Below are positions 1 through 47,323 of a stretch of 47,323 nt of DNA, piece after piece. The position numbers and the translations under genes are program-made. Numbering within the stretch: position 1 is the stretch's first letter; every line of letters begins with the position of its first letter. This DNA is from Pseudonocardiales bacterium (GTDB lineage: Bacteria > Actinomycetota > Actinomycetes > Mycobacteriales > Pseudonocardiaceae), in contig JAHEXI010000027.1 in assembly GCA_023252195.1 (NCBI GenBank), positions 1-47,323 on the forward strand. The letters are read 5' to 3'. The notes under the pieces are model-generated. The model had not been told where the DNA came from, ran no database searches, and worked only from the letters and a program-made list of their open reading frames with translations.

Positions 1-53
1 CAACCGACGCCGCCATCCCACCCGGGATCACGGCGTCAGTTGTGTATCGACCC

Positions 54-120
54 ACCGCCATTCGGAACCGAAACGCGATTGCCCGCGCCGACAAACCGCC
101 ATTCGGCTCCGAATGGCGGT
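54..120. repeat. ATTCGG palindrome cluster, copy 1
   Basis: A perfect inverted repeat with 12-bp arms (95-106 and 109-120, arm ACCGCCATTCGG) and a 2-nt centre is preceded at 54-71 by a half copy carrying the same ACCGCCATTCGG arm. The same half-plus-full arrangement recurs in inverted order at 10792-10852. It lies outside genes. It could be a REP-like element or a transcription stop; nothing in the sequence decides between these. Confidence 0.7.
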
Positions 121-237
121 GACAGGCGCGTATGTGCGGAGTGCGGCTTTGCGTACTGCGCGATGGCCGCGGCAACAGCAGTGGCCCACGCATTCTGGGG
201 CGAGGCCACTGCTGGCGGCGACCAGCGGGACTAGCCG

Positions 238-432
238 CTAGAAAATGTCCAGAATGCCGCCGCCGTCACCGCTGTAGTAGAAGTAGTCGCCGTCGTGGCA
301 ATCGTTGTAGCCGTTGTAGTAGTAGCGTCGGCGATTGAAGTGGTCATTGCCATCGTAGTCGCAACGGCGGTCACAGTCATCGCCGTGGCCGTGGTGGCCG
401 CCACCCTGTGAGAAAATCGCGGAAACCCGCAT
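238..432 (-). CDS. Tiny Gly/His/Asp/Cys/Tyr-rich protein of unknown function
   Basis: This is a 64-residue protein that I do not recognise. After a short start (MRVSAIFSQGGG) it is almost entirely Gly, His, Asp, Cys, Tyr, Asn and Arg, with clusters such as GGGHHGHGDDCDRRCDYDG and RRRYYYNGY, and it ends in an apolar GGGILDIF tail. The start is supported by AAGGAG seven bases upstream of the ATG. His/Asp/Cys density suggests metal binding, but that is inference. It lies downstream of the DsbA/CcdA pair on the same strand, 262 bp away. A 12-bp palindrome (500-511, CAACACGTGTTG) lies upstream and might be an operator. Other frames here give only low-complexity Thr/Ala repeats and lack a ribosome site. 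Confidence 0.6.
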   Translation of the reverse strand: MRVSAIFSQGGGHHGHGDDCDRRCDYDGNDHFNRRRYYYNGYNDCHDGDYFYYSGDGGGILDIF

Positions 433-694
433 GCCCGCTCCTTCGTATCGAGCGGGAGCAATGGATCCAAACCCGGAACAATCTGGGTAATCTAGTCAGC
501 AACACGTGTTGTGCGTGAGCCTCGACGCGCTGGCAGCGCCCCCCGGTGTCAAACCAGCAGCTCATCATCGACAGTCAGCAATCCCCCAGGTGATCCGACC
601 CCGTCCCCTCACTCCCCGTGGTCAAATTCCTCTCGAACGTAAGCCATCCCTGGGACAATATCAACAGTAACTTCTAGTGATGCCTTGATCACCC

Positions 695-1516
695 TCAGTG
701 CTGCTGGATGCGGCGTAGCCGCAGCGCGACCACGATCAACACCACCGCCGCGAGCGCGCCCAGTAGGACGCTGTCGGGAACGTGGGCGCCGGCGACGATG
801 ATGACGTTCTGCACCGCAAGGGTGGTGCCGGTGCCGGTGGAGTAGAGGCCGGCGGTACCGTCGAAGAGCAGGAAAACGACCCCGACGGCGATGAACAGCA
901 GCCCGGAGACGGTGCTGGTGGTGTGCAGCCGCAGTCCGCCGATGCGGTACTCGCGCCCACGTAGCCAGCGCCGCCGGCCCAAGTCGAAGCGCTGCCACAG
1001 CGCGGCCAGGACGAACAACGGCGCCGCCATTCCCAACGCGTACACCGCGAGCAACGCGGCGCCGCGCAGCGGCTGGCCGCTCGCGGCGGCCACCGTGAGC
1101 ACCGCCCCCAGGATCGGTCCGGAGCAGAACCCGGCCAAGCCGTAGGCGGCGCCGAGCCCGACCGTGCAGACCCAGGTCCCGCCGGCGGCCATCCGCTGCT
1201 GGACCCGCGCCGCCGGGCGCAAACTCCACCCGCCGCCCAGGATCTGAATGACACCGAATCCGACGATCATCCACCCGGCCAGCAGGATGAGGGCCTCCCG
1301 GTGCAGCGTCACGACCGAGGCCAACGCGCTGGACCCGACGCCGAGGGGGACGAGAACCGCGGCCAAGCCGAGGAAGAACACCCCGGTCCGGGCGAGCAGT
1401 TCGGTGGTCCCGGCGAAGGCGTAGGCGAAAAACGACGGCAGCAGCAGCGCGCTGCACGGGCTAATCAGCGCGAGTAGCCCGCCGAGGAACGCGGCAAGAT
1501 AGCCGATGTCGAGCAC
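695..1516 (-). CDS. ccdA: CcdA-type thiol-disulfide transmembrane protein
   Basis: This 273-residue, strongly hydrophobic protein has about six to eight membrane segments and belongs to the CcdA/DsbD-beta group, which moves reducing equivalents from cytoplasmic thioredoxin across the membrane. The two expected redox cysteines are present: Cys21 in ISPCSALLLPSF and Cys131 in GFCSGPILGAVL. It starts with GTG one base after the TGA of the upstream DsbA-like gene, so the two are almost certainly translated together. The likely job of the pair is disulfide exchange for secreted proteins or cytochrome c maturation. No cytochrome c maturation genes are visible here, so the exact role is open. Confidence 0.88.
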   Translation of the reverse strand: MLDIGYLAAFLGGLLALISPCSALLLPSFFAYAFAGTTELLARTGVFFLGLAAVLVPLGVGSSALASVVTLHREALILLAGWMIVGFGVIQILGGGWSLRPAARVQQRMAAGGTWVCTVGLGAAYGLAGFCSGPILGAVLTVAAASGQPLRGAALLAVYALGMAAPLFVLAALWQRFDLGRRRWLRGREYRIGGLRLHTTSTVSGLLFIAVGVVFLLFDGTAGLYSTGTGTTLAVQNVIIVAGAHVPDSVLLGALAAVVLIVVALRLRRIQQH

Positions 1517-1517
1517 G

Positions 1518-2237
1518 TCAGCGACCGAGGTCGCCGACGGCGTCGATCGCCTGATGGAAGGTCGCCAGCGGCTCCGCCCCGACGATCATCTGTCCGCCGA
1601 TGACGAAGGTGGGTACGCCAGTGACTCCTAGCGTCGCGCCGAGTTCACGGTCGTCGCTTACCTGCGCGGCGATCGCGGGATCGGCGTAGTCGCGCTGAAA
1701 CCGGGCCAGATCGAGCCCGACGCTGTGGGCCGTGGCAATCAGCGATGCGTCGGTGACCGCGCCGCTGTTCTCCCGACCCTGCTGGCGATACAGCGCGTCG
1801 TGGTACTGCCAGAATCGGCCCTGCCGGCCGGCGGCCCGGGCAGCCCGCGCGGCCATCGCCGACTCCGGACCGAGGTAGGCGAAATCGTGCCATTCCAGCC
1901 GGACCCGGCCCGAATCGACGTACTGGCGCACCAGACTCGGTTCGGTGTTGAGGGTGTAGGCCCGGCAGAACGGGCACTGAAAGTCGCCCCACTCGGAGAT
2001 CACTACCGGCGCGTCGGGCCGACCCAGGGCCAGCGGGTCGCCCGGGATTCGGCGTGCGGCAGCCAACCGGGCCTGGGTATCCGGATCAGCTCCGGCCGCC
2101 CCAGCCGTTCGCGCTGACCCGGTGCCCGATGTGGCGCTCACGCTCACCGCGCCCAGCACGGCGAGCACCACCAAGGCGATCAGCCCGCCGAGCCACACCC
2201 GGCGACGCCGGTTCGGGTGCGTTGTCGATTCACTCAC
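1518..2237 (-). CDS. Membrane-anchored DsbA-like thioredoxin-fold oxidoreductase
   Basis: The 239-residue protein has a basic N-terminus, one membrane anchor (about residues 14-34), and a DsbA/thioredoxin_4 domain from about residue 70. The active site CPFC (Cys88-Cys91) follows the SEWGDFQ strand, and the cis-proline loop appears as TGVPTF near the C-terminus. It should face the outside and catalyse thiol oxidation or disulfide isomerisation in secreted proteins. It starts with GTG at 2237-2235, with a G-rich stretch about 6 nt upstream. It precedes ccdA by one nucleotide, giving a redox pair in which CcdA could recharge the anchored DsbA-like domain. Confidence 0.88.
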   Translation of the reverse strand: MSESTTHPNRRRRVWLGGLIALVVLAVLGAVSVSATSGTGSARTAGAAGADPDTQARLAAARRIPGDPLALGRPDAPVVISEWGDFQCPFCRAYTLNTEPSLVRQYVDSGRVRLEWHDFAYLGPESAMAARAARAAGRQGRFWQYHDALYRQQGRENSGAVTDASLIATAHSVGLDLARFQRDYADPAIAAQVSDDRELGATLGVTGVPTFVIGGQMIVGAEPLATFHQAIDAVGDLGR

Positions 2238-2264
2238 CGGGACCCCGTCACCGCTAACTGTCTA

Positions 2265-2546
2265 TCAGGTCCGGAAGGCGTCGGCCACCTTCCCGAGCAT
2301 GCCTGGCTTGGCTCCGTCTGGCGACGGGGCGGCACCGATCTGCTGCATGAGGCTGAGCTCGTCCGTGCTGCCCCACCGCTCGACGATTTGTCCGTCGCGG
2401 AAGCGGCCGATTTGAAGCCCCCGCACTTCGATCCGCTTGTTGGTGGCCGCGACGCCGTGGAAGTCGCCCCGGTGGGTCCCGGTCAGGGTGTATGCGAGCG
2501 CGACGTGCTCGTCGTCGGCCACCAGGGCGGCCGGTTCGATCTGCGC
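2265..2546 (-). pseudogene. SnoaL/ester-cyclase-like gene, C-terminal remnant
   Basis: About 93 codons remain, reading from a transposase junction near 2546 to a TGA at 2265. The segment LAYTLTGTHRGDFHGV followed by EVRGLQIGRFRDGQIVERW is typical of the C-terminal half of SnoaL-like polyketide cyclase or ester cyclase proteins (cone-shaped alpha+beta fold, usually about 130-140 residues). The N-terminal strand and helices are missing because the reading frame runs directly into ISAzo13-type transposase sequence. An in-frame GTG at 2522-2520 could start a short product, but a folded protein is unlikely. Confidence 0.65.
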
Positions 2547-3325
2547 ATCCCACGGCGAAAACCGACGTGTCGTGGTCGATGCCGACCGAGACCCAGGCGC
2601 TGTTATTGGTCACGTCGTAGACCTCATAGGGAATGGCTTTGCCGTCAGCCTGGCTGGGGAAGTCGTAGGTGGACACCTCGACTGGTTCGTTTTCCGGGTG
2701 CCATTCTCTGCCGGCCTGGGAAAACCGCCCGACCAACTCTTTCCCTTTTTGTATCGACGCTGATCACGGGGTCGCCGCTGGCGAGGAACTCTTCGGCGAG
2801 TGTGTTGATGTACCCGAACTGGGCGTCGCGGTCGGGGTGTTGACGTCCTTCCAGTGTCTTGCGGGTTCCCTGCAGGCTGTACTTGAGGGAATGAAGGATT
2901 TCCGTGACCACCGAGTGACTGACAGCGTGCCCCATCTTGGTTAGCTCCGCGGCGAGGTTGCGCGTCGATTTCGTGGTCCACCGCAACGGTGATTCAGGAT
3001 CTCCCCGCGTTTCTGGTTCAATCAAGGTATTCAGCGCATCTAGCAATTCAGGATTGGTGACTTCGGCCTTCTTCCGCCCCCCTCCGGGCGCTCGGACTCG
3101 ATGACCGGACCCTTCAGGAACGTCACCGGCCAGGTCGGCCAGACCACGCTGAATTGTGCTCCGCGAAGCGCCAGTGGCCCGCTGCACGGCGCTGATCCCA
3201 CCGCGGCCCCACGATTTCGCCTCAGTCGCCATCGCCGCACGACGATCCCGCTCATTCAACCGGGGCAGCAGATCCGCCAAGCGTGCCTGCATCTCGCGGA
3301 AAGCGTCGCCATCCTTAGTGGTCAC
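2547..3325 (-). pseudogene. ISAzo13-family transposase, truncated and frameshifted
   Basis: The N-terminal part (3325 to about 2750) contains a helix-turn-helix-like region (GISAVQRATGASRSTIQRG) and a block around PESPLRWTTKSTRNLAAEL and VISVDTK that match ISAzo13-type transposases. Near 2750 the frame shifts by one base at an A5G3 tract. The following segment (LVGRFSQAGREW, later AIPYEVYDVTNNSAWVSVG and DHDTSVFAV) continues the same protein in another frame. It then stops abruptly near 2546, where SnoaL-like sequence begins. The C-terminal third, which carries part of the catalytic core, is absent, so the element cannot move itself. Confidence 0.8.
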
Positions 3326-3420
3326 AATGCAAATTGTTTCACGGGTTGATCATCTCAATGAAGACGATACGCACGCAACTCAAAATTCACCTGATTGAAT
3401 TAGTTATTTAGTTACAGTGA
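3326..3420. mobile_element. Probable outer end of the ISAzo13-type element
   Basis: This AT-richer stretch lies between the transposase start (3325) and the interrupted PI-PLC gene (readable up to about 3420). It is the only part of the neighbourhood with low GC and no coding signal, as expected for an IS terminus. The opposite terminus is missing, so a terminal inverted repeat pair could not be confirmed. Confidence 0.45.
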
Positions 3421-3546
3421 CTTAGCGAACCCGAGAGGCCCCTCGACGCTGGCCGAGTTATGTGTACCCGGAATGCTCAGCGTCATCAGCGCCGCGTTGT
3501 CGGGGATGTCGCGCATCCAATAGGTGTGCGGAATTACCTCGTCCAT
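3412..3546 (-). pseudogene. PI-specific phospholipase C, N-terminal fragment
   Basis: Forty-four codons from an ATG at 3546-3544 read HTYWMRDIPDNAALMTLSIP and then GTHNSAS, the start of a PI-PLC X domain; the His of GTHNS corresponds to the first catalytic histidine. A ribosome site (AGGGGG) lies 4 nt upstream. The frame ends at TAA after GFAKSL, where IS-like sequence takes over, so about 85% of the expected enzyme is gone. Homologues cleave phosphatidylinositol-type lipids outside the cell. This gene is shorter than 60 codons and easily overlooked. Confidence 0.65.
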
Positions 3547-3655
3547 CGATCCCCCTAGGAGCTAGGCGCCGGTTGGCCTTCTGCTGATACTCAACGGTAC
3601 CGCGCTCACACACACGGTACCGGCCATTCGAGGCACACCCAGGTAACGCGGTTAA

Positions 3656-4702
3656 TCAACCGGAGCGGCCTTCGGTGACGTAAGCGCCGCCCGGCGCGGC
3701 GTAGTTGAGTGTCAAGCCCACCGCGCCGTCGGGCGCGCCATAGCCGCGCGTCGGATTGTGCGCGAAGATCACCTGGCCACCTCCTGCCTGGGTGAACACC
3801 GCATCCACCGGGCTCAGGCTGCGATCCGCCATGATCCATGACGCCAGATTCAGATATCCCCGGGCAGGATCGACCGTGCGGCCAGCCCAATCCTGCGCTC
3901 CGAAGCCGAACGCGAAGCCACCCTCCCACCCGCCGGCAGCGTCGAAGCCGATGTCGTAATTGCGCTGCGGCCAGCTGCGAGGGTCGCTGTCGGCGTCCGC
4001 GGGCATCGTCGTGGGAGGTAGCTGATCCATCTCGGGACGCTCCTTGCGCTGAAGTGGTCGACCGATGAGTGCGGCGAACTGCTCGCGGGTGCCGAGGTAG
4101 TGGTCGGCGTCGACTAGCTGCCCGGCCACCTGGGCGCGGTCGGTGAACTGCAGTACCTCGACGCCCAGCGCACCGTAGGAGTCCCAGCTGGCCGCAGCAT
4201 GCGATTGATACATCACCGAGGCCGGTGCGGACGGGACGCTGACGTATGCCGACGCCCACAGCGGCGGCAGTCCGGCAAGCGAAGGGCGCCCGAGCCGGTC
4301 CCAGTACCAGCGCGGCAGGTAAAGCAGCGGAACCTGGGCACCGAGGCGTCGGCAGGCCGCGAGGAAGCTGCGGATGCCCGTGATCGTCAGGATGGGCGTC
4401 TGCCCGTCAGCGGCCAGCGCCTCGGCATCGAGCATGCCGGGCACGTCGACGGTGTCCAGAGCCTCGGCGAACGCTTTCGCCTGCGCTTCCTCGTTTCCCG
4501 CGTCCAGATAGTGATACCCCAGACGCAGCAGGCCGGCCGCGTCGCCGCGCTGCAGGAAGTCCGCGGAGCCGGCCGCGAGGTATGAGTCGTCGACGCCCTC
4601 GGAGACCTTGACGGCCATGAAATCGAAGCCCTCGCGGCGGATCTCCTCGATGTTGACCCGGGCCTGGAAGCGCGGGTGGATGTCCACCCCGTAGATCGCC
4701 AC
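3656..4702 (-). CDS. GH25-type lysozyme with C-terminal extension
   Basis: The 348-residue protein opens directly with a GH25 muramidase fold: YGVDIHPRF carries the first conserved Asp, FMAVKVSEG the second strand, LGYHYLDAG the third, and PGMLDAEAL the catalytic Asp-x-Glu pair. EVLQFTDRAQVAGQLVDAD closes the barrel at about residue 205. It should cleave peptidoglycan glycan strands. A further domain of about 120 residues, rich in Trp and Gly, may bind cell wall. There is no signal peptide, as in phage endolysins, so export is unexplained. The GTG start at 4702-4700 has GGAGAG 4 nt upstream. It is intact although its neighbours on both sides are remnants. Confidence 0.8.
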   Translation of the reverse strand: MAIYGVDIHPRFQARVNIEEIRREGFDFMAVKVSEGVDDSYLAAGSADFLQRGDAAGLLRLGYHYLDAGNEEAQAKAFAEALDTVDVPGMLDAEALAADGQTPILTITGIRSFLAACRRLGAQVPLLYLPRWYWDRLGRPSLAGLPPLWASAYVSVPSAPASVMYQSHAAASWDSYGALGVEVLQFTDRAQVAGQLVDADHYLGTREQFAALIGRPLQRKERPEMDQLPPTTMPADADSDPRSWPQRNYDIGFDAAGGWEGGFAFGFGAQDWAGRTVDPARGYLNLASWIMADRSLSPVDAVFTQAGGGQVIFAHNPTRGYGAPDGAVGLTLNYAAPGGAYVTEGRSG

Positions 4703-4756
4703 GATGCTCTCCGGTCAGCAGGTCACGGGGGTTGGCAAGGCATCGCCAGACACCCT

Positions 4757-4817
4757 GATCGTGGTTTGTGTGACGGGGGCGACAAATCTTGTCACCCCTG
4801 TCACACAAACGGTGATC
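4757..4817. repeat. GATCA-TTTGTGTG palindrome, copy A
   Basis: This is an inverted repeat of about 61 nt. The outer arms run from GATCGTGGTTTGTGTGAC at 4757 to GTCACACAAACGGTGATC ending at 4817, with an additional inner stem of G and C runs. Copies B (13812-13871) and C (30935-30995) share the outer arm sequence and the length. It sits upstream of the GH25 gene. Confidence 0.75.
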
Positions 4818-4836
4818 ATCCCAGTACTAAAGGGGG

Positions 4837-4980
4837 TCAGCTTGTCAGGTTTGGTACCCCGGCGGTGAGCCCGATGGTGAAGCCATCGTGGGTCCTGCGC
4901 AGCGTCACGTGGAGGGACAGCTGGTGGACCAGCCACAGGCCCAGGCCCGCCGGAAGGTCATTCCCGTCCGGGTACTGCAT
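4837..4980 (-). pseudogene. GHKL (HATPase_c) ATPase C-terminal remnant
   Basis: Forty-seven codons from ATG 4980 to TGA 4839-4837 read LPAGLGLWLVHQLSLHVTLR, the glycine-rich G2 box and following strand of an RsbW/anti-sigma-type HATPase_c domain. The N box and G1 box are missing, so it cannot bind ATP as it stands. It overlaps the last 23 bases of the ANTAR gene in another frame. With the ANTAR and SpoIIE genes upstream it suggests a decayed cluster of stress or anti-sigma signalling genes. Confidence 0.55.
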
Positions 4981-5428
4981 CCTCGCGGATCGGCAGCTGT
5001 CCGACGGTTGTCAGCTGCTCGGCGATGTCCCGCAGCTTGGTGTGGGTGGCTTGGCTGGCCCGCACCAGCAGCATGAACGCCTGTTCAGCGGTGAGCTTGT
5101 GCCGTTCCATCAGGATGCCCTTGGCTTGGCCTATGAGATCGCGGGTCCCAATCGCCCGGATCAACTGCTCGTTGCGCTGCGCCCCCGCCATCGCCACCGC
5201 AACGTGCGAGGCGAACAACAGCCCCACATGCTCGGACTCGTCGTCGAAAGCGTCCGGCTCCCGATTGTAGAGATTCAGGGCTCCCAGGTTGTCACCCACT
5301 ACATAGAGCTGGAAGGACAACATGCTGCCCACCCCCAGCTGCGCGGCCCGCTTCGCGAACTCCGGCCAGCGATCCTCACTGGCCGTATCGGAGACCCGGA
5401 CCGTCTGCTCCACATAGATCGCGTCCAA
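4958..5428 (-). CDS. Truncated GAF plus ANTAR RNA-binding antiterminator
   Basis: The 156-residue product starts in the second half of a GAF domain (LDAIYVEQTVRVSDTASEDR to GALNLYNREP) and ends in an ANTAR domain (LIGQAKGILMERHKLTAEQA to THTKLRDIAEQL, about residues 95-145). ANTAR proteins bind paired hairpins in nascent RNA and prevent termination. Whole GAF-ANTAR proteins are about 230-250 residues; roughly 80 N-terminal residues are absent here. The only available start is TTG at 5428-5426, 6 nt after the TGA of the phosphatase gene and in the same frame, with no good ribosome site. It may survive by translational coupling or may be a pseudogene. Confidence 0.6.
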   Translation of the reverse strand: MDAIYVEQTVRVSDTASEDRWPEFAKRAAQLGVGSMLSFQLYVVGDNLGALNLYNREPDAFDDESEHVGLLFASHVAVAMAGAQRNEQLIRAIGTRDLIGQAKGILMERHKLTAEQAFMLLVRASQATHTKLRDIAEQLTTVGQLPIREDAVPGRE

Positions 5429-5434
5429 ACCTGC

Positions 5435-6544
5435 TCAACGCTGCGGTCCCTCCGTGGGGCTTGAATCCGTCGGGTGCTGGTAGATCAGGTAAGCGACGTC
5501 GTCATCGTGCCCATCACCTATTAGTTGCTCGGCGAGCCGCTCAGCGATCGCGGCGGGGGCAAGGTGGTGAGTGTCGGCGAGGATCTCGCGGGCCCTGTCG
5601 ATGCCGTCGTCGAGGGAGCATCGACGGCGTTCGACCAACCCGTCGGTGTAGAGCAGCACCGTGTCACCCGGAGCAAGCATGGTGCCGGCTTCGGACCGGG
5701 CGACATTCGTGGTGGCCAACGGGACGCCGCGGGCATCGTCGAGCAGCTTAGTGCCACCGTCGGCGCTGGCCACGATCGCCGGCAGGTGGCCGGCGCAGCT
5801 ATAGCACACCGCACCGCTGCCGCGGTCGAGGATGGCGCAGAACACGGTGGTGAAGCTAGCGCCGGGGATCAGCGCCGCGACCCGATCCATCGCGCTGAGC
5901 ACTTGCGAAGCGGTGTGGTTTTCCAGCAGCAGGGTGCGGCAGGCGGTGCGGAGCTGACCCATCACGGCGGCGGATGCCAGCCCGCTGCCGACGCAGTCGC
6001 CGACGGCCACCCCGATCCGATCCCCACCCAGCTCGACGATGTCGTACCAGTCACCACCGACCGCCAGGTGGCTGACGGCGGGTTCGTAGCGCACGGCGAA
6101 ACCGGCGGGTAGCACGGTCGGCCCGAGGATGGCGCGTTGCAAGGTCAGCGAAACGGCACGTTGCTCGTCGAACAGGCGAGCCCGGGTCAGTGCTTGGCCG
6201 AGGTGCCCGGCGAGGTCGGATAGCAGCGCGGTGTCCTCGTCGCGGAAGGCGCGCCCCGGGTCCAGTTCCAGCCAGACCACGCTGGTTTGGCTGCCGAACG
6301 GGATCGGGGCACCGGCTACCGTCGGTCGAGGTGGATCCACCGACCGGTCACCGACCTGGCAGTGCGCTCGCCCGGTGGTGCGGATCCGGGTGATCGCCGC
6401 TCTGGTCGCCGGTGGCAGCGCTGCCCACGACGAGCCGGTACCGATCAGCGACCCATGACCGTCGAGATCCCAGCTGACGATCATCGCGTGGTGCACGGGC
6501 CAGTTGGTGGCCAGTTCGGCTAGCCCAGCGCGCAGCGGGCCCAT
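5435..6544 (-). CDS. SpoIIE/RsbU-type PP2C phosphatase, N-terminally shortened
   Basis: Residues about 1-140 form part of a GAF sensor (VHHAMIVSWDLDG, SVVWLELDPGRAF). Residues 150-360 form a SpoIIE phosphatase with metal-binding motifs GGDWYDI, TVLLYTDGLVERR and GDGHDDDVAYL. Such enzymes dephosphorylate anti-anti-sigma factors and release stress sigma factors. I place the start at ATG 6544-6542 because sequence upstream belongs to an HNH endonuclease fragment on the other strand; no ribosome site is visible, so the true N-terminus may be lost. The gene ends with TGA and continues in frame into the GAF-ANTAR remnant. Confidence 0.7.
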   Translation of the reverse strand: MGPLRAGLAELATNWPVHHAMIVSWDLDGHGSLIGTGSSWAALPPATRAAITRIRTTGRAHCQVGDRSVDPPRPTVAGAPIPFGSQTSVVWLELDPGRAFRDEDTALLSDLAGHLGQALTRARLFDEQRAVSLTLQRAILGPTVLPAGFAVRYEPAVSHLAVGGDWYDIVELGGDRIGVAVGDCVGSGLASAAVMGQLRTACRTLLLENHTASQVLSAMDRVAALIPGASFTTVFCAILDRGSGAVCYSCAGHLPAIVASADGGTKLLDDARGVPLATTNVARSEAGTMLAPGDTVLLYTDGLVERRRCSLDDGIDRAREILADTHHLAPAAIAERLAEQLIGDGHDDDVAYLIYQHPTDSSPTEGPQR

Positions 6545-7070
6545 TCCCGCAGCGCTGGCGCGTGAGATCGCCGCGCAGGGCACCTGGCGGCGGCTGCTGA
6601 CCGGCTCGGTCTCAGGTGCCCTGCTCGACCACGGGCGTGCCACCTACGCCCCACCGGCCGGACTGGCCGATTTCGTCCGGGCCCGTGACGTCTACTGCCG
6701 ACACCCGATCTGCGGGCAACGTGCGGCCAGCGCCGATCTAGACCACACCGTCCCCTACGCGCCGCACAAACCCGACGGTGGCACCACCAGCGAACACAAC
6801 CTGCACGCTAGCTGCCGCCACCATCACCGACTCAAATCCCACGTCGAAGGCTGGCGGGTAGAACAGCATCCCGACGACCGGGTCACCTGGACCACTCCCA
6901 CCGGGCACACCTATACAAGCCACCCTTACGACTACCGACCCGAACCGGCCCCACCACCCAAGATTGACATCTCCGACACCGGAACCGGGCCCGATCCCGA
7001 TCCCGACCGCCCCCATTCTGACGCCGAGCGTTGTGGCCCGGCCTTCGGATCCCGCACACCACATGGGTGA
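6543..7070 (+). pseudogene. DUF222/HNH endonuclease, C-terminal half
   Basis: The readable part begins at IPAALAREIAAQGTWRRLL, a typical late DUF222 segment, and runs through an HNH nuclease motif: CRHPICGQRAASADLDHTVP, EHNLHASCRHHHRLKSH. It ends with a Pro/Asp-rich tail at TGA 7068-7070. Members of this multi-copy actinobacterial family (called REP13E12-like in mycobacteria) are usually 400-500 residues. The DUF222 part is missing and the frame opens exactly where the SpoIIE phosphatase gene is cut, so one rearrangement probably truncated both genes. Confidence 0.7.
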
Positions 7071-7130
7071 TCAAGCAGGACTGGAGAACCAGCGGGTCGC
7101 CGGCGGCCTGTGGGCGGACGAGTGGGGTGA

Positions 7131-7348
7131 TCACCTCGTGAGCCGGATGCGGATCGGCGCCGGCAGGGTCCGGCTGGCTGTCCAGGTGGCGGCGCTCTCG
7201 CGCCAAGACTCCAGCCGGCTGACCGAAGCCGGGCGCCGAGACAGCGCCGCCCGGGTGGTCAGGACCGTGCCGGCGATCGCGAAGCAGCCGGCCGCCACCG
7301 CGTCGACCAGGCCTGCGCGGCGGCGCCGCCGGTCGGTTCATTTGTCAT
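7131..7348 (-). pseudogene. Possible small membrane protein, frameshifted
   Basis: An ATG at 7348-7346 overlaps the stop of the upstream transporter (ATGA) and reads MTNEPTGGAAAQ. After an apparent one-base shift the frame continues with GLVDAVAAGCFAIAGTVLTT, a plausible membrane segment, then a basic Arg/Ser tail to TGA 7133-7131. Overlap-coupling and residue composition favour a former gene of about 70 residues, but no family is recognised and the shift site is inferred. Confidence 0.25.
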
Positions 7349-8274
7349 CCTCCGTTGCTGCGGGCGACGGTATTAGTGCCAGATGGCCGGTCAGACTGGC
7401 CCGGGGCTGCCCCTTCGGATCGCCCCTGGGATCCCTGCAGCATCGGGGACCTGGCCAGCATCACGGTGGCAATGCCGATGAGGGCGGCACCGAGGAAGGC
7501 CAGCGCAAGCCACCCGCCGCCGCGGACCTGTTCGCCGAAGACGGCGATGCCGAAGCCGAACGCCAGAATCGGGTTGGACAGGGTCAGCGCGGGTTGGGAG
7601 GCGACCAGTCGCCCGGCTTGCAGGGATTGCTGCAGCAAGAAGAAGAACAGCGGGCCCACCACGATCAACAGGTAGGTCTGCCACGCGGTGAACACTCCGC
7701 GCAACTGGTGCGCGGCGTACGCGGCGGTGATGGCAGCCACCAGGGTGGCGGTGAACCCGAAACCCATCCCGGTCGCCACCCCGAGCAGTGCGGCGCGAGC
7801 GGCGTTGCGGCGGCGGTGAGCCAGCCCGACGAGCACCCCGACAATGACGAGTGTGCCCCCGGTTCCCAGCGCCCACGCCAGCGGCGACGCCCCACCCGGC
7901 TGGCCACCGGAGGGCTGTAGTGAGAACAGCAGCACCGCCAATCCGATGCTCATCCCGACCACGGCAGCCCACTCCCGCTGGTGCAGCCGGCTGTGGAACA
8001 CCGCGCCGGCCAGCAGCAGGGTGAACCCCAGCTCCAGGACCAGGATCGGCTGCACGAGGGCGATCGGACCCGTGGCCAGCGCTCCGGCCTGCAGCAGGAA
8101 CCCGACGATGACCGCCGCGATGCCCGCGATCCACGCGGGTCGGTGCGCCAGATTCCACAACATCGCCAGCCCGGAACGGTCGTCGGGCTCCTCGCGGTCG
8201 GCCTTGCGTTGCAACACCGACGCGGCGGCGTTGGCCCCGGCGGCCAGCACCGCCAGACCGACGCTCAGCACCAT
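7345..8274 (-). CDS. DMT-superfamily membrane transporter
   Basis: The 309-residue protein has about ten hydrophobic segments with the internal two-fold pattern of EamA/NIPA-like drug/metabolite transporters. Recognisable features are LVQPILVLELGFTLLLAGA in the first half and ASQPALTLSNPILAFGFGIA in the second. A soluble, Ser/Gly-rich C-terminal tail of about 35 residues follows. The substrate cannot be deduced. It is a paralogue of the frameshifted gene at 8404-9304, which lies upstream on the same strand, so the pair arose by tandem duplication. ATG at 8274-8272 is the first start in frame; no clear ribosome site precedes it. Confidence 0.78.
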   Translation of the reverse strand: MVLSVGLAVLAAGANAAASVLQRKADREEPDDRSGLAMLWNLAHRPAWIAGIAAVIVGFLLQAGALATGPIALVQPILVLELGFTLLLAGAVFHSRLHQREWAAVVGMSIGLAVLLFSLQPSGGQPGGASPLAWALGTGGTLVIVGVLVGLAHRRRNAARAALLGVATGMGFGFTATLVAAITAAYAAHQLRGVFTAWQTYLLIVVGPLFFFLLQQSLQAGRLVASQPALTLSNPILAFGFGIAVFGEQVRGGGWLALAFLGAALIGIATVMLARSPMLQGSQGRSEGAAPGQSDRPSGTNTVARSNGG

Positions 8275-8403
8275 GGCGACGGGACGTTCATGGTCGGGTC
8301 CGCCCTTCCGATGCCGGCTGCGGTGGCGTAGTACTGCTGGTCTTCCCTGAATCCACCCATACCCGTTCCGATGTGCCGGATATCCGCGTCATGCTCGATT
8401 GGC

Positions 8404-9304
8404 TCATCCCCCGGTGCCGGGTTCGCTCGCTTGCCGTTGTTCTTCGTCCTCGATCCGCTGGACCCGCAGCACCAGCGGCGAGGTGTCGAGCAGGATCACG
8501 CCGATCACCAGCAGCACCACCCCGATGATCGCACCGGGCAGGTGCCAGCCGCTGACGTCGACGCTCTCGTCGAACAACGCGAGACCGATCACGATCCCGA
8601 CGACCGGGTTGGCGGCGTCCATCACCGGCATGCTCGCCGCCAGCGGGCCGGCCTGGTAGGCGCTCTGTACGAGGGTCAGCGCGATGAAACTGACCACTCC
8701 CATCGCGTAGGGCTGCCACGTGCTCAGCGCCGTCACGATGCCTTTCTTGAACAGCGCCACGGTGGCGGCGAGCAGGGAAGATTGGGCGGCCAACGTCGCC
8801 ACCGCCGCCAACGCGTACAACGACGCTCGCGCCGACCCGCGCACCCGCCGAGCGGCGAGTAATGCCCCCGCGGTCAGCACCGCGAGCGCACCCAGCGCCG
8901 CCCCCCAACGCACCAGCGAGGGCAGCGGGTTGCCCGCCCGCGGCGCGGCCGCGACGATCCCCACCGTCAACCCGGCGGTCACCGCCACGATCCCACTCCA
9001 CTCCCGCAGGTGCAGCCGGAAACCATGACGGCGCACCGACACCGGGATGGCGAAGACCAGCTCGCTGGCGATCAACGGCTGCACCACGGTCAACGGACCA
9101 AAGGCCAGCGCGACGGCCTTGAATAGGAAGGACCCTGGCCCCGATCCCGGCCAGCCACGCCGGGCGATGCGCGAGGTCGGCCAGCAGCCGCAGTGACAGT
9201 GCCTCGTCGGCCGGTCGAGTGCTGGCCTCGCGTTGCTGTAGCACTCCACCGATCGCGAAACACGCTCCAGCGGCCAACGCGGCCAGCACGGCTATGATGA
9301 TCAC
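8404..9304 (-). pseudogene. DMT-superfamily transporter paralogue with one frameshift
   Basis: From GTG 9304-9302 the protein begins IIIAVLAALAAGACFAIGGV and runs to LADLAHRPAWLAGIGA. Near 9138 one extra base (within GGGGCCAGGG on the coding strand) shifts the frame. The second frame continues FLFKAVALAFGPLTVVQPL through nine more membrane segments to TGA at 8404. Removing one base restores 299 residues, close to the paralogue at 7345-8274 in length and design (LTVVQPLIASELVFA against ALVQPILVLELGFT). It is either a recent pseudogene or a sequencing error. It diverges from the aspartic protease-like gene with a gap of 43 bp. Confidence 0.7.
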
Positions 9305-9347
9305 GGTGGCCGATCCTGACCGTCGACTGCCAAAGGGCTCGAAAGGG

Positions 9348-10361
9348 GTGTTGACCGTTTCGAGGACGGCGAAACCGGCGGCGACGAAATTGCGCACCCT
9401 CGTGCTGCTGCTGGTCGGGCTGGTCGGGCTGGTGGGCTGCGCCGGCTTGGCGACGTCACCGGCGGCTTTCCCGGTGTCCTGCACCGGCTCGGGCCCCGGC
9501 ATGTCCGGCGCCGCGGCTACCCGGACGATCCCGGCGCGGGTAGTGCACACGGCCACCGCGACCCTGGTCCTGGTTCCGGTCTGCCTGTCCGGGCACGGTC
9601 CGTACCCGTTCGTTCTCGACACCGGTGCGACCCAGTCGCTGGTGGACCGGACTCTGGCCGACCAGCTGCAGCTGGCCTCTACCGGGACGACCACCCCGGC
9701 CACCGGGGTGGGATGTACCAGGGCGGCCGGTCACGTTCAGGTGCCGAGCTGGTCGGTGGGTGAGATCCCGCTGGGCGCACAGACGCTGACGTCACTGCCG
9801 GTGGCGGGAGCTACCGGTGGGCCTGGCATCGCCGGACTGCTGGGTTCTGATGTGTGGAGCCGGTTCGGCCGGTTCCAGCTCGACTACCGGGCTGGGCAGG
9901 TGCTCGTGCCTGGCCCGGAACAGGCCACCGCCCCGACGTCGGCGCCGCCCTCCGCGACCGATCCCGCGCCGGGCAGCCAGCGCGTGCCGATGACGGTCAT
10001 CCGCTCCGGGGCTTCCACCGTGGCGGTGGTCCCGGTGACCCTCGAGGGCGTCGGACCCAACAGGTTCGCCCTCGACACCGGTGCGTCGAACTCAGTGGTG
10101 GACCGCAAAGTGACCCAACAGCTGTCGCTGCCGCCGGTAGGGCGACCCCGCAACGCGGCCGGGGTGTCCTGTTCGGCCGCGTCGCAGCCGGTCCATGTGG
10201 CCTCCTGGCGGGTCGGCGCGGTCACGCTGCCCGCCCAGGACCTCGACAGCATTGCGCTGCCGATTCCCGCCCTGGACGGCCTGCTGGGTTCCGACGTGCT
10301 CTACGGGTTCGGCACCGTGACCATCGACTACGCCGCCAGCACCCTGGTGCTCGGCGGTTAG
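9348..10361 (+). CDS. Bilobed retropepsin-like aspartic protease lipoprotein
   Basis: The 337-residue protein has an export signal ending in lipobox LVGC and then two homologous lobes. Lobe 1 contains FVLDTGATQSLVDR (Asp91) and GLLGSDVWSRFG; lobe 2 contains FALDTGASNSVVDR (Asp243) and GLLGSDVLYGFG. The DTG motif and the GLLGSD block match bacterial retropepsin-like aspartic proteases, whose active site normally forms from two chains. Here both catalytic Asp residues lie on one chain, joined by a Pro/Ala/Thr linker. It is probably tethered outside the membrane. The start is uncertain: GTG 9348 follows AAAGG closely, while GTG 9306 and a TTG near 9388 are alternatives. It is convergent with arfB, 10 bp apart. 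Confidence 0.75.
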   Translation: MLTVSRTAKPAATKLRTLVLLLVGLVGLVGCAGLATSPAAFPVSCTGSGPGMSGAAATRTIPARVVHTATATLVLVPVCLSGHGPYPFVLDTGATQSLVDRTLADQLQLASTGTTTPATGVGCTRAAGHVQVPSWSVGEIPLGAQTLTSLPVAGATGGPGIAGLLGSDVWSRFGRFQLDYRAGQVLVPGPEQATAPTSAPPSATDPAPGSQRVPMTVIRSGASTVAVVPVTLEGVGPNRFALDTGASNSVVDRKVTQQLSLPPVGRPRNAAGVSCSAASQPVHVASWRVGAVTLPAQDLDSIALPIPALDGLLGSDVLYGFGTVTIDYAASTLVLGG

Positions 10362-10371
10362 CGCCCGGCCG

Positions 10372-10767
10372 TCAGTCGTCCGTTGTCCTGCGCAGCCGCT
10401 TGATGAGCATCCGGCGCCGCTTGTCGGCCAGCCGGCGCTCGCGGGCGGCCCGGGACGGGCGAGTCGGCCGGCGGGTGGGTGGATCGGGGGCCAGCGCGGC
10501 ACGCAGCATCGCGGCGAGTCGGGCCCGGGCAGCATCCCGGTTGCGCAGCTGGGAGCGGTACTCGCTGGCCACCACAGTGAGCACGCCATCAACCAGCCGG
10601 TTGGACAGCCGCTGCAGCACGCGGGCCCGTTGCTGCTCGGTGAGCGTCGTGCTGGCAGCCACATCGAAGATCAATTCGACCCGCGAATCGGTGGTGTTCA
10701 CGCCCTGCCCACCGGGCCCACCCGACCGAGAGAATCGCCACCCCAGCTCCCGTTCTGGAATCAACAC
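10372..10767 (-). CDS. arfB: Ribosome-rescue peptidyl-tRNA hydrolase ArfB
   Basis: This 131-residue protein has the release-factor GGQ motif near the N-terminus (FSRSGGPGGQGVNTTDSRVE, Gly19-Gly20-Gln21) and a long, highly basic C-terminal tail (RPSRAARERRLADKRRRMLI) that in ArfB enters the empty mRNA channel. It hydrolyses peptidyl-tRNA on ribosomes stalled without a stop codon. Its length is about that of the family (near 140 residues). Start is GTG at 10767-10765. Between it and acs lies a palindromic repeat (10792-10852), so it is probably transcribed separately from acs. Confidence 0.9.
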   Translation of the reverse strand: MLIPERELGWRFSRSGGPGGQGVNTTDSRVELIFDVAASTTLTEQQRARVLQRLSNRLVDGVLTVVASEYRSQLRNRDAARARLAAMLRAALAPDPPTRRPTRPSRAARERRLADKRRRMLIKRLRRTTDD

Positions 10768-10791
10768 CTATCCAGCATGCCTGACATCGTG

Positions 10792-10852
10792 ATTCGGTTC
10801 CGAATGGCGGTCCAACGGGTGCGCAAGACCGCCATTCGGAGCCGAATGGCGG
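10792..10852. repeat. ATTCGG palindrome cluster, copy 2
   Basis: A half copy at 10792-10811 and a full palindrome at 10828-10852 carry the same CCGCCATTCGG arm as 54-120, in opposite order. Together they can form a perfect 14-bp stem (10799-10812 with 10827-10840). It lies 5 bp after the acs stop codon and could end acs transcription, though no T run follows. Confidence 0.7.
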
Positions 10853-10856
10853 CGGG

Positions 10857-12833
10857 TTACTCCCCGGAGTCGGATTTCATACCGGCTGAGATCAGGTCCA
10901 TTACCGCTGAGTCGGCTAGGGTTGTTACGTCTCCTATCTCGCGGTGTTCGGCTACGTCGCGTAGCAGGCGGCGCATGATCTTGCCGGATCTCGTTTTCGG
11001 CAGGTCGGCGACGACCATGATCTGCCTCGGCTTGGCGATCGCGCCGATCTCCTTGGCCACGTGGTTGCGCAGCGCCTTGATCGCCTCTTCGCCCCGTGCC
11101 TCGTCTTCGGCGACGTGGCCGCGCAGGATCACGAACGCGACGATGCCCTGGCCGGTGATCGGATCCGGAGCGCCGACCACGGCGGCCTCGGCCACCGTCG
11201 GATGCGACACCAGCGCGGATTCCACCTCGGTCGTGGAGATCCGGTGCCCGGAAACGTTCATCACGTCGTCCACCCGGCCCAGCAGCCAGATCGAGCCGTC
11301 GTCGTCATACTTGGCGCCGTCCCCGGCGAAGTAATAACCCTGCTCGGCGAAGCGCGACCAGTACGTCTCTCGGTACCGCTCGTCGTCACCCCAGATCGTG
11401 CGCAACATCCCCGGCCAGGGCTTATCGAGCGCCAGATAGCCACCCTGGCCGTGATCGACCGGGGTACCGGACTCGTCGACCACGGTGGCGCTGATGCCCG
11501 GCAGCGGGCACATCGCCGAGCCCGGTTTGGCCGCGGTCACACCGGGCAGCGGCGCAATCATGATCGCACCGGTCTCGGTCTGCCACCAGGTGTCCACGAT
11601 CGGGCAGCGATCGCCGCCGATGTGCTCGCGGTACCACATCCAGGCCTCCGGGTTGATCGGCTCCCCCACGCTGCCCAGCACCCGCAGCGACGACAGGTCG
11701 AACTTCTCCGGGATCTGGCTGCCCCACTTCATGAAGGTGCGAATCAGGGTCGGCGCGGTGTAGTAGAGCGTCACGCCGTACTTCTGCACGATCTCCCAGT
11801 GCCGGCCCTCGTGCGGGGTGTTCGGGGTGCCCTCGTACATCACCGACGTCGCCCGGTTGGCCAGCGGACCGTAGACGATGTAGCTGTGCCCGGTGACCCA
11901 ACCGATGTCGGCGGTGCACCAATAGACATCCTGGCCGGCCTTGTGGTCGAACACCACGTGGTGGGTGTATGCGCACTGGGTGAGGTAGCCGCCGGAGGTG
12001 TGCAGGATGCCCTTGGGCTTGCCGGTGGTGCCCGAGGTGTAGAGGATGTACAGCGGTTGCTCGCTGTCGAACGCCTCGGGAGTGTGCTGGTCGGACTGGT
12101 CATCCATCAGCTCGTGCCACCACAGGTCGCGGCCTTCGGTCCAGTCGATGTCGATGCCGGTGCGCTGGACCACCACGACGTTGCGCACCGTCGAGGTGTC
12201 CTTGAGCGCCTCGTCTGCGTTGGCCTTCAACGGCGCAGCCTTGCCGCGCCGGAACTGGCCATCGGCAGTGATCACTAGCTTGGCCTGCGCATCGTTGATC
12301 CGCTGGCGCAGCGACTCGGCGGAGAAACCACCGAACACCACGTTGTGCGGCATGCCCAGCCGCGCGCAGGCGAGCATGGCGAACACCGCCTCGGGGATCA
12401 TCGGCATCTGGATGGCCACACAGTCCCCGGTCTGCAAGCCCAGTGACAGCAGGGCGTTGGCCGCTTTGCAGACCTCCCGCTGCAGGTCGGCGTAGGTGAT
12501 GGTGCGGCCATCGCCCGACTCGCCCTCCCAATGGAAGGCGACCTGTTCCCCGTGGCCGTCCTCGACGTGGCGGTCGACGCAGTTGTAGGCGACGTTGAGC
12601 TTGCCGCCGACGAACCACTTAGCGAACGGTGCGTTCGACCAGTCGAGGACCTGCTCGAAGTCGGTGTTCCAGTGCAGCCGGTGAGCCTGTTGTGCCCAGA
12701 ATCCCTCGCGGTCAGCGTCTGCTTGGTCGTAGAGCGCCGCGGTAGCGTTCGCCTGCGCGGCGAACTCCTCACTTGGGGGAAACGCCCGGCTCTCGGTGTG
12801 CAGATTGGCGAGTCGCTGGCTTGAGTCACCCAT
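10857..12833 (-). CDS. acs: Acetyl-CoA synthetase
   Basis: This 658-residue enzyme activates acetate to acetyl-AMP and then acetyl-CoA in the cytoplasm. The AMP-binding loop reads YILYTSGTTGKPKGILHT, the A5 region DTWWQTETGAIM, and the hinge region YFAGDGAKYDDDGSIWLLGR. The C-terminal motif LPKTRSGKIMRRLLR contains the lysine that acetylation inactivates in this family. Length is normal (about 650). I chose ATG 12833-12831, preceded by GGAGG 9-10 nt upstream, over longer in-frame starts up to 12935. It diverges from the methyltransferase gene at 13035. The same gene lies near the Tad locus in mycobacteria (acs/Rv3667). Confidence 0.96.
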   Translation of the reverse strand: MGDSSQRLANLHTESRAFPPSEEFAAQANATAALYDQADADREGFWAQQAHRLHWNTDFEQVLDWSNAPFAKWFVGGKLNVAYNCVDRHVEDGHGEQVAFHWEGESGDGRTITYADLQREVCKAANALLSLGLQTGDCVAIQMPMIPEAVFAMLACARLGMPHNVVFGGFSAESLRQRINDAQAKLVITADGQFRRGKAAPLKANADEALKDTSTVRNVVVVQRTGIDIDWTEGRDLWWHELMDDQSDQHTPEAFDSEQPLYILYTSGTTGKPKGILHTSGGYLTQCAYTHHVVFDHKAGQDVYWCTADIGWVTGHSYIVYGPLANRATSVMYEGTPNTPHEGRHWEIVQKYGVTLYYTAPTLIRTFMKWGSQIPEKFDLSSLRVLGSVGEPINPEAWMWYREHIGGDRCPIVDTWWQTETGAIMIAPLPGVTAAKPGSAMCPLPGISATVVDESGTPVDHGQGGYLALDKPWPGMLRTIWGDDERYRETYWSRFAEQGYYFAGDGAKYDDDGSIWLLGRVDDVMNVSGHRISTTEVESALVSHPTVAEAAVVGAPDPITGQGIVAFVILRGHVAEDEARGEEAIKALRNHVAKEIGAIAKPRQIMVVADLPKTRSGKIMRRLLRDVAEHREIGDVTTLADSAVMDLISAGMKSDSGE

Positions 12834-12996
12834 TGTGGAAGGTCCTCCCATATCGCGTTTGTCACGGTCAGGTGATGACGGTAGTAGCCCGCCCATCCCG
12901 GGGCTACCGCTGTGTCGAAACGATGGCGCAACCACCCGTCATCGTTGGCCCGGGCGCGCAAAATCGCGGCCTATACGTTTCATATCGCGAGACAAA

Positions 12997-13027
12997 TTGT
13001 CCATTATACGAGATGCACGTCTAGCAT
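12997..13027 (+). promoter_or_regulatory. Possible promoter of a leaderless methyltransferase mRNA
   Basis: TTGTCC (12997-13002) and TAGCAT (13022-13027) are spaced by 19 nt, slightly long. The -10-like hexamer ends 7 nt before the GTG start at 13035, where no ribosome site is present. This is the layout of leaderless transcripts common in actinobacteria. Confidence 0.35.
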
Positions 13028-13034
13028 CGACGTC

Positions 13035-13799
13035 GTGACTGCCACCAACCGTCCGCGCGAGTGGGACGCCACGACTTACGACTCCTTGCCGCTGCCGCAC
13101 CAACGCTGGGGCCGTGGGGTCCTGGCCTCGCTTCCACTTCGAGGCGACGAACGGGTGCTCGACGTCGGCGCGGGCACCGGTCGCGACACCGCGGCGCTGC
13201 TTCAACGGCTTCCCCGCGGCCATGTCGTCGCGGTCGACGGCTCGATGGCCATGCTCGCTCAGCTTCGCGACCGTCTCGCCGGCGTCGGCCCTGATCGCCT
13301 GACGACCCTGCACGCCGACCTCACCGCGCCACTGACGCTTGAGGAACCGGTCGATGCAGTGTTCTCGGTCGCGACGCTGCATTGGATTCCCGACCACAAA
13401 TCCCTCTTCCGGTCACTGGCCGGCGTGCTGCGGCCCGGCGGCCTGCTTCGAGCCGAGTGGGGCGGTGCCGGCAATGTAGCCAATGTCGAGGCCGTGCTGG
13501 TCGAGCTCGGACTCCCGCGAGTCGGCGAGGCATGTTATTTCGCCACCGCGGAGCAGACCGCCGAGCGGCTGACCGCGGCCGGTTTCGCCGATATCGAGGT
13601 TGTCTGCGTGCCGGGTGCCGCTCGAATGGAGTCTGCTGTCCAATTCGAGGCGTTCCTGACCAGCGTTGTGCTCAGCGCCGTCCTGGATTCCATCCCGGCC
13701 GGGCAGCGCCGGCAGGCCGTCAGGGACGTGGCTGCCAGGCTGCCCGAGCCACAGATCGATTATGTGCGACTCCGAGCCTCCGCGCGACGTGCCGCCTGA
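13035..13799 (+). CDS. Class I SAM-dependent methyltransferase
   Basis: The 254-residue protein has a Rossmann-type methyltransferase core: motif I VLDVGAGTGRD (residues 42-51), HVVAVDGSMAMLAQLRD (motif II acidic residue), and DAVFSVATLHWIPDHKSLF with LRPGGLLRAEWGG. The beginning (REWDATTYDSLPLPHQRWG) and the HWIPDH segment resemble trans-aconitate 2-methyltransferase and related small-molecule methyltransferases. The substrate is not evident. GTG 13035 is preferred; upstream sequence in the same frame is low-complexity and crosses the acs promoter region. Palindrome B follows 13 bp after the stop. Confidence 0.85.
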   Translation: MTATNRPREWDATTYDSLPLPHQRWGRGVLASLPLRGDERVLDVGAGTGRDTAALLQRLPRGHVVAVDGSMAMLAQLRDRLAGVGPDRLTTLHADLTAPLTLEEPVDAVFSVATLHWIPDHKSLFRSLAGVLRPGGLLRAEWGGAGNVANVEAVLVELGLPRVGEACYFATAEQTAERLTAAGFADIEVVCVPGAARMESAVQFEAFLTSVVLSAVLDSIPAGQRRQAVRDVAARLPEPQIDYVRLRASARRAA

Positions 13800-13811
13800 G
13801 AGCACGCTCAA

Positions 13812-13871
13812 GATCACGGTATGTGTGTCGTGCGCGACATGACGTGTCGCCTACGCACACAAACCGCGATC
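13812..13871. repeat. GATCA-TTTGTGTG palindrome, copy B
   Basis: This 60-nt inverted repeat lies between the methyltransferase and the Fic-like gene. Outer arms GATCACGGTATGTGTGTCG and GCACACAAACCGCGATC match copies A and C. The inner part (GCGCGACATGACGTGTCGC) forms a second stem. Arms match each other with a few mismatches, as expected for a diverging repeat. Confidence 0.75.
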
Positions 13872-13925
13872 AGCCCGGTTCCGGTGAGTCATGGGGACCC
13901 TCCAGCGCGCACTAGTCTCGCCGGA

Positions 13926-14669
13926 GTGTCTGCAGACCCGCTGGCCCCGCTGATGGATCTTCCCGGAGTAGGGGACGCTGTCACCCGAGCCCGCGACGCG
14001 GTGACCGCTGCGCACCGGCACCCGGCTAACCGGCGTAGCTGGCCGGCCACTGCGGCCGAGGCGTCGGTACGCGCCGCCCGGGCTTCGGCCGCGCTGGACG
14101 GCGGTAACCCCGAGTTGCCCGGCGACGGGTCGGTGCGCGACCCGGTGCTGGCCGGCGCGTTGCGGGTCGCGGAGGCATTGGGTGGGCTGCTCAGCACCTG
14201 GCGGCGGGCTCCGCTACAGACTCTGGCCCGGTTACACGTGCTCGCCGCGGCGGATCTGCTCCCCGGCCCGCAGCTGGGGCGGCCGGACTCATCGCGCGGC
14301 ATCACCGCTCGACTCGACGGGTTGGCGAGCTTGGTCACCGGGGGCAGCCAGGTCCCGGCACCGGTACTGGTCGCGGTGGTGCACGGCGAACTGCTGGCAC
14401 TGGCGCCCTTCGGGCAGGGCAACGGTGTAGTCGCCCGGGCCGCGGCCCGCCTCACCATGGTGTCCAGCGGCCTGGATCCCAAGGGTCTGATCGTGCCGGA
14501 GGTAGCGCATCTGCGCCGTGAGGGGCAGTACCGGACGGCTGCGGCGGGCTTCTCCAGCGGCGAGGTAGAGGCGATTGGCCGGTGGCTCGTGCACTGCTGC
14601 ACCGCGCTGTCCGCCGGGTCGCGGGAGGCAATCTCGATCGCCGAGGCAGTCACTGTGGGTAACAACTAG
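13926..14669 (+). CDS. Degenerate Fic-fold protein (Rv3662c-like)
   Basis: This 247-residue helical protein is likely the counterpart of mycobacterial Rv3662c. RAARASAALDGGN resembles the helix that enters Fic proteins (S/T-x-x-I-E-G-N), and VVHGELLALAPFGQGNGVVA with RAAARL matches the Fic active-site loop HPFxxGNGRxxR. The catalytic His and the first Arg are replaced (Ala and Val), so AMP transfer is unlikely; this is inference from motif comparison. GTG 13926 has a TAGTCT hexamer (13913-13918) seven bases upstream and no ribosome site, suggesting a leaderless mRNA. Longer in-frame starts would cross palindrome B. Confidence 0.7.
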   Translation: MSADPLAPLMDLPGVGDAVTRARDAVTAAHRHPANRRSWPATAAEASVRAARASAALDGGNPELPGDGSVRDPVLAGALRVAEALGGLLSTWRRAPLQTLARLHVLAAADLLPGPQLGRPDSSRGITARLDGLASLVTGGSQVPAPVLVAVVHGELLALAPFGQGNGVVARAAARLTMVSSGLDPKGLIVPEVAHLRREGQYRTAAAGFSSGEVEAIGRWLVHCCTALSAGSREAISIAEAVTVGNN

Positions 14670-15130
14670 CGGTGATCGCGTAACCAAGAGCGGGTGACGT
14701 CAGCTACTAGTCAGCCCACGGCGACTGAATAACGACGGCGGCGCTACTGGGAGCCCACACAAGCTTCCAGTCGCGCCGCCGTCCGCACGGACTGCCGGGG
14801 TACCAAGCGTGCAACTCGTGTCGTACCCTGCGGTGTCTCGGCGCCCGTATCCCCAGAGGACACGGCACGCAGACCCTTGACGACAAGCCTCCCGCGGCGT
14901 GCTGCGCGTGGGGTGCCCGACGCCCGTGCACGGAGCTCCAGACGGGGTTGACGGTACTTCTCTGCCGCACCGCCCCTGGCCTTCCAGATGTCCGTGCAGT
15001 CATGTCTACTCCGTGACCGGGGGCACAGCAAGGGGCCCGATCAGGCACTGCACTTTGATTACTCTTCGTGCAATTAGCGGGTCAGGGCCACTCGTTTGAG
15101 GCAAGCGACGACCCATTGAGCCGACTTGAC
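14670..15130. other. 461-bp gap without a supportable gene
   Basis: This lies between the Fic-like gene and the HAD gene. Two minus-strand frames (14744-15031 and 14707-15048) are open but show no ribosome site, no recognisable domain, and Arg/Gly/Ser-rich random-looking composition. No tRNA, tmRNA or RNase P consensus was found. Several short inverted repeats are present. It could hold an uncharacterised RNA or a worn-out element. Confidence 0.4.
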
Positions 15131-15937
15131 TCAACGCTGCCGTCGCCGTAATCCGTACCAGGCGACGCCGGCAGCGGCCGCTGCACCCAATCCGACAGCT
15201 GCGGCGATCTGTGCACCGGAGGGCGCCGGAATCCGGGTCCGCAGTGACACCGGGTTGGAGAATGCGAGCACCGGCCAGCCCCGCGCAACGGCCTCGCGGC
15301 GCAGCGCTCGGTCCGGGTTCACCGCTGTCGGGTGGCCGACCGCCTCCAGCAGCGGTAGATCCGTGATCGAGTCTGAGTAGGCGTGACAGCGTTGCATGTC
15401 GTAACCCTGCTCCTCGGCCAGCCGCCGGGCGGCCAGTGCCTTGTTCTCTCCCGCGCAGTAGAACTCCACGTCGCCGGTGTACCGACCGTCGTGGGTCCCC
15501 ATCCGGGTGGCCACAGTGTGCGTCGCGCCGATCATCTTGGCGATCGGCGCCACCACCTCCACCCCTGACGCCGACACCACGATGATGTCTTCGCCCCGCT
15601 GGTGGTGCGCGGCGATCAACTCGGTCGCCTCGGCGTACACCAGCGGGTCCACGACGTCGTGCAGCGTCTCCTCGACGATTGCGGTCACTTGCGCGATGTC
15701 CCAGCCGGTGCATTGCGCGGTGATGTGCGCCCGCATCCGTTCCATCTGCTCGGTGTCGGCCCCCGCCAGCAGGTACATGAACTGGGCATAAGTGCTCTTG
15801 AGGATCGCGCGCCGGTTGATCAGACCTTCCTGGAAGAACGCTCGGGAGAACACAAACGCACTGGACTTGGCGATGATGGTCTTGTCCAGGTCGAAGAACG
15901 CTGCGATGCCCGAAGCGTCCAGGCTGGATGAGCTCAC
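15131..15937 (-). CDS. SerB-like HAD-IB family phosphatase with membrane tail
   Basis: The 268-residue protein has HAD motif I FFDLDKTI (Asp16, Asp18), motif II IIVVSASG, a conserved Lys in AGENKALAARRL, and motif III YSDSITDLPLLEAVG. It belongs to the HAD-IB phosphoserine phosphatase-like group represented by Rv3661, which lies next to the same Tad genes in mycobacteria. A hydrophobic tail (AAAVGLGAAAAAGVAWYGL) followed by RRRQR suggests C-terminal membrane anchoring. I chose GTG 15937; longer frames upstream run into the ssd promoter region. It diverges from ssd. Its phosphorylated substrate is unknown. Confidence 0.88.
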   Translation of the reverse strand: MSSSSLDASGIAAFFDLDKTIIAKSSAFVFSRAFFQEGLINRRAILKSTYAQFMYLLAGADTEQMERMRAHITAQCTGWDIAQVTAIVEETLHDVVDPLVYAEATELIAAHHQRGEDIIVVSASGVEVVAPIAKMIGATHTVATRMGTHDGRYTGDVEFYCAGENKALAARRLAEEQGYDMQRCHAYSDSITDLPLLEAVGHPTAVNPDRALRREAVARGWPVLAFSNPVSLRTRIPAPSGAQIAAAVGLGAAAAAGVAWYGLRRRQR

Positions 15938-16080
15938 AGTTGGCCAGCATATGAGGCAACGTCCGTGCGCTATCCACAGCGCTCCCGTTATCCACATGTC
16001 GATCATGAGCTGCTGGCCCGGGCAACCCGGCGCAACGACAGTGAGACCGGACGCCCCGGGGAGCACGGGGTGCGGGACCT

Positions 16081-17199
16081 GTGGGGGCAACGGTGCAGAC
16101 AAGCGGTGGGCGCGCGGCTGGCCGACAGCCGATGATGATCATGGAGCCAGGTGGGCTGGCCGATGAGGTCGCCCGACTGGCGGCGGCAGCGGGGTGTGAT
16201 CCGCAGCGGGTCACCGATCTTGCGACTGCCCGCGAACAGTGGCACTGCGCCGCGCTGGTCCTGCTTGACGTCGACGCAGCGAGGGCTAGTGCCAGCGCTG
16301 GCTTACCCCGCAGAGACGGCGTGGTGATCGTCTCGACGGACGGAGACCCGGAGGTGTGGCAGTCTGCGGTCGCGGTCGGTGCCCAGCACGTGGCTGTGCT
16401 GCCGGACGCGGAAGCATGGCTGGTGGGCACGTTGGCCGATGCGGTCGAGTCGCCAGCCGACCCGGGACGAGTGCTCGCGGTGCTCGGTGGCCGCGGCGGC
16501 GCCGGGGCGTCGGTATTCGCGACCGCCGTCGCAGTTGCGGTCGCGGAAGCGGGACGCCACGCTATGCTGGTCGACTGCGACGCCCTGGGCGACGGCCTGG
16601 ATCTCGCCCTGGGGGCCGAGAAGATGGACGGGCTGCGGTGGTCCGGGCTCGCGCTGGGGGATGGTCGGGTGCCGACCGCGGCGCTGCACGCTGCCTTGCC
16701 CACGCCGCGGGTGGGTCGTCGAGGTGGGCTGACGGTTTTATCTTGCGATCGGGATGGTGCAGTACCCGACAGTGTCGCGGTGCGCACGGTGTGCGGTGCC
16801 GGACGACGAGCCGGCGAGACAGTGGTCTGCGATGTGCCCAGGTATCCCTGCGAGCCGGGTACCGCAGCGCTGGAGTCGGCGGATCTGGCGGTGCTGGTGG
16901 TACCAGCAGAGGTGCGGGCCTGTGCTGCCGCCGCGGCGGTGGCGGCCCGCGTGCGGCGCTACGGAGTTTCGTTGCAGTTGGTGGTGCGAGGACCGGCGCC
17001 GGGCGGGATCACTCCCAGCGACATCAGCCAGGCGCTGGGCCTTCCGCTGCTCGCAGCCATGCGCGCGCAACCCGGCTTGGCCGGCGCACTGGACCGCGGT
17101 GCGATGCCGGGCCGGACCCGGGGGCCGCTGGCCACCGCCGCCCGTCAGGTGCTGGCGATCCTTGACGATTCCAACCGGTCCGTGGGCGCGGCAGCGTGA
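16081..17199 (+). CDS. ssd: CpaE/MinD-like protein of the Tad locus (Ssd)
   Basis: The 372-residue protein has a receiver-like N-terminal half (VALVLLDVDAARA, GVVIVSTDGDPEV) and a MinD/ParA-type half with a deviant Walker A (LAVLGGRGGAGASVFATAV) and LVDCDALGDGLDLALG. This matches septum-site-determining protein Ssd (Rv3660c), related to CpaE, which in Tad pilus systems directs the assembly machinery. The usual Walker A Lys pair is altered to GAS, so nucleotide use is uncertain. It is the first gene of the tad cluster and ends in a 4-nt GTGA overlap with tadA, indicating coupled translation. Confidence 0.88.
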   Translation: MGATVQTSGGRAAGRQPMMIMEPGGLADEVARLAAAAGCDPQRVTDLATAREQWHCAALVLLDVDAARASASAGLPRRDGVVIVSTDGDPEVWQSAVAVGAQHVAVLPDAEAWLVGTLADAVESPADPGRVLAVLGGRGGAGASVFATAVAVAVAEAGRHAMLVDCDALGDGLDLALGAEKMDGLRWSGLALGDGRVPTAALHAALPTPRVGRRGGLTVLSCDRDGAVPDSVAVRTVCGAGRRAGETVVCDVPRYPCEPGTAALESADLAVLVVPAEVRACAAAAAVAARVRRYGVSLQLVVRGPAPGGITPSDISQALGLPLLAAMRAQPGLAGALDRGAMPGRTRGPLATAARQVLAILDDSNRSVGAAA

Positions 17200-18374
17200 C
17201 CACGTCAGGGCGCCAAGCCACTGCCCCGGCGCTGTCCGGACAGTTGGTCGACCGGGTGCGCAACCGGTTGGCAGCCGCTGGCGTGGCGGTCTCTCCGGGC
17301 GCGGTGGCTGCCGCGGTGCGGGCCGACTCCGACGGTGTTCTGGCCGATCTGCAGGTGCTCTCGGCGCTGCGTGAGCTGCAGCGCGAACTCATCGGGGCCG
17401 GTCCACTAGAACCGCTGCTGGTCGACCCGGAGACGACAGATGTGCTGGTGAGCGGACCTGACCAGGTGTGGGTCGAGCAGGCCGGCGAGTTGCGCCGCAC
17501 CGAGGTGCGGTTCACCGACGCCGATGCGGTGCGCAGGTTGGCTCAGCGGCTGGCGCTGGCCGCCGGACGACGCCTCGACGATGCGTCGCCGTACGTCGAT
17601 GCGGCGCTGCCCGGCGGCGTGCGGTTGCACGCCGTGCTACCGCCGATCGCCACCGGCTGCACCTGCATCTCATTGCGCGTGCTGCGGCCCACTACCCATG
17701 GCCTTGACGCGCTACAGGCGGTGGGCAGCGTGTCGCCCGAGGCCGCCAAGCTGCTGCGCGCCATCGTCGCCGCCCGGCTGGCCTTCCTCGTCGTCGGTGG
17801 TACGGGTAGTGGAAAGACCACCCTGCTCGCCGCGTTGCTGGGCTGTGTGCCCGCCGGCGAACGGATCGTGTGCGTCGAAGAAGCCCCCGAGCTGGCACCG
17901 GAACACCCGCATGTCGTCCGCTTGACCACTCGGGCGCCCAACGTCGAAGGCGCCGGTGAGGTGACCTTGCGAGACCTGGTGCGCCAGGCGCTGCGGATGC
18001 GCCCGGACCGGCTGGTGGTCGGCGAAGTGCGCGGGGCGGAGGTGTGTGAGCTGCTCTCCGCACTCAACACCGGACACCAGGGAGGCGCCGGCACGCTGCA
18101 CGCAAACTCACCCGCCGAAGTGCCCGCCCGGCTGGAGGCGCTGGCGGCGTTGGGCGGCATGGCGCGCAACGCGTTGCACAGCCAACTCGCCGCCGCCGTG
18201 CACGTGGTGCTCCATGTCGTGCGCCGCGACGGGGCGCGTGAACTGGCCGCGGTGGGAGTGCTGGAGCGCGGTAGCGAGCTGGTCCGGGTACTCCCTGCCT
18301 GGCAGGACGGTCGCTGGGGGCCGGGCAAGCAACAGTTGCACGACCTGCTGGAGGCCCGAGGTGCGGCGTGCTGA
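17196..18374 (+). CDS. tadA: Tad secretion/pilus ATPase TadA (CpaF)
   Basis: This 392-residue hexameric ATPase powers Flp-type pilus assembly or secretion. Walker A FLVVGGTGSGKTTLLAALL lies at about residue 201, the Asp box as ERIVCVEEAPELAPEHPHVV, Walker B as RPDRLVVGEVRGAEV and the His box as TGHQGGAGTLHANS. The N-terminal domain contains DPETTDVLVSGPDQVWVE, typical for TadA. Length is normal (about 400). The GTG start overlaps the ssd stop, and the stop overlaps the next start (18368), so the genes form one tightly coupled operon. Confidence 0.95.
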   Translation: MTTSGRQATAPALSGQLVDRVRNRLAAAGVAVSPGAVAAAVRADSDGVLADLQVLSALRELQRELIGAGPLEPLLVDPETTDVLVSGPDQVWVEQAGELRRTEVRFTDADAVRRLAQRLALAAGRRLDDASPYVDAALPGGVRLHAVLPPIATGCTCISLRVLRPTTHGLDALQAVGSVSPEAAKLLRAIVAARLAFLVVGGTGSGKTTLLAALLGCVPAGERIVCVEEAPELAPEHPHVVRLTTRAPNVEGAGEVTLRDLVRQALRMRPDRLVVGEVRGAEVCELLSALNTGHQGGAGTLHANSPAEVPARLEALAALGGMARNALHSQLAAAVHVVLHVVRRDGARELAAVGVLERGSELVRVLPAWQDGRWGPGKQQLHDLLEARGAAC

Positions 18375-19210
18375 GCTTGGCGGTGGCCGCGCTGGCGGCC
18401 GGGGTGCTGTGCTGGCCCGCTGGGATATGTCGCGGCCGGCTCACCGGGCTGCGCCGCAGTGAGGCTCGAGCCCGAGTCGCGGCGGCCTGTGGTCGCTGGG
18501 CCACCCGGCGTTGCGGCCTGGTGTTAGTAGGTCTGACGGCGGGAGTCGGTGCATTGCTGGCCGGCCCGGGTGGCGGCCTGGCCGCGGCGATGGTGACCGG
18601 CACCGTCGTCGTGCGCCGCCGGGCCGGTCGGGATTGCCGGACGGCAGCAACGGCGGCCACCGGGCTCTCCGATGCGCTCGGGATTCTGGTGGCGGAACTG
18701 CGGGCCGGCGCTCATCCCGGCGACGCGATCACAGCGGCGGCTGAAACCCAGGGCGACGGGTCGCCCAACGTGGGCACCGACGTTGTCCGGGCACTGTCGG
18801 CGGTCGCCGCGGCGGCCAGGCTCGGCGGGGACGTCCCGGCGGTGCTGCGCAGCGTGGGTCCGGCGCCGTTGCGCGCGTGGCTGGGGCGGCTCGCCGATGC
18901 GTGGTCGCTGGCCGACCGCTACGGGATCCCGCTCGCCGACCTGCTCGACGCGGTGCGCTCGGACACCGAGCACCGGGTGCGATTCGCCGCCGAGGTGCAG
19001 GCCCGGCTTGCTGGACCCCGGGCGACCGCAGCGGTGCTGGCCGGGCTGCCGCTGCTCGGGTTGGCGCTTGGTCAAGCGGTGGGCGCCGCCCCGTTGCGCG
19101 TGCTGTGCCAGACCGTGGTGGGCCAGGTCCTTCTGGTGATCGGCACAGCTGCAACCTGTGTCGGCGTGCTGTGGAGTGCGCGACTGGTGTCCGGGGCGGT
19201 ACCGGCATGA
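18368..19210 (+). CDS. tadB: TadB-like inner-membrane platform protein (T2SS F domain)
   Basis: The 280-residue membrane protein has two N-terminal hydrophobic segments, a cytoplasmic helical region (GILVAELRAGAHPGDAI, WSLADRYGIPLADLLDAV) typical of the GspF/TadB fold, and two C-terminal membrane segments. It would form, with the following TadC-like protein, the membrane platform on which TadA acts. GTG start overlaps the tadA stop by 7 nt and its own TGA overlaps the next ATG (ATGA). Confidence 0.88.
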   Translation: MLSLAVAALAAGVLCWPAGICRGRLTGLRRSEARARVAAACGRWATRRCGLVLVGLTAGVGALLAGPGGGLAAAMVTGTVVVRRRAGRDCRTAATAATGLSDALGILVAELRAGAHPGDAITAAAETQGDGSPNVGTDVVRALSAVAAAARLGGDVPAVLRSVGPAPLRAWLGRLADAWSLADRYGIPLADLLDAVRSDTEHRVRFAAEVQARLAGPRATAAVLAGLPLLGLALGQAVGAAPLRVLCQTVVGQVLLVIGTAATCVGVLWSARLVSGAVPA

Positions 19211-19806
19211 TGCCACCGACGCTGGCCACGCTGCTGATCGCCATGGCACTGCTGATGGCGCCCGGTCCGGCCGGTCCCCGGTCGAGGTTGCGGCAGTCGA
19301 TCAACAGAGCCGCAACGCCGGGACGTGTTACCCGGTCGGCGCCACGCAGGACGGGCGTCGACCTGGAGCCGTTGGCGCTGGCTGGAGCGTGGGAGCTGCT
19401 GGCGGCCTGCCTGCGAGCCGGAATGCCGGTACCGGTGGCGGTGCGGGCGGTCGCTGAAGGGCTCGGCGAACCGGCTGGGCCGGCGCTGCTGCGGACCGCT
19501 GAACTGCTGGCCCTGGGCGCTGACTCCATGCAGGCCTGGCTGCCCGCGCTGGAATGCACCGCGACGGCGCGGCTGGCTAAGGCCGCTCGGCGCAGCGGGC
19601 GCAGTGGCATCGCACTCGCCGAGTCGCTGACCCGGCTGGCGACAGAGGTACGGGTCGGCGCCCAGGAACGATCCGAAGCCCGAGCGCAGCGAGCTGGAGT
19701 GCTCATCGCGGCCCCGCTCGGGCTGTGCTTCCTGCCCGCTTTTCTCGTGATCGGCGTCGTTCCGGTGCTGATCGGATTAGCCGGTGGCCTGATGCGGCAG
19801 TGGTGA
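19207..19806 (+). CDS. tadC: TadC-like platform protein (T2SS F domain)
   Basis: The 199-residue protein begins with a membrane segment, then a GspF-like helical domain (WELLAACLRAGMPVPVAVRA, ARRSGRSGIALAESLTRLA) and ends with two membrane segments (LIAAPLGLCFLPAFLVIGV). It is shorter than proteobacterial TadC but similar to mycobacterial Rv3657c-type proteins in this locus. The ATG overlaps the tadB stop. A longer open frame upstream belongs to a shadow of tadB. Confidence 0.85.
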   Translation: MMPPTLATLLIAMALLMAPGPAGPRSRLRQSINRAATPGRVTRSAPRRTGVDLEPLALAGAWELLAACLRAGMPVPVAVRAVAEGLGEPAGPALLRTAELLALGADSMQAWLPALECTATARLAKAARRSGRSGIALAESLTRLATEVRVGAQERSEARAQRAGVLIAAPLGLCFLPAFLVIGVVPVLIGLAGGLMRQW

Positions 19807-19842
19807 GAACGACAGATATCTACCCAGACAGGAGCTGATCCG

Positions 19843-20070
19843 ATGACAACCCAACGCAGCACAGCGACCGGACCGCGGTGGTGGCGGTTGGTGATCGCCC
19901 GACTGGCCGGTGCGGTGGACGGCGAGGCCGGCATGAGCACTGTCGAGTACGCGATCGGAACGATCGCCGCGGCCGCCTTCGCCGCTGTTCTCTACAAGGT
20001 GGTGACCGGCGACATGATCGTCGGCGCGCTCAACGACTTGGTGCAGCGGGCTCTGTCGGTGCAGTTCTGA
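19843..20070 (+). CDS. DUF4244 Flp-pilin-like small membrane protein
   Basis: This 75-residue protein carries a short cytoplasmic leader, then DGEAGMSTVEYAIGTIAAAA: a prepilin-type site (Gly before Met-Ser-Thr-Val-Glu-Tyr, with Glu at +5) followed by one membrane helix. It matches DUF4244 proteins encoded in actinobacterial Tad loci and is the likely structural pilin. A good ribosome site, AGGAG, lies 8 nt upstream of the ATG. Its last A doubles as the first base of the next ATG (TGATG). No prepilin peptidase gene is in this window. Confidence 0.88.
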   Translation: MTTQRSTATGPRWWRLVIARLAGAVDGEAGMSTVEYAIGTIAAAAFAAVLYKVVTGDMIVGALNDLVQRALSVQF

Positions 20071-20414
20071 TGCCTACCGGCGACCGGGGCTCGGTCACCG
20101 TGGAAGCGGCGCTGGCGCTGTGCTCGCTGGTGGCGGTCCTCGCCCTGGTCCTGGCCGCGGTGTCGGCGGTGGCGGCGCAGCTGCGTTGCATCGACGCCGC
20201 CCGGGAGGCGGCCCGGCTGACGGCGCGGGGAGAGCAGGACCGCGCCGAGGACATCGCCCGGCGGATCGCGCCCCGTGGTGCGGTGGTGGCTGTCACCGTC
20301 CGCGGTGACGAGGTCACCGCACGGGTCTCGGCGAATCCGGCCGCGGGGTTGTTGCCGGGCGTCGACGTCGGGGCTGAGGCCGCGGCGGTGCTCGAACCGG
20401 GGCCATTGCCATGA
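20070..20414 (+). CDS. tadE: TadE-like minor pseudopilin
   Basis: The 114-residue protein has GSVTVEAALALCSLVAVLAL, the TadE signature with a Glu in the membrane helix, followed by a short outer domain with a beta-rich stretch (AVVAVTVRGDEVTARVSANP). TadE-like proteins act as minor pilins in Flp pilus assembly. The start is ATG 20070, overlapping the stop of the pilin gene; the stop overlaps the next start. Confidence 0.82.
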   Translation: MPTGDRGSVTVEAALALCSLVAVLALVLAAVSAVAAQLRCIDAAREAARLTARGEQDRAEDIARRIAPRGAVVAVTVRGDEVTARVSANPAAGLLPGVDVGAEAAAVLEPGPLP

Positions 20415-20851
20415 GCGACGACCGGGGCGTGGCCACGGTATGGGCGGCCGGGGCTATCGCGGTGCTGATCAGCATGGCGGTGTTCGGGTTGCACCTCGGC
20501 GAGGCGATGGTTGTCCGCCACCAGGTCGAGTCGGCGGCTGACCTGGCCGCGCTGGCCGGTGCCGCGACGGTCGTCGCCGGTGAGCACTACGCGTGCAGTC
20601 AAGCCCGTCGAGTGACCGACCGGATGCGCGTGCGGGTGGACTCGTGCCAAGTACATGGCTGGGACGTCCTGGTGGACGTAGCGGCACAGCCAACCGGCTG
20701 GCTAGCAACCCTCGGCACCGCCACCGCCCGAGCTCGCGCGGGCCCAGCCGCCGTCGCCAGCCGTCATGAACTCGACAGCACCGACGTTCTGCTCGACGAA
20801 AAGGTCCGTGCTGTCGAGTTCACGACCAGGGGTGGCGTGCAACGAGGTTAG
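20411..20851 (+). CDS. TadG/TadE-like protein of the helicase-adjacent Tad cluster
   Basis: The N-terminal 115 residues match the Rv3654c-like family: DDRGVATVWAAGAIAVLISM forms a membrane helix and VRHQVESAADLAALAGA is the TadG-like start of the outer domain. The normal protein would end near residue 117 (ARARAGPAAVASRH). A further 30 residues (ELDSTDVLLDEKVRAVEF onward) come from palindrome 20767-20822. It overlaps the convergent helicase gene by 150 bp. Confidence 0.85.
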   Translation: MSDDRGVATVWAAGAIAVLISMAVFGLHLGEAMVVRHQVESAADLAALAGAATVVAGEHYACSQARRVTDRMRVRVDSCQVHGWDVLVDVAAQPTGWLATLGTATARARAGPAAVASRHELDSTDVLLDEKVRAVEFTTRGGVQRG

Positions 20852-23248
20852 GACGGTGTCGAGAACTACTAGGGCGCCGGTTTTGTCCAGGGGGTCGTTG
20901 CCGTTGCCGCATTTGGGGGATTGCACGCACGAGGGGCAGCCTGACGGGCACTCGCAGGCGGCGATGGCATCGCGGGTCGCGGTCAGCCAGGGTGCCAGCG
21001 CAGCGTGACCCCGATCGGCGAACCCTGCACCGCCGGGGTGTCCGTCATGGACAAAAATTGTCGGTTCACCGGTGTCGGCGTGCCGCGCGGTGGAGACCCC
21101 ACCGATGTCCCACCGATCGCAGGTGGCGACCAGCGGGAGCAGGCCGATCGCGGCGTGCTCAGCGGCGTGCAGCGCTCCTGGCCATGCGGCGAACGGCAAC
21201 CCGGCGGCCTCTAGTAAGTCCTCGGAAACGGTGAACCAGACCGCCCTGGTTCGCAGCGTCGAGGGCGGCAGCTCCAAGGGCACCGCATCGAGCACCTGGC
21301 CCGACGGCAGCCGTCGCAGGTAGCCCACCACCTGCGAGGTCACCTCGACCTCGCCCAGCGTCACCGAGACCCCGCCGCAGCGCCGCTGGTCCAACGTTGA
21401 AACCACGCAGATGTCTGTTATGGAGCGGGCCGAGGTGTGCCACTGCGGCTCCTCGGGATGTACCAGGGCGACGCCGGAGTCCAGGTCCAGCTCGTTGACC
21501 ACGAAGGAGTCACCCCGATGCAGATATACCGCGCCCGGGTGCACCGCGGTGCAGGCCGACCCGTGGTCGACGGTGCCGAGCAGGCGACCGGTGTCAACCT
21601 CCACCACCGCCACCGGGTGCCCACCTGAGCCGCGAATGTCCACTCCGGGATGCGGGCGCTGGCGCGCGGCGGCCCAGAACCAGCCACCAGACCTGCGCCG
21701 CAGCAGCCCTTCGGCGACCAGGTCGGTGACCACGGAACGGGCCACGTCGCCACCGAAGGAATCGACGCAGGCATCGGTCAGTGGCAGCTCGGCGGCCGCG
21801 CAGGCCAGCTGCGGGCGCAACACGTAAGGGTTCGTCGGGTCCAGCACGGTGGTCTCGACCGCCGCGCCGAGCAGGGCGGCGCTGTGGTGCACCAGGTAGG
21901 TGTCCAGCGGATCATCCCGGGCGATGAACACCACCAGGGCTCCCGATCCGGCCCGGCCGGCCCGCCCGGCCTGCTGCCAGAACGACGCCCGGGTGCCGGG
22001 GTAGCCGGCCAGCACCACCACGTCCAACCCGGTGATGTCCACGCCGAGCTCCAGCGCGTTGGTCGAGGCGACCCCGAGCAGGTCCCCGGAGTCCAGTGCG
22101 GCCTCCAGAGCCCTGCGCTCCTCGGGGAGATAGCCCGCGCGGTAGGCGGCGATCCGGGTGGCGAGGTCGCCTGCCGCGGCAGCGGACAGCGCCCGCTGGG
22201 CACCCAGCGCGGTCAGCTCGGCGCCTCGTCGGGACCGGACGAACACCAGGGTGCGGGCGCCCTCGATCACCAGGTCGGCCAGCATCCGGGCGGCCTCCGC
22301 ACCCGCCGAGCGGCGCACCGGCGCGCCGTTCTCACCAGTCAACTCGTCGAGCAGCGGCGGCTCCCACAGCGCGATGGTGCGCTCGCCGCACGGCGAGCCG
22401 TCCTCGGTGACGGCCACCGTGTCCAAGCCGGTGAGCCGGGACGCGGAGACGCCCGGGTCGGCGACCGTCGCCGATGCCAGCACGAACACCGGATGTGCCC
22501 CGTAGCGGGCCGCGACTCGCCGCAGCCGACGCAGCAGCAAGGCGACGTGCGAGCCGAACACCCCGCGGTAGGCGTGGCACTCGTCGATCACCACGAAGCT
22601 CAGCCGTCGCAGCAGGCGCGCCCACCGGTCGTGCCGGGCGAGCAGGCCGTGGTGCAGCATGTCCGGATTGGTGAACACCCACCGGGCGTGCGAGCGCACC
22701 CAGTCCCGCTGCGCCATCGCGGTGTCGCCGTCGAAGCCGGCCGGCCGCACCCCGGGCAGGTCCAATGCGGTCACCGCGCGGATCTGGTCGGCGCCCAACG
22801 CCTTGGTCGGAGCGAGATACAGCGCGGTGGCCTGCTGGTCGTCCAGCAGGTGGGCGAGCACCGGCAGCTGGTAGGCCAGCGATTTACCCGACGCGGTGCC
22901 GGTGGCGACCACGACGTGGCTGCCCCCCCGAGCCAGTTCGGCGACGGCGACCTGGTGCACCCACGGCGCCGCCACACCCGTCGCGATGAGCGACTCGCGC
23001 AGCCGGTCGGGCAGCCAGCAAGGCCACGGCACCGTCGTCGCTGCCCGGCTTGGAATCGTCGTTACGTGCCGCAGCGGTGATTCGCGCGCCAAGCCACCAT
23101 CGAGCCCGCCGGCGGTAGCCGGATTGCCAGCTCCGCCGGCGGTAGCCGGATTGCCAGCTCCGCCGGCGGTAGCGAGCAGCCGCTGCAACAGCATCTGCCC
23201 GCGCCCGTCGCAGTGCGCCACCGCTTCCCGCCTCCCGTCCCCGCACAT
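20702..23248 (-). CDS. DECH-box helicase with DUF1998-like C-terminal domain
   Basis: The 848-residue protein is an SF2 helicase like Rv3649. The Walker A region is VVVATGTASGKSLAYQLPVL, motif II VVIDECHAYRG, motif III LASATV and motif VI QQAGRAGRAGSGAL. A zinc-type cluster CECPSGCPSCVQSPKCGNG closes the C-terminal domain, as in DUF1998-containing helicases of the MrfA/Hrq1 kind that act in DNA repair. ATG 23248 has GGAG five bases upstream; ATG 23194 is an alternative. The N-terminus holds a 9-residue tandem repeat (AGGAGNPAT). About 45 C-terminal residues come from the overlap with the tad gene and are not part of the usual fold. Confidence 0.9.
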   Translation of the reverse strand: MCGDGRREAVAHCDGRGQMLLQRLLATAGGAGNPATAGGAGNPATAGGLDGGLARESPLRHVTTIPSRAATTVPWPCWLPDRLRESLIATGVAAPWVHQVAVAELARGGSHVVVATGTASGKSLAYQLPVLAHLLDDQQATALYLAPTKALGADQIRAVTALDLPGVRPAGFDGDTAMAQRDWVRSHARWVFTNPDMLHHGLLARHDRWARLLRRLSFVVIDECHAYRGVFGSHVALLLRRLRRVAARYGAHPVFVLASATVADPGVSASRLTGLDTVAVTEDGSPCGERTIALWEPPLLDELTGENGAPVRRSAGAEAARMLADLVIEGARTLVFVRSRRGAELTALGAQRALSAAAAGDLATRIAAYRAGYLPEERRALEAALDSGDLLGVASTNALELGVDITGLDVVVLAGYPGTRASFWQQAGRAGRAGSGALVVFIARDDPLDTYLVHHSAALLGAAVETTVLDPTNPYVLRPQLACAAAELPLTDACVDSFGGDVARSVVTDLVAEGLLRRRSGGWFWAAARQRPHPGVDIRGSGGHPVAVVEVDTGRLLGTVDHGSACTAVHPGAVYLHRGDSFVVNELDLDSGVALVHPEEPQWHTSARSITDICVVSTLDQRRCGGVSVTLGEVEVTSQVVGYLRRLPSGQVLDAVPLELPPSTLRTRAVWFTVSEDLLEAAGLPFAAWPGALHAAEHAAIGLLPLVATCDRWDIGGVSTARHADTGEPTIFVHDGHPGGAGFADRGHAALAPWLTATRDAIAACECPSGCPSCVQSPKCGNGNDPLDKTGALVVLDTVLTSLHATPGRELDSTDLFVEQNVGAVEFMTAGDGGWARASSGGGGAEGC
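20767..20822. repeat. GAACTCSACAGC palindrome, copy 1, coding in two genes
   Basis: Perfect 15-bp arms TGAACTCGACAGCAC (20767-20781) and GTGCTGTCGAGTTCA (20808-20822) flank a 26-nt loop. Copies 2 and 3 are at 23287-23348 and 36812-36875. Here it lies inside both convergent genes, giving each an ELDSTD...AVEF tail. Confidence 0.8.
23107..23173. repeat. 27-bp tandem repeat, 2.5 copies, in helicase N-terminus
   Basis: Two exact units (23107-23133, 23134-23160) and a 13-nt partial third encode a tandem 9-residue AGGAGNPAT motif. The unit length is a multiple of three, so copy number may vary without breaking the gene. Confidence 0.85.
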
Positions 23249-23286
23249 CCTCGCTCCGCACGCTAACGCCTCAACAGCCCTCTTGC

Positions 23287-23348
23287 TCCCGAACTCCACA
23301 GCAGAGCTGCGCGGGCGGGCGCGGACAGCTCTGCGGTGGAGTTCGGGA
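23287..23348. repeat. GAACTCSACAGC palindrome, copy 2
   Basis: An inverted repeat with 23-nt arms and one mismatch pair (start TCCCGAACTCCACAGCAGAG, end mirrored at 23326-23348) lies between the divergent helicase and hppA genes, 39 bp upstream of the helicase ATG. It shares the GAACTCCACAGC core with 36812-36875. Confidence 0.85.
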
Positions 23349-23484
23349 CACTGAGCGCGGTCCGGGGGCCGGCAGCGGACACCGGGGGAGGTGAGCAGCG
23401 GCGGCATGCCTACACTGATCGGCCGTGGCGCCGTCTTACGGGGGCGGCCCAGTCGGCGCACTGCACGAAAACCATGGAGGGCCG

Positions 23485-25779
23485 ATGTCCCGGTTTATCC
23501 TCGCCCAGGGCGGGGGTCTCGACCTGAGCGGGGGTGACTACACCGTTGTCGGTGTGGTCGCCGTTGTCGCTCTCGCCGCGCTGGTCGTCGGTGGCGTGCT
23601 GATGCGGGAGGTACTGGCCGCCGGTCAAGGCACCGCGCGCATGCAGGACATCGGCCGAGCGGTGCAGGAAGGTGCGTCGGCTTACCTGAACCGCCAGTTC
23701 AAGACGCTGTCCGGGTTCGCCGTGGTGGTCTTCCTGCTGCTGTTCGCGTTGCCCGCAGAAGACCTCGGCGAACGGATCGGTCGCTCGATCTTCTTCCTCG
23801 CTGGAGCGCTGTTCTCGGCGTCGATCGGCTACCTCGGCATGTGGTTGTCCACTCGAGCGAACATCCGGGTGGCGGCGGCCTCCAATGAGTCAGGTGGCCG
23901 CGAGACGGCGATGCGGATCGCGTTTCGCACCGGCGGCGTGGTCGGCATGTTCACCGTGGGCCTGGGACTGTTCGGCGCGTCGCTGGTCGTGCTGGTGTAC
24001 GCCGGTCACGCTCCCCGGGTACTGGAAGGTTTCGGTTTCGGCGCCGCGTTGCTCGCGATGTTCATGCGGGTCGGCGGCGGCATCTTCACCAAAGCCGCAG
24101 ACGTCGGTGGTGACCTGGTCGGCAAGGTCGAGGCCGGCATCCCCGAGGACGACCCGCGCAACGCCGCCACCATCGCTGACAACGTCGGCGACAACGTCGG
24201 TGACTGCGCCGGCATGGCCGCTGACCTGTTCGAATCGTATGCGGTGACGCTGGTCGCGGCACTTATCCTGGGCACCGCGGCGTTTGGACTCAAGGGCCTG
24301 CTGTACCCGCTGATCGTCCCGGCGATCGGGGTGGTGACCGCGGTGATCGGCGTGTACGTCACCAAGGGCCGTGTCGGCGAGCCGGGGCTGCGCGCGATCA
24401 ACCGCTCCTTCTACATCGCTGCGTCGATCTCGGCGGTGGCCTGCACGGCGGCCGCCTTCCTCTACCTGCCCAGCAACTTCGGCGCACTCGCCGGTATCAG
24501 CCAGATCGACGGTCAGCCGCTCGGTCAGGTAGCCGGCAGCCCGGCCGTGATCGCAGCGGTCGCGGTGATCATCGGTATCGTATTGGCCGGGATCATCCTG
24601 TGGCTCACCGGCTACTTCACCGGCACCGAACACCGGCCGGTCCGCGACGTCGGCACCAGCTCGTTGACCGGTGCCGCCACGGTGATCCTGTCCGGCCTCT
24701 CGATCGGTTTCGAGTCCGCGGTGTACACCGCCCTGGTGATCGCCGGCGCGGTGTACGCGGCATTCTTGCTGTCCGGATCGGTCACCGTCTCGCTGTTCGC
24801 TATCGCGCTGGCCGGTACCGGCTTGCTCACCACCGTCGGGGTGATCGTGGCGATGGATACCTTCGGTCCGGTCAGCGACAACGCCCAGGGCATCGCCGAG
24901 ATGTCCGGTGACGTGAAGGGCGAAGGCGTGGCGACCCTCACCGAGCTCGACGCGGTAGGTAACACCACCAAGGCCATCACTAAGGGCATCGCGATCGCGA
25001 CCGCGGTACTCGCCGCTACGGCACTGTTCGGCTCCTACCGCGACGCCATCCGGTCGGCCACCGCGAACATCGACCTCAACGCGGTGTTCAACGTCTCGGT
25101 CCCCAACGTCCTGGTCGGCCTGACCATCGGCGCCGCCGTGGTGTTCATGTTCTCCGGGCTGCTGATCAACGCCGTGTCCCGGGCCGCTGGAGCTGTGGTC
25201 TACGAGGTGCGCCGGCAGTTCCGGGACAACCCCGGAATCATGGACGGGTCGGTGCGGCCCGAGTACGGGCGCGTCGTCGACATCTGCACCAAGGACTCGC
25301 TGCGTGAGCTGGCCACCCCGGGCCTGCTTGCGGTGCTGGCCCCGATCGCGGTGGGCTTCGGCCTCGGCGTCGGCCCGCTGGCGGGCTTCCTGGCCGGAGC
25401 GATCATCACCGGTACCCTGATGGCGATCTTCCTCGCCAACTCCGGTGGTGCCTGGGACAACGCCAAGAAACTGGTCGAGGACGGCAACCACGGTGGCAAG
25501 GGCTCCGATGCGCACGCCGCCACGGTGATCGGTGACACCGTCGGTGACCCGTTCAAGGACACCGCGGGTCCGGCGATCAACCCGTTGCTCAAGGTGATGA
25601 ACCTGGTCTCGGTGCTGGTCGCGCCTGCGATCGTGACGATCACGGCGCTACCGAACGGTGGCCCGGTGCGATTCAGTATCGCCCTGGTCGCCGCAGCGGT
25701 GGTGGTGATCTCGATCGTGATCTCGAAGCGGCGGTCCACCTCGCTGGTCGACTCATCGCCGGCCCAGGTCAGCGCGTGA
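23485..25779 (+). CDS. hppA: Membrane H+-translocating pyrophosphatase (K+-independent type)
   Basis: This 764-residue protein with about 16 membrane helices couples pyrophosphate hydrolysis to proton export. The substrate site is visible as DVGGDLVGKVEAGIPEDDPR and NVGDNVGDCAGMAADLFESY, and the late conserved Asp/Lys sets as WDNAKKLVEDG and GDTVGDPFKDTAGPAINPL. The segment AVGNTTKAITKG has Lys where K+-dependent enzymes have Ala, so it should be the K+-independent proton pump; this follows from the family rule. The ATG at 23485 has GGAGGG 3 nt upstream. It overlaps the next reading frame by GTGA. Confidence 0.95.
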   Translation: MSRFILAQGGGLDLSGGDYTVVGVVAVVALAALVVGGVLMREVLAAGQGTARMQDIGRAVQEGASAYLNRQFKTLSGFAVVVFLLLFALPAEDLGERIGRSIFFLAGALFSASIGYLGMWLSTRANIRVAAASNESGGRETAMRIAFRTGGVVGMFTVGLGLFGASLVVLVYAGHAPRVLEGFGFGAALLAMFMRVGGGIFTKAADVGGDLVGKVEAGIPEDDPRNAATIADNVGDNVGDCAGMAADLFESYAVTLVAALILGTAAFGLKGLLYPLIVPAIGVVTAVIGVYVTKGRVGEPGLRAINRSFYIAASISAVACTAAAFLYLPSNFGALAGISQIDGQPLGQVAGSPAVIAAVAVIIGIVLAGIILWLTGYFTGTEHRPVRDVGTSSLTGAATVILSGLSIGFESAVYTALVIAGAVYAAFLLSGSVTVSLFAIALAGTGLLTTVGVIVAMDTFGPVSDNAQGIAEMSGDVKGEGVATLTELDAVGNTTKAITKGIAIATAVLAATALFGSYRDAIRSATANIDLNAVFNVSVPNVLVGLTIGAAVVFMFSGLLINAVSRAAGAVVYEVRRQFRDNPGIMDGSVRPEYGRVVDICTKDSLRELATPGLLAVLAPIAVGFGLGVGPLAGFLAGAIITGTLMAIFLANSGGAWDNAKKLVEDGNHGGKGSDAHAATVIGDTVGDPFKDTAGPAINPLLKVMNLVSVLVAPAIVTITALPNGGPVRFSIALVAAAVVVISIVISKRRSTSLVDSSPAQVSA

Positions 25780-25829
25780 CCCGTATCAGCAAAACCTCCA
25801 TCCGCAACGCCTGCGAGCAGGGAGTACCC

Positions 25830-26429
25830 GTGCCCACATCACGCCGCGATAGGGGCGTAACCGCTAGCCGAACGTGCAAGTCAGCGGCGGCCGCGGTGGT
25901 TCTGGGCCTCGCGCTCGCCGGATGCGGCGGCTCCGCTAACGTCGCGCCGAAGCCGCCCGCCGCTCCTCCGGGTTCTGATCCGGTGGCCTGGGCGGGGGCG
26001 TTCTGCGGCGGTCTGGGTGAGGTGATCGGCGGAGTGTCCGCGATGGCCAAGGCGCAGCCGACCCCACAGGGCCAAAAAGACGGTTTGCTGGAGTTCTCTG
26101 ATATCGCCCAGCGGGCGTTCGCCAGCACCGCCCAGAAACTCCAACAGCTCGGGCCGCCGCGGATCATCGATGGCAAGCAGGTGCAGGACACCGCGGTGAA
26201 CTTCTTCAGCAACGCGTCTCAGACCGTCGGCGTCCAGCGCACGAAGCTCGCCGAGTTGGACGCGAACGACCCGGACTTCGTGAACAAGGCCAGTCACCTC
26301 GCCGGCCCCGATCTCGGTGCCGCCAGCACCCAGATGCAGCAGCTGACCAGCAACAAGGAACTGGCCCCCGCGTTTCGGACCGCGCCACAGTGCCAGCAAC
26401 TGAGTAGCGCTACTGCGGGGCATCGATAG
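25830..26429 (+). CDS. Putative lipoprotein of unknown function
   Basis: The 199-residue protein has a basic N-terminus, hydrophobic segment and lipobox LALAGCGG, then a Pro/Ala linker and a helical domain (DPVAWAGAFCGGLGEVIGGV, SQTVGVQRTKLAELD, AASTQMQQLTS). A second Cys (in FCGG) and a third near the end (PQCQQL) could form a disulfide. I chose GTG 25830 with GGGAG 5 nt upstream; an in-frame GTG at 25776 overlaps the hppA stop and would add 18 residues. Position suggests co-transcription with hppA. No domain family recognised. Confidence 0.75.
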   Translation: MPTSRRDRGVTASRTCKSAAAAVVLGLALAGCGGSANVAPKPPAAPPGSDPVAWAGAFCGGLGEVIGGVSAMAKAQPTPQGQKDGLLEFSDIAQRAFASTAQKLQQLGPPRIIDGKQVQDTAVNFFSNASQTVGVQRTKLAELDANDPDFVNKASHLAGPDLGAASTQMQQLTSNKELAPAFRTAPQCQQLSSATAGHR

Positions 26430-26580
26430 ACACTGATAGGTCCGCGTGGCGTAAGGCAGGATCAGTGGCCGTTCGCGACGGGTTGTGCGACGCTGGCTGC
26501 CCCGCGAAGTTGCACACCCCCGCGGTTGCGGAGTTGTGCACACTGGGGCACGGGGGTCGGGGCATCAGGAGTACACCGAG

Positions 26581-29505
26581 GTGAGTGCAAGCGTGGCACG
26601 ATCAAAAACGGCGGCAGATCCGGGCGGCACGTCCAGCGGTGGCACGCGCCGCCGTACGGCGGCTGCCCGGTCCAAGGATGCCCACGCCAACGGCGCAGGG
26701 TCCAATGGTGGCCAGTCCAACGGCGCCGGGTTGAAGGACGGCGGGTCCAACGGCGGCCAGTCCAACGGCACCAGCCGTCGTCTGGTGATCGTGGAATCGC
26801 CCGCGAAGGCCCGCAAGATCGCTTCTTACCTGGGATCGGGCTACGTGGTGGAGTCCTCCCGGGGGCACATCAGGGACCTGCCCCGTGGGGCCGGCGATGT
26901 GCCCGCGAAGTACAAGGGCGAATCGTGGGCACGGCTGGGTGTGGACGTTGATCACTCCTTCGAGCCGCTGTACGTGATCACCCCGGAGAAGAGATCCACG
27001 GTCACCGAGCTGCGCAATGCGCTCAAGGGCGTCGACGAGCTCTACCTCGCCACCGATGGTGACCGCGAGGGCGAGGCCATCGCGTGGCACCTGATGGAGA
27101 CCCTCAAGCCCACCGTTCCGGTGCGCCGGATGGTCTTTCACGAGATCACCGGTCCGGCCATCCGCGCGGCGGCGGAGAACCCGCGCGACCTGGACAAGGA
27201 CCTGGTCGACGCGCAGGAGACCCGGCGCATCCTCGACCGGCTCTACGGGTACGAGGTCTCCCCGGTGCTGTGGCGCAAGGTGATGCCGAAGCTTTCCGCC
27301 GGACGCGTGCAGTCGGTGGCCACCCGCATCATCGTTCGGCGCGAGCGCGAGCGGATGGCATTCGTATCCGCGTCGTACTGGGATCTCGCCGCCACGCTGG
27401 ATGCTGGCGAAGACGCGGCGCCGCGAAGTTTCGGTGCGCGACTGGTCGACGTCGACGGTCGTCGGGTGGCGACCGGACGCGATTTCGGTCCAGACGGCCA
27501 GGCCAAGCGCTCCGAGCGCGACCTGCTGATCGTTGACGAGGCATACGCCGGGCGCCTTGCCGAGGCGTTGGCCGATTCCCCACTGGCCGTCTCCAGCGTC
27601 GAGGAGAAGCCCTACACGCGGCGTCCCTACGCGCCGTTCATAACCTCCACGCTGCAGCAGGAGGCCGGTCGGAAGTTACGGTTCTCCGCGGAGCGCACGA
27701 TGCGCACCGCGCAGCGGCTCTATGAGAACGGCTACATCACCTATATGCGAACCGACTCCACCACGCTGTCGGAGACGGCGATCGCGGCGGCCCGGGCCCA
27801 GGCTCGCGAGCTCTACGGTGAGAGTTACGTGCACGACGGGCCGCGGCAGTACACCCGTAAGGTCAAGAACGCTCAGGAGGCGCACGAGGCGATCCGGCCC
27901 GCCGGGGAGTCGTTTGCGACACCAGGTCAGCTGGCCGGTGCGCTGGACGCCGACGAGTTCCGGCTTTACGAGCTGGTCTGGCAACGCACCGTCGCCTCCC
28001 AGATGGCCGATGCCCGCGGCACCACCATGAGCGTGCGGATCACCGGCAACTCCGCAACCGGCGAGGCGTGCACGTTCGCCGCGTCCGGCCGTACCATCAC
28101 CTTCGCCGGGTTCCTCAAGGCCTACGTCGAGACTGTGGACGACGAGGCCGGCGGGGAGGCCGACGACGCCGAGCGCAGGCTCCCCCGGCTGACCGAGGGC
28201 CAGCCCGTCACCGCCACCGAGTTGGTGCCGGAGGGGCACACCACCACAGCGCCACCGCGCTACACCGAGGCGAGTCTGGTCAAGGCTCTCGAGGAGCTGG
28301 GTATCGGCCGCCCGTCCACCTACGCCTCGATCATCAACACCATCCAGGACCGCGGGTATGTGTGGAAGCGTGGATCGGCGCTGGTGCCGTCCTGGGTCGC
28401 GTTCGCCGTGATCGGGCTGCTGGAGCAGCACTTCGGGTGCCTGGTCGACTACGAGTTCACCGCCGCGATGGAAGACGAGCTGGACTCCATCGCGTCCGGC
28501 GCGCAGCATCGCACCGACTGGTTGACCGACTTCTACTTCGGCTCGGAGCAGGGCAGCGTCATGTCGGTCGCCCACCTGGGTGGCCTGAAGAAGCTGGTCG
28601 GGGTGAACCTGGAGGAGATCGACGCCCGGGAGGTCAACTCCATCCCGCTGTTCACCGACGACGCCGGCCGCGACGTCGTGGTCCGAGTGGGGCGCTACGG
28701 CCCATACCTGGAACGGGTGGTCGGCGACGACCAGCAGCGGGCCAACCTGCCTGACGACCTGCCACCCGACGAGCTGACCGCCGAGATCGCCGAGAAGCTC
28801 TTCGCCGCTCCGGTAGAGGGCCGCTCGCTGGGCGCTGATCCGGTGACCGGACACGAGATCGTCGCCAAGGAGGGCCGCTACGGGCCCTATGTCACCGAGG
28901 TGCTGCCCGAGGACGAGGCCCCGCTAGACGCCCCGAAAAATACGCCGAAGAAGGGTGCGAAAAAAGACTCAGCCAAGACCGCGGCCGCTAAGAAGCCGAA
29001 ACCGCGGACCGGCTCGCTGTTGAAGTCCATGAGCCTGGAGACGGTGAACCTCAGCGATGCGCTGCGGTTGCTCTCGCTACCGCGGGTGGTCGGCACCGAC
29101 CCGGGCACCGACCAGGAGATTACCGCCCAGAACGGGCGCTACGGGCCCTACCTGAAAAGGGGTACGGACTCGCGGTCCTTGGCCGACGAGGAACAGCTCT
29201 TCACGATCACTCTTGACGAGGCGCTGAAGATTTACGCCGAGCCCAAGCGCGGGGGCCGCCAAGCCGCCGCCAAGCCGCCGCTGCGCGAGTTGGGCGCGGA
29301 TCCGGTCACGGCGAAGCCGATGGTGGTCAAGGAGGGCCGTTTCGGGCCCTATGTCACCGATGGGGATGGTGTGAACGCATCGCTGCGCAAGGGCGACAGC
29401 GTGGAGGCGCTCACTGATGAGCGGGCTGCGGAGCTGTTGGCTGAGAAGCGGGCTAAGGGTCCGGCTCCGGCGCGCGCGGGCGCGCGCCGGAGCCGGACCT
29501 CGTGA
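26581..29505 (+). CDS. topA: DNA topoisomerase I
   Basis: This 974-residue type IA topoisomerase relaxes negative supercoils. A Ser/Asn/Gly-rich N-terminal stretch (two GSNGGQSNG units) precedes the Toprim domain (RLVIVESPAKARKIASYLG; ATDGDREGEAIAWHL). The catalytic Tyr is in GYITYMRTDSTTLS at about residue 388. The C-terminal part has repeated TopoI C-terminal modules, each with a GRYGPY or GRFGPY motif, and Lys/Ala-rich linkers instead of zinc fingers, as in actinobacteria. GTG 26581 has AGGAG 9 nt upstream; GTG 26593 is an alternative. The last codons and stop fall inside two palindromes. Confidence 0.96.
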   Translation: MSASVARSKTAADPGGTSSGGTRRRTAAARSKDAHANGAGSNGGQSNGAGLKDGGSNGGQSNGTSRRLVIVESPAKARKIASYLGSGYVVESSRGHIRDLPRGAGDVPAKYKGESWARLGVDVDHSFEPLYVITPEKRSTVTELRNALKGVDELYLATDGDREGEAIAWHLMETLKPTVPVRRMVFHEITGPAIRAAAENPRDLDKDLVDAQETRRILDRLYGYEVSPVLWRKVMPKLSAGRVQSVATRIIVRRERERMAFVSASYWDLAATLDAGEDAAPRSFGARLVDVDGRRVATGRDFGPDGQAKRSERDLLIVDEAYAGRLAEALADSPLAVSSVEEKPYTRRPYAPFITSTLQQEAGRKLRFSAERTMRTAQRLYENGYITYMRTDSTTLSETAIAAARAQARELYGESYVHDGPRQYTRKVKNAQEAHEAIRPAGESFATPGQLAGALDADEFRLYELVWQRTVASQMADARGTTMSVRITGNSATGEACTFAASGRTITFAGFLKAYVETVDDEAGGEADDAERRLPRLTEGQPVTATELVPEGHTTTAPPRYTEASLVKALEELGIGRPSTYASIINTIQDRGYVWKRGSALVPSWVAFAVIGLLEQHFGCLVDYEFTAAMEDELDSIASGAQHRTDWLTDFYFGSEQGSVMSVAHLGGLKKLVGVNLEEIDAREVNSIPLFTDDAGRDVVVRVGRYGPYLERVVGDDQQRANLPDDLPPDELTAEIAEKLFAAPVEGRSLGADPVTGHEIVAKEGRYGPYVTEVLPEDEAPLDAPKNTPKKGAKKDSAKTAAAKKPKPRTGSLLKSMSLETVNLSDALRLLSLPRVVGTDPGTDQEITAQNGRYGPYLKRGTDSRSLADEEQLFTITLDEALKIYAEPKRGGRQAAAKPPLRELGADPVTAKPMVVKEGRFGPYVTDGDGVNASLRKGDSVEALTDERAAELLAEKRAKGPAPARAGARRSRTS

Positions 29506-29545
29506 GTGGGAAACAGTGTTATAACACTGTTTCCCACTCACGAGG
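29461..29545. terminator. Twin perfect palindromes at the topA 3' end
   Basis: The first palindrome (29461-29496) has 16-bp arms and a CGGG loop and lies wholly within topA codons. The second (29498-29545) is a 48-bp perfect palindrome with no loop, centred at AGTGTTATAACACT, and contains the topA TGA. Neither has a T run. They may stop transcription or bind a dimeric protein. Confidence 0.6.
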
Positions 29546-29572
29546 GTTTGCTGTACGTGGCACCATGGTGGG

Positions 29573-30256
29573 GTGAGTGAGCACTCGCCGGACGCCCTGT
29601 CCGGCAGTTTCGACGGTACCGAGTCGCCCGCGCCGCTGCCGGATCCCTCGGGCCGCGATGGCTGGCGCGACGCTCCCGATTTGCCACCGTTCGCCCTTCC
29701 TCCGCTGCCGAACACCCGTCTGATGCGGGAAGCGGTCGCCGCTGCACTCGGCGAGGATCCCACCCGGCTGGTAGATAAGGATCCTGGTGCGGCGCCAGCA
29801 CCGCAGCCCGTCGGCCAGCCCACCGTCCCGCCGACTGTCGCCCAACCCACCGTCGGCCCGCGCACTGGTGCGCCGCCCAGCGTTGCACCGGCGAACCTCA
29901 CCGCACTGCTGCCTCGGCCTGCCCCGCAAATAGGAGTACCGCGCTCGGCCGGCGGCCCGGGTCGAAGCCCGCGACCGGTGGTCCCCGTGCCGGTCCCATC
30001 GGCTGCACCACCGCCGCGCCGACCCGGCGGCCTGCGTTCGCGTTACCGTCCACCGCTGGCAGCCGGATCCCGCACGCCCGTGCAGCTTGGTGACCTCCGT
30101 CGTCGAATCGATCGTTCACGCCCGAGCTTGCCGATACAGACCCACTCCAACGGGGGCGCGGGGCTTTTCTTCGCCATCTCGTTCGTCCTGTTCGTGGTGC
30201 TGGCGTACGGCGTCGTCAGTGGAATCGTCGAAGCGATAGCCCGGCTGCTGCCCTGA
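29573..30256 (+). CDS. Pro-rich protein with C-terminal membrane anchor
   Basis: This 227-residue protein has an acidic start, a long Pro/Ala/Val-rich disordered middle (PTVPPTVAQPTVGPRTGAPP), a basic patch (LRRRIDRSRPSLP) and one C-terminal membrane helix (LFFAISFVLFVVLAYGVVSG). It looks tail-anchored with the body in the cytoplasm. No domain is recognised. GTG 29573 begins right after a G-rich run; ribosome site weak. It precedes the DUF3558/PPE-like cassette on the same strand and may belong to it. Confidence 0.65.
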   Translation: MSEHSPDALSGSFDGTESPAPLPDPSGRDGWRDAPDLPPFALPPLPNTRLMREAVAAALGEDPTRLVDKDPGAAPAPQPVGQPTVPPTVAQPTVGPRTGAPPSVAPANLTALLPRPAPQIGVPRSAGGPGRSPRPVVPVPVPSAAPPPRRPGGLRSRYRPPLAAGSRTPVQLGDLRRRIDRSRPSLPIQTHSNGGAGLFFAISFVLFVVLAYGVVSGIVEAIARLLP

Positions 30257-30334
30257 CCGTCGCCGGTGGGCCCGGGTAGGGCGCATGGCAGACTCCGCGC
30301 GTTACCCACCTGCGCTCGGGGAAGCAGTGATGTG

Positions 30335-30922
30335 ATGCGTGCCGTCTTGGTCGTACTGCCGATAGCTGTTGTGCTGGCCAGTTGCTCGACAGGTACTGGG
30401 CAGTCAGATGACGCCGGCGCAGCGCCGGGGTCATCGGCGGATTCCACGCCATCGGGGAGCAAAGCCGCGGACGATCCCATCCCACCGGTGCGCAATCCCA
30501 AGAACCTGACCGCCATCCCACCGTGCCTGTTGGTCACCCCGTCACAGCTCGACGCCAATCGGATCGACCAGCCCGGCCAGCCCAAGGACGCCCTCGGCAG
30601 CGAGGGTTGCGAGTGGACCGACAAGGCGCACACCCGCGAATTCGCGGTGTTCGTCGACATCGGCAATGACGTACTGCGCAATGTGTACAGCCAGCGCGAC
30701 TCGATCCCGATTCTCGAAGTCACCCAGGTTGCGGGGCAGCCCGCGATCCGCACCAAGGACGACGCGAACAGCACCAGCTGCTACTTCCGGGTCGCCGCGG
30801 CCGACACCCAGACGCTGATCGTCCGGTACACCTGGCTTGGGCAGGGCCGGGAGGATCCGTGCGTCCCCGCGAAGGCGTTCGCCGAGACCGTCATCGGCAA
30901 CCTGCCACCGCTAACGGGCTGA
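30335..30922 (+). CDS. DUF3558 lipoprotein, paralogue 1
   Basis: The 195-residue lipoprotein has an export signal ending VVLASC, a Ser/Ala/Gly linker, then a DUF3558 domain beginning DPIPPVRNPKNLTAIPPCLL. Cysteines in PPCLL, EGCEW, TSCYF and DPCVP can form two disulfides. The signature order (TPSQL, CEWTDKAH, VAGQPAIR) matches DUF3558 proteins, found in Pseudonocardiales next to type VII secretion-related genes. Function unknown. ATG 30335 is preferred; GTG 30332 directly before it is possible. It is a paralogue of 31562-32128. Confidence 0.85.
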   Translation: MRAVLVVLPIAVVLASCSTGTGQSDDAGAAPGSSADSTPSGSKAADDPIPPVRNPKNLTAIPPCLLVTPSQLDANRIDQPGQPKDALGSEGCEWTDKAHTREFAVFVDIGNDVLRNVYSQRDSIPILEVTQVAGQPAIRTKDDANSTSCYFRVAAADTQTLIVRYTWLGQGREDPCVPAKAFAETVIGNLPPLTG

Positions 30923-30934
30923 CACCACTGCAGT

Positions 30935-30995
30935 GATCACCGGTTGTGTGTCGTAGACGACACGGGATGTCGCGTACGGCACACAAATCGCGATC
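30935..30995. repeat. GATCA-TTTGTGTG palindrome, copy C
   Basis: This 61-nt inverted repeat has outer arms GATCACCGGTTGTGTGTCG and GCACACAAATCGCGATC and an inner stem (GACGACACGGGATGTCG). It lies 12 bp after DUF3558 paralogue 1 and 110 bp before the next gene, splitting the cassette. Confidence 0.75.
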
Positions 30996-31106
30996 ATGAG
31001 TCGCGAAGTGCCGGCTGCGATGCCGCTGGCGGGACGCCAGCGCAGGTCGGGCCCTGTGGCAGACTCTGCGCGGCGCTGTCGCCGGCAGGTGAGGAGGAAC
31101 GTCACG

Positions 31107-31562
31107 TTGAGTGACCACGGTGGGTTCGGTGCTCCCGCGCCATCCGATGGGATGACCGAGAACCTCAGCGAGCTGGTCCATCCGCCGGTCGCTGGGCCGG
31201 CGCCGGTGCGGGACTTGGCCTCGATTCTGGGTGATCCCGCGCAGCACTTTCAGCTAGATCTGGACCAGGCCCCGCAGGCGATCGCCGCCTTCTGCCAGGT
31301 CGCCCAGGGAATGCGCGATCTGATGGACCAGTCCAGTCGGTTGGCCAACGTGACGCCGCCGGGCCTCGATGCGGTCAGCATCAACGCGGCGAAAGAGATC
31401 GGGCAGTGGGCGATCAGCGAGGAGCCGGGTTCGCTGCGGTGGGCGCTGGAGTCCGGCGCGGTCCAGCTGGAGAAGGCAGCTACGGCGCTGGAGCGGTCGC
31501 TCGCCAGCCACCGGAACACCGACGAGGTCAATGCCGCTCACCTAAGCCGGCGGCAGCTGTGA
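31107..31562 (+). CDS. Helical ESX/PE-like protein between two DUF3558 genes
   Basis: This 151-residue, mostly helical protein has a predicted helical hairpin (LDLDQAPQAIAAFCQVAQGM ... SLRWALESGAVQLEKAATAL). The QLEKAATALERSL-type ending resembles the ESX-substrate-like proteins encoded in Pseudonocardiales cassettes. There is no signal peptide and no WxG motif, so the assignment rests mainly on neighbours. TTG 31107 is chosen because GAGGAGGA lies 8 nt upstream; the longer frame back to 30996 starts inside palindrome C. Its stop overlaps the next ATG (TGATG). Confidence 0.7.
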   Translation: MSDHGGFGAPAPSDGMTENLSELVHPPVAGPAPVRDLASILGDPAQHFQLDLDQAPQAIAAFCQVAQGMRDLMDQSSRLANVTPPGLDAVSINAAKEIGQWAISEEPGSLRWALESGAVQLEKAATALERSLASHRNTDEVNAAHLSRRQL

Positions 31563-32128
31563 TGCGCCGCGTGCCGGTGGTGCTGGCGCTGGTTGCCGCG
31601 CTGGCAGGCTGCTCAGCGGGTGCTCCGCAGCCCAACGCACCGGGCGAAGCGCAGGCACCCTCGGCCGCCGCACCGGCTGACCCGATTCCGCCGGTGCGAG
31701 ATCCCAAGAACCTGGCAGACACGCCGCCTTGTCAGCTGTTGACTCCAACGCAGTTAGCTTCCAACCGGATTGACTTGCCCGCCCGATCGAAGGACGTTGC
31801 CGGCGCTCCCGGGTGCGAGTGGGACGACAAAGCCCACACTCGGGAAATCTCGATGTGGTCGGACATTGGGCCAGATGTACTGCGCAACGTCTACGCTCAG
31901 CGGGCGACCTACCCGGTTTTCGAGATCACTCAAGTCGCCGGGCATCCAGCGATCCGGGTCAAGAACAACCAGGCGGGCACGAGCTGTTTTTTTGATGTCG
32001 CAGCCGCCGAGCGGCAGACGCTGACCGTCCGGTTTACGTCGCTTGGGGATGGGCTGGAGGAACCCTGTGCGCCGGCCAGGGCGCTCGCGGAGGACGTCAT
32101 GGCTAATCTGCCGCCGTTGAAGGGCTGA
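31562..32128 (+). CDS. DUF3558 lipoprotein, paralogue 2
   Basis: The 188-residue lipoprotein has signal VVLALVAALAGC and the same DUF3558 core as 30335-30922: ADPIPPVRDPKNLADTPPCQ, then CEWDDKAHTREISMW, VAGHPAIR, TSCFF and EPCAP. The four-Cys pattern is conserved. The two copies are an evident tandem duplication with the helical protein between them. Its ATG overlaps the preceding stop codon, and it ends 9 bp before the PPE-like gene. Confidence 0.85.
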   Translation: MRRVPVVLALVAALAGCSAGAPQPNAPGEAQAPSAAAPADPIPPVRDPKNLADTPPCQLLTPTQLASNRIDLPARSKDVAGAPGCEWDDKAHTREISMWSDIGPDVLRNVYAQRATYPVFEITQVAGHPAIRVKNNQAGTSCFFDVAAAERQTLTVRFTSLGDGLEEPCAPARALAEDVMANLPPLKG

Positions 32129-32137
32129 GGGGCACCG

Positions 32138-33355
32138 ATGGGGACGAGCATTGACTACAGCACCGTTTCGCATGAAACGATCTATCAGCACATCACCGGT
32201 GGCCCCGGTTACGCCGGAATGATGGAAAACAGCCAGGGCTGGCAGAGCGTCGCGACGCAGATGCAGCAATTCCGCGTTGCGGTGGAGCAGGCGGTGCGGG
32301 GGATAGGCTTGGCGCAGCAGGGGGCGGCGGCGGATGCGGCTACCCACTCGACGTCGGCGCTGATGCCTTGGCTTGATCGCAGCGTCGCCGCGGCCAACTC
32401 AATGGCGGCCCGGGTATCTGAGCAGGCCGCATCCTTTGCCCACACCCGGGACAGCATGCCGCCGCCGCGGGTGGTTCCCGAGGTGTCCTTCAGCCAGGAC
32501 CCGGCGACATGGACGGCTGATCACGCCATTGAATGGTTGCCCGGGATTCAGACTCAGAACGAGGCCGCGCACGTGGCGGCGCAGCAGGACCAGGAGCGCG
32601 CCCGGGAGCTGATGGCCGGCTACCAGGGCACCTCGAATGGCAACCTCGCGGTCCGCGAGGACTTCGTTGCGGCCCCGACGGTGGTGGCCGAGGTGATGGA
32701 TCCGACCCCGGGGGGCGTCGGGGTCGGCGGCGGATCCGGCGGTGGGAGCGCGCAGCCGGCAGCGGGCGGAGCGCATCCGGCGCTGGCGCGTTCTGCCGCC
32801 GTTCACCAGAGTCCCGCCGCAGATGTCCCCGCGCATGCGGCGCAGCCGGCATCTGGGGCGGTGGCTACTACCCCGCAGCTCGCAGGCGGTTACCCCAGCC
32901 CAGCGGAGCCGTCGATGGCCGGATCGGGCGCGGTCCGGTCGGTCCCGGCGGAGTCATTCGGGCCGTCCCCGATCCTGGCTATGTCCAACGGTGCGGAGCA
33001 GGTGCGGGGCGGATCACGGTATTCCGGTGGCGCGGCGCGGGCCGGCAGCTTCGGACCGCGCCCCACCGCGTTCAGTGCTGGCGGCTCGCATCTCAGCGAG
33101 CCGCGTCTGAGCAGCTCCGCCGCCTATGGCAGCGCCGAGCGGGCCAGCGCCGAGCAGGCCAGCGCTGGGCGAGCTGCCCGGGCAGGCGGCTGGGCGGACG
33201 CTCCGATGGGCGCTCCCGGTGGATCCGGCCGCGACGGTGATAGCCGCGAGCACCGGCGGGCGAGCTACCTCATCGAGTCGGACACCAACGCGATCGTTGG
33301 GGAGCTACCTCGCACCGCCCCACCGGTCATCGGGGCCGAGGAGGACTACCGATGA
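32138..33355 (+). CDS. PPE-like ESX-associated protein
   Basis: The 405-residue protein has an N-terminal helical domain of about 180 residues (IYQHITGGPGYAGMMENSQG, TQMQQFRVAVEQAVRGIGLA, MPWLDRSVAAANSMAARVSE) resembling the PPE fold, whose members pair with PE-like proteins and leave through type VII secretion. A long Gly/Ala/Ser/Pro-rich tail follows, ending in ESDTNAIVGELPRTAPPVIG, a segment typical of these actinobacterial proteins. Ribosome site GAGGGG lies 5 nt upstream of ATG. It overlaps the EspG-like gene by ATGA. The exact PPE motif is absent. Confidence 0.78.
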   Translation: MGTSIDYSTVSHETIYQHITGGPGYAGMMENSQGWQSVATQMQQFRVAVEQAVRGIGLAQQGAAADAATHSTSALMPWLDRSVAAANSMAARVSEQAASFAHTRDSMPPPRVVPEVSFSQDPATWTADHAIEWLPGIQTQNEAAHVAAQQDQERARELMAGYQGTSNGNLAVREDFVAAPTVVAEVMDPTPGGVGVGGGSGGGSAQPAAGGAHPALARSAAVHQSPAADVPAHAAQPASGAVATTPQLAGGYPSPAEPSMAGSGAVRSVPAESFGPSPILAMSNGAEQVRGGSRYSGGAARAGSFGPRPTAFSAGGSHLSEPRLSSSAAYGSAERASAEQASAGRAARAGGWADAPMGAPGGSGRDGDSREHRRASYLIESDTNAIVGELPRTAPPVIGAEEDYR

Positions 33356-34143
33356 CGTCGGTGTTGCGCGGGGGTGTGCTGGAGCTCACCGCTGAGCAGT
33401 ACCTGCTGGCGTGGAAGCATCTCCAGCTCGGGCTAGTGCACTGGAACCTCCAACCACGCCGTGTCGAGCAGCAGCGCACGGCCGAGGAAAGCACGGCTGC
33501 CCGGCAGCAGACCTGGGACGCGCTGCGGGCCCGTGGGCTGGCCGGCAGCCGGCAACTCGCCCCGGAACTGGAGGATGCGCTGCATCTCATCGCCCGGCCG
33601 GCGGCGGAGCTCGACGCCCAGCTCGACTGGCCCGAGGACAAGCGCACCGTCGTGGGAGGCGCGCGGGGCGAGCACGCTGCCGTCGCCGAGCTCAGTGCGT
33701 TCGGGATGCGCATCCGGACCACCCGCGCCACGGCGCTGCCGATCGCGGTCGCCGAAGCCATCCCGGACCGGCCGATGAGCAGCGGGACAGCGGTGTCCGT
33801 CCCCGCCGAAGTCCTTGCCGACCACCAGCACGGGCTCACCGGCGCGGAGCTGGAACGCCTCCTGCTGCGCGGCGGAGCGCGGCCGGATGACGTGCGACGC
33901 TTCCGCACTATGCTGCAAGGCCCCAAGCTCGGTGGGGGGCAGTTCGGTGCGGCCTGGCGCGATCGCCATGGCAGCAGACGCGTCGCGGACTTCGTGGTCA
34001 CCTACTACGAGACCGAGGGCGGTGGCTACACCATCGAGCAGAAACGGGGAGTCGACGGCAGCCGCTGGTACACCGTGGCCCCGGCGGCACGCCCACAACT
34101 CGCGCAACGCCTCGCTCACCTGCTTGACTCCATCCGGATATAA
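33352..34143 (+). CDS. EspG-like ESX secretion-associated chaperone
   Basis: The 263-residue protein opens GVLELTAEQYLLAWKHLQLG, the typical beginning of EspG family proteins in Pseudonocardiales. The remainder is mixed alpha/beta with strands RGEHAAVAELSAFGMRIRT and RRVADFVVTYYETEGGGYTI. EspG binds the tip of PPE proteins in the cytoplasm and keeps them soluble for export. Overlap of its ATG with the PPE-like stop supports a chaperone-substrate pair. No Ecc membrane genes or EccC ATPase are present in the window, so export must use a machine encoded elsewhere. Confidence 0.82.
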   Translation: MTSVLRGGVLELTAEQYLLAWKHLQLGLVHWNLQPRRVEQQRTAEESTAARQQTWDALRARGLAGSRQLAPELEDALHLIARPAAELDAQLDWPEDKRTVVGGARGEHAAVAELSAFGMRIRTTRATALPIAVAEAIPDRPMSSGTAVSVPAEVLADHQHGLTGAELERLLLRGGARPDDVRRFRTMLQGPKLGGGQFGAAWRDRHGSRRVADFVVTYYETEGGGYTIEQKRGVDGSRWYTVAPAARPQLAQRLAHLLDSIRI

Positions 34144-34180
34144 CGGTAGGGCGTCATCACAGCGAACCACCTGGAGCAGC

Positions 34181-35620
34181 ATGGATCCCCCAGCCGAGCA
34201 CGACCTGGCGGGATCCACCGCGCAACGGATACGCGGAGTACTGGCCATTCCGGCGTTCCGCCGACTGTGGGGCGTCACGGCGATCACTGCGGTCGCGGAG
34301 TGGCAGTCCCTGCTGGCACTGTCCGCCCTGGCCACCCAGCTGACCACCGGCTACCAGGCACAGAGCTTCGCGCTCGGCGGGGTGGTCGCCACCAAGCTGC
34401 TGCCCGCGATGCTGCTCGGCCCACTGGCCGGGGCGTTGGCCGACAAGCTGGATCGGCGGCACGTGATGGTGGTCTGCGATGTGCTGCGGGCCGGTCTGTT
34501 CCTGTCCATCCCGCTGGTGGGACAGCTGGCCTGGTTGTTCGCGGCGACCTTCCTCATCGAGCTCTGCGCACTGTTCTGGATCCCGGCCAAGGACGCCTCG
34601 ATTCCCAACCTGCTGCGCCGCCCCGAGCAGGTCGAGACCGCGAACCAACTCTCGTTGATCATGACCTACGGCGTGGCTGTACTGCTCGCCTCCGGGGTAT
34701 TCAGCGCGTTGTCCAAGCTCGGTCCGGTGCTGCGCCAGGCCGGATTGATCCACAGCGCTGAAGGCTCGGCCTACCTCGCGCTGAGCATCAACGGCTTCGC
34801 CTACGCATTCTGCGCGCTGGTGGTCGGAACCCGGATCCCGGAGATCTCCGGCCGGGCTCTCGCCAGGCGTGAGGCCCAACCGGGCCTGCTCACGATGCTC
34901 CGCGACGGTGTCATCTTCGTCCGCGGCACTCCCCTGGTCCGCGGCTTGGTCACCGGGATCCTCGGCGCCTTCGCCGCAGGCGGAGCCGTCATCGCGTGCG
35001 CGAAGCTGTACTCCACCAGCCTGGGCGGTGGCGACGCCGCCTACGGGCTGCTGTTCGCATCGCTGTTCGTCGGTCTCGGTCTGGGCATGGCTGTGGCGCC
35101 ACTGGCGGCGCGCCGGATCCGGCACCGCGGACTGTTCGGCCTGGCGATCGTGGCGGCCGGGCTGGCTCTGGTCGCCGTTGCGCTGGCGCCGCACCTGATC
35201 GCGGCACTGGCCGCCGTCATCCTGGTGGGCTGTGCCGGGGGCGTCGCCTTCCTCACTGGCCTGACCATCATCGGGGCGCAGGTCGCCGATGAGATGCGGG
35301 GCCGCACCATCGCGTTCGTGCAGTCGCTGGTCCGGTTGGACCTGCTCGCCTCGATGGCACTGGTCCCGTTCGCGGTCGGGCTGGTCCAGCAGCGCACCAT
35401 CACGCTGTTCAGCGAGCCGGTGACCATCGACGGCACCCGTCCGGTGCTGCTGTGTGCCGGCCTGCTGGCGGCGATGGTCGGCGTGGTCGCGCACCGCCAG
35501 ATGGACGACCGGCACGACGGATCGTTGCTGGCTGACCTGCGGGCCGGCGTCCGGGGACGTTTGCCCGCCAGCCCTCCGGCGGCTCCGGCGACTCCGCCGA
35601 CCTCGGCGGAGTCGGGATGA
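34181..35620 (+). CDS. MFS transporter
   Basis: The 479-residue protein has about 12 membrane helices. The loop between helices 2 and 3 reads GPLAGALADKLDRRHVMVVC, the MFS signature, with an equivalent after helix 8. It belongs to the enterobactin-exporter-like or MFS_3 group; the substrate is not known. It has a cytoplasmic N-terminus with DPPAEHDLAGSTAQRIRG and a C-terminal tail. ATG 34181 has GGAG 5 nt upstream. It overlaps holB by ATGA, so holB translation depends on it. Confidence 0.85.
   Translation: MDPPAEHDLAGSTAQRIRGVLAIPAFRRLWGVTAITAVAEWQSLLALSALATQLTTGYQAQSFALGGVVATKLLPAMLLGPLAGALADKLDRRHVMVVCDVLRAGLFLSIPLVGQLAWLFAATFLIELCALFWIPAKDASIPNLLRRPEQVETANQLSLIMTYGVAVLLASGVFSALSKLGPVLRQAGLIHSAEGSAYLALSINGFAYAFCALVVGTRIPEISGRALARREAQPGLLTMLRDGVIFVRGTPLVRGLVTGILGAFAAGGAVIACAKLYSTSLGGGDAAYGLLFASLFVGLGLGMAVAPLAARRIRHRGLFGLAIVAAGLALVAVALAPHLIAALAAVILVGCAGGVAFLTGLTIIGAQVADEMRGRTIAFVQSLVRLDLLASMALVPFAVGLVQQRTITLFSEPVTIDGTRPVLLCAGLLAAMVGVVAHRQMDDRHDGSLLADLRAGVRGRLPASPPAAPATPPTSAESG
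35590..35613. promoter_or_regulatory. Hairpin 4 nt before the holB start
   Basis: Perfect 11-bp arms (GACTCCGCCGA and TCGGCGGAGTC) around a CC centre lie in the last codons of the MFS gene, ending 3 nt before the holB ATG. In mRNA it would occupy the ribosome-binding region, so holB may be read only when ribosomes translating the upstream gene melt it. Confidence 0.4.
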
Positions 35621-36780
35621 GCGTGTGGGCCGATGTGGTCGGGCAGGACCCGGCGGTGACCACCCTGGTCGAGGCCGCCGGGCCGGGCGGGGCGATGACC
35701 CACGCGTGGCTGTTCACCGGACCGCCCGGCAGCGGTCGTTCGGTAGCGGCCCGGGCCTTCGCCGCCGCGCTGCAGTGCACTGATGCGGTGGTGGGACCGG
35801 GGTGTGGCAGCTGCCCGGGCTGCCGCGCCACGCTGGCGGGCAACCACCCAGACGTCCGGCAGGTGGTTCCCGAAGGTCTGTCCATCTCGGTGGCGGACAT
35901 GCGCGCGCTGGTCGTCGGGGCGTCGCGACGGCCGTCGGCGGGCCGGTGGCAGGTGCTGCTCATCGAAGACGCCGACCGGCTCACCGAGGGCGCGGCCAAC
36001 GCGTTGCTCAAGGCGGTGGAAGAGCCGCCGCCGCGCACGGTGTTTCTGCTCTGCGCGCCGTCGGATCACCCCGAGGACATCGCGGTGACGTTGCGCTCAC
36101 GCTGCCGGTCGGTAGGGTTGCGGACCCCGCCCGCCTCGGCCATCGCCGCGGTGCTGGTGGCGCGCGATGGGCTCGACGCCGAGACCGCTCGGTGGGCCGC
36201 CTCGGTGTGCGGCGGTCACGTCGGCCGGGCCCGGCGGTTGGCCACCGATCCGCAGGCCCGGGCCCGTCGGGAGGCGGTGCTGCGGGTGCCGACGGCGCTG
36301 CGCTCCTTCGCCGACGTGTTCACGCTGGCCGATGAACTGGTCGGTGCCGCTGAGTCGGAGGCCAGCGGTCTGACTGTGGCACGTAATGCGGCTGAGACCG
36401 AGGAACTGGAGACGGCGCTGGGGGCCGGTGGAACCGGGAAAGCCGCCGCGGCGGCAACCCGCGGCGCCAAGGGCGCGATCCGCGAACTCGAACGCCGGCA
36501 GAAGTCCCGGGCCACCCGCACCCAGCGCGACGCGCTGGACCGCGCACTAGTCGACTTGGCCGGCTTCTACCGGGACACCTTGGTCGCCAGCTGGGGCGCC
36601 GCGGTGCCCCTGACCCATCCCGACCGTGCGGCTGACGTCACGACTGTCGCCGGGCGATCGGCGCCGGAGACGTTGCTCCGCAAGCTCGAAGCGGTGCTCG
36701 GCTGCCGCGAGGCGCTAGAGCTCAACGTCAAACCCCGGATCGCCGTCGAAACCCTGACCAGCGCCTTGCACGCCGAGTAG
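35617..36780 (+). CDS. holB: DNA polymerase III delta' subunit
   Basis: This 387-residue clamp-loader subunit starts VWADVVGQDPAVTTLVEAA. The P-loop-like segment is WLFTGPPGSGRSVAARAFAA (Arg replaces the usual Lys). A zinc module with Cys residues in QCTDAVVGPGCGSCPGCRA follows, then a Walker B-like VLLIEDADRLTEGAANALLK and SRC-type DVALTLRSRC-equivalent (TLRSRCRSVGL). It helps load the sliding clamp during replication. In mycobacteria the same gene (Rv3644c) lies next to tRNA-Thr and topA, as here. Palindrome 36812-36875 follows. Confidence 0.93.
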   Translation: MSVWADVVGQDPAVTTLVEAAGPGGAMTHAWLFTGPPGSGRSVAARAFAAALQCTDAVVGPGCGSCPGCRATLAGNHPDVRQVVPEGLSISVADMRALVVGASRRPSAGRWQVLLIEDADRLTEGAANALLKAVEEPPPRTVFLLCAPSDHPEDIAVTLRSRCRSVGLRTPPASAIAAVLVARDGLDAETARWAASVCGGHVGRARRLATDPQARARREAVLRVPTALRSFADVFTLADELVGAAESEASGLTVARNAAETEELETALGAGGTGKAAAAATRGAKGAIRELERRQKSRATRTQRDALDRALVDLAGFYRDTLVASWGAAVPLTHPDRAADVTTVAGRSAPETLLRKLEAVLGCREALELNVKPRIAVETLTSALHAE

Positions 36781-36811
36781 ACCAGCGCCCCGCCTCGTGA
36801 CTGCTCTGAGT

Positions 36812-36875
36812 CTCCCGAACTCCACAGCAGCGCTGTCCGGTCGACGTAAGACAGCGCTGCTGTGGAGTTCGGGAG
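36812..36875. repeat. GAACTCSACAGC palindrome, copy 3
   Basis: This is a perfect inverted repeat with 26-bp arms (36812-36837 and 36850-36875) and a 12-nt loop, the longest in the window. It lies between holB and tRNA-Thr and could act as a terminator, although no T run follows. It belongs to the same family as 20767-20822 and 23287-23348. Confidence 0.9.
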
Positions 36876-36974
36876 CCCTAGGATTGATCACAAGTTGATG
36901 ATCCACGGGTCGCGCCCTGGGTCGGCCAGGGGTGAGTGCGAGCAATCGTTACACTGGCTAGCGCTGTTGGCAGC

Positions 36975-37051
36975 GCCGCCTTAGCTCAGTCGGACAGAGC
37001 GGCTCACTCGTAATGAGCAGGTCCGGGGTTCGATTCCCCGAGGCGGCTCCA
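36975..37051 (+). tRNA. tRNA-Thr (anticodon CGT)
   Basis: The acceptor stem GCCGCCT pairs with AGGCGGC (37041-37047). The D arm TTAGCTCAGTCGGACAGAGC is followed by an anticodon stem GCTCA/TGAGC with loop CTCGTAA (anticodon CGT), and the T arm has GGGGTTCGATTCCCC. A T discriminator and CCA (37049-37051) are encoded. A small palindrome, GCGCTGTTGGCAGCGC, abuts its 5' end. Tyrosine integrases often insert at tRNA 3' ends, and an integrase remnant lies 88 bp downstream. Confidence 0.95.
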
Positions 37052-37139
37052 CCTTTCACCTGCCGAGACAGTCTCAGGTCGAGAGCTGGGCCCAGTGGCG
37101 TGGAATCAAACGTGGTGCGAGTCGAGCTACAGTCGCGCC

Positions 37140-37475
37140 ATGACGCAGGCCAGGAGCTACCGGAACAAGCGGCAGCGCGGCAGCATCGAGGAGCTGCCCA
37201 GCGGTGCGCTGCGGGTCTCCGTGTACGCCGGAACCGACCCGCTGACCGGCGGACGGCACTATGTGCGGGAGACGATCCCGGCTGGCCCCCGCGCGGAGGA
37301 CGAGGCGCAGAAGGCCATGCGCCGGCTGGCGACCGAGGTCGACGAGCGGCGTAACCCACGGACGAACGCCACCGTGAACCAGCTCCTCGACCGGCACTTC
37401 GAGCTTGCCGATCTAGCCGCTTGCGGAGTCCCGATCGACAAAAAGTTGTCTATGCTGCGGTGGCCTCGGTGGTGA
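37140..37475 (+). pseudogene. Tyrosine integrase, N-terminal remnant beside tRNA-Thr
   Basis: The first about 92 residues (RQRGSIEELPSGALRVSVYA, RRLATEVDERRNPRTNATVN, QLLDRHFEL) match the arm-binding and early core-binding part of actinophage-type tyrosine integrases. Similarity ends near 37418; the frame then reads unrelated residues to TGA 37475. The catalytic domain with R-H-R-Y is absent. A TACAGT hexamer (37128-37133) ends 6 nt before the ATG without a ribosome site, suggesting a leaderless mRNA. The break is where the paralogous gene pair begins. Confidence 0.8.
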
Positions 37476-39116
37476 TGCCGAGGTGGTGGAAGAGGGTGTG
37501 CAGGTTGATGCGGAGGGTTTCGTAGTCGCGGTCGACGCGGGTCCAGGTGGCGGGTTTGCGTCCCAGCCGTGGGCTGCGGACACCGGCCAGGATGGGTGCG
37601 ATGACCTGCTCGCGCAGGGTTAGTAGGGCGGCGATGGTGCCGGCAAGGTGGGCCGGGATCTGGTAGCGGCGGGTCCGGCCGGGTTTGGTGATCAGGTCCT
37701 TGCCGCGCAGTTTGCGCAGGTTGTAGGCGCCTTGGCGGCTGGTGTAGTCGGAATCGGTCTGTCCGGTCATGGTGTGGACCTTGGCGGTGAACTCGGTGAC
37801 GGTGAAGCCGTCGGGTGCGGTGGACAGGGCCAGCGTTGCCGACAGTGCGGCTCGGATCCGGGGCTTGTTCACATCGACCCCGCCGACGCGGGTGGCGCCG
37901 ATCTGGCTGGGTGGTGGGAGCTGGTCGAGGAGCCCATCGCCGATGAAGGTGACATCGACGCAGTCCAGGGTGGTGGCGAACCGGTCGACCATGCCGGCGA
38001 GCCGGCCGATGATCTCGGGGAGCGGTCCAGGATACGCCCGCAGCGCAACTGCTTGGTGTTGTGCACGACCGCTTCGAAGCGCAGCACATGCTCGCCTTTG
38101 GTATACGCCTTCAGTGTCAGGTTCCCGAAGTGGACCTTGAACAGGGTCAGGTCATACCGAGGTGTCTCGATCACTGCTGCGAGCCGAAGCGACAGGTCGG
38201 GGGTGCCGTTTCGGGCGGGGCGTTGCTTGGCGCCGAACAGGGTCCGCGGCGTCGGCACGTCCAGCCGGGAGCGGGTCCGGTCGACTACCCGGTCGAACAC
38301 CTTCTCCATCTGGGCGCCGACCTTGAACAGCAGGTTGCGGCTGTACTCGGCTTGGTAGACCGAGTAGCCGTAGCGGAAGCAGCTGCGTTCCTGCTCCTCG
38401 AGGTCCAGGCCGAAGCACAGGCAGGCCGAATAGGTCCACCGCTCGCAGACCTGGCTCAGGCGCCCTATCGTCGCGGGTTGCGACAAGGTGTCTGCGACCT
38501 GAGCCAGGCCTGCGGGGTCGGCGACTGCGGTGAAGCAGTTGCCCTCTTTGGTGAAGCCGATCCCGGCCAGCTGTGCCCGGGCGCCGACGTACTCGTGGCC
38601 GTTGAGGATGACCTGCGCGCCGAACGGCGGATGGCCGGACATCTTGATCGTCACATGGCCCCATTCCGGATCCATGATGTGAAACGAGTAATGGTTGACG
38701 AAGGTCTGTTTCTTGGCCAGGTTGACGATCACCCCACCGCTGGAGCGGGTGACCTCCCACACCGACGCCGAGGCGCGGGCGACCAGGATCAGAAACATTC
38801 CCGGGCCGACCGCGTGCGAGGCGAGGTACTCCTCGGAGATCTGATGCTTACGCTCGCCGCGCTTGCAGTCGATGACCGAGACCCCGTGGGCCCGGGCCGA
38901 GGCCCGAACCCGGCGGGCGAACCGGCCCGCCATCCGCATCAGGTGCGCGTTGTCCAGCTGATCATCGGAGTCCTCGTGCCACCGCCGCCACCACACCCGA
39001 AACCCGCCCGGCGAGTGACACAGCGAGTTGTAGGCGTTAAGCACGATACGATCCACGCAGTCGTAACTGCCCGCCAGAAGATCCCCGTAGCGTTCGCTGA
39101 ACCCGTCAACCACCAC
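37450..39116 (-). pseudogene. Uncharacterised paired protein 1, wHTH C-terminus, one frameshift
   Basis: From GTG 39116 the frame reads DCVDRIVLNAYNSLCHSPGG to LRCGRILDR near 38025, where a one-base loss shifts it. The second frame goes on PEIIGRLAGMVDRFATTLDC to TAG at 37450. Restoring one base gives 555 residues. Central block: LNGHEY, then AGIGFT and DPAGLAQVADTL; the C-terminal region (GAYNLRKLRGKDLITKPG to RRYQIP) looks like a winged helix. The same blocks occur in order in the neighbour at 39201-40806. I know the type only as uncharacterised actinobacterial proteins. The frameshift may be decay or sequencing error. Confidence 0.6.
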
Positions 39117-39171
39117 GGCACACTATTGGGAACCGACCACGCCCGATCACACCGGCGGCCAACACTGCCCC

Positions 39172-39187
39172 GTCAGGGGATTGAAAC
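39172..39187. repeat. Solitary CRISPR-repeat-like motif
   Basis: The 16 bases GTCAGGGGATTGAAAC, preceded by CTGCCCC so that CCCC/GGGG can pair, look like the 3' half of many type I and III CRISPR repeats, which end in ATTGAAAC. It occurs only once; there is no spacer series and no cas gene. It lies in the 84-bp gap between the two paired genes. Confidence 0.3.
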
Positions 39188-39200
39188 TTGAGCCAAGTTT
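39184..39200 (+). terminator. Short AT-rich hairpin between the paired genes
   Basis: AAACTTG (39184-39190) and CAAGTTT (39194-39200) form a 7-bp stem with a 3-nt loop, followed by two more T on the plus strand. It lies immediately after the stop codon of the second paired gene and overlaps the ATTGAAAC motif. Confidence 0.35.
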
Positions 39201-40806
39201 TTAGGCGGCCATACGGGCCTCGCAGGTGTAGTCATCGACGTGGTGGTTGATCACCCGGAGGGCTTGGCGGAGGGCGAGTGGTGCGGGTGGGTCGTGGGCG
39301 GCGAGCAGCGGCCGTAGGAGCCGGTTGTGGAGCTTGGTGTAGAAGATCGCGACGCGTTGCCCGTCGGGGGTTAGGACGTAGCTGTTGGATCGGGGCAGCC
39401 GGGTGATCAAGCCTTTGAGGCGAAACCAGCGCAGGTCATAACTCATCTGACTCATCGAGTACGGCACACCGAGCAGGGTGCTCACCTGGGCGCGAAGGCT
39501 CCGGTTGGTGAACCCGGTGACGGTGTGCACGAGGGCGCACAGGGCGCTGGCCAGGGCCATGACCCGAGGGTCGCCGAACCGCAGGGCTGGGGCCCTCCGA
39601 CCCTCCACCAGGGATGGTCGCGCGACCCGCTCAAAGGCTGGGCTCGCAAGGACACAACCCTGACCGACACGGAAAGCATCGACCATGCGACGGTTGACGT
39701 CACGGGCTTTGACCGATAGTTCCTCCAGATGTTCCAGCCGCCGCGCCACCCCGAGATCACTGGTGTCGTTGACGACGGTCTCGATCCGAAACGCCCGACC
39801 GCACTTGAGGTAGGACTTCACCCTGGAGTGCCGGAAATAGGCGTTGAGGGTGACCTCATCACCGGAGCGCAGCAGCTTGGTGCGGTAGCCACCGGCCGGA
39901 GCGGTGCGCACCCGACGACCGAAGATGATCTGCATCTCCTCCGGTCGGCCGATGTCGAGGTTGTCGCTACACAACACCTCAAAGAACCCGCGAGCATGGC
40001 GAGGTGCGTCGAAGACGATCGTGCGGGAGACCTCGACCTGGCGCATCGAGATGTCCCACCAGTACCCAGCGGCCCGATCCGTGTCGGTCAGCGGTAGTGG
40101 CAACCGCGCCCACCAGCGCTCGCAGAACACCCGGATCGTCCCCGGCCCGAGACTGTCACAGATCCGTTGCAACCCGGCGGGGTCCTCGGTGGTGGCGAAG
40201 CCGTTGTCCAGTGGCGTGAAGCCGATGCCCGCCGCAGTGGCGGCCCGCTTCGAATACTCGTGACCGTTAAGCCAGATCTTGATCGGATAAGGGAAATACG
40301 CGCAGACTTTGACAAACGCCGGCCCGAACACCTCATCCACCAGATAGAAGTAATAGGCCGTGACGCGACGGTCGGCCTTGGCGTAACCGAACCGCGGGAC
40401 CCCGCCACCACCCTCATCACCGTGGTAGGTGGTGCCAGTGAACACCCGCTGGAACTCCTGAGCCACCCCGATCGCCGCGACCCCCGGTCCGTCCCTCTGC
40501 GACCAGCCGCTCCAGGTACGGGCGCATCACCTCCAGCTTGCGCTGCCCCTTGGCGAAGCGGATCACCGGGATGTCGCTCTCGGCGGCGAACTCCGCGACC
40601 GACTTGCGGAACTGCAACCCGATGCGCTCCAGCAACGCCGGAGACGGGATCGGGAACCCCAAATGCTGGGTCAAGAAGCTGACCACCTGCCCAGGCACCT
40701 GCAGGGTCGGCACCCAACCATTGAGATAGATCCGGTCAAAGCACTCCAGATCCAACCCGACATGCCCATCGAGGACGTCATTCACAGTCACGACACAGGT
40801 CGCCAT
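39201..40806 (-). pseudogene. Uncharacterised paired protein 2, wHTH C-terminus, one frameshift
   Basis: ATG 40806 has a strong GGAGGT 5 nt upstream. The frame reads DVLDGHVGLDLECFDRIYLN to LVAEGRTG. One extra G in a G5 run (plus-strand C5 at 40481-40485) shifts it, and the second frame resumes VAAIGVAQEFQRVFTGTTYH and runs to TAA at 39201. Removing one base gives 534 residues. Shared with the neighbour: DRIYLN, LNGHEY, AGIGFT, DPAGLQRICDSL, and a C-terminal winged-helix-like YDLRWFRLKGLITRLPRSNS. It is first in a likely two-gene operon. Function unknown; a DNA-binding role is inferred from the winged helix. Confidence 0.6.
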
Positions 40807-41022
40807 GGCGCACCTCCGCAGCGAGTCAGCCCAACCCCGCCACCCTGGCCTCACCCAACCGCCACGTCATCCACCAACCCAGCCACCACCTCGGCGGTCC
40901 GAGGCGCAGCCTCTTTAGTACCACTGTGTGGTGCAGTTGAGTCCCCGATTGATTCCACGAGCCACGGCAACGCCGCCGTGTGCAGATGTGATCACCCATG
41001 ATGACCTTGGGCCTCGACCGCC
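40807..41022. other. Upstream region of the paired genes
   Basis: Apart from the ribosome site of the gene ending at 40806, this region has a Pro/Thr-type shadow frame only. No domain, repeat copy or RNA was recognised. It probably contains the promoter of the pair and the other boundary of the inserted segment. Confidence 0.35.
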
Positions 41023-41193
41023 ATGCAGGCCTGCCCGGTTCACACCCCCCAGCAGGTCGCATCGCTCCGGCCGCCGCCACCGAAGGCCTTCGGATTGACG
41101 ATCTTGCAGACCAGCTACAGCACCTGGGCCAACACCATGCTGTGCCTGCTGGCCGCCAAGGCCGGGGCCGCCGACTGCACCAAGGACCTCTAA
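41023..41193 (+). CDS. Possible small protein or fragment
   Basis: A 56-residue frame from ATG 41023 to TAA 41191-41193 reads PPPPKAFGLTILQTSYSTWA and LCLLAAKAGAADCTKDL. Its composition (Trp, Cys, Tyr, few Arg) is more protein-like than the other frames, but it has no clear ribosome site and no recognised family. It may be the end of a degraded gene. Confidence 0.25.
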   Translation: MQACPVHTPQQVASLRPPPPKAFGLTILQTSYSTWANTMLCLLAAKAGAADCTKDL

Positions 41194-41250
41194 ACGATCC
41201 GCGCGCAGATCAGACAAGGCCGGTCTGGTGTCGAGGCGGCCCCGCCAGTA

Positions 41251-42897
41251 TCACTCGCAAGGGTTGCTGTTTGGACGCGGGTTCTGACCGGGCAGACGCT
41301 TGAGCGCGTGCAGCCCGCGTAGGAACGCGATCGCCTCGCCCTGTGTCTTCGGCTGCTGCGGCAGGGGGACTCCGGCGACCGCGGCGGCCCCGGCCACTAT
41401 CGAGCGCTGCAGGTCGGTGAGCGGGACTGTGCTGAAGTCGATGTCCCAGAGCCCGGCAGGAATCTGCGGTTTCGGGATATCGGGCCAGGTTGATACATCT
41501 CGCAGGGCCGGTGCGGTGAACACCTCACGAAAGTCGGGCGCGGCAGCGTCCCGGGCGGTCAGTGGTCCGGTGATGTAGCGGCTCCACTTTTTGAACATCG
41601 TTTTGAGGAACGAGGTGTGGTCGTGGCAGGTGTTGATGACCGTGTTCGGCGCGATGTGCGCGGAAACCATCACCATCGGCACGCGCACGCCGAGGCGGGT
41701 GAAGTCGAAATCGTCCCACTTGGTGTAACCGGACAGGTCGGGCGGGGTGACTCCGGTGGGGGGCGCGACGTGGTCGTAACAACCGCCGTGCTCGTCGTGG
41801 GTGATAATCAGCAGCGTATTGCGCCAGCTGTTGCCCTTGCCCCCGTGAGCGCCCGTCGAATTCTTGATCGCGTTGTACACCGACCAGATGAGCTCCTCAC
41901 CCAGCAGCACGCTGCCCACAACGTCGGGACCGTAATTCTTGTCGTCCCAGGTTGAGGGATGCTGGTCGTTGTGCGGCGTCCAGAAAACCGGTTCAAGAAA
42001 CGAGTACTTCGGTAACGTGCCGGCCGCGCAGTCGGTGAAGAAGTCTTCCAAGCGCGGGAAGTGGTCATCCAGCGGCGTGTGGTACGCGGCGAGGGCCCCG
42101 GCGTGGATGATCCCGGTCAGCGAGGCCTCGTTGCTGCTGTACACCCGCCAATCCAGCGGGGAGCTCAGCCCGCTGTCGGAGATTTTGTTGAACAGTGTCT
42201 CGCCGATACTGTCGGCTACCCAGCTGGCGGTGTTCTCATCGTAGTAATCGGGGTCGCCAAAGTTGATGACGTGTCCCCAGGACGTGCCGGCATGCCAGAA
42301 TGCGCGGTTGCAACAGGTGTGGCTGGGCACCGAGCAAAACCAGTGATCGAAAACCGCGAACTGCTCGGCGAGCGTGGTGAGCACTGGAACCTGCTCTGGC
42401 TTGAAACACTGCATGATCGGCTGATACTGCTGATATTTCGGACCGGCGCCACCGTCCGTGTCGCCAAGCGGGAAGCTCGCGATGTAGTCACTCACAAATC
42501 CCTGCATCCCCGGTGTCGTCGGTACCGGGCTCGGCAAGTTGTAGGGCTCCTTGTCGTTGCCGTTGATCACATTGAACAGCTGCGTGTTGACGTGGTAGTA
42601 CTGTTCCCCCGGATCAGGAAAAGGCTGGTGATAGTCGGGCGGGTCGGGCACCGGGGAGACCGGGATCGACGTCACACCGCGAGGCGGCGCAGACTGGCCG
42701 GTGGCGGTGTTGGGGATCGGATTAGCCAGGTTCTTGCCTGCCACACCCTCAAAAGTCTTACCCGCTGGCGCGTTGTCGGGCACACCGTCCGGGTACAGGT
42801 AACCCAGCAGATTGTCAAAGGAGCGGTTCTCCAACATCAGCACGACGACATAGTCGAAGCCATCGAAAACCTCACCCACATCAGTAGTTGGTCGCAT
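41251..42897 (-). CDS. Phospholipase C / acid phosphatase-type phosphoesterase
   Basis: The 548-residue protein carries the metal-site motif FDYVVVLMLENRSFDNLLGY at the N-terminus, HWFCSVPSHTCCNRAFWHAG, and THDEHGGCYDHVAPP with a further HDHTS near the end. This is the phosphoesterase family that includes bacterial phospholipase C and acid phosphatase AcpA. Most members have a Tat signal; this one begins only about 18 residues before the ENRSFD motif, so it appears cytoplasmic or has lost its signal. ATG 42897 has AAGGG about 8 nt upstream; GTG 42900 is directly before it. Its substrate (lipid or phosphomonoester) is not evident. Confidence 0.85.
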   Translation of the reverse strand: MRPTTDVGEVFDGFDYVVVLMLENRSFDNLLGYLYPDGVPDNAPAGKTFEGVAGKNLANPIPNTATGQSAPPRGVTSIPVSPVPDPPDYHQPFPDPGEQYYHVNTQLFNVINGNDKEPYNLPSPVPTTPGMQGFVSDYIASFPLGDTDGGAGPKYQQYQPIMQCFKPEQVPVLTTLAEQFAVFDHWFCSVPSHTCCNRAFWHAGTSWGHVINFGDPDYYDENTASWVADSIGETLFNKISDSGLSSPLDWRVYSSNEASLTGIIHAGALAAYHTPLDDHFPRLEDFFTDCAAGTLPKYSFLEPVFWTPHNDQHPSTWDDKNYGPDVVGSVLLGEELIWSVYNAIKNSTGAHGGKGNSWRNTLLIITHDEHGGCYDHVAPPTGVTPPDLSGYTKWDDFDFTRLGVRVPMVMVSAHIAPNTVINTCHDHTSFLKTMFKKWSRYITGPLTARDAAAPDFREVFTAPALRDVSTWPDIPKPQIPAGLWDIDFSTVPLTDLQRSIVAGAAAVAGVPLPQQPKTQGEAIAFLRGLHALKRLPGQNPRPNSNPCE

Positions 42898-42900
42898 CAC

Positions 42901-43838
42901 TGCATCCCTTCGGCGTCAGGTATTAGTGCGGGCCCGCTCACCCTGTCCGGGCGAGCCTTAAGCGGGCTGCAATAGTAATATGTGCAATTGTCCCGCTCGC
43001 GGCGTCCACCGTCCTCGGCTCGTCTTTGCTGGCGCCTTAGGCGCCGTTCTCATAGAGGGCACAGCTCATCAGGCCCGACAACCTTGTGATCGTGATTATC
43101 TCTGCCCTGTCAGTTACAATATCAGCCTTGACGCCGTCTCGGAACGGCGCCCCATGGCAGCGAAGATAGAATGATCGCGACTTCGCCACTTCCTGCTCCT
43201 GCGCGAGCAGCGGCGCGTGATGAGCCGGAAGAATCACGAGGTGAGCGGTCGCTATTTCATTACGTACTGTACAACCGCCGATTTCATAAAGAAGACACTT
43301 GCTGCCAGGAGTAAACGATAGGCGTCCAGTAGGCGAACAAGGGACGACTGATAGCCCTACTGCAGACAGCTACGTGATCAGGACAGGTTAGGTTAAGACC
43401 TAAGCTCCGTGCGCTAGGCCAGGTCAGCGTGCGCTTGCCGTCCGTCTCAGTTTCCGTCTAGGTTCACCCCGGTGCGACCCCACCATCCCGGTGCTAGTCG
43501 TCGCTCTATCCGCAGGAGAGCGAACAAGGTGATGGTTGCGAACGGCTGGGAATGGACCTCAAAAGCGCGTGTGGGTTTTAAGCCATCACGGCTCAATGCG
43601 AGCGCCTGTGATCACGTTAGACATCGGGCAGTTTCGGCGGCCCATTAATGCCCAGGGATTCCCTTTGAGACTGTGCGTCTCGGAGGGTTCGGCGAGCCCG
43701 TCGTAGGTGTCTTCCTTGGCGTAAGGCGCCCGTCCGGCAGGACGTGGGACCACTTCGAGCTAGCCTCGGGTCGACGGCAGTCAGTACATATTATCACTAT
43801 CTGCCAAGAATGAGTTGTGCCTACCTGGCCGATGGTGT
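42901..43838. other. About 940-bp gap without a supportable gene
   Basis: The stretch is noticeably less GC-rich than its flanks, with many stop codons in all frames. Short open frames (43037-43237 minus, 43645-43866 minus) lack ribosome sites and recognisable content. An inverted GGCGCC motif occurs near 43032-43043. It may be remains of an older insertion. Confidence 0.45.
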
Positions 43839-45143
43839 TTACCCTGCGAAGTTGATGATCGCCCATGCCATGGGTAGCTGGTTCGTGCGGGTCTCGGATG
43901 TTGGGCGATGGTCTCGGCCGAAGAAATTTCCGGTGAGGTAGTTGTCGGCGTTGTAGATGCTTGAGGGGGAGATCTGGCCCTGGTAGTCGAACGAGTCGAT
44001 TACATACGGGATGCTGGGGCTGGCGATGGCCGATGGACCGTTCATGACTTGAAAATGCAGGTGTGGTGCGTTGGCGTTGCCGGTATTGCCCAGCTTGGCG
44101 ATCACCTGGCCCTTGGTGACCTTGTCACCTACCTTGACCCGCAGGCTGCCCTTGATCAAATGCGCGTAGAAGGCGTAGGCGCCGTTGCCGATATTGAGCA
44201 CGATGTGGTTGCCATCCACGTTGTCCACGGTCAACTTTGGCCCGAGTACCGGGTCTGCGGCCGGCAGCACCCCTGGGGCATTAGCGTTCTGTCCATCCAG
44301 GATGGCTGTCACCGTGCCGTCGGCGACCGCGAGGACCTCCGAGCCGTAGTCCACATAGCTCTCGTTCTTGGTCTTGTCCCCCGTGTAGAAGGCACCCTGG
44401 TTGTTCGTCTGTTTCCAGTCGATGGCGAACAGTTGGCTGCCGACGAGGTTGCCGTTGAGAGGCAGTGGCGAGCTGCGGTGCGGCCAGCCTGGTTCACAGC
44501 ACCCGTTGAGCGCGATCCAGTTGCTACCCTTCAGGGGTGGACCGATGGTGATCGGGCCGCTGGTCGGGATGCTGTAGGGCGTCACGGTGTAGTCCACCGG
44601 AGCCGGTGTCGTCGTCACCGGGCTGGCTGCCCCGTCGAAGTACAGGTGGTGCATCACGTACTTCGGCGCGTCCTCAGCAGAGCTGAAGGCGTAGTCGACA
44701 AACAGCACCCGCGCCTGCTGGGGCGGGATCACCGAGTCTCTCACCGGCGTGGCAGGAAGGGAACGGAGACGGTTGCAGTCACCGAAATTGCACGCAGGGT
44801 CCACCAGTTGCCTGTCGCTGAACGTGGCGAGAACCTTGCTGGTATTGGTGGCCTCGACGACGTCGAGCTTGCGGATGGTCGCCGGGACTTGAGAAGCGTT
44901 CTGCAGCAGAAGGTTGTAGGCAACGTGGAACTTGCCATCGGTTCCAGCGACGGGGACCGATGGCGGGTTGTTCACCTCCATCAGCACCGGGGTGTACGAA
45001 TCCTTGACAGTGATCCCGGGCGGCAGTGGATCGAAGGGGGAGTCCCCACCGGAGGCAGCTGCTGTTGCGTGCGTGCCGGCGGGAGACGAACTACAGCCAA
45101 CTAGCAGCACGGACACAACAATCAAGAGCCCGAATCGCCACAT
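43839..45143 (-). CDS. M23-type peptidase lipoprotein
   Basis: The 434-residue protein has signal and lipobox VVSVLLVGCSSS, an N-terminal beta-rich domain (ITVKDSYTPVLMEVNNPPSV), and a C-terminal LytM/M23 domain: SQLFAIDWKQ (metal-binding Asp), GNHIVLNIGNGAYAFYAHLI and NAPHLHFQVMNGP (His-Leu-His). M23 enzymes cut peptidoglycan cross-links or act as activators. The His expected shortly before the FAIDW Asp is displaced (WPHRSS lies farther upstream), so activity should be checked. ATG 45143 with GAGGGGG 4-5 nt upstream is clearly the start; a longer frame to 45230 exists. Followed by a GC-poor region. Confidence 0.85.
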   Translation of the reverse strand: MWRFGLLIVVSVLLVGCSSSPAGTHATAAASGGDSPFDPLPPGITVKDSYTPVLMEVNNPPSVPVAGTDGKFHVAYNLLLQNASQVPATIRKLDVVEATNTSKVLATFSDRQLVDPACNFGDCNRLRSLPATPVRDSVIPPQQARVLFVDYAFSSAEDAPKYVMHHLYFDGAASPVTTTPAPVDYTVTPYSIPTSGPITIGPPLKGSNWIALNGCCEPGWPHRSSPLPLNGNLVGSQLFAIDWKQTNNQGAFYTGDKTKNESYVDYGSEVLAVADGTVTAILDGQNANAPGVLPAADPVLGPKLTVDNVDGNHIVLNIGNGAYAFYAHLIKGSLRVKVGDKVTKGQVIAKLGNTGNANAPHLHFQVMNGPSAIASPSIPYVIDSFDYQGQISPSSIYNADNYLTGNFFGRDHRPTSETRTNQLPMAWAIINFAG

Positions 45144-45242
45144 ACTGCCCCCTCTTGTTTTAATGCCTGAAGACCTGAAGAGTGGGTTGCTGACCCACCA
45201 AGACCATTGCCGCTGCCTACGGTCGATCACCGCCAGGCGGCG

Positions 45243-46871
45243 TCATGACTCCTCGCCCGGTATAGGCTGGGCAGCGAAGACGCCTTCCAGGTGGCTGCGC
45301 AAATCCGCGCAGGTCAGGGGTGCCGCGCGGAAGCCGACGTAGCCATCAGGTCGCACGAGGTAGCCATTCCCCCCAGTAGCGCCGTAGGCACCCTGGAACT
45401 CACCAGCCTCATCGACGATCAACGGCAGCGAGTTACCGTCGAGTCGTGCTGACGTGGCCGCACCGATCAGGTAGGTCTTCATCCGGCCTCCGGCCAGGGC
45501 GCTGGCAAGCTGCGCAAGCTCGGTGAAGACCGGCAGTTGCGCAATGTCGTCGGCGTAGAGCAGCAGTGTGTGATGCGGGTGGGCCAGCAGCTCGAACAAC
45601 CGCAGCGGATGGCTCACCGCGGCGCGGCGCAGGCCGCGACAGTCCGGGGCGCGTTCCCCGGGCAGTGGTCCGCTCGAGCAGCCGCCGCCATCACCGACCA
45701 GCGGGCTATCGCGGTAGTGCACAAGCAGCTGCGCCTCCCGGCGGATCACCGTCGAGGGATCGTCCGGGTCGGCCTCGAAACCCTCGCGGGCATGGCGCAC
45801 TGTCCGGCCGACGACTTCCTCACCGACGGGATGGCGCTCGACCTGGTAGGAGGCCAGCAGCCCGTCAGCGGCAGCGCCCTGCACGGCCAGCGCGAGCTTC
45901 CACGCCAAGTTGACACCGTCCTGGATACCGGTGTTCATGCCCTGAGCACCGGTCGGCGGGTGGATATGAGCGGCGTCGCCAGCAATGAAAACACGCCCCT
46001 GGCCGTACCAATCGGACAGCCGGTGGCTGATCCGGAACACCGACGACCAGCGCAACGTGTGCGCCCGGGCTGGTTCGGGCGACAGACGATCGAGGACGGC
46101 TTGGATGTGGTGCAGTTGGGGAGCCGGGCCAGCTTCCATGCCGTGCTGAACCTCACCTTGGGCCGATTTGGTGGCGAGGTTGTCAGGCACCAGCATCGAC
46201 ATCCGGTAACGGCCCGTCCCGGGCAGCGGGACGCACACCAGCACGTCATCAGTCCGACCGTCGGCCTGGTGGCTAGACCGGATCACGTAGCCAGTGGGCA
46301 GCGTCCAATCCACCTCCACGTCGCCGAGCATGTACCGCTGCGGAAATGCCTCACCGGCGAAGTCGAGCCCCAGACCCTTCCGAACCCGGCTATGGGCCCC
46401 GTCGACACCGACCAGGTACCCGACCCGCACCTCCTGCTCGCCGTCTGCTGCCCGCAGGCGGGCGTTGACCCCGTCGGAGTCCGACTCGAACCCGACCAGC
46501 TCAACCCCGCGTTCGATATGGCCCCCGAGCTGGTACAACCGGTCGGTGAGCAGCCGCTCGGTGACGTGTTGCGGGAGTGCGACGAAGCCATAAGGAACGT
46601 CGGGCGGCACCGCCAGATCCATCCGCGCAACCCGTTTCCCGTTGATATAGACGAGCTGACCACGGAGCGGGACGGCGGCGTCCAGAGCGTCGCGCAGCAC
46701 ACCAAGGTTCTCCCACACCTCCAGCGTGCGCGGCTGGATGCCCACGGCCTGGGCGTACTGCGGCGCCTCGACGAGCCGGTCGATTACCCGACACGGCACT
46801 CCTCGTCGGAACAACTCGATGCCTACGGTCAGGCCGACCGGACCCGCCCCCACCACGAGAACCTCATCCAT
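45243..46871 (-). CDS. FAD-dependent aromatic-ring monooxygenase
   Basis: The 542-residue flavoprotein hydroxylase has the FAD Rossmann start EVLVVGAGPVGLTVGIELFR, the DG motif YLVGVDGAHSRVRKGLGL and the ribityl-binding GRVFIAGDAAHIHPPTGAQG followed by MNTGIQDGVNLAWKLA. The C-terminal thioredoxin-like domain (about residues 390-530, ending RPDGYVGFRAAP) is complete. This places it in the PheA/TfdB/MhpA-like group of NAD(P)H-using phenol hydroxylases that act in aromatic breakdown or antibiotic tailoring. No pathway genes lie beside it. ATG 46871 has AAGGGG about 11 nt upstream. Confidence 0.92.
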   Translation of the reverse strand: MDEVLVVGAGPVGLTVGIELFRRGVPCRVIDRLVEAPQYAQAVGIQPRTLEVWENLGVLRDALDAAVPLRGQLVYINGKRVARMDLAVPPDVPYGFVALPQHVTERLLTDRLYQLGGHIERGVELVGFESDSDGVNARLRAADGEQEVRVGYLVGVDGAHSRVRKGLGLDFAGEAFPQRYMLGDVEVDWTLPTGYVIRSSHQADGRTDDVLVCVPLPGTGRYRMSMLVPDNLATKSAQGEVQHGMEAGPAPQLHHIQAVLDRLSPEPARAHTLRWSSVFRISHRLSDWYGQGRVFIAGDAAHIHPPTGAQGMNTGIQDGVNLAWKLALAVQGAAADGLLASYQVERHPVGEEVVGRTVRHAREGFEADPDDPSTVIRREAQLLVHYRDSPLVGDGGGCSSGPLPGERAPDCRGLRRAAVSHPLRLFELLAHPHHTLLLYADDIAQLPVFTELAQLASALAGGRMKTYLIGAATSARLDGNSLPLIVDEAGEFQGAYGATGGNGYLVRPDGYVGFRAAPLTCADLRSHLEGVFAAQPIPGEES

Positions 46872-47043
46872 TACGACGGCACCCCTTGCCTAGCAACGAC
46901 ACAATCCTCTTACCCGAGGACGGTCACTCGGAGGGAACCGCCGAACGACCCTGTTGTCAACGTGGGCGATCGTCTTCCGTACACGCCCGGACTCCTTCGA
47001 ATGCTTTCAGGCCGTCGCTGGCCCGGTGTCCCATACTGGCGGT

Positions 47044-47202
47044 GTGTTGATCCAGGTCGAGGGCGTCGATCTGCCAGGGCTCGGCTGCGCTCCCAGCCCT
47101 GACTCGCCTGGCGGCTACCACAACGTCCATGTCGCAGTCCAGCGCCGCAACCGCAGTGTTGCCCGCCGTTCGACGTGTACATGTCGGCGTCATTCGTGGT
47201 GA
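47044..47202 (+). pseudogene. DUF5990-like gene, N-terminal fragment
   Basis: From GTG 47044 the frame reads IQVEGVDLPGLGCAPSPDSP and GGYHNVHVAVQRRN, matching the beginning of DUF5990 proteins (strand, DLPG, a Cys-Gly-Pro turn, NVHVGVQ). After about 35 residues the match ends and the frame runs through Arg/Ser/Cys-rich sequence to TGA 47202. Family members are about 150 residues, so this is a remnant or a frameshifted copy. A CATACT hexamer lies 7 nt upstream of the GTG. Confidence 0.45.
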
Positions 47203-47220
47203 GCAGGTGAGGGCGTGAAG

Positions 47221-47251
47221 AACCCCGCCGGGCTGGGTGCCGGGCGGGGTT
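47221..47251. terminator. Terminator-like hairpin
   Basis: Nine-bp arms AACCCCGCC (47221-47229) and GGCGGGGTT (47243-47251) enclose a 13-nt loop. It lies 18 bp after the stop of the DUF5990-like fragment. On the minus strand a TTCTTC stretch follows, so it could end a gene entering from the right edge too. Confidence 0.55.
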
Positions 47252-47323
47252 TGGTGGTCATGCTGTCGGTTTGATGGTCATTCTGTCGTCACCTCCGTCA
47301 CGGCGGTGCGCGCGCTGGACTCG

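Follow-up and report, generated by a model that had tools for sequence, protein, structure and literature searches.

To our knowledge, transposases employ only a few kinds of chemistry: DDE/DEDD, HUH tyrosine, tyrosine and serine recombinases, Cas1 and reverse transcriptase. Elements of the IS200/IS605 type have no terminal inverted repeats, make no target duplication, insert 3' of a tetranucleotide, carry hairpins near their ends and have a right-end site that resembles the target; they encode an HUH Y1 transposase of ~150 aa, and TnpB. IS91 and the Helitrons have a 3' hairpin near a CTRR-like end. For these two groups PMC5714925 describes a one-strand model with an HUH Y1/Y2 transposase, and it defines Rep_trans motif II as T/SxY/ExG and motif IV as W/LxRxE. 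The active site of the Rep_trans initiator RepDE comprises D46, RxD142, RxY191xK193 and RxE214. The Rep-Arvir initiators of archaeal viruses and plasmids join an N-terminal Rep_trans-like TBP-fold domain of ~300 aa to a MarR-like winged helix, according to PMC13107129, which also reports the TBP-fold protein A0A2N9QVX7 as a match for the Rep_trans-like Rep-Arvir.

Here we describe two adjacent genes, A and B, in a 47,323-nucleotide stretch of DNA from a Pseudonocardiales bacterium (the whole stretch is referred to as the window). It is near certain that they belong to mobile elements, namely two related insertion sequences in tandem, from a family without a name, whose transposases they encode. 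We give a probability of roughly 0.7 to the reading that these are insertion sequences with a Rep_trans-like nuclease, hairpin ends, a CTAR target and, as we propose, a single-strand cycle.

Organization of the tandem locus

The locus begins with a tRNA-Thr (CGT) gene (36975..37051, plus strand, found by ARAGORN) and the 5' fragment of a tyrosine integrase gene (37140..37412, plus strand, 91 aa), a relative of which was present in 22/41 genomes. Its 81% DNA relative at another locus, L136, aligns to the window from the tRNA up to 37414, where the match ends. The first-pass annotation had placed the left edge of the gene pair at the integrase cut-off, and this edge proved sharp: the 3' end of the B element, at 37413, lies inside the integrase gene. 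Its right (3') terminus is a CTAG (37413..37416, minus strand); the same end opens the matches in two remnants elsewhere in this genome (C31 and C13) and closes the B copies of M. riyadhense. Next to it is a subterminal 3' region (37417..37449, minus strand) with the short inverted repeat GACAA..TTGTC, whose fold z-score is only -0.9.

Both genes are on the minus strand, A upstream and B downstream, as first described. Gene A consists of two ORFs in different frames (40854..40417 and 40466..39201), as does gene B (39116..about 38013 and 37992..37450), so both genes are interrupted by a frameshift; the pieces were analysed separately with the frameshifts left unrepaired. The first piece of A (40417..40806) starts with an ATG at 40806 that is preceded by GGAGGT, the strong ribosome site previously noticed, contains ECFDRIYLN (40720-40746) and loses its frame near 40466. 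The second (39201..40466) holds the rest of the nuclease-like domain (RQVEVSR, 40023-40043; KSYLKCGRAFRIE, 39780-39818) and a winged helix (39399-39446), and is 63% identical to an M. riyadhense protein. In B, the first piece (38013..39116) carries the nuclease-like domain (DRIVLN, 39036-39062; YQAEYSR, 38337-38357; KAYTKGEHVLRFE, 38073-38111), loses its frame near 38013 and shares 68% identity with residues 4-367 of the M. riyadhense B protein. The second (37450..37992) is the C-terminal part with its winged helix (AYNLRKLRGKDLITK at 37684-37728), 62% identical to residues 363-550. Both insertion sequences are dead in this genome.

A and B are paralogues whose similarity exceeds chance (34% identity over 227 aa; within-genome E 4.9e-21), and the motifs said to be common to them are real and in identical order. 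The winged-helix-like C-terminal end was borne out by weak AbiEi/ArsR/HTH models in relatives and by MarR-type structures in the fold search. The 84-bp spacing was also confirmed, with the stop of A at 39201 and the start of B at 39116; this junction (39117..39200, minus strand) carries a remnant of the A-type 3' motif (AACTTGGCTCAAGTTTC) and contains no CTAR in the window. On the other side, the 5' terminal hairpin of A, GAGGC-TGC-GCCTC (40901..40913, minus strand), has a pattern seen in most intact relatives. The first base of the A element, its left (5') edge, is at 40914 (minus strand), an end found also in remnant C48 of the same genome, and a CTAA target tetranucleotide (40915..40918, minus strand) lies directly outside it. 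The right edge of the tandem is at 40914, farther out than the 40806 of the first-pass annotation.

Copies, empty sites and mobility

Intact A-type elements of ~1.8 kb occur in several phyla. Of 80 sampled A-type loci 24 were not carried on, leaving 56; removal of five with stops gave 51 intact relatives, and four more were left out of the 47-row protein alignment. A typical intact element follows a CTAR target and consists of a hairpin, one gene of ~535 codons, a subterminal structure and a CTAG that adjoins the flank. Three contiguous copies of ~1,847 bp (99.2-99.6% identity), whose adjoining flanks are unrelated, were found in Mycobacterium sp. SM1, along with a fourth copy that is 99.5% identical over 1,661 bp. 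Pairs within one genome were also seen in Bu41 (99.6%), P. kunmingensis (99.9%), Kibdelosporangium (96.6%) and a Vicinamibacterales MAG (92.7%). Paraburkholderia and Caballeronia plasmids have in common a 93.3% copy (two joined pieces) whose edges are exactly CTAA and CTAG.

A first batch search for empty sites among the fetched loci gave none. In 8/11 loci of genus mates, 0 to about 40 nt separate the end of the left flank from the right flank, and this empty site places the insertion 3' of CTAA; its filled counterpart lies in two parts on separate contigs, which were paired by synteny. For another pair of loci (L153/L013 of genome G016), the left flank was found in every one of the 24 genomes searched, among them G016, and the right flank was not found in the nine loci tested. 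The evidence for mobility comes from genomic comparison: the ends, near-identical copies at different sites, one duplication-free insertion 3' of CTAA and the tandem use of an end.

These observations bear on the earlier suggestion of a self-mobilising or defence element. Its self-mobilising half stands, on the multiple copies, defined ends and empty site; for the defence half the searches made, with PADLOC outside their scope, found no evidence. A pair of toxin-antitoxin, defence or regulatory genes carried by an island would account for the weak AbiEi/MarR/ArsR matches of the C-terminal end and for the adjoining integrase. We rejected this as scarcely credible given the multiple copies, sharp edges and empty site of the elements, a gene that is solitary at most loci seen, and no match in phage records. 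Viral contigs likewise gave no relatives.

The two genes had further been taken for a two-subunit system kept as a pair. A B-type protein was found at 0/80 A-type loci in the flanking DNA examined (0 to 8 kb, so that some could be missed), and the obligate pair was rejected. The earlier suggestion had been staked on homologues not lying alone at random places, and they lie alone at many places. Among related genomes, several of them incomplete, three (G002, G008 and G009) gave A-type matches with the B match absent, and one (G006) gave a B-type match (60%) with no clear A. M. riyadhense has three B copies, every one starting directly after a CTA, and one of them is 97% identical over the B part only.

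A rival proposal is that A and B together make up a single element with two genes and that their products act as a heteromeric transposase. It draws on the window and M. riyadhense, which both show A then B on the same strand and in the same order, and on strain MFM001, where the 5' end of B follows A. We consider it improbable in view of the 0/80 count and of the M. riyadhense B copies that begin on their own after CTA. Furthermore, in M. riyadhense (and apparently likewise in MFM001) the terminal CTA of A is precisely where B sits, which is the outcome given by one element inserting into the end of another. A and B are each the only gene of an insertion sequence, and such insertion sequences are mostly found alone.

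Element ends and target

The 5' hairpin pattern was found in 42/51 intact relatives, with C[TC]A[AG] at most 8 nt outside the hairpin in 36/42 (chance 5%). At the other end 27/27 had CTA[GA] no more than 60 nt from the 3' motif (chance 6%), the spacing being 30 nt in 16. One pair of the 5' hairpin was A-T in 20/28 rows, G-C in 8/28 and mixed in none; the overall pairing of 98.6% is largely by construction, because rows were chosen by their stem pattern and only this varying pair was left free. A 3' hairpin is visible in many elements and is variable, and fold z-scores of single DNA ends are modest (0.07 to -1.9).

No direct repeat of 3-8 nt was found at the ends of 33 elements in the two registers tested; the right end was set by a simple rule as the first CTA[AG], which is internal in some elements, and 2/35 elements were dropped where the rule had set it at an internal CTAA. 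A left CTAA was combined with a right CTAG in 19/33 elements, and CTAR as a target duplication was rejected on this ground. The ends, read by eye, showed no terminal inverted repeats. In the target, A was preferred at position -8 (21/32, p 3e-9).

A-type elements resemble IS200/IS605 in lacking terminal inverted repeats, in duplication-free insertion 3' of a tetranucleotide and in a right-end site like the target, and they may also have hairpins near both ends, but their protein is ~535 aa instead of ~150 and they have neither an HUH Y1 transposase nor TnpB. With IS91 and the Helitrons they have in common a one-strand model, as proposed here, the absence of duplication and, in many elements, a 3' hairpin near a CTRR-like end; they differ in having no HUH or Y2 motif and in their CTAR target with its upstream A preference. 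The 47-row alignment contains no conserved HUH motif and gave no Pfam transposase match. A-type elements lack the terminal inverted repeats and the target duplication of DDE insertion sequences.

Protein fold and conserved residues

In Foldseek searches of the PDB, the best match of two AlphaFold models, whose proteins are 43% identical to each other over the domain, was the Rep_trans (TBP-fold) rolling-circle initiator 4cij. The first model matched it with E 9.7e-3 and probability 0.95, the second with 2.8e-3 and 0.99 (second chain 3.9e-3 and 0.98). No E-value in the PDB reached 0.001, and TM-scores were low (0.21-0.37). Among the 50 matches listed for the domain none besides 4cij exceeded probability 0.41, and no RNase H fold was among the matches listed. 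The top match in BFVD was A0A2N9QVX7, the match reported for Rep-Arvir.

D23, Q251xE253, K329/K333 and R339xE341 were invariant in 47/47 A-type proteins, and Y331 was present in 45/47, two open copies having H (L101) and D (L121) instead. D23 is on a predicted strand (15-30), and each conserved group is on its own predicted strand. Judged from these positions, D, QxE, KxYxK and RxE appear to recur in the same order as the RepDE active site. The likeness to Rep_trans (PF02486) and the MOB_T relaxases (RepD/RepDE, RepSTK1) includes the best PDB fold match and, in one order, D, an acidic residue on a second strand, R/K-x-Y-x-K and R-x-E. The motif N' aspartate on an N-terminal strand is present as D23, and motif IV is present as LRxE, L338 being conserved in at least 90%. 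Of motif III (YxKxxE) the tyrosine and lysines are found, with the E not at the same spacing. In contrast, the RxD of motif I is replaced by QxE in all 47, spacing is longer, a C-terminal winged helix is present, and the A-type works as an integrated element bounded by two ends instead of as a replicon. Rep-Arvir has the combination of domains that is predicted here, but it belongs to archaeal replicons, has a KHYYM motif and is not an insertion sequence.

Profile searches gave no confident match to a known family; such a match would have counted against the earlier suggestion. Pfam, NCBIfam and PHROGs produced weak winged-helix or chance matches only, and the PDB searched by sequence gave chance-level matches (ribosomal S2 at 0.03). 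No Pfam family was above its cut-off in any of the 47 members. PF02486 was absent from the 11 families matched by any member at E 0.1, as was the Rep-Arvir family DUF7845 (PF25227), assuming that its model is in the library. The window pieces did not match PF02486 at E 1, and it was found in 0/296 Actinomycetota genomes. RepD had no match in viral contigs and 964 in plasmid records, from which four relatives were taken for a comparison alignment with RepD; Erysipelothrix pAP1 was left out, as was a candidate yardstick, Xanthomonas phage Cf1c, whose initiator shows an HUH-like motif. Profile-profile comparison (hhalign) of the A-type family with this alignment failed (probability 0.2 and 0.3). 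Because sequence profiles do not detect the link, we do not claim membership of Rep_trans.

The marginal Foldseek E-values and the failed profile comparison would also suit real insertion sequences whose transposase is an unrelated nuclease, of unknown fold or DDE/metal chemistry, with a superficial likeness in TBP-type topology, as would D152, E116 and D349, which are likewise invariant among the 47 proteins. This is unlikely, however, since 4cij led the PDB matches for both of the diverged models with no other listed match near it, the residues follow the Rep_trans active-site order on separate predicted strands, and the matches listed held no RNase H fold. We propose that the protein joins a Rep_trans-like tyrosine nuclease of TBP-type fold to a C-terminal, MarR-like winged helix, and we infer fold homology, a tyrosine nucleophile and single-strand intermediates.

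Proposed transposition cycle

The best reading is that these proteins represent a new class of transposase, in which a winged helix accompanies a Rep_trans-like tyrosine nuclease, with a chemistry that we infer as follows. The winged helix and the folded hairpins would select the element ends, and the KxYxK tyrosine would nick one strand immediately 3' of CTAR on the left and immediately 3' of the CTAG that belongs to the element on the right, with D, QxE and RxE holding a metal. The single strand would then be set free, probably in circular form, and enter a new single-stranded target 3' of a CTAR, so that no target duplication would arise. The new right end would carry CTAG, itself usable as a target, hence tandems. 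Such a cycle would resemble IS200/IS605 single-strand transposition.

We also lean, somewhat less firmly, towards the broader view that a class of insertion sequences over several phyla moves by a Rep_trans/TBP-fold tyrosine nuclease, IS605-like peel-and-paste having been invented independently. In the open-access PMC literature that could be searched, preprints excluded, we found no Rep_trans- or TBP-fold insertion sequence. If correct, this would bring into transposition an enzyme type so far known only from conjugation and from the replication of plasmids, phages and archaeal viruses, and would add one transposase chemistry, a new way for DNA to jump; single-strand transposition would have arisen at least twice from replication initiators. 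Such elements have until now been annotated as hypothetical or ArsR-like proteins, and automatic annotation misses the mobile family.

Genes A and B at the tRNA-Thr locus

Beside the tRNA-Thr gene of the window lie, in order, a tyrosine integrase fragment (its first 91 codons), gene B (39116 to 37450) and gene A (40806 to 39201), A and B both being on the minus strand. Mycobacterial plasmids were the nearest named matches of the contig. The first-pass annotation had described A and B as paralogues abutting a truncated integrase, and both points were confirmed: a search within the own genome matched A to B (34% over 227 aa, E = 4.9e-21), and the integrase gene is cut by the 3′ end of B at 37413. 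Pieces of both genes gave no meaningful match in Pfam or NCBIfam. Each gene is split over two reading frames; the pieces were searched separately with the frames left unmended.

At the integrase cut point, an 81% relative (locus L136) has CTTG in place of CTAG. The junction between A and B is degraded, with a remnant of the 3′ motif of A and no CTAR (the target tetranucleotide, CTAA or CTAG). Beginning at 40925, DNA to the right of A was inspected in three frames by eye and does not resemble the missing integrase half, suggesting that the tandem was rearranged or its flank replaced. The end of B is shared with remnants on contigs C31 and C13 of the same genome, and that of A with a remnant on C48. 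The window copies of A and B are dead. An intact phosphoesterase-family gene (41251–42900; Pfam PF04185, phospholipase C-like) lies beside the element.

Distribution of A relatives

Searching 47 intact relatives of A against Pfam and PHROGs gave nothing beyond weak matches of the C-terminal end to winged-helix models. In plasmid records the relatives are labelled hypothetical or lack annotation, and one is called an ArsR family regulator. Relatives were present in 14/61 related genomes and 22 plasmid records, and absent from the phage records and viral contigs searched; 51 of the 56 loci examined were open across the matched stretch. A species-representative collection yielded 145 confirmed relatives, and the best 80 of these were kept. 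By record title (many are MAGs), Actinomycetota predominate among these best 80, which also cover Acidobacteriota, Pseudomonadota, Planctomycetota, Chloroflexota, Bacillota and an Opitutales MAG. Of 296 genomes drawn evenly from the phylum Actinomycetota, 12 had an A match (the window's own genome counted), compared with 0/296 for PF02486 (Rep_trans) proteins.

A-type loci are insertion sequences

We consider A-type loci to be insertion sequences, with a probability of about 0.97. In Mycobacterium sp. SM1 approximately 1,847 bp is common to three loci at 99.2–99.6% identity with unrelated adjoining flanks, and a fourth locus carries 1,661 bp at 99.5%. Similar within-genome pairs were seen in Bu41 (99.6%), Pseudonocardia kunmingensis (99.9%), Kibdelosporangium (96.6%) and a Vicinamibacterales MAG (92.7%), the P. 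kunmingensis pair being no marker of the left edge because its common stretch begins about 60 bp outside the hairpin. One element, common to Paraburkholderia and Caballeronia plasmids (93.3%, two joined pieces), has its edges exactly at CTAA and CTAG. The element contains one gene. Several contigs start exactly at CTAA/CTAG plus the element 5′ end (L107, L110, L118) or stop no more than a single base past the 3′ CTAG (L083, L087, L092), the way assemblies break at repeats. The earlier suggestion of a self-mobilizing element is thus upheld by near-identical copies with unrelated flanks, sharp ends and an empty site (see below).

Some element copies have an insertion of approximately 1.35 kb within them (L076:8917-10266; L077); in L076 the inserted sequence recurs at 100% identity upstream of another copy, L055.

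Element ends and target

A 5′ hairpin pattern, which does not require the tetranucleotide, was found in 42/51 elements, and in 36 of these 42 C[TC]A[AG] stood within 8 nt of its outer side (chance 5%, for the tetranucleotide and not for the hairpin pattern). In all 27 elements where the 3′ motif was found with enough sequence behind it, CTA[GA] came no more than 60 nt after the motif (chance 6%), at a spacing of 30 nt in 16. Among 28 aligned 5′ hairpins one pair covaries (A-T 20, G-C 8, mixed 0), a number of covarying cells reached by 0/500 shuffles, though as the sequences are related few events may underlie it. Choosing rows by stem pattern fixes the other pairs and leaves this one free. Overall, 98.6% of hairpin cells were paired, vs. 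28–54% when slid, and single-strand DNA folding energies of individual ends were unexceptional (z 0.07 to −1.9).

For 33 elements, with right ends assigned by a simple rule, left and right tetranucleotides were unequal in 25 and CTAA/CTAG in 19, and the two registers tested showed no direct repeat of 3 to 8 nt. Target flanks had A at −8 in 21/32 (p = 3e-9) and A at −5 in 17/32, and [GA]AAN2-4CYAR occurred in 12/32 element flanks vs. 209/3340 control CYAR sites. Judged from these sequences, the target would extend beyond CTAR.

An empty site was found in genus mates of genome G016, whose left junctions lie on contigs C19 and C39 and right junctions on C55 and C8. The assembly breaks the filled site in two, and its halves were paired through synteny. 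In 8 of 11 genus-mate loci, all fetched with the C8 right flank, the C39 left flank lies 0 to ~40 nt before that flank, and in the other three it had no match within the DNA fetched. The filled site runs GTCGAGGACTAA, then the element from CGGGG to CCCTCTAG, then CGCAGCAC; the empty sites are GTCGAGGACTAACTCAGTGCC (L172) and GTCGAGGACTAGAGCACC (L178), and some genus mates have TGA where others have CTAR. Read against L172, which has an equal length, the element entered 3′ of CTAA, with CTAG supplied by its right end and no duplication. At the C19 and C39 junctions (L153, L154) the CTAA used appears to include the stop codon TAA of a gene, which would therefore retain its stop.

A and B are separate elements

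In M. riyadhense three B copies begin directly after CTA, each with its own hairpin, and the one behind A begins exactly at the terminal CTA of A; MFM001 again has A plus the start of B. The right end of B (AAGCGGCTAG) is of the same kind as that of A. A and B are two elements, and the proposal that they are kept as a two-subunit system was not supported, as B copies start alone after CTA and 0/80 A loci had a B protein within the flanking DNA examined.

Fold, motifs and likely mode of movement

Two AlphaFold models were compared with known folds, one of a complete A-type protein (542 aa, pLDDT 87, pTM 0.84) and one covering residues 1–342 of a second protein at 43% identity to it (pLDDT 87). 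For both, the best PDB match was the Rep_trans rolling-circle initiator RepSTK1 (4cij). The remaining fold matches listed were MarR-type (C-terminal end), TBP or of low probability, and the top BFVD match was a TBP-fold protein that the Rep-Arvir authors also found (PMC13107129). For RepDE, PMC4797284 gives metal binding by D46, D142 and E214, the nucleophile Y191, and motifs RxD, RxYxK and RxE. Successive predicted strands of the A family carry D23, Q251xE253, K329xY331xK333 and R339xE341, invariant in 47 sequences save Y331 (45/47); D23 lies in a CxDRIYLN-type context (compare SIDRITIVG in L185), and RepSTK1 has RFYEK and RTEIQL. All four motifs also occur in B and in P0005 (L033:5581-7095), a deep-branching relative with an ArsR family regulator annotation (~25% identity), for which the A-type end pattern detected no element ends. 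Motif I, however, is RxD in RepDE and QxE in the A family, and profile-profile comparison with Rep_trans found nothing, so we do not file the family as PF02486. We propose that the A-type protein works like a Rep_trans nuclease, and Rep_trans-like tyrosine chemistry is likely.

Searches of the open-access PMC literature listed no transposon of this kind. In the accessible parts of PMC13107129 and PMC5714925 the roles named for Rep_trans-type enzymes are replication and conjugation, and on transposition those of PMC5714925 name HUH enzymes only. IS200/IS605 elements use an HUH tyrosine nuclease, whereas in A-type elements another kind of tyrosine enzyme appears to serve as the nuclease. A-type elements have no inverted repeats, insert 3′ of a short site without duplicating it, carry terminal hairpins, and end on the right in a site that is similar to the target and can act as one, as in the tandems at L113, L028 and L057; at L113:8730-8790 the 5′ end (CGAGGCTTCGCCTC) of a second element directly abuts the 3′ CTAG of the first. 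As these end features and the tandem use of the right end are the signature of IS200/IS605-type single-strand transposition, we lean toward single-strand, IS605-like movement. The terminal 17 nt at the element's 3′ end (CGACCAAGGATCGCTAG) are tandemly repeated in P. kunmingensis (two copies, L060:9640-9690) and M. xanthum (three, L056:2960-3025), perhaps left over from a pair of right-end CTAG sites having been used repeatedly.
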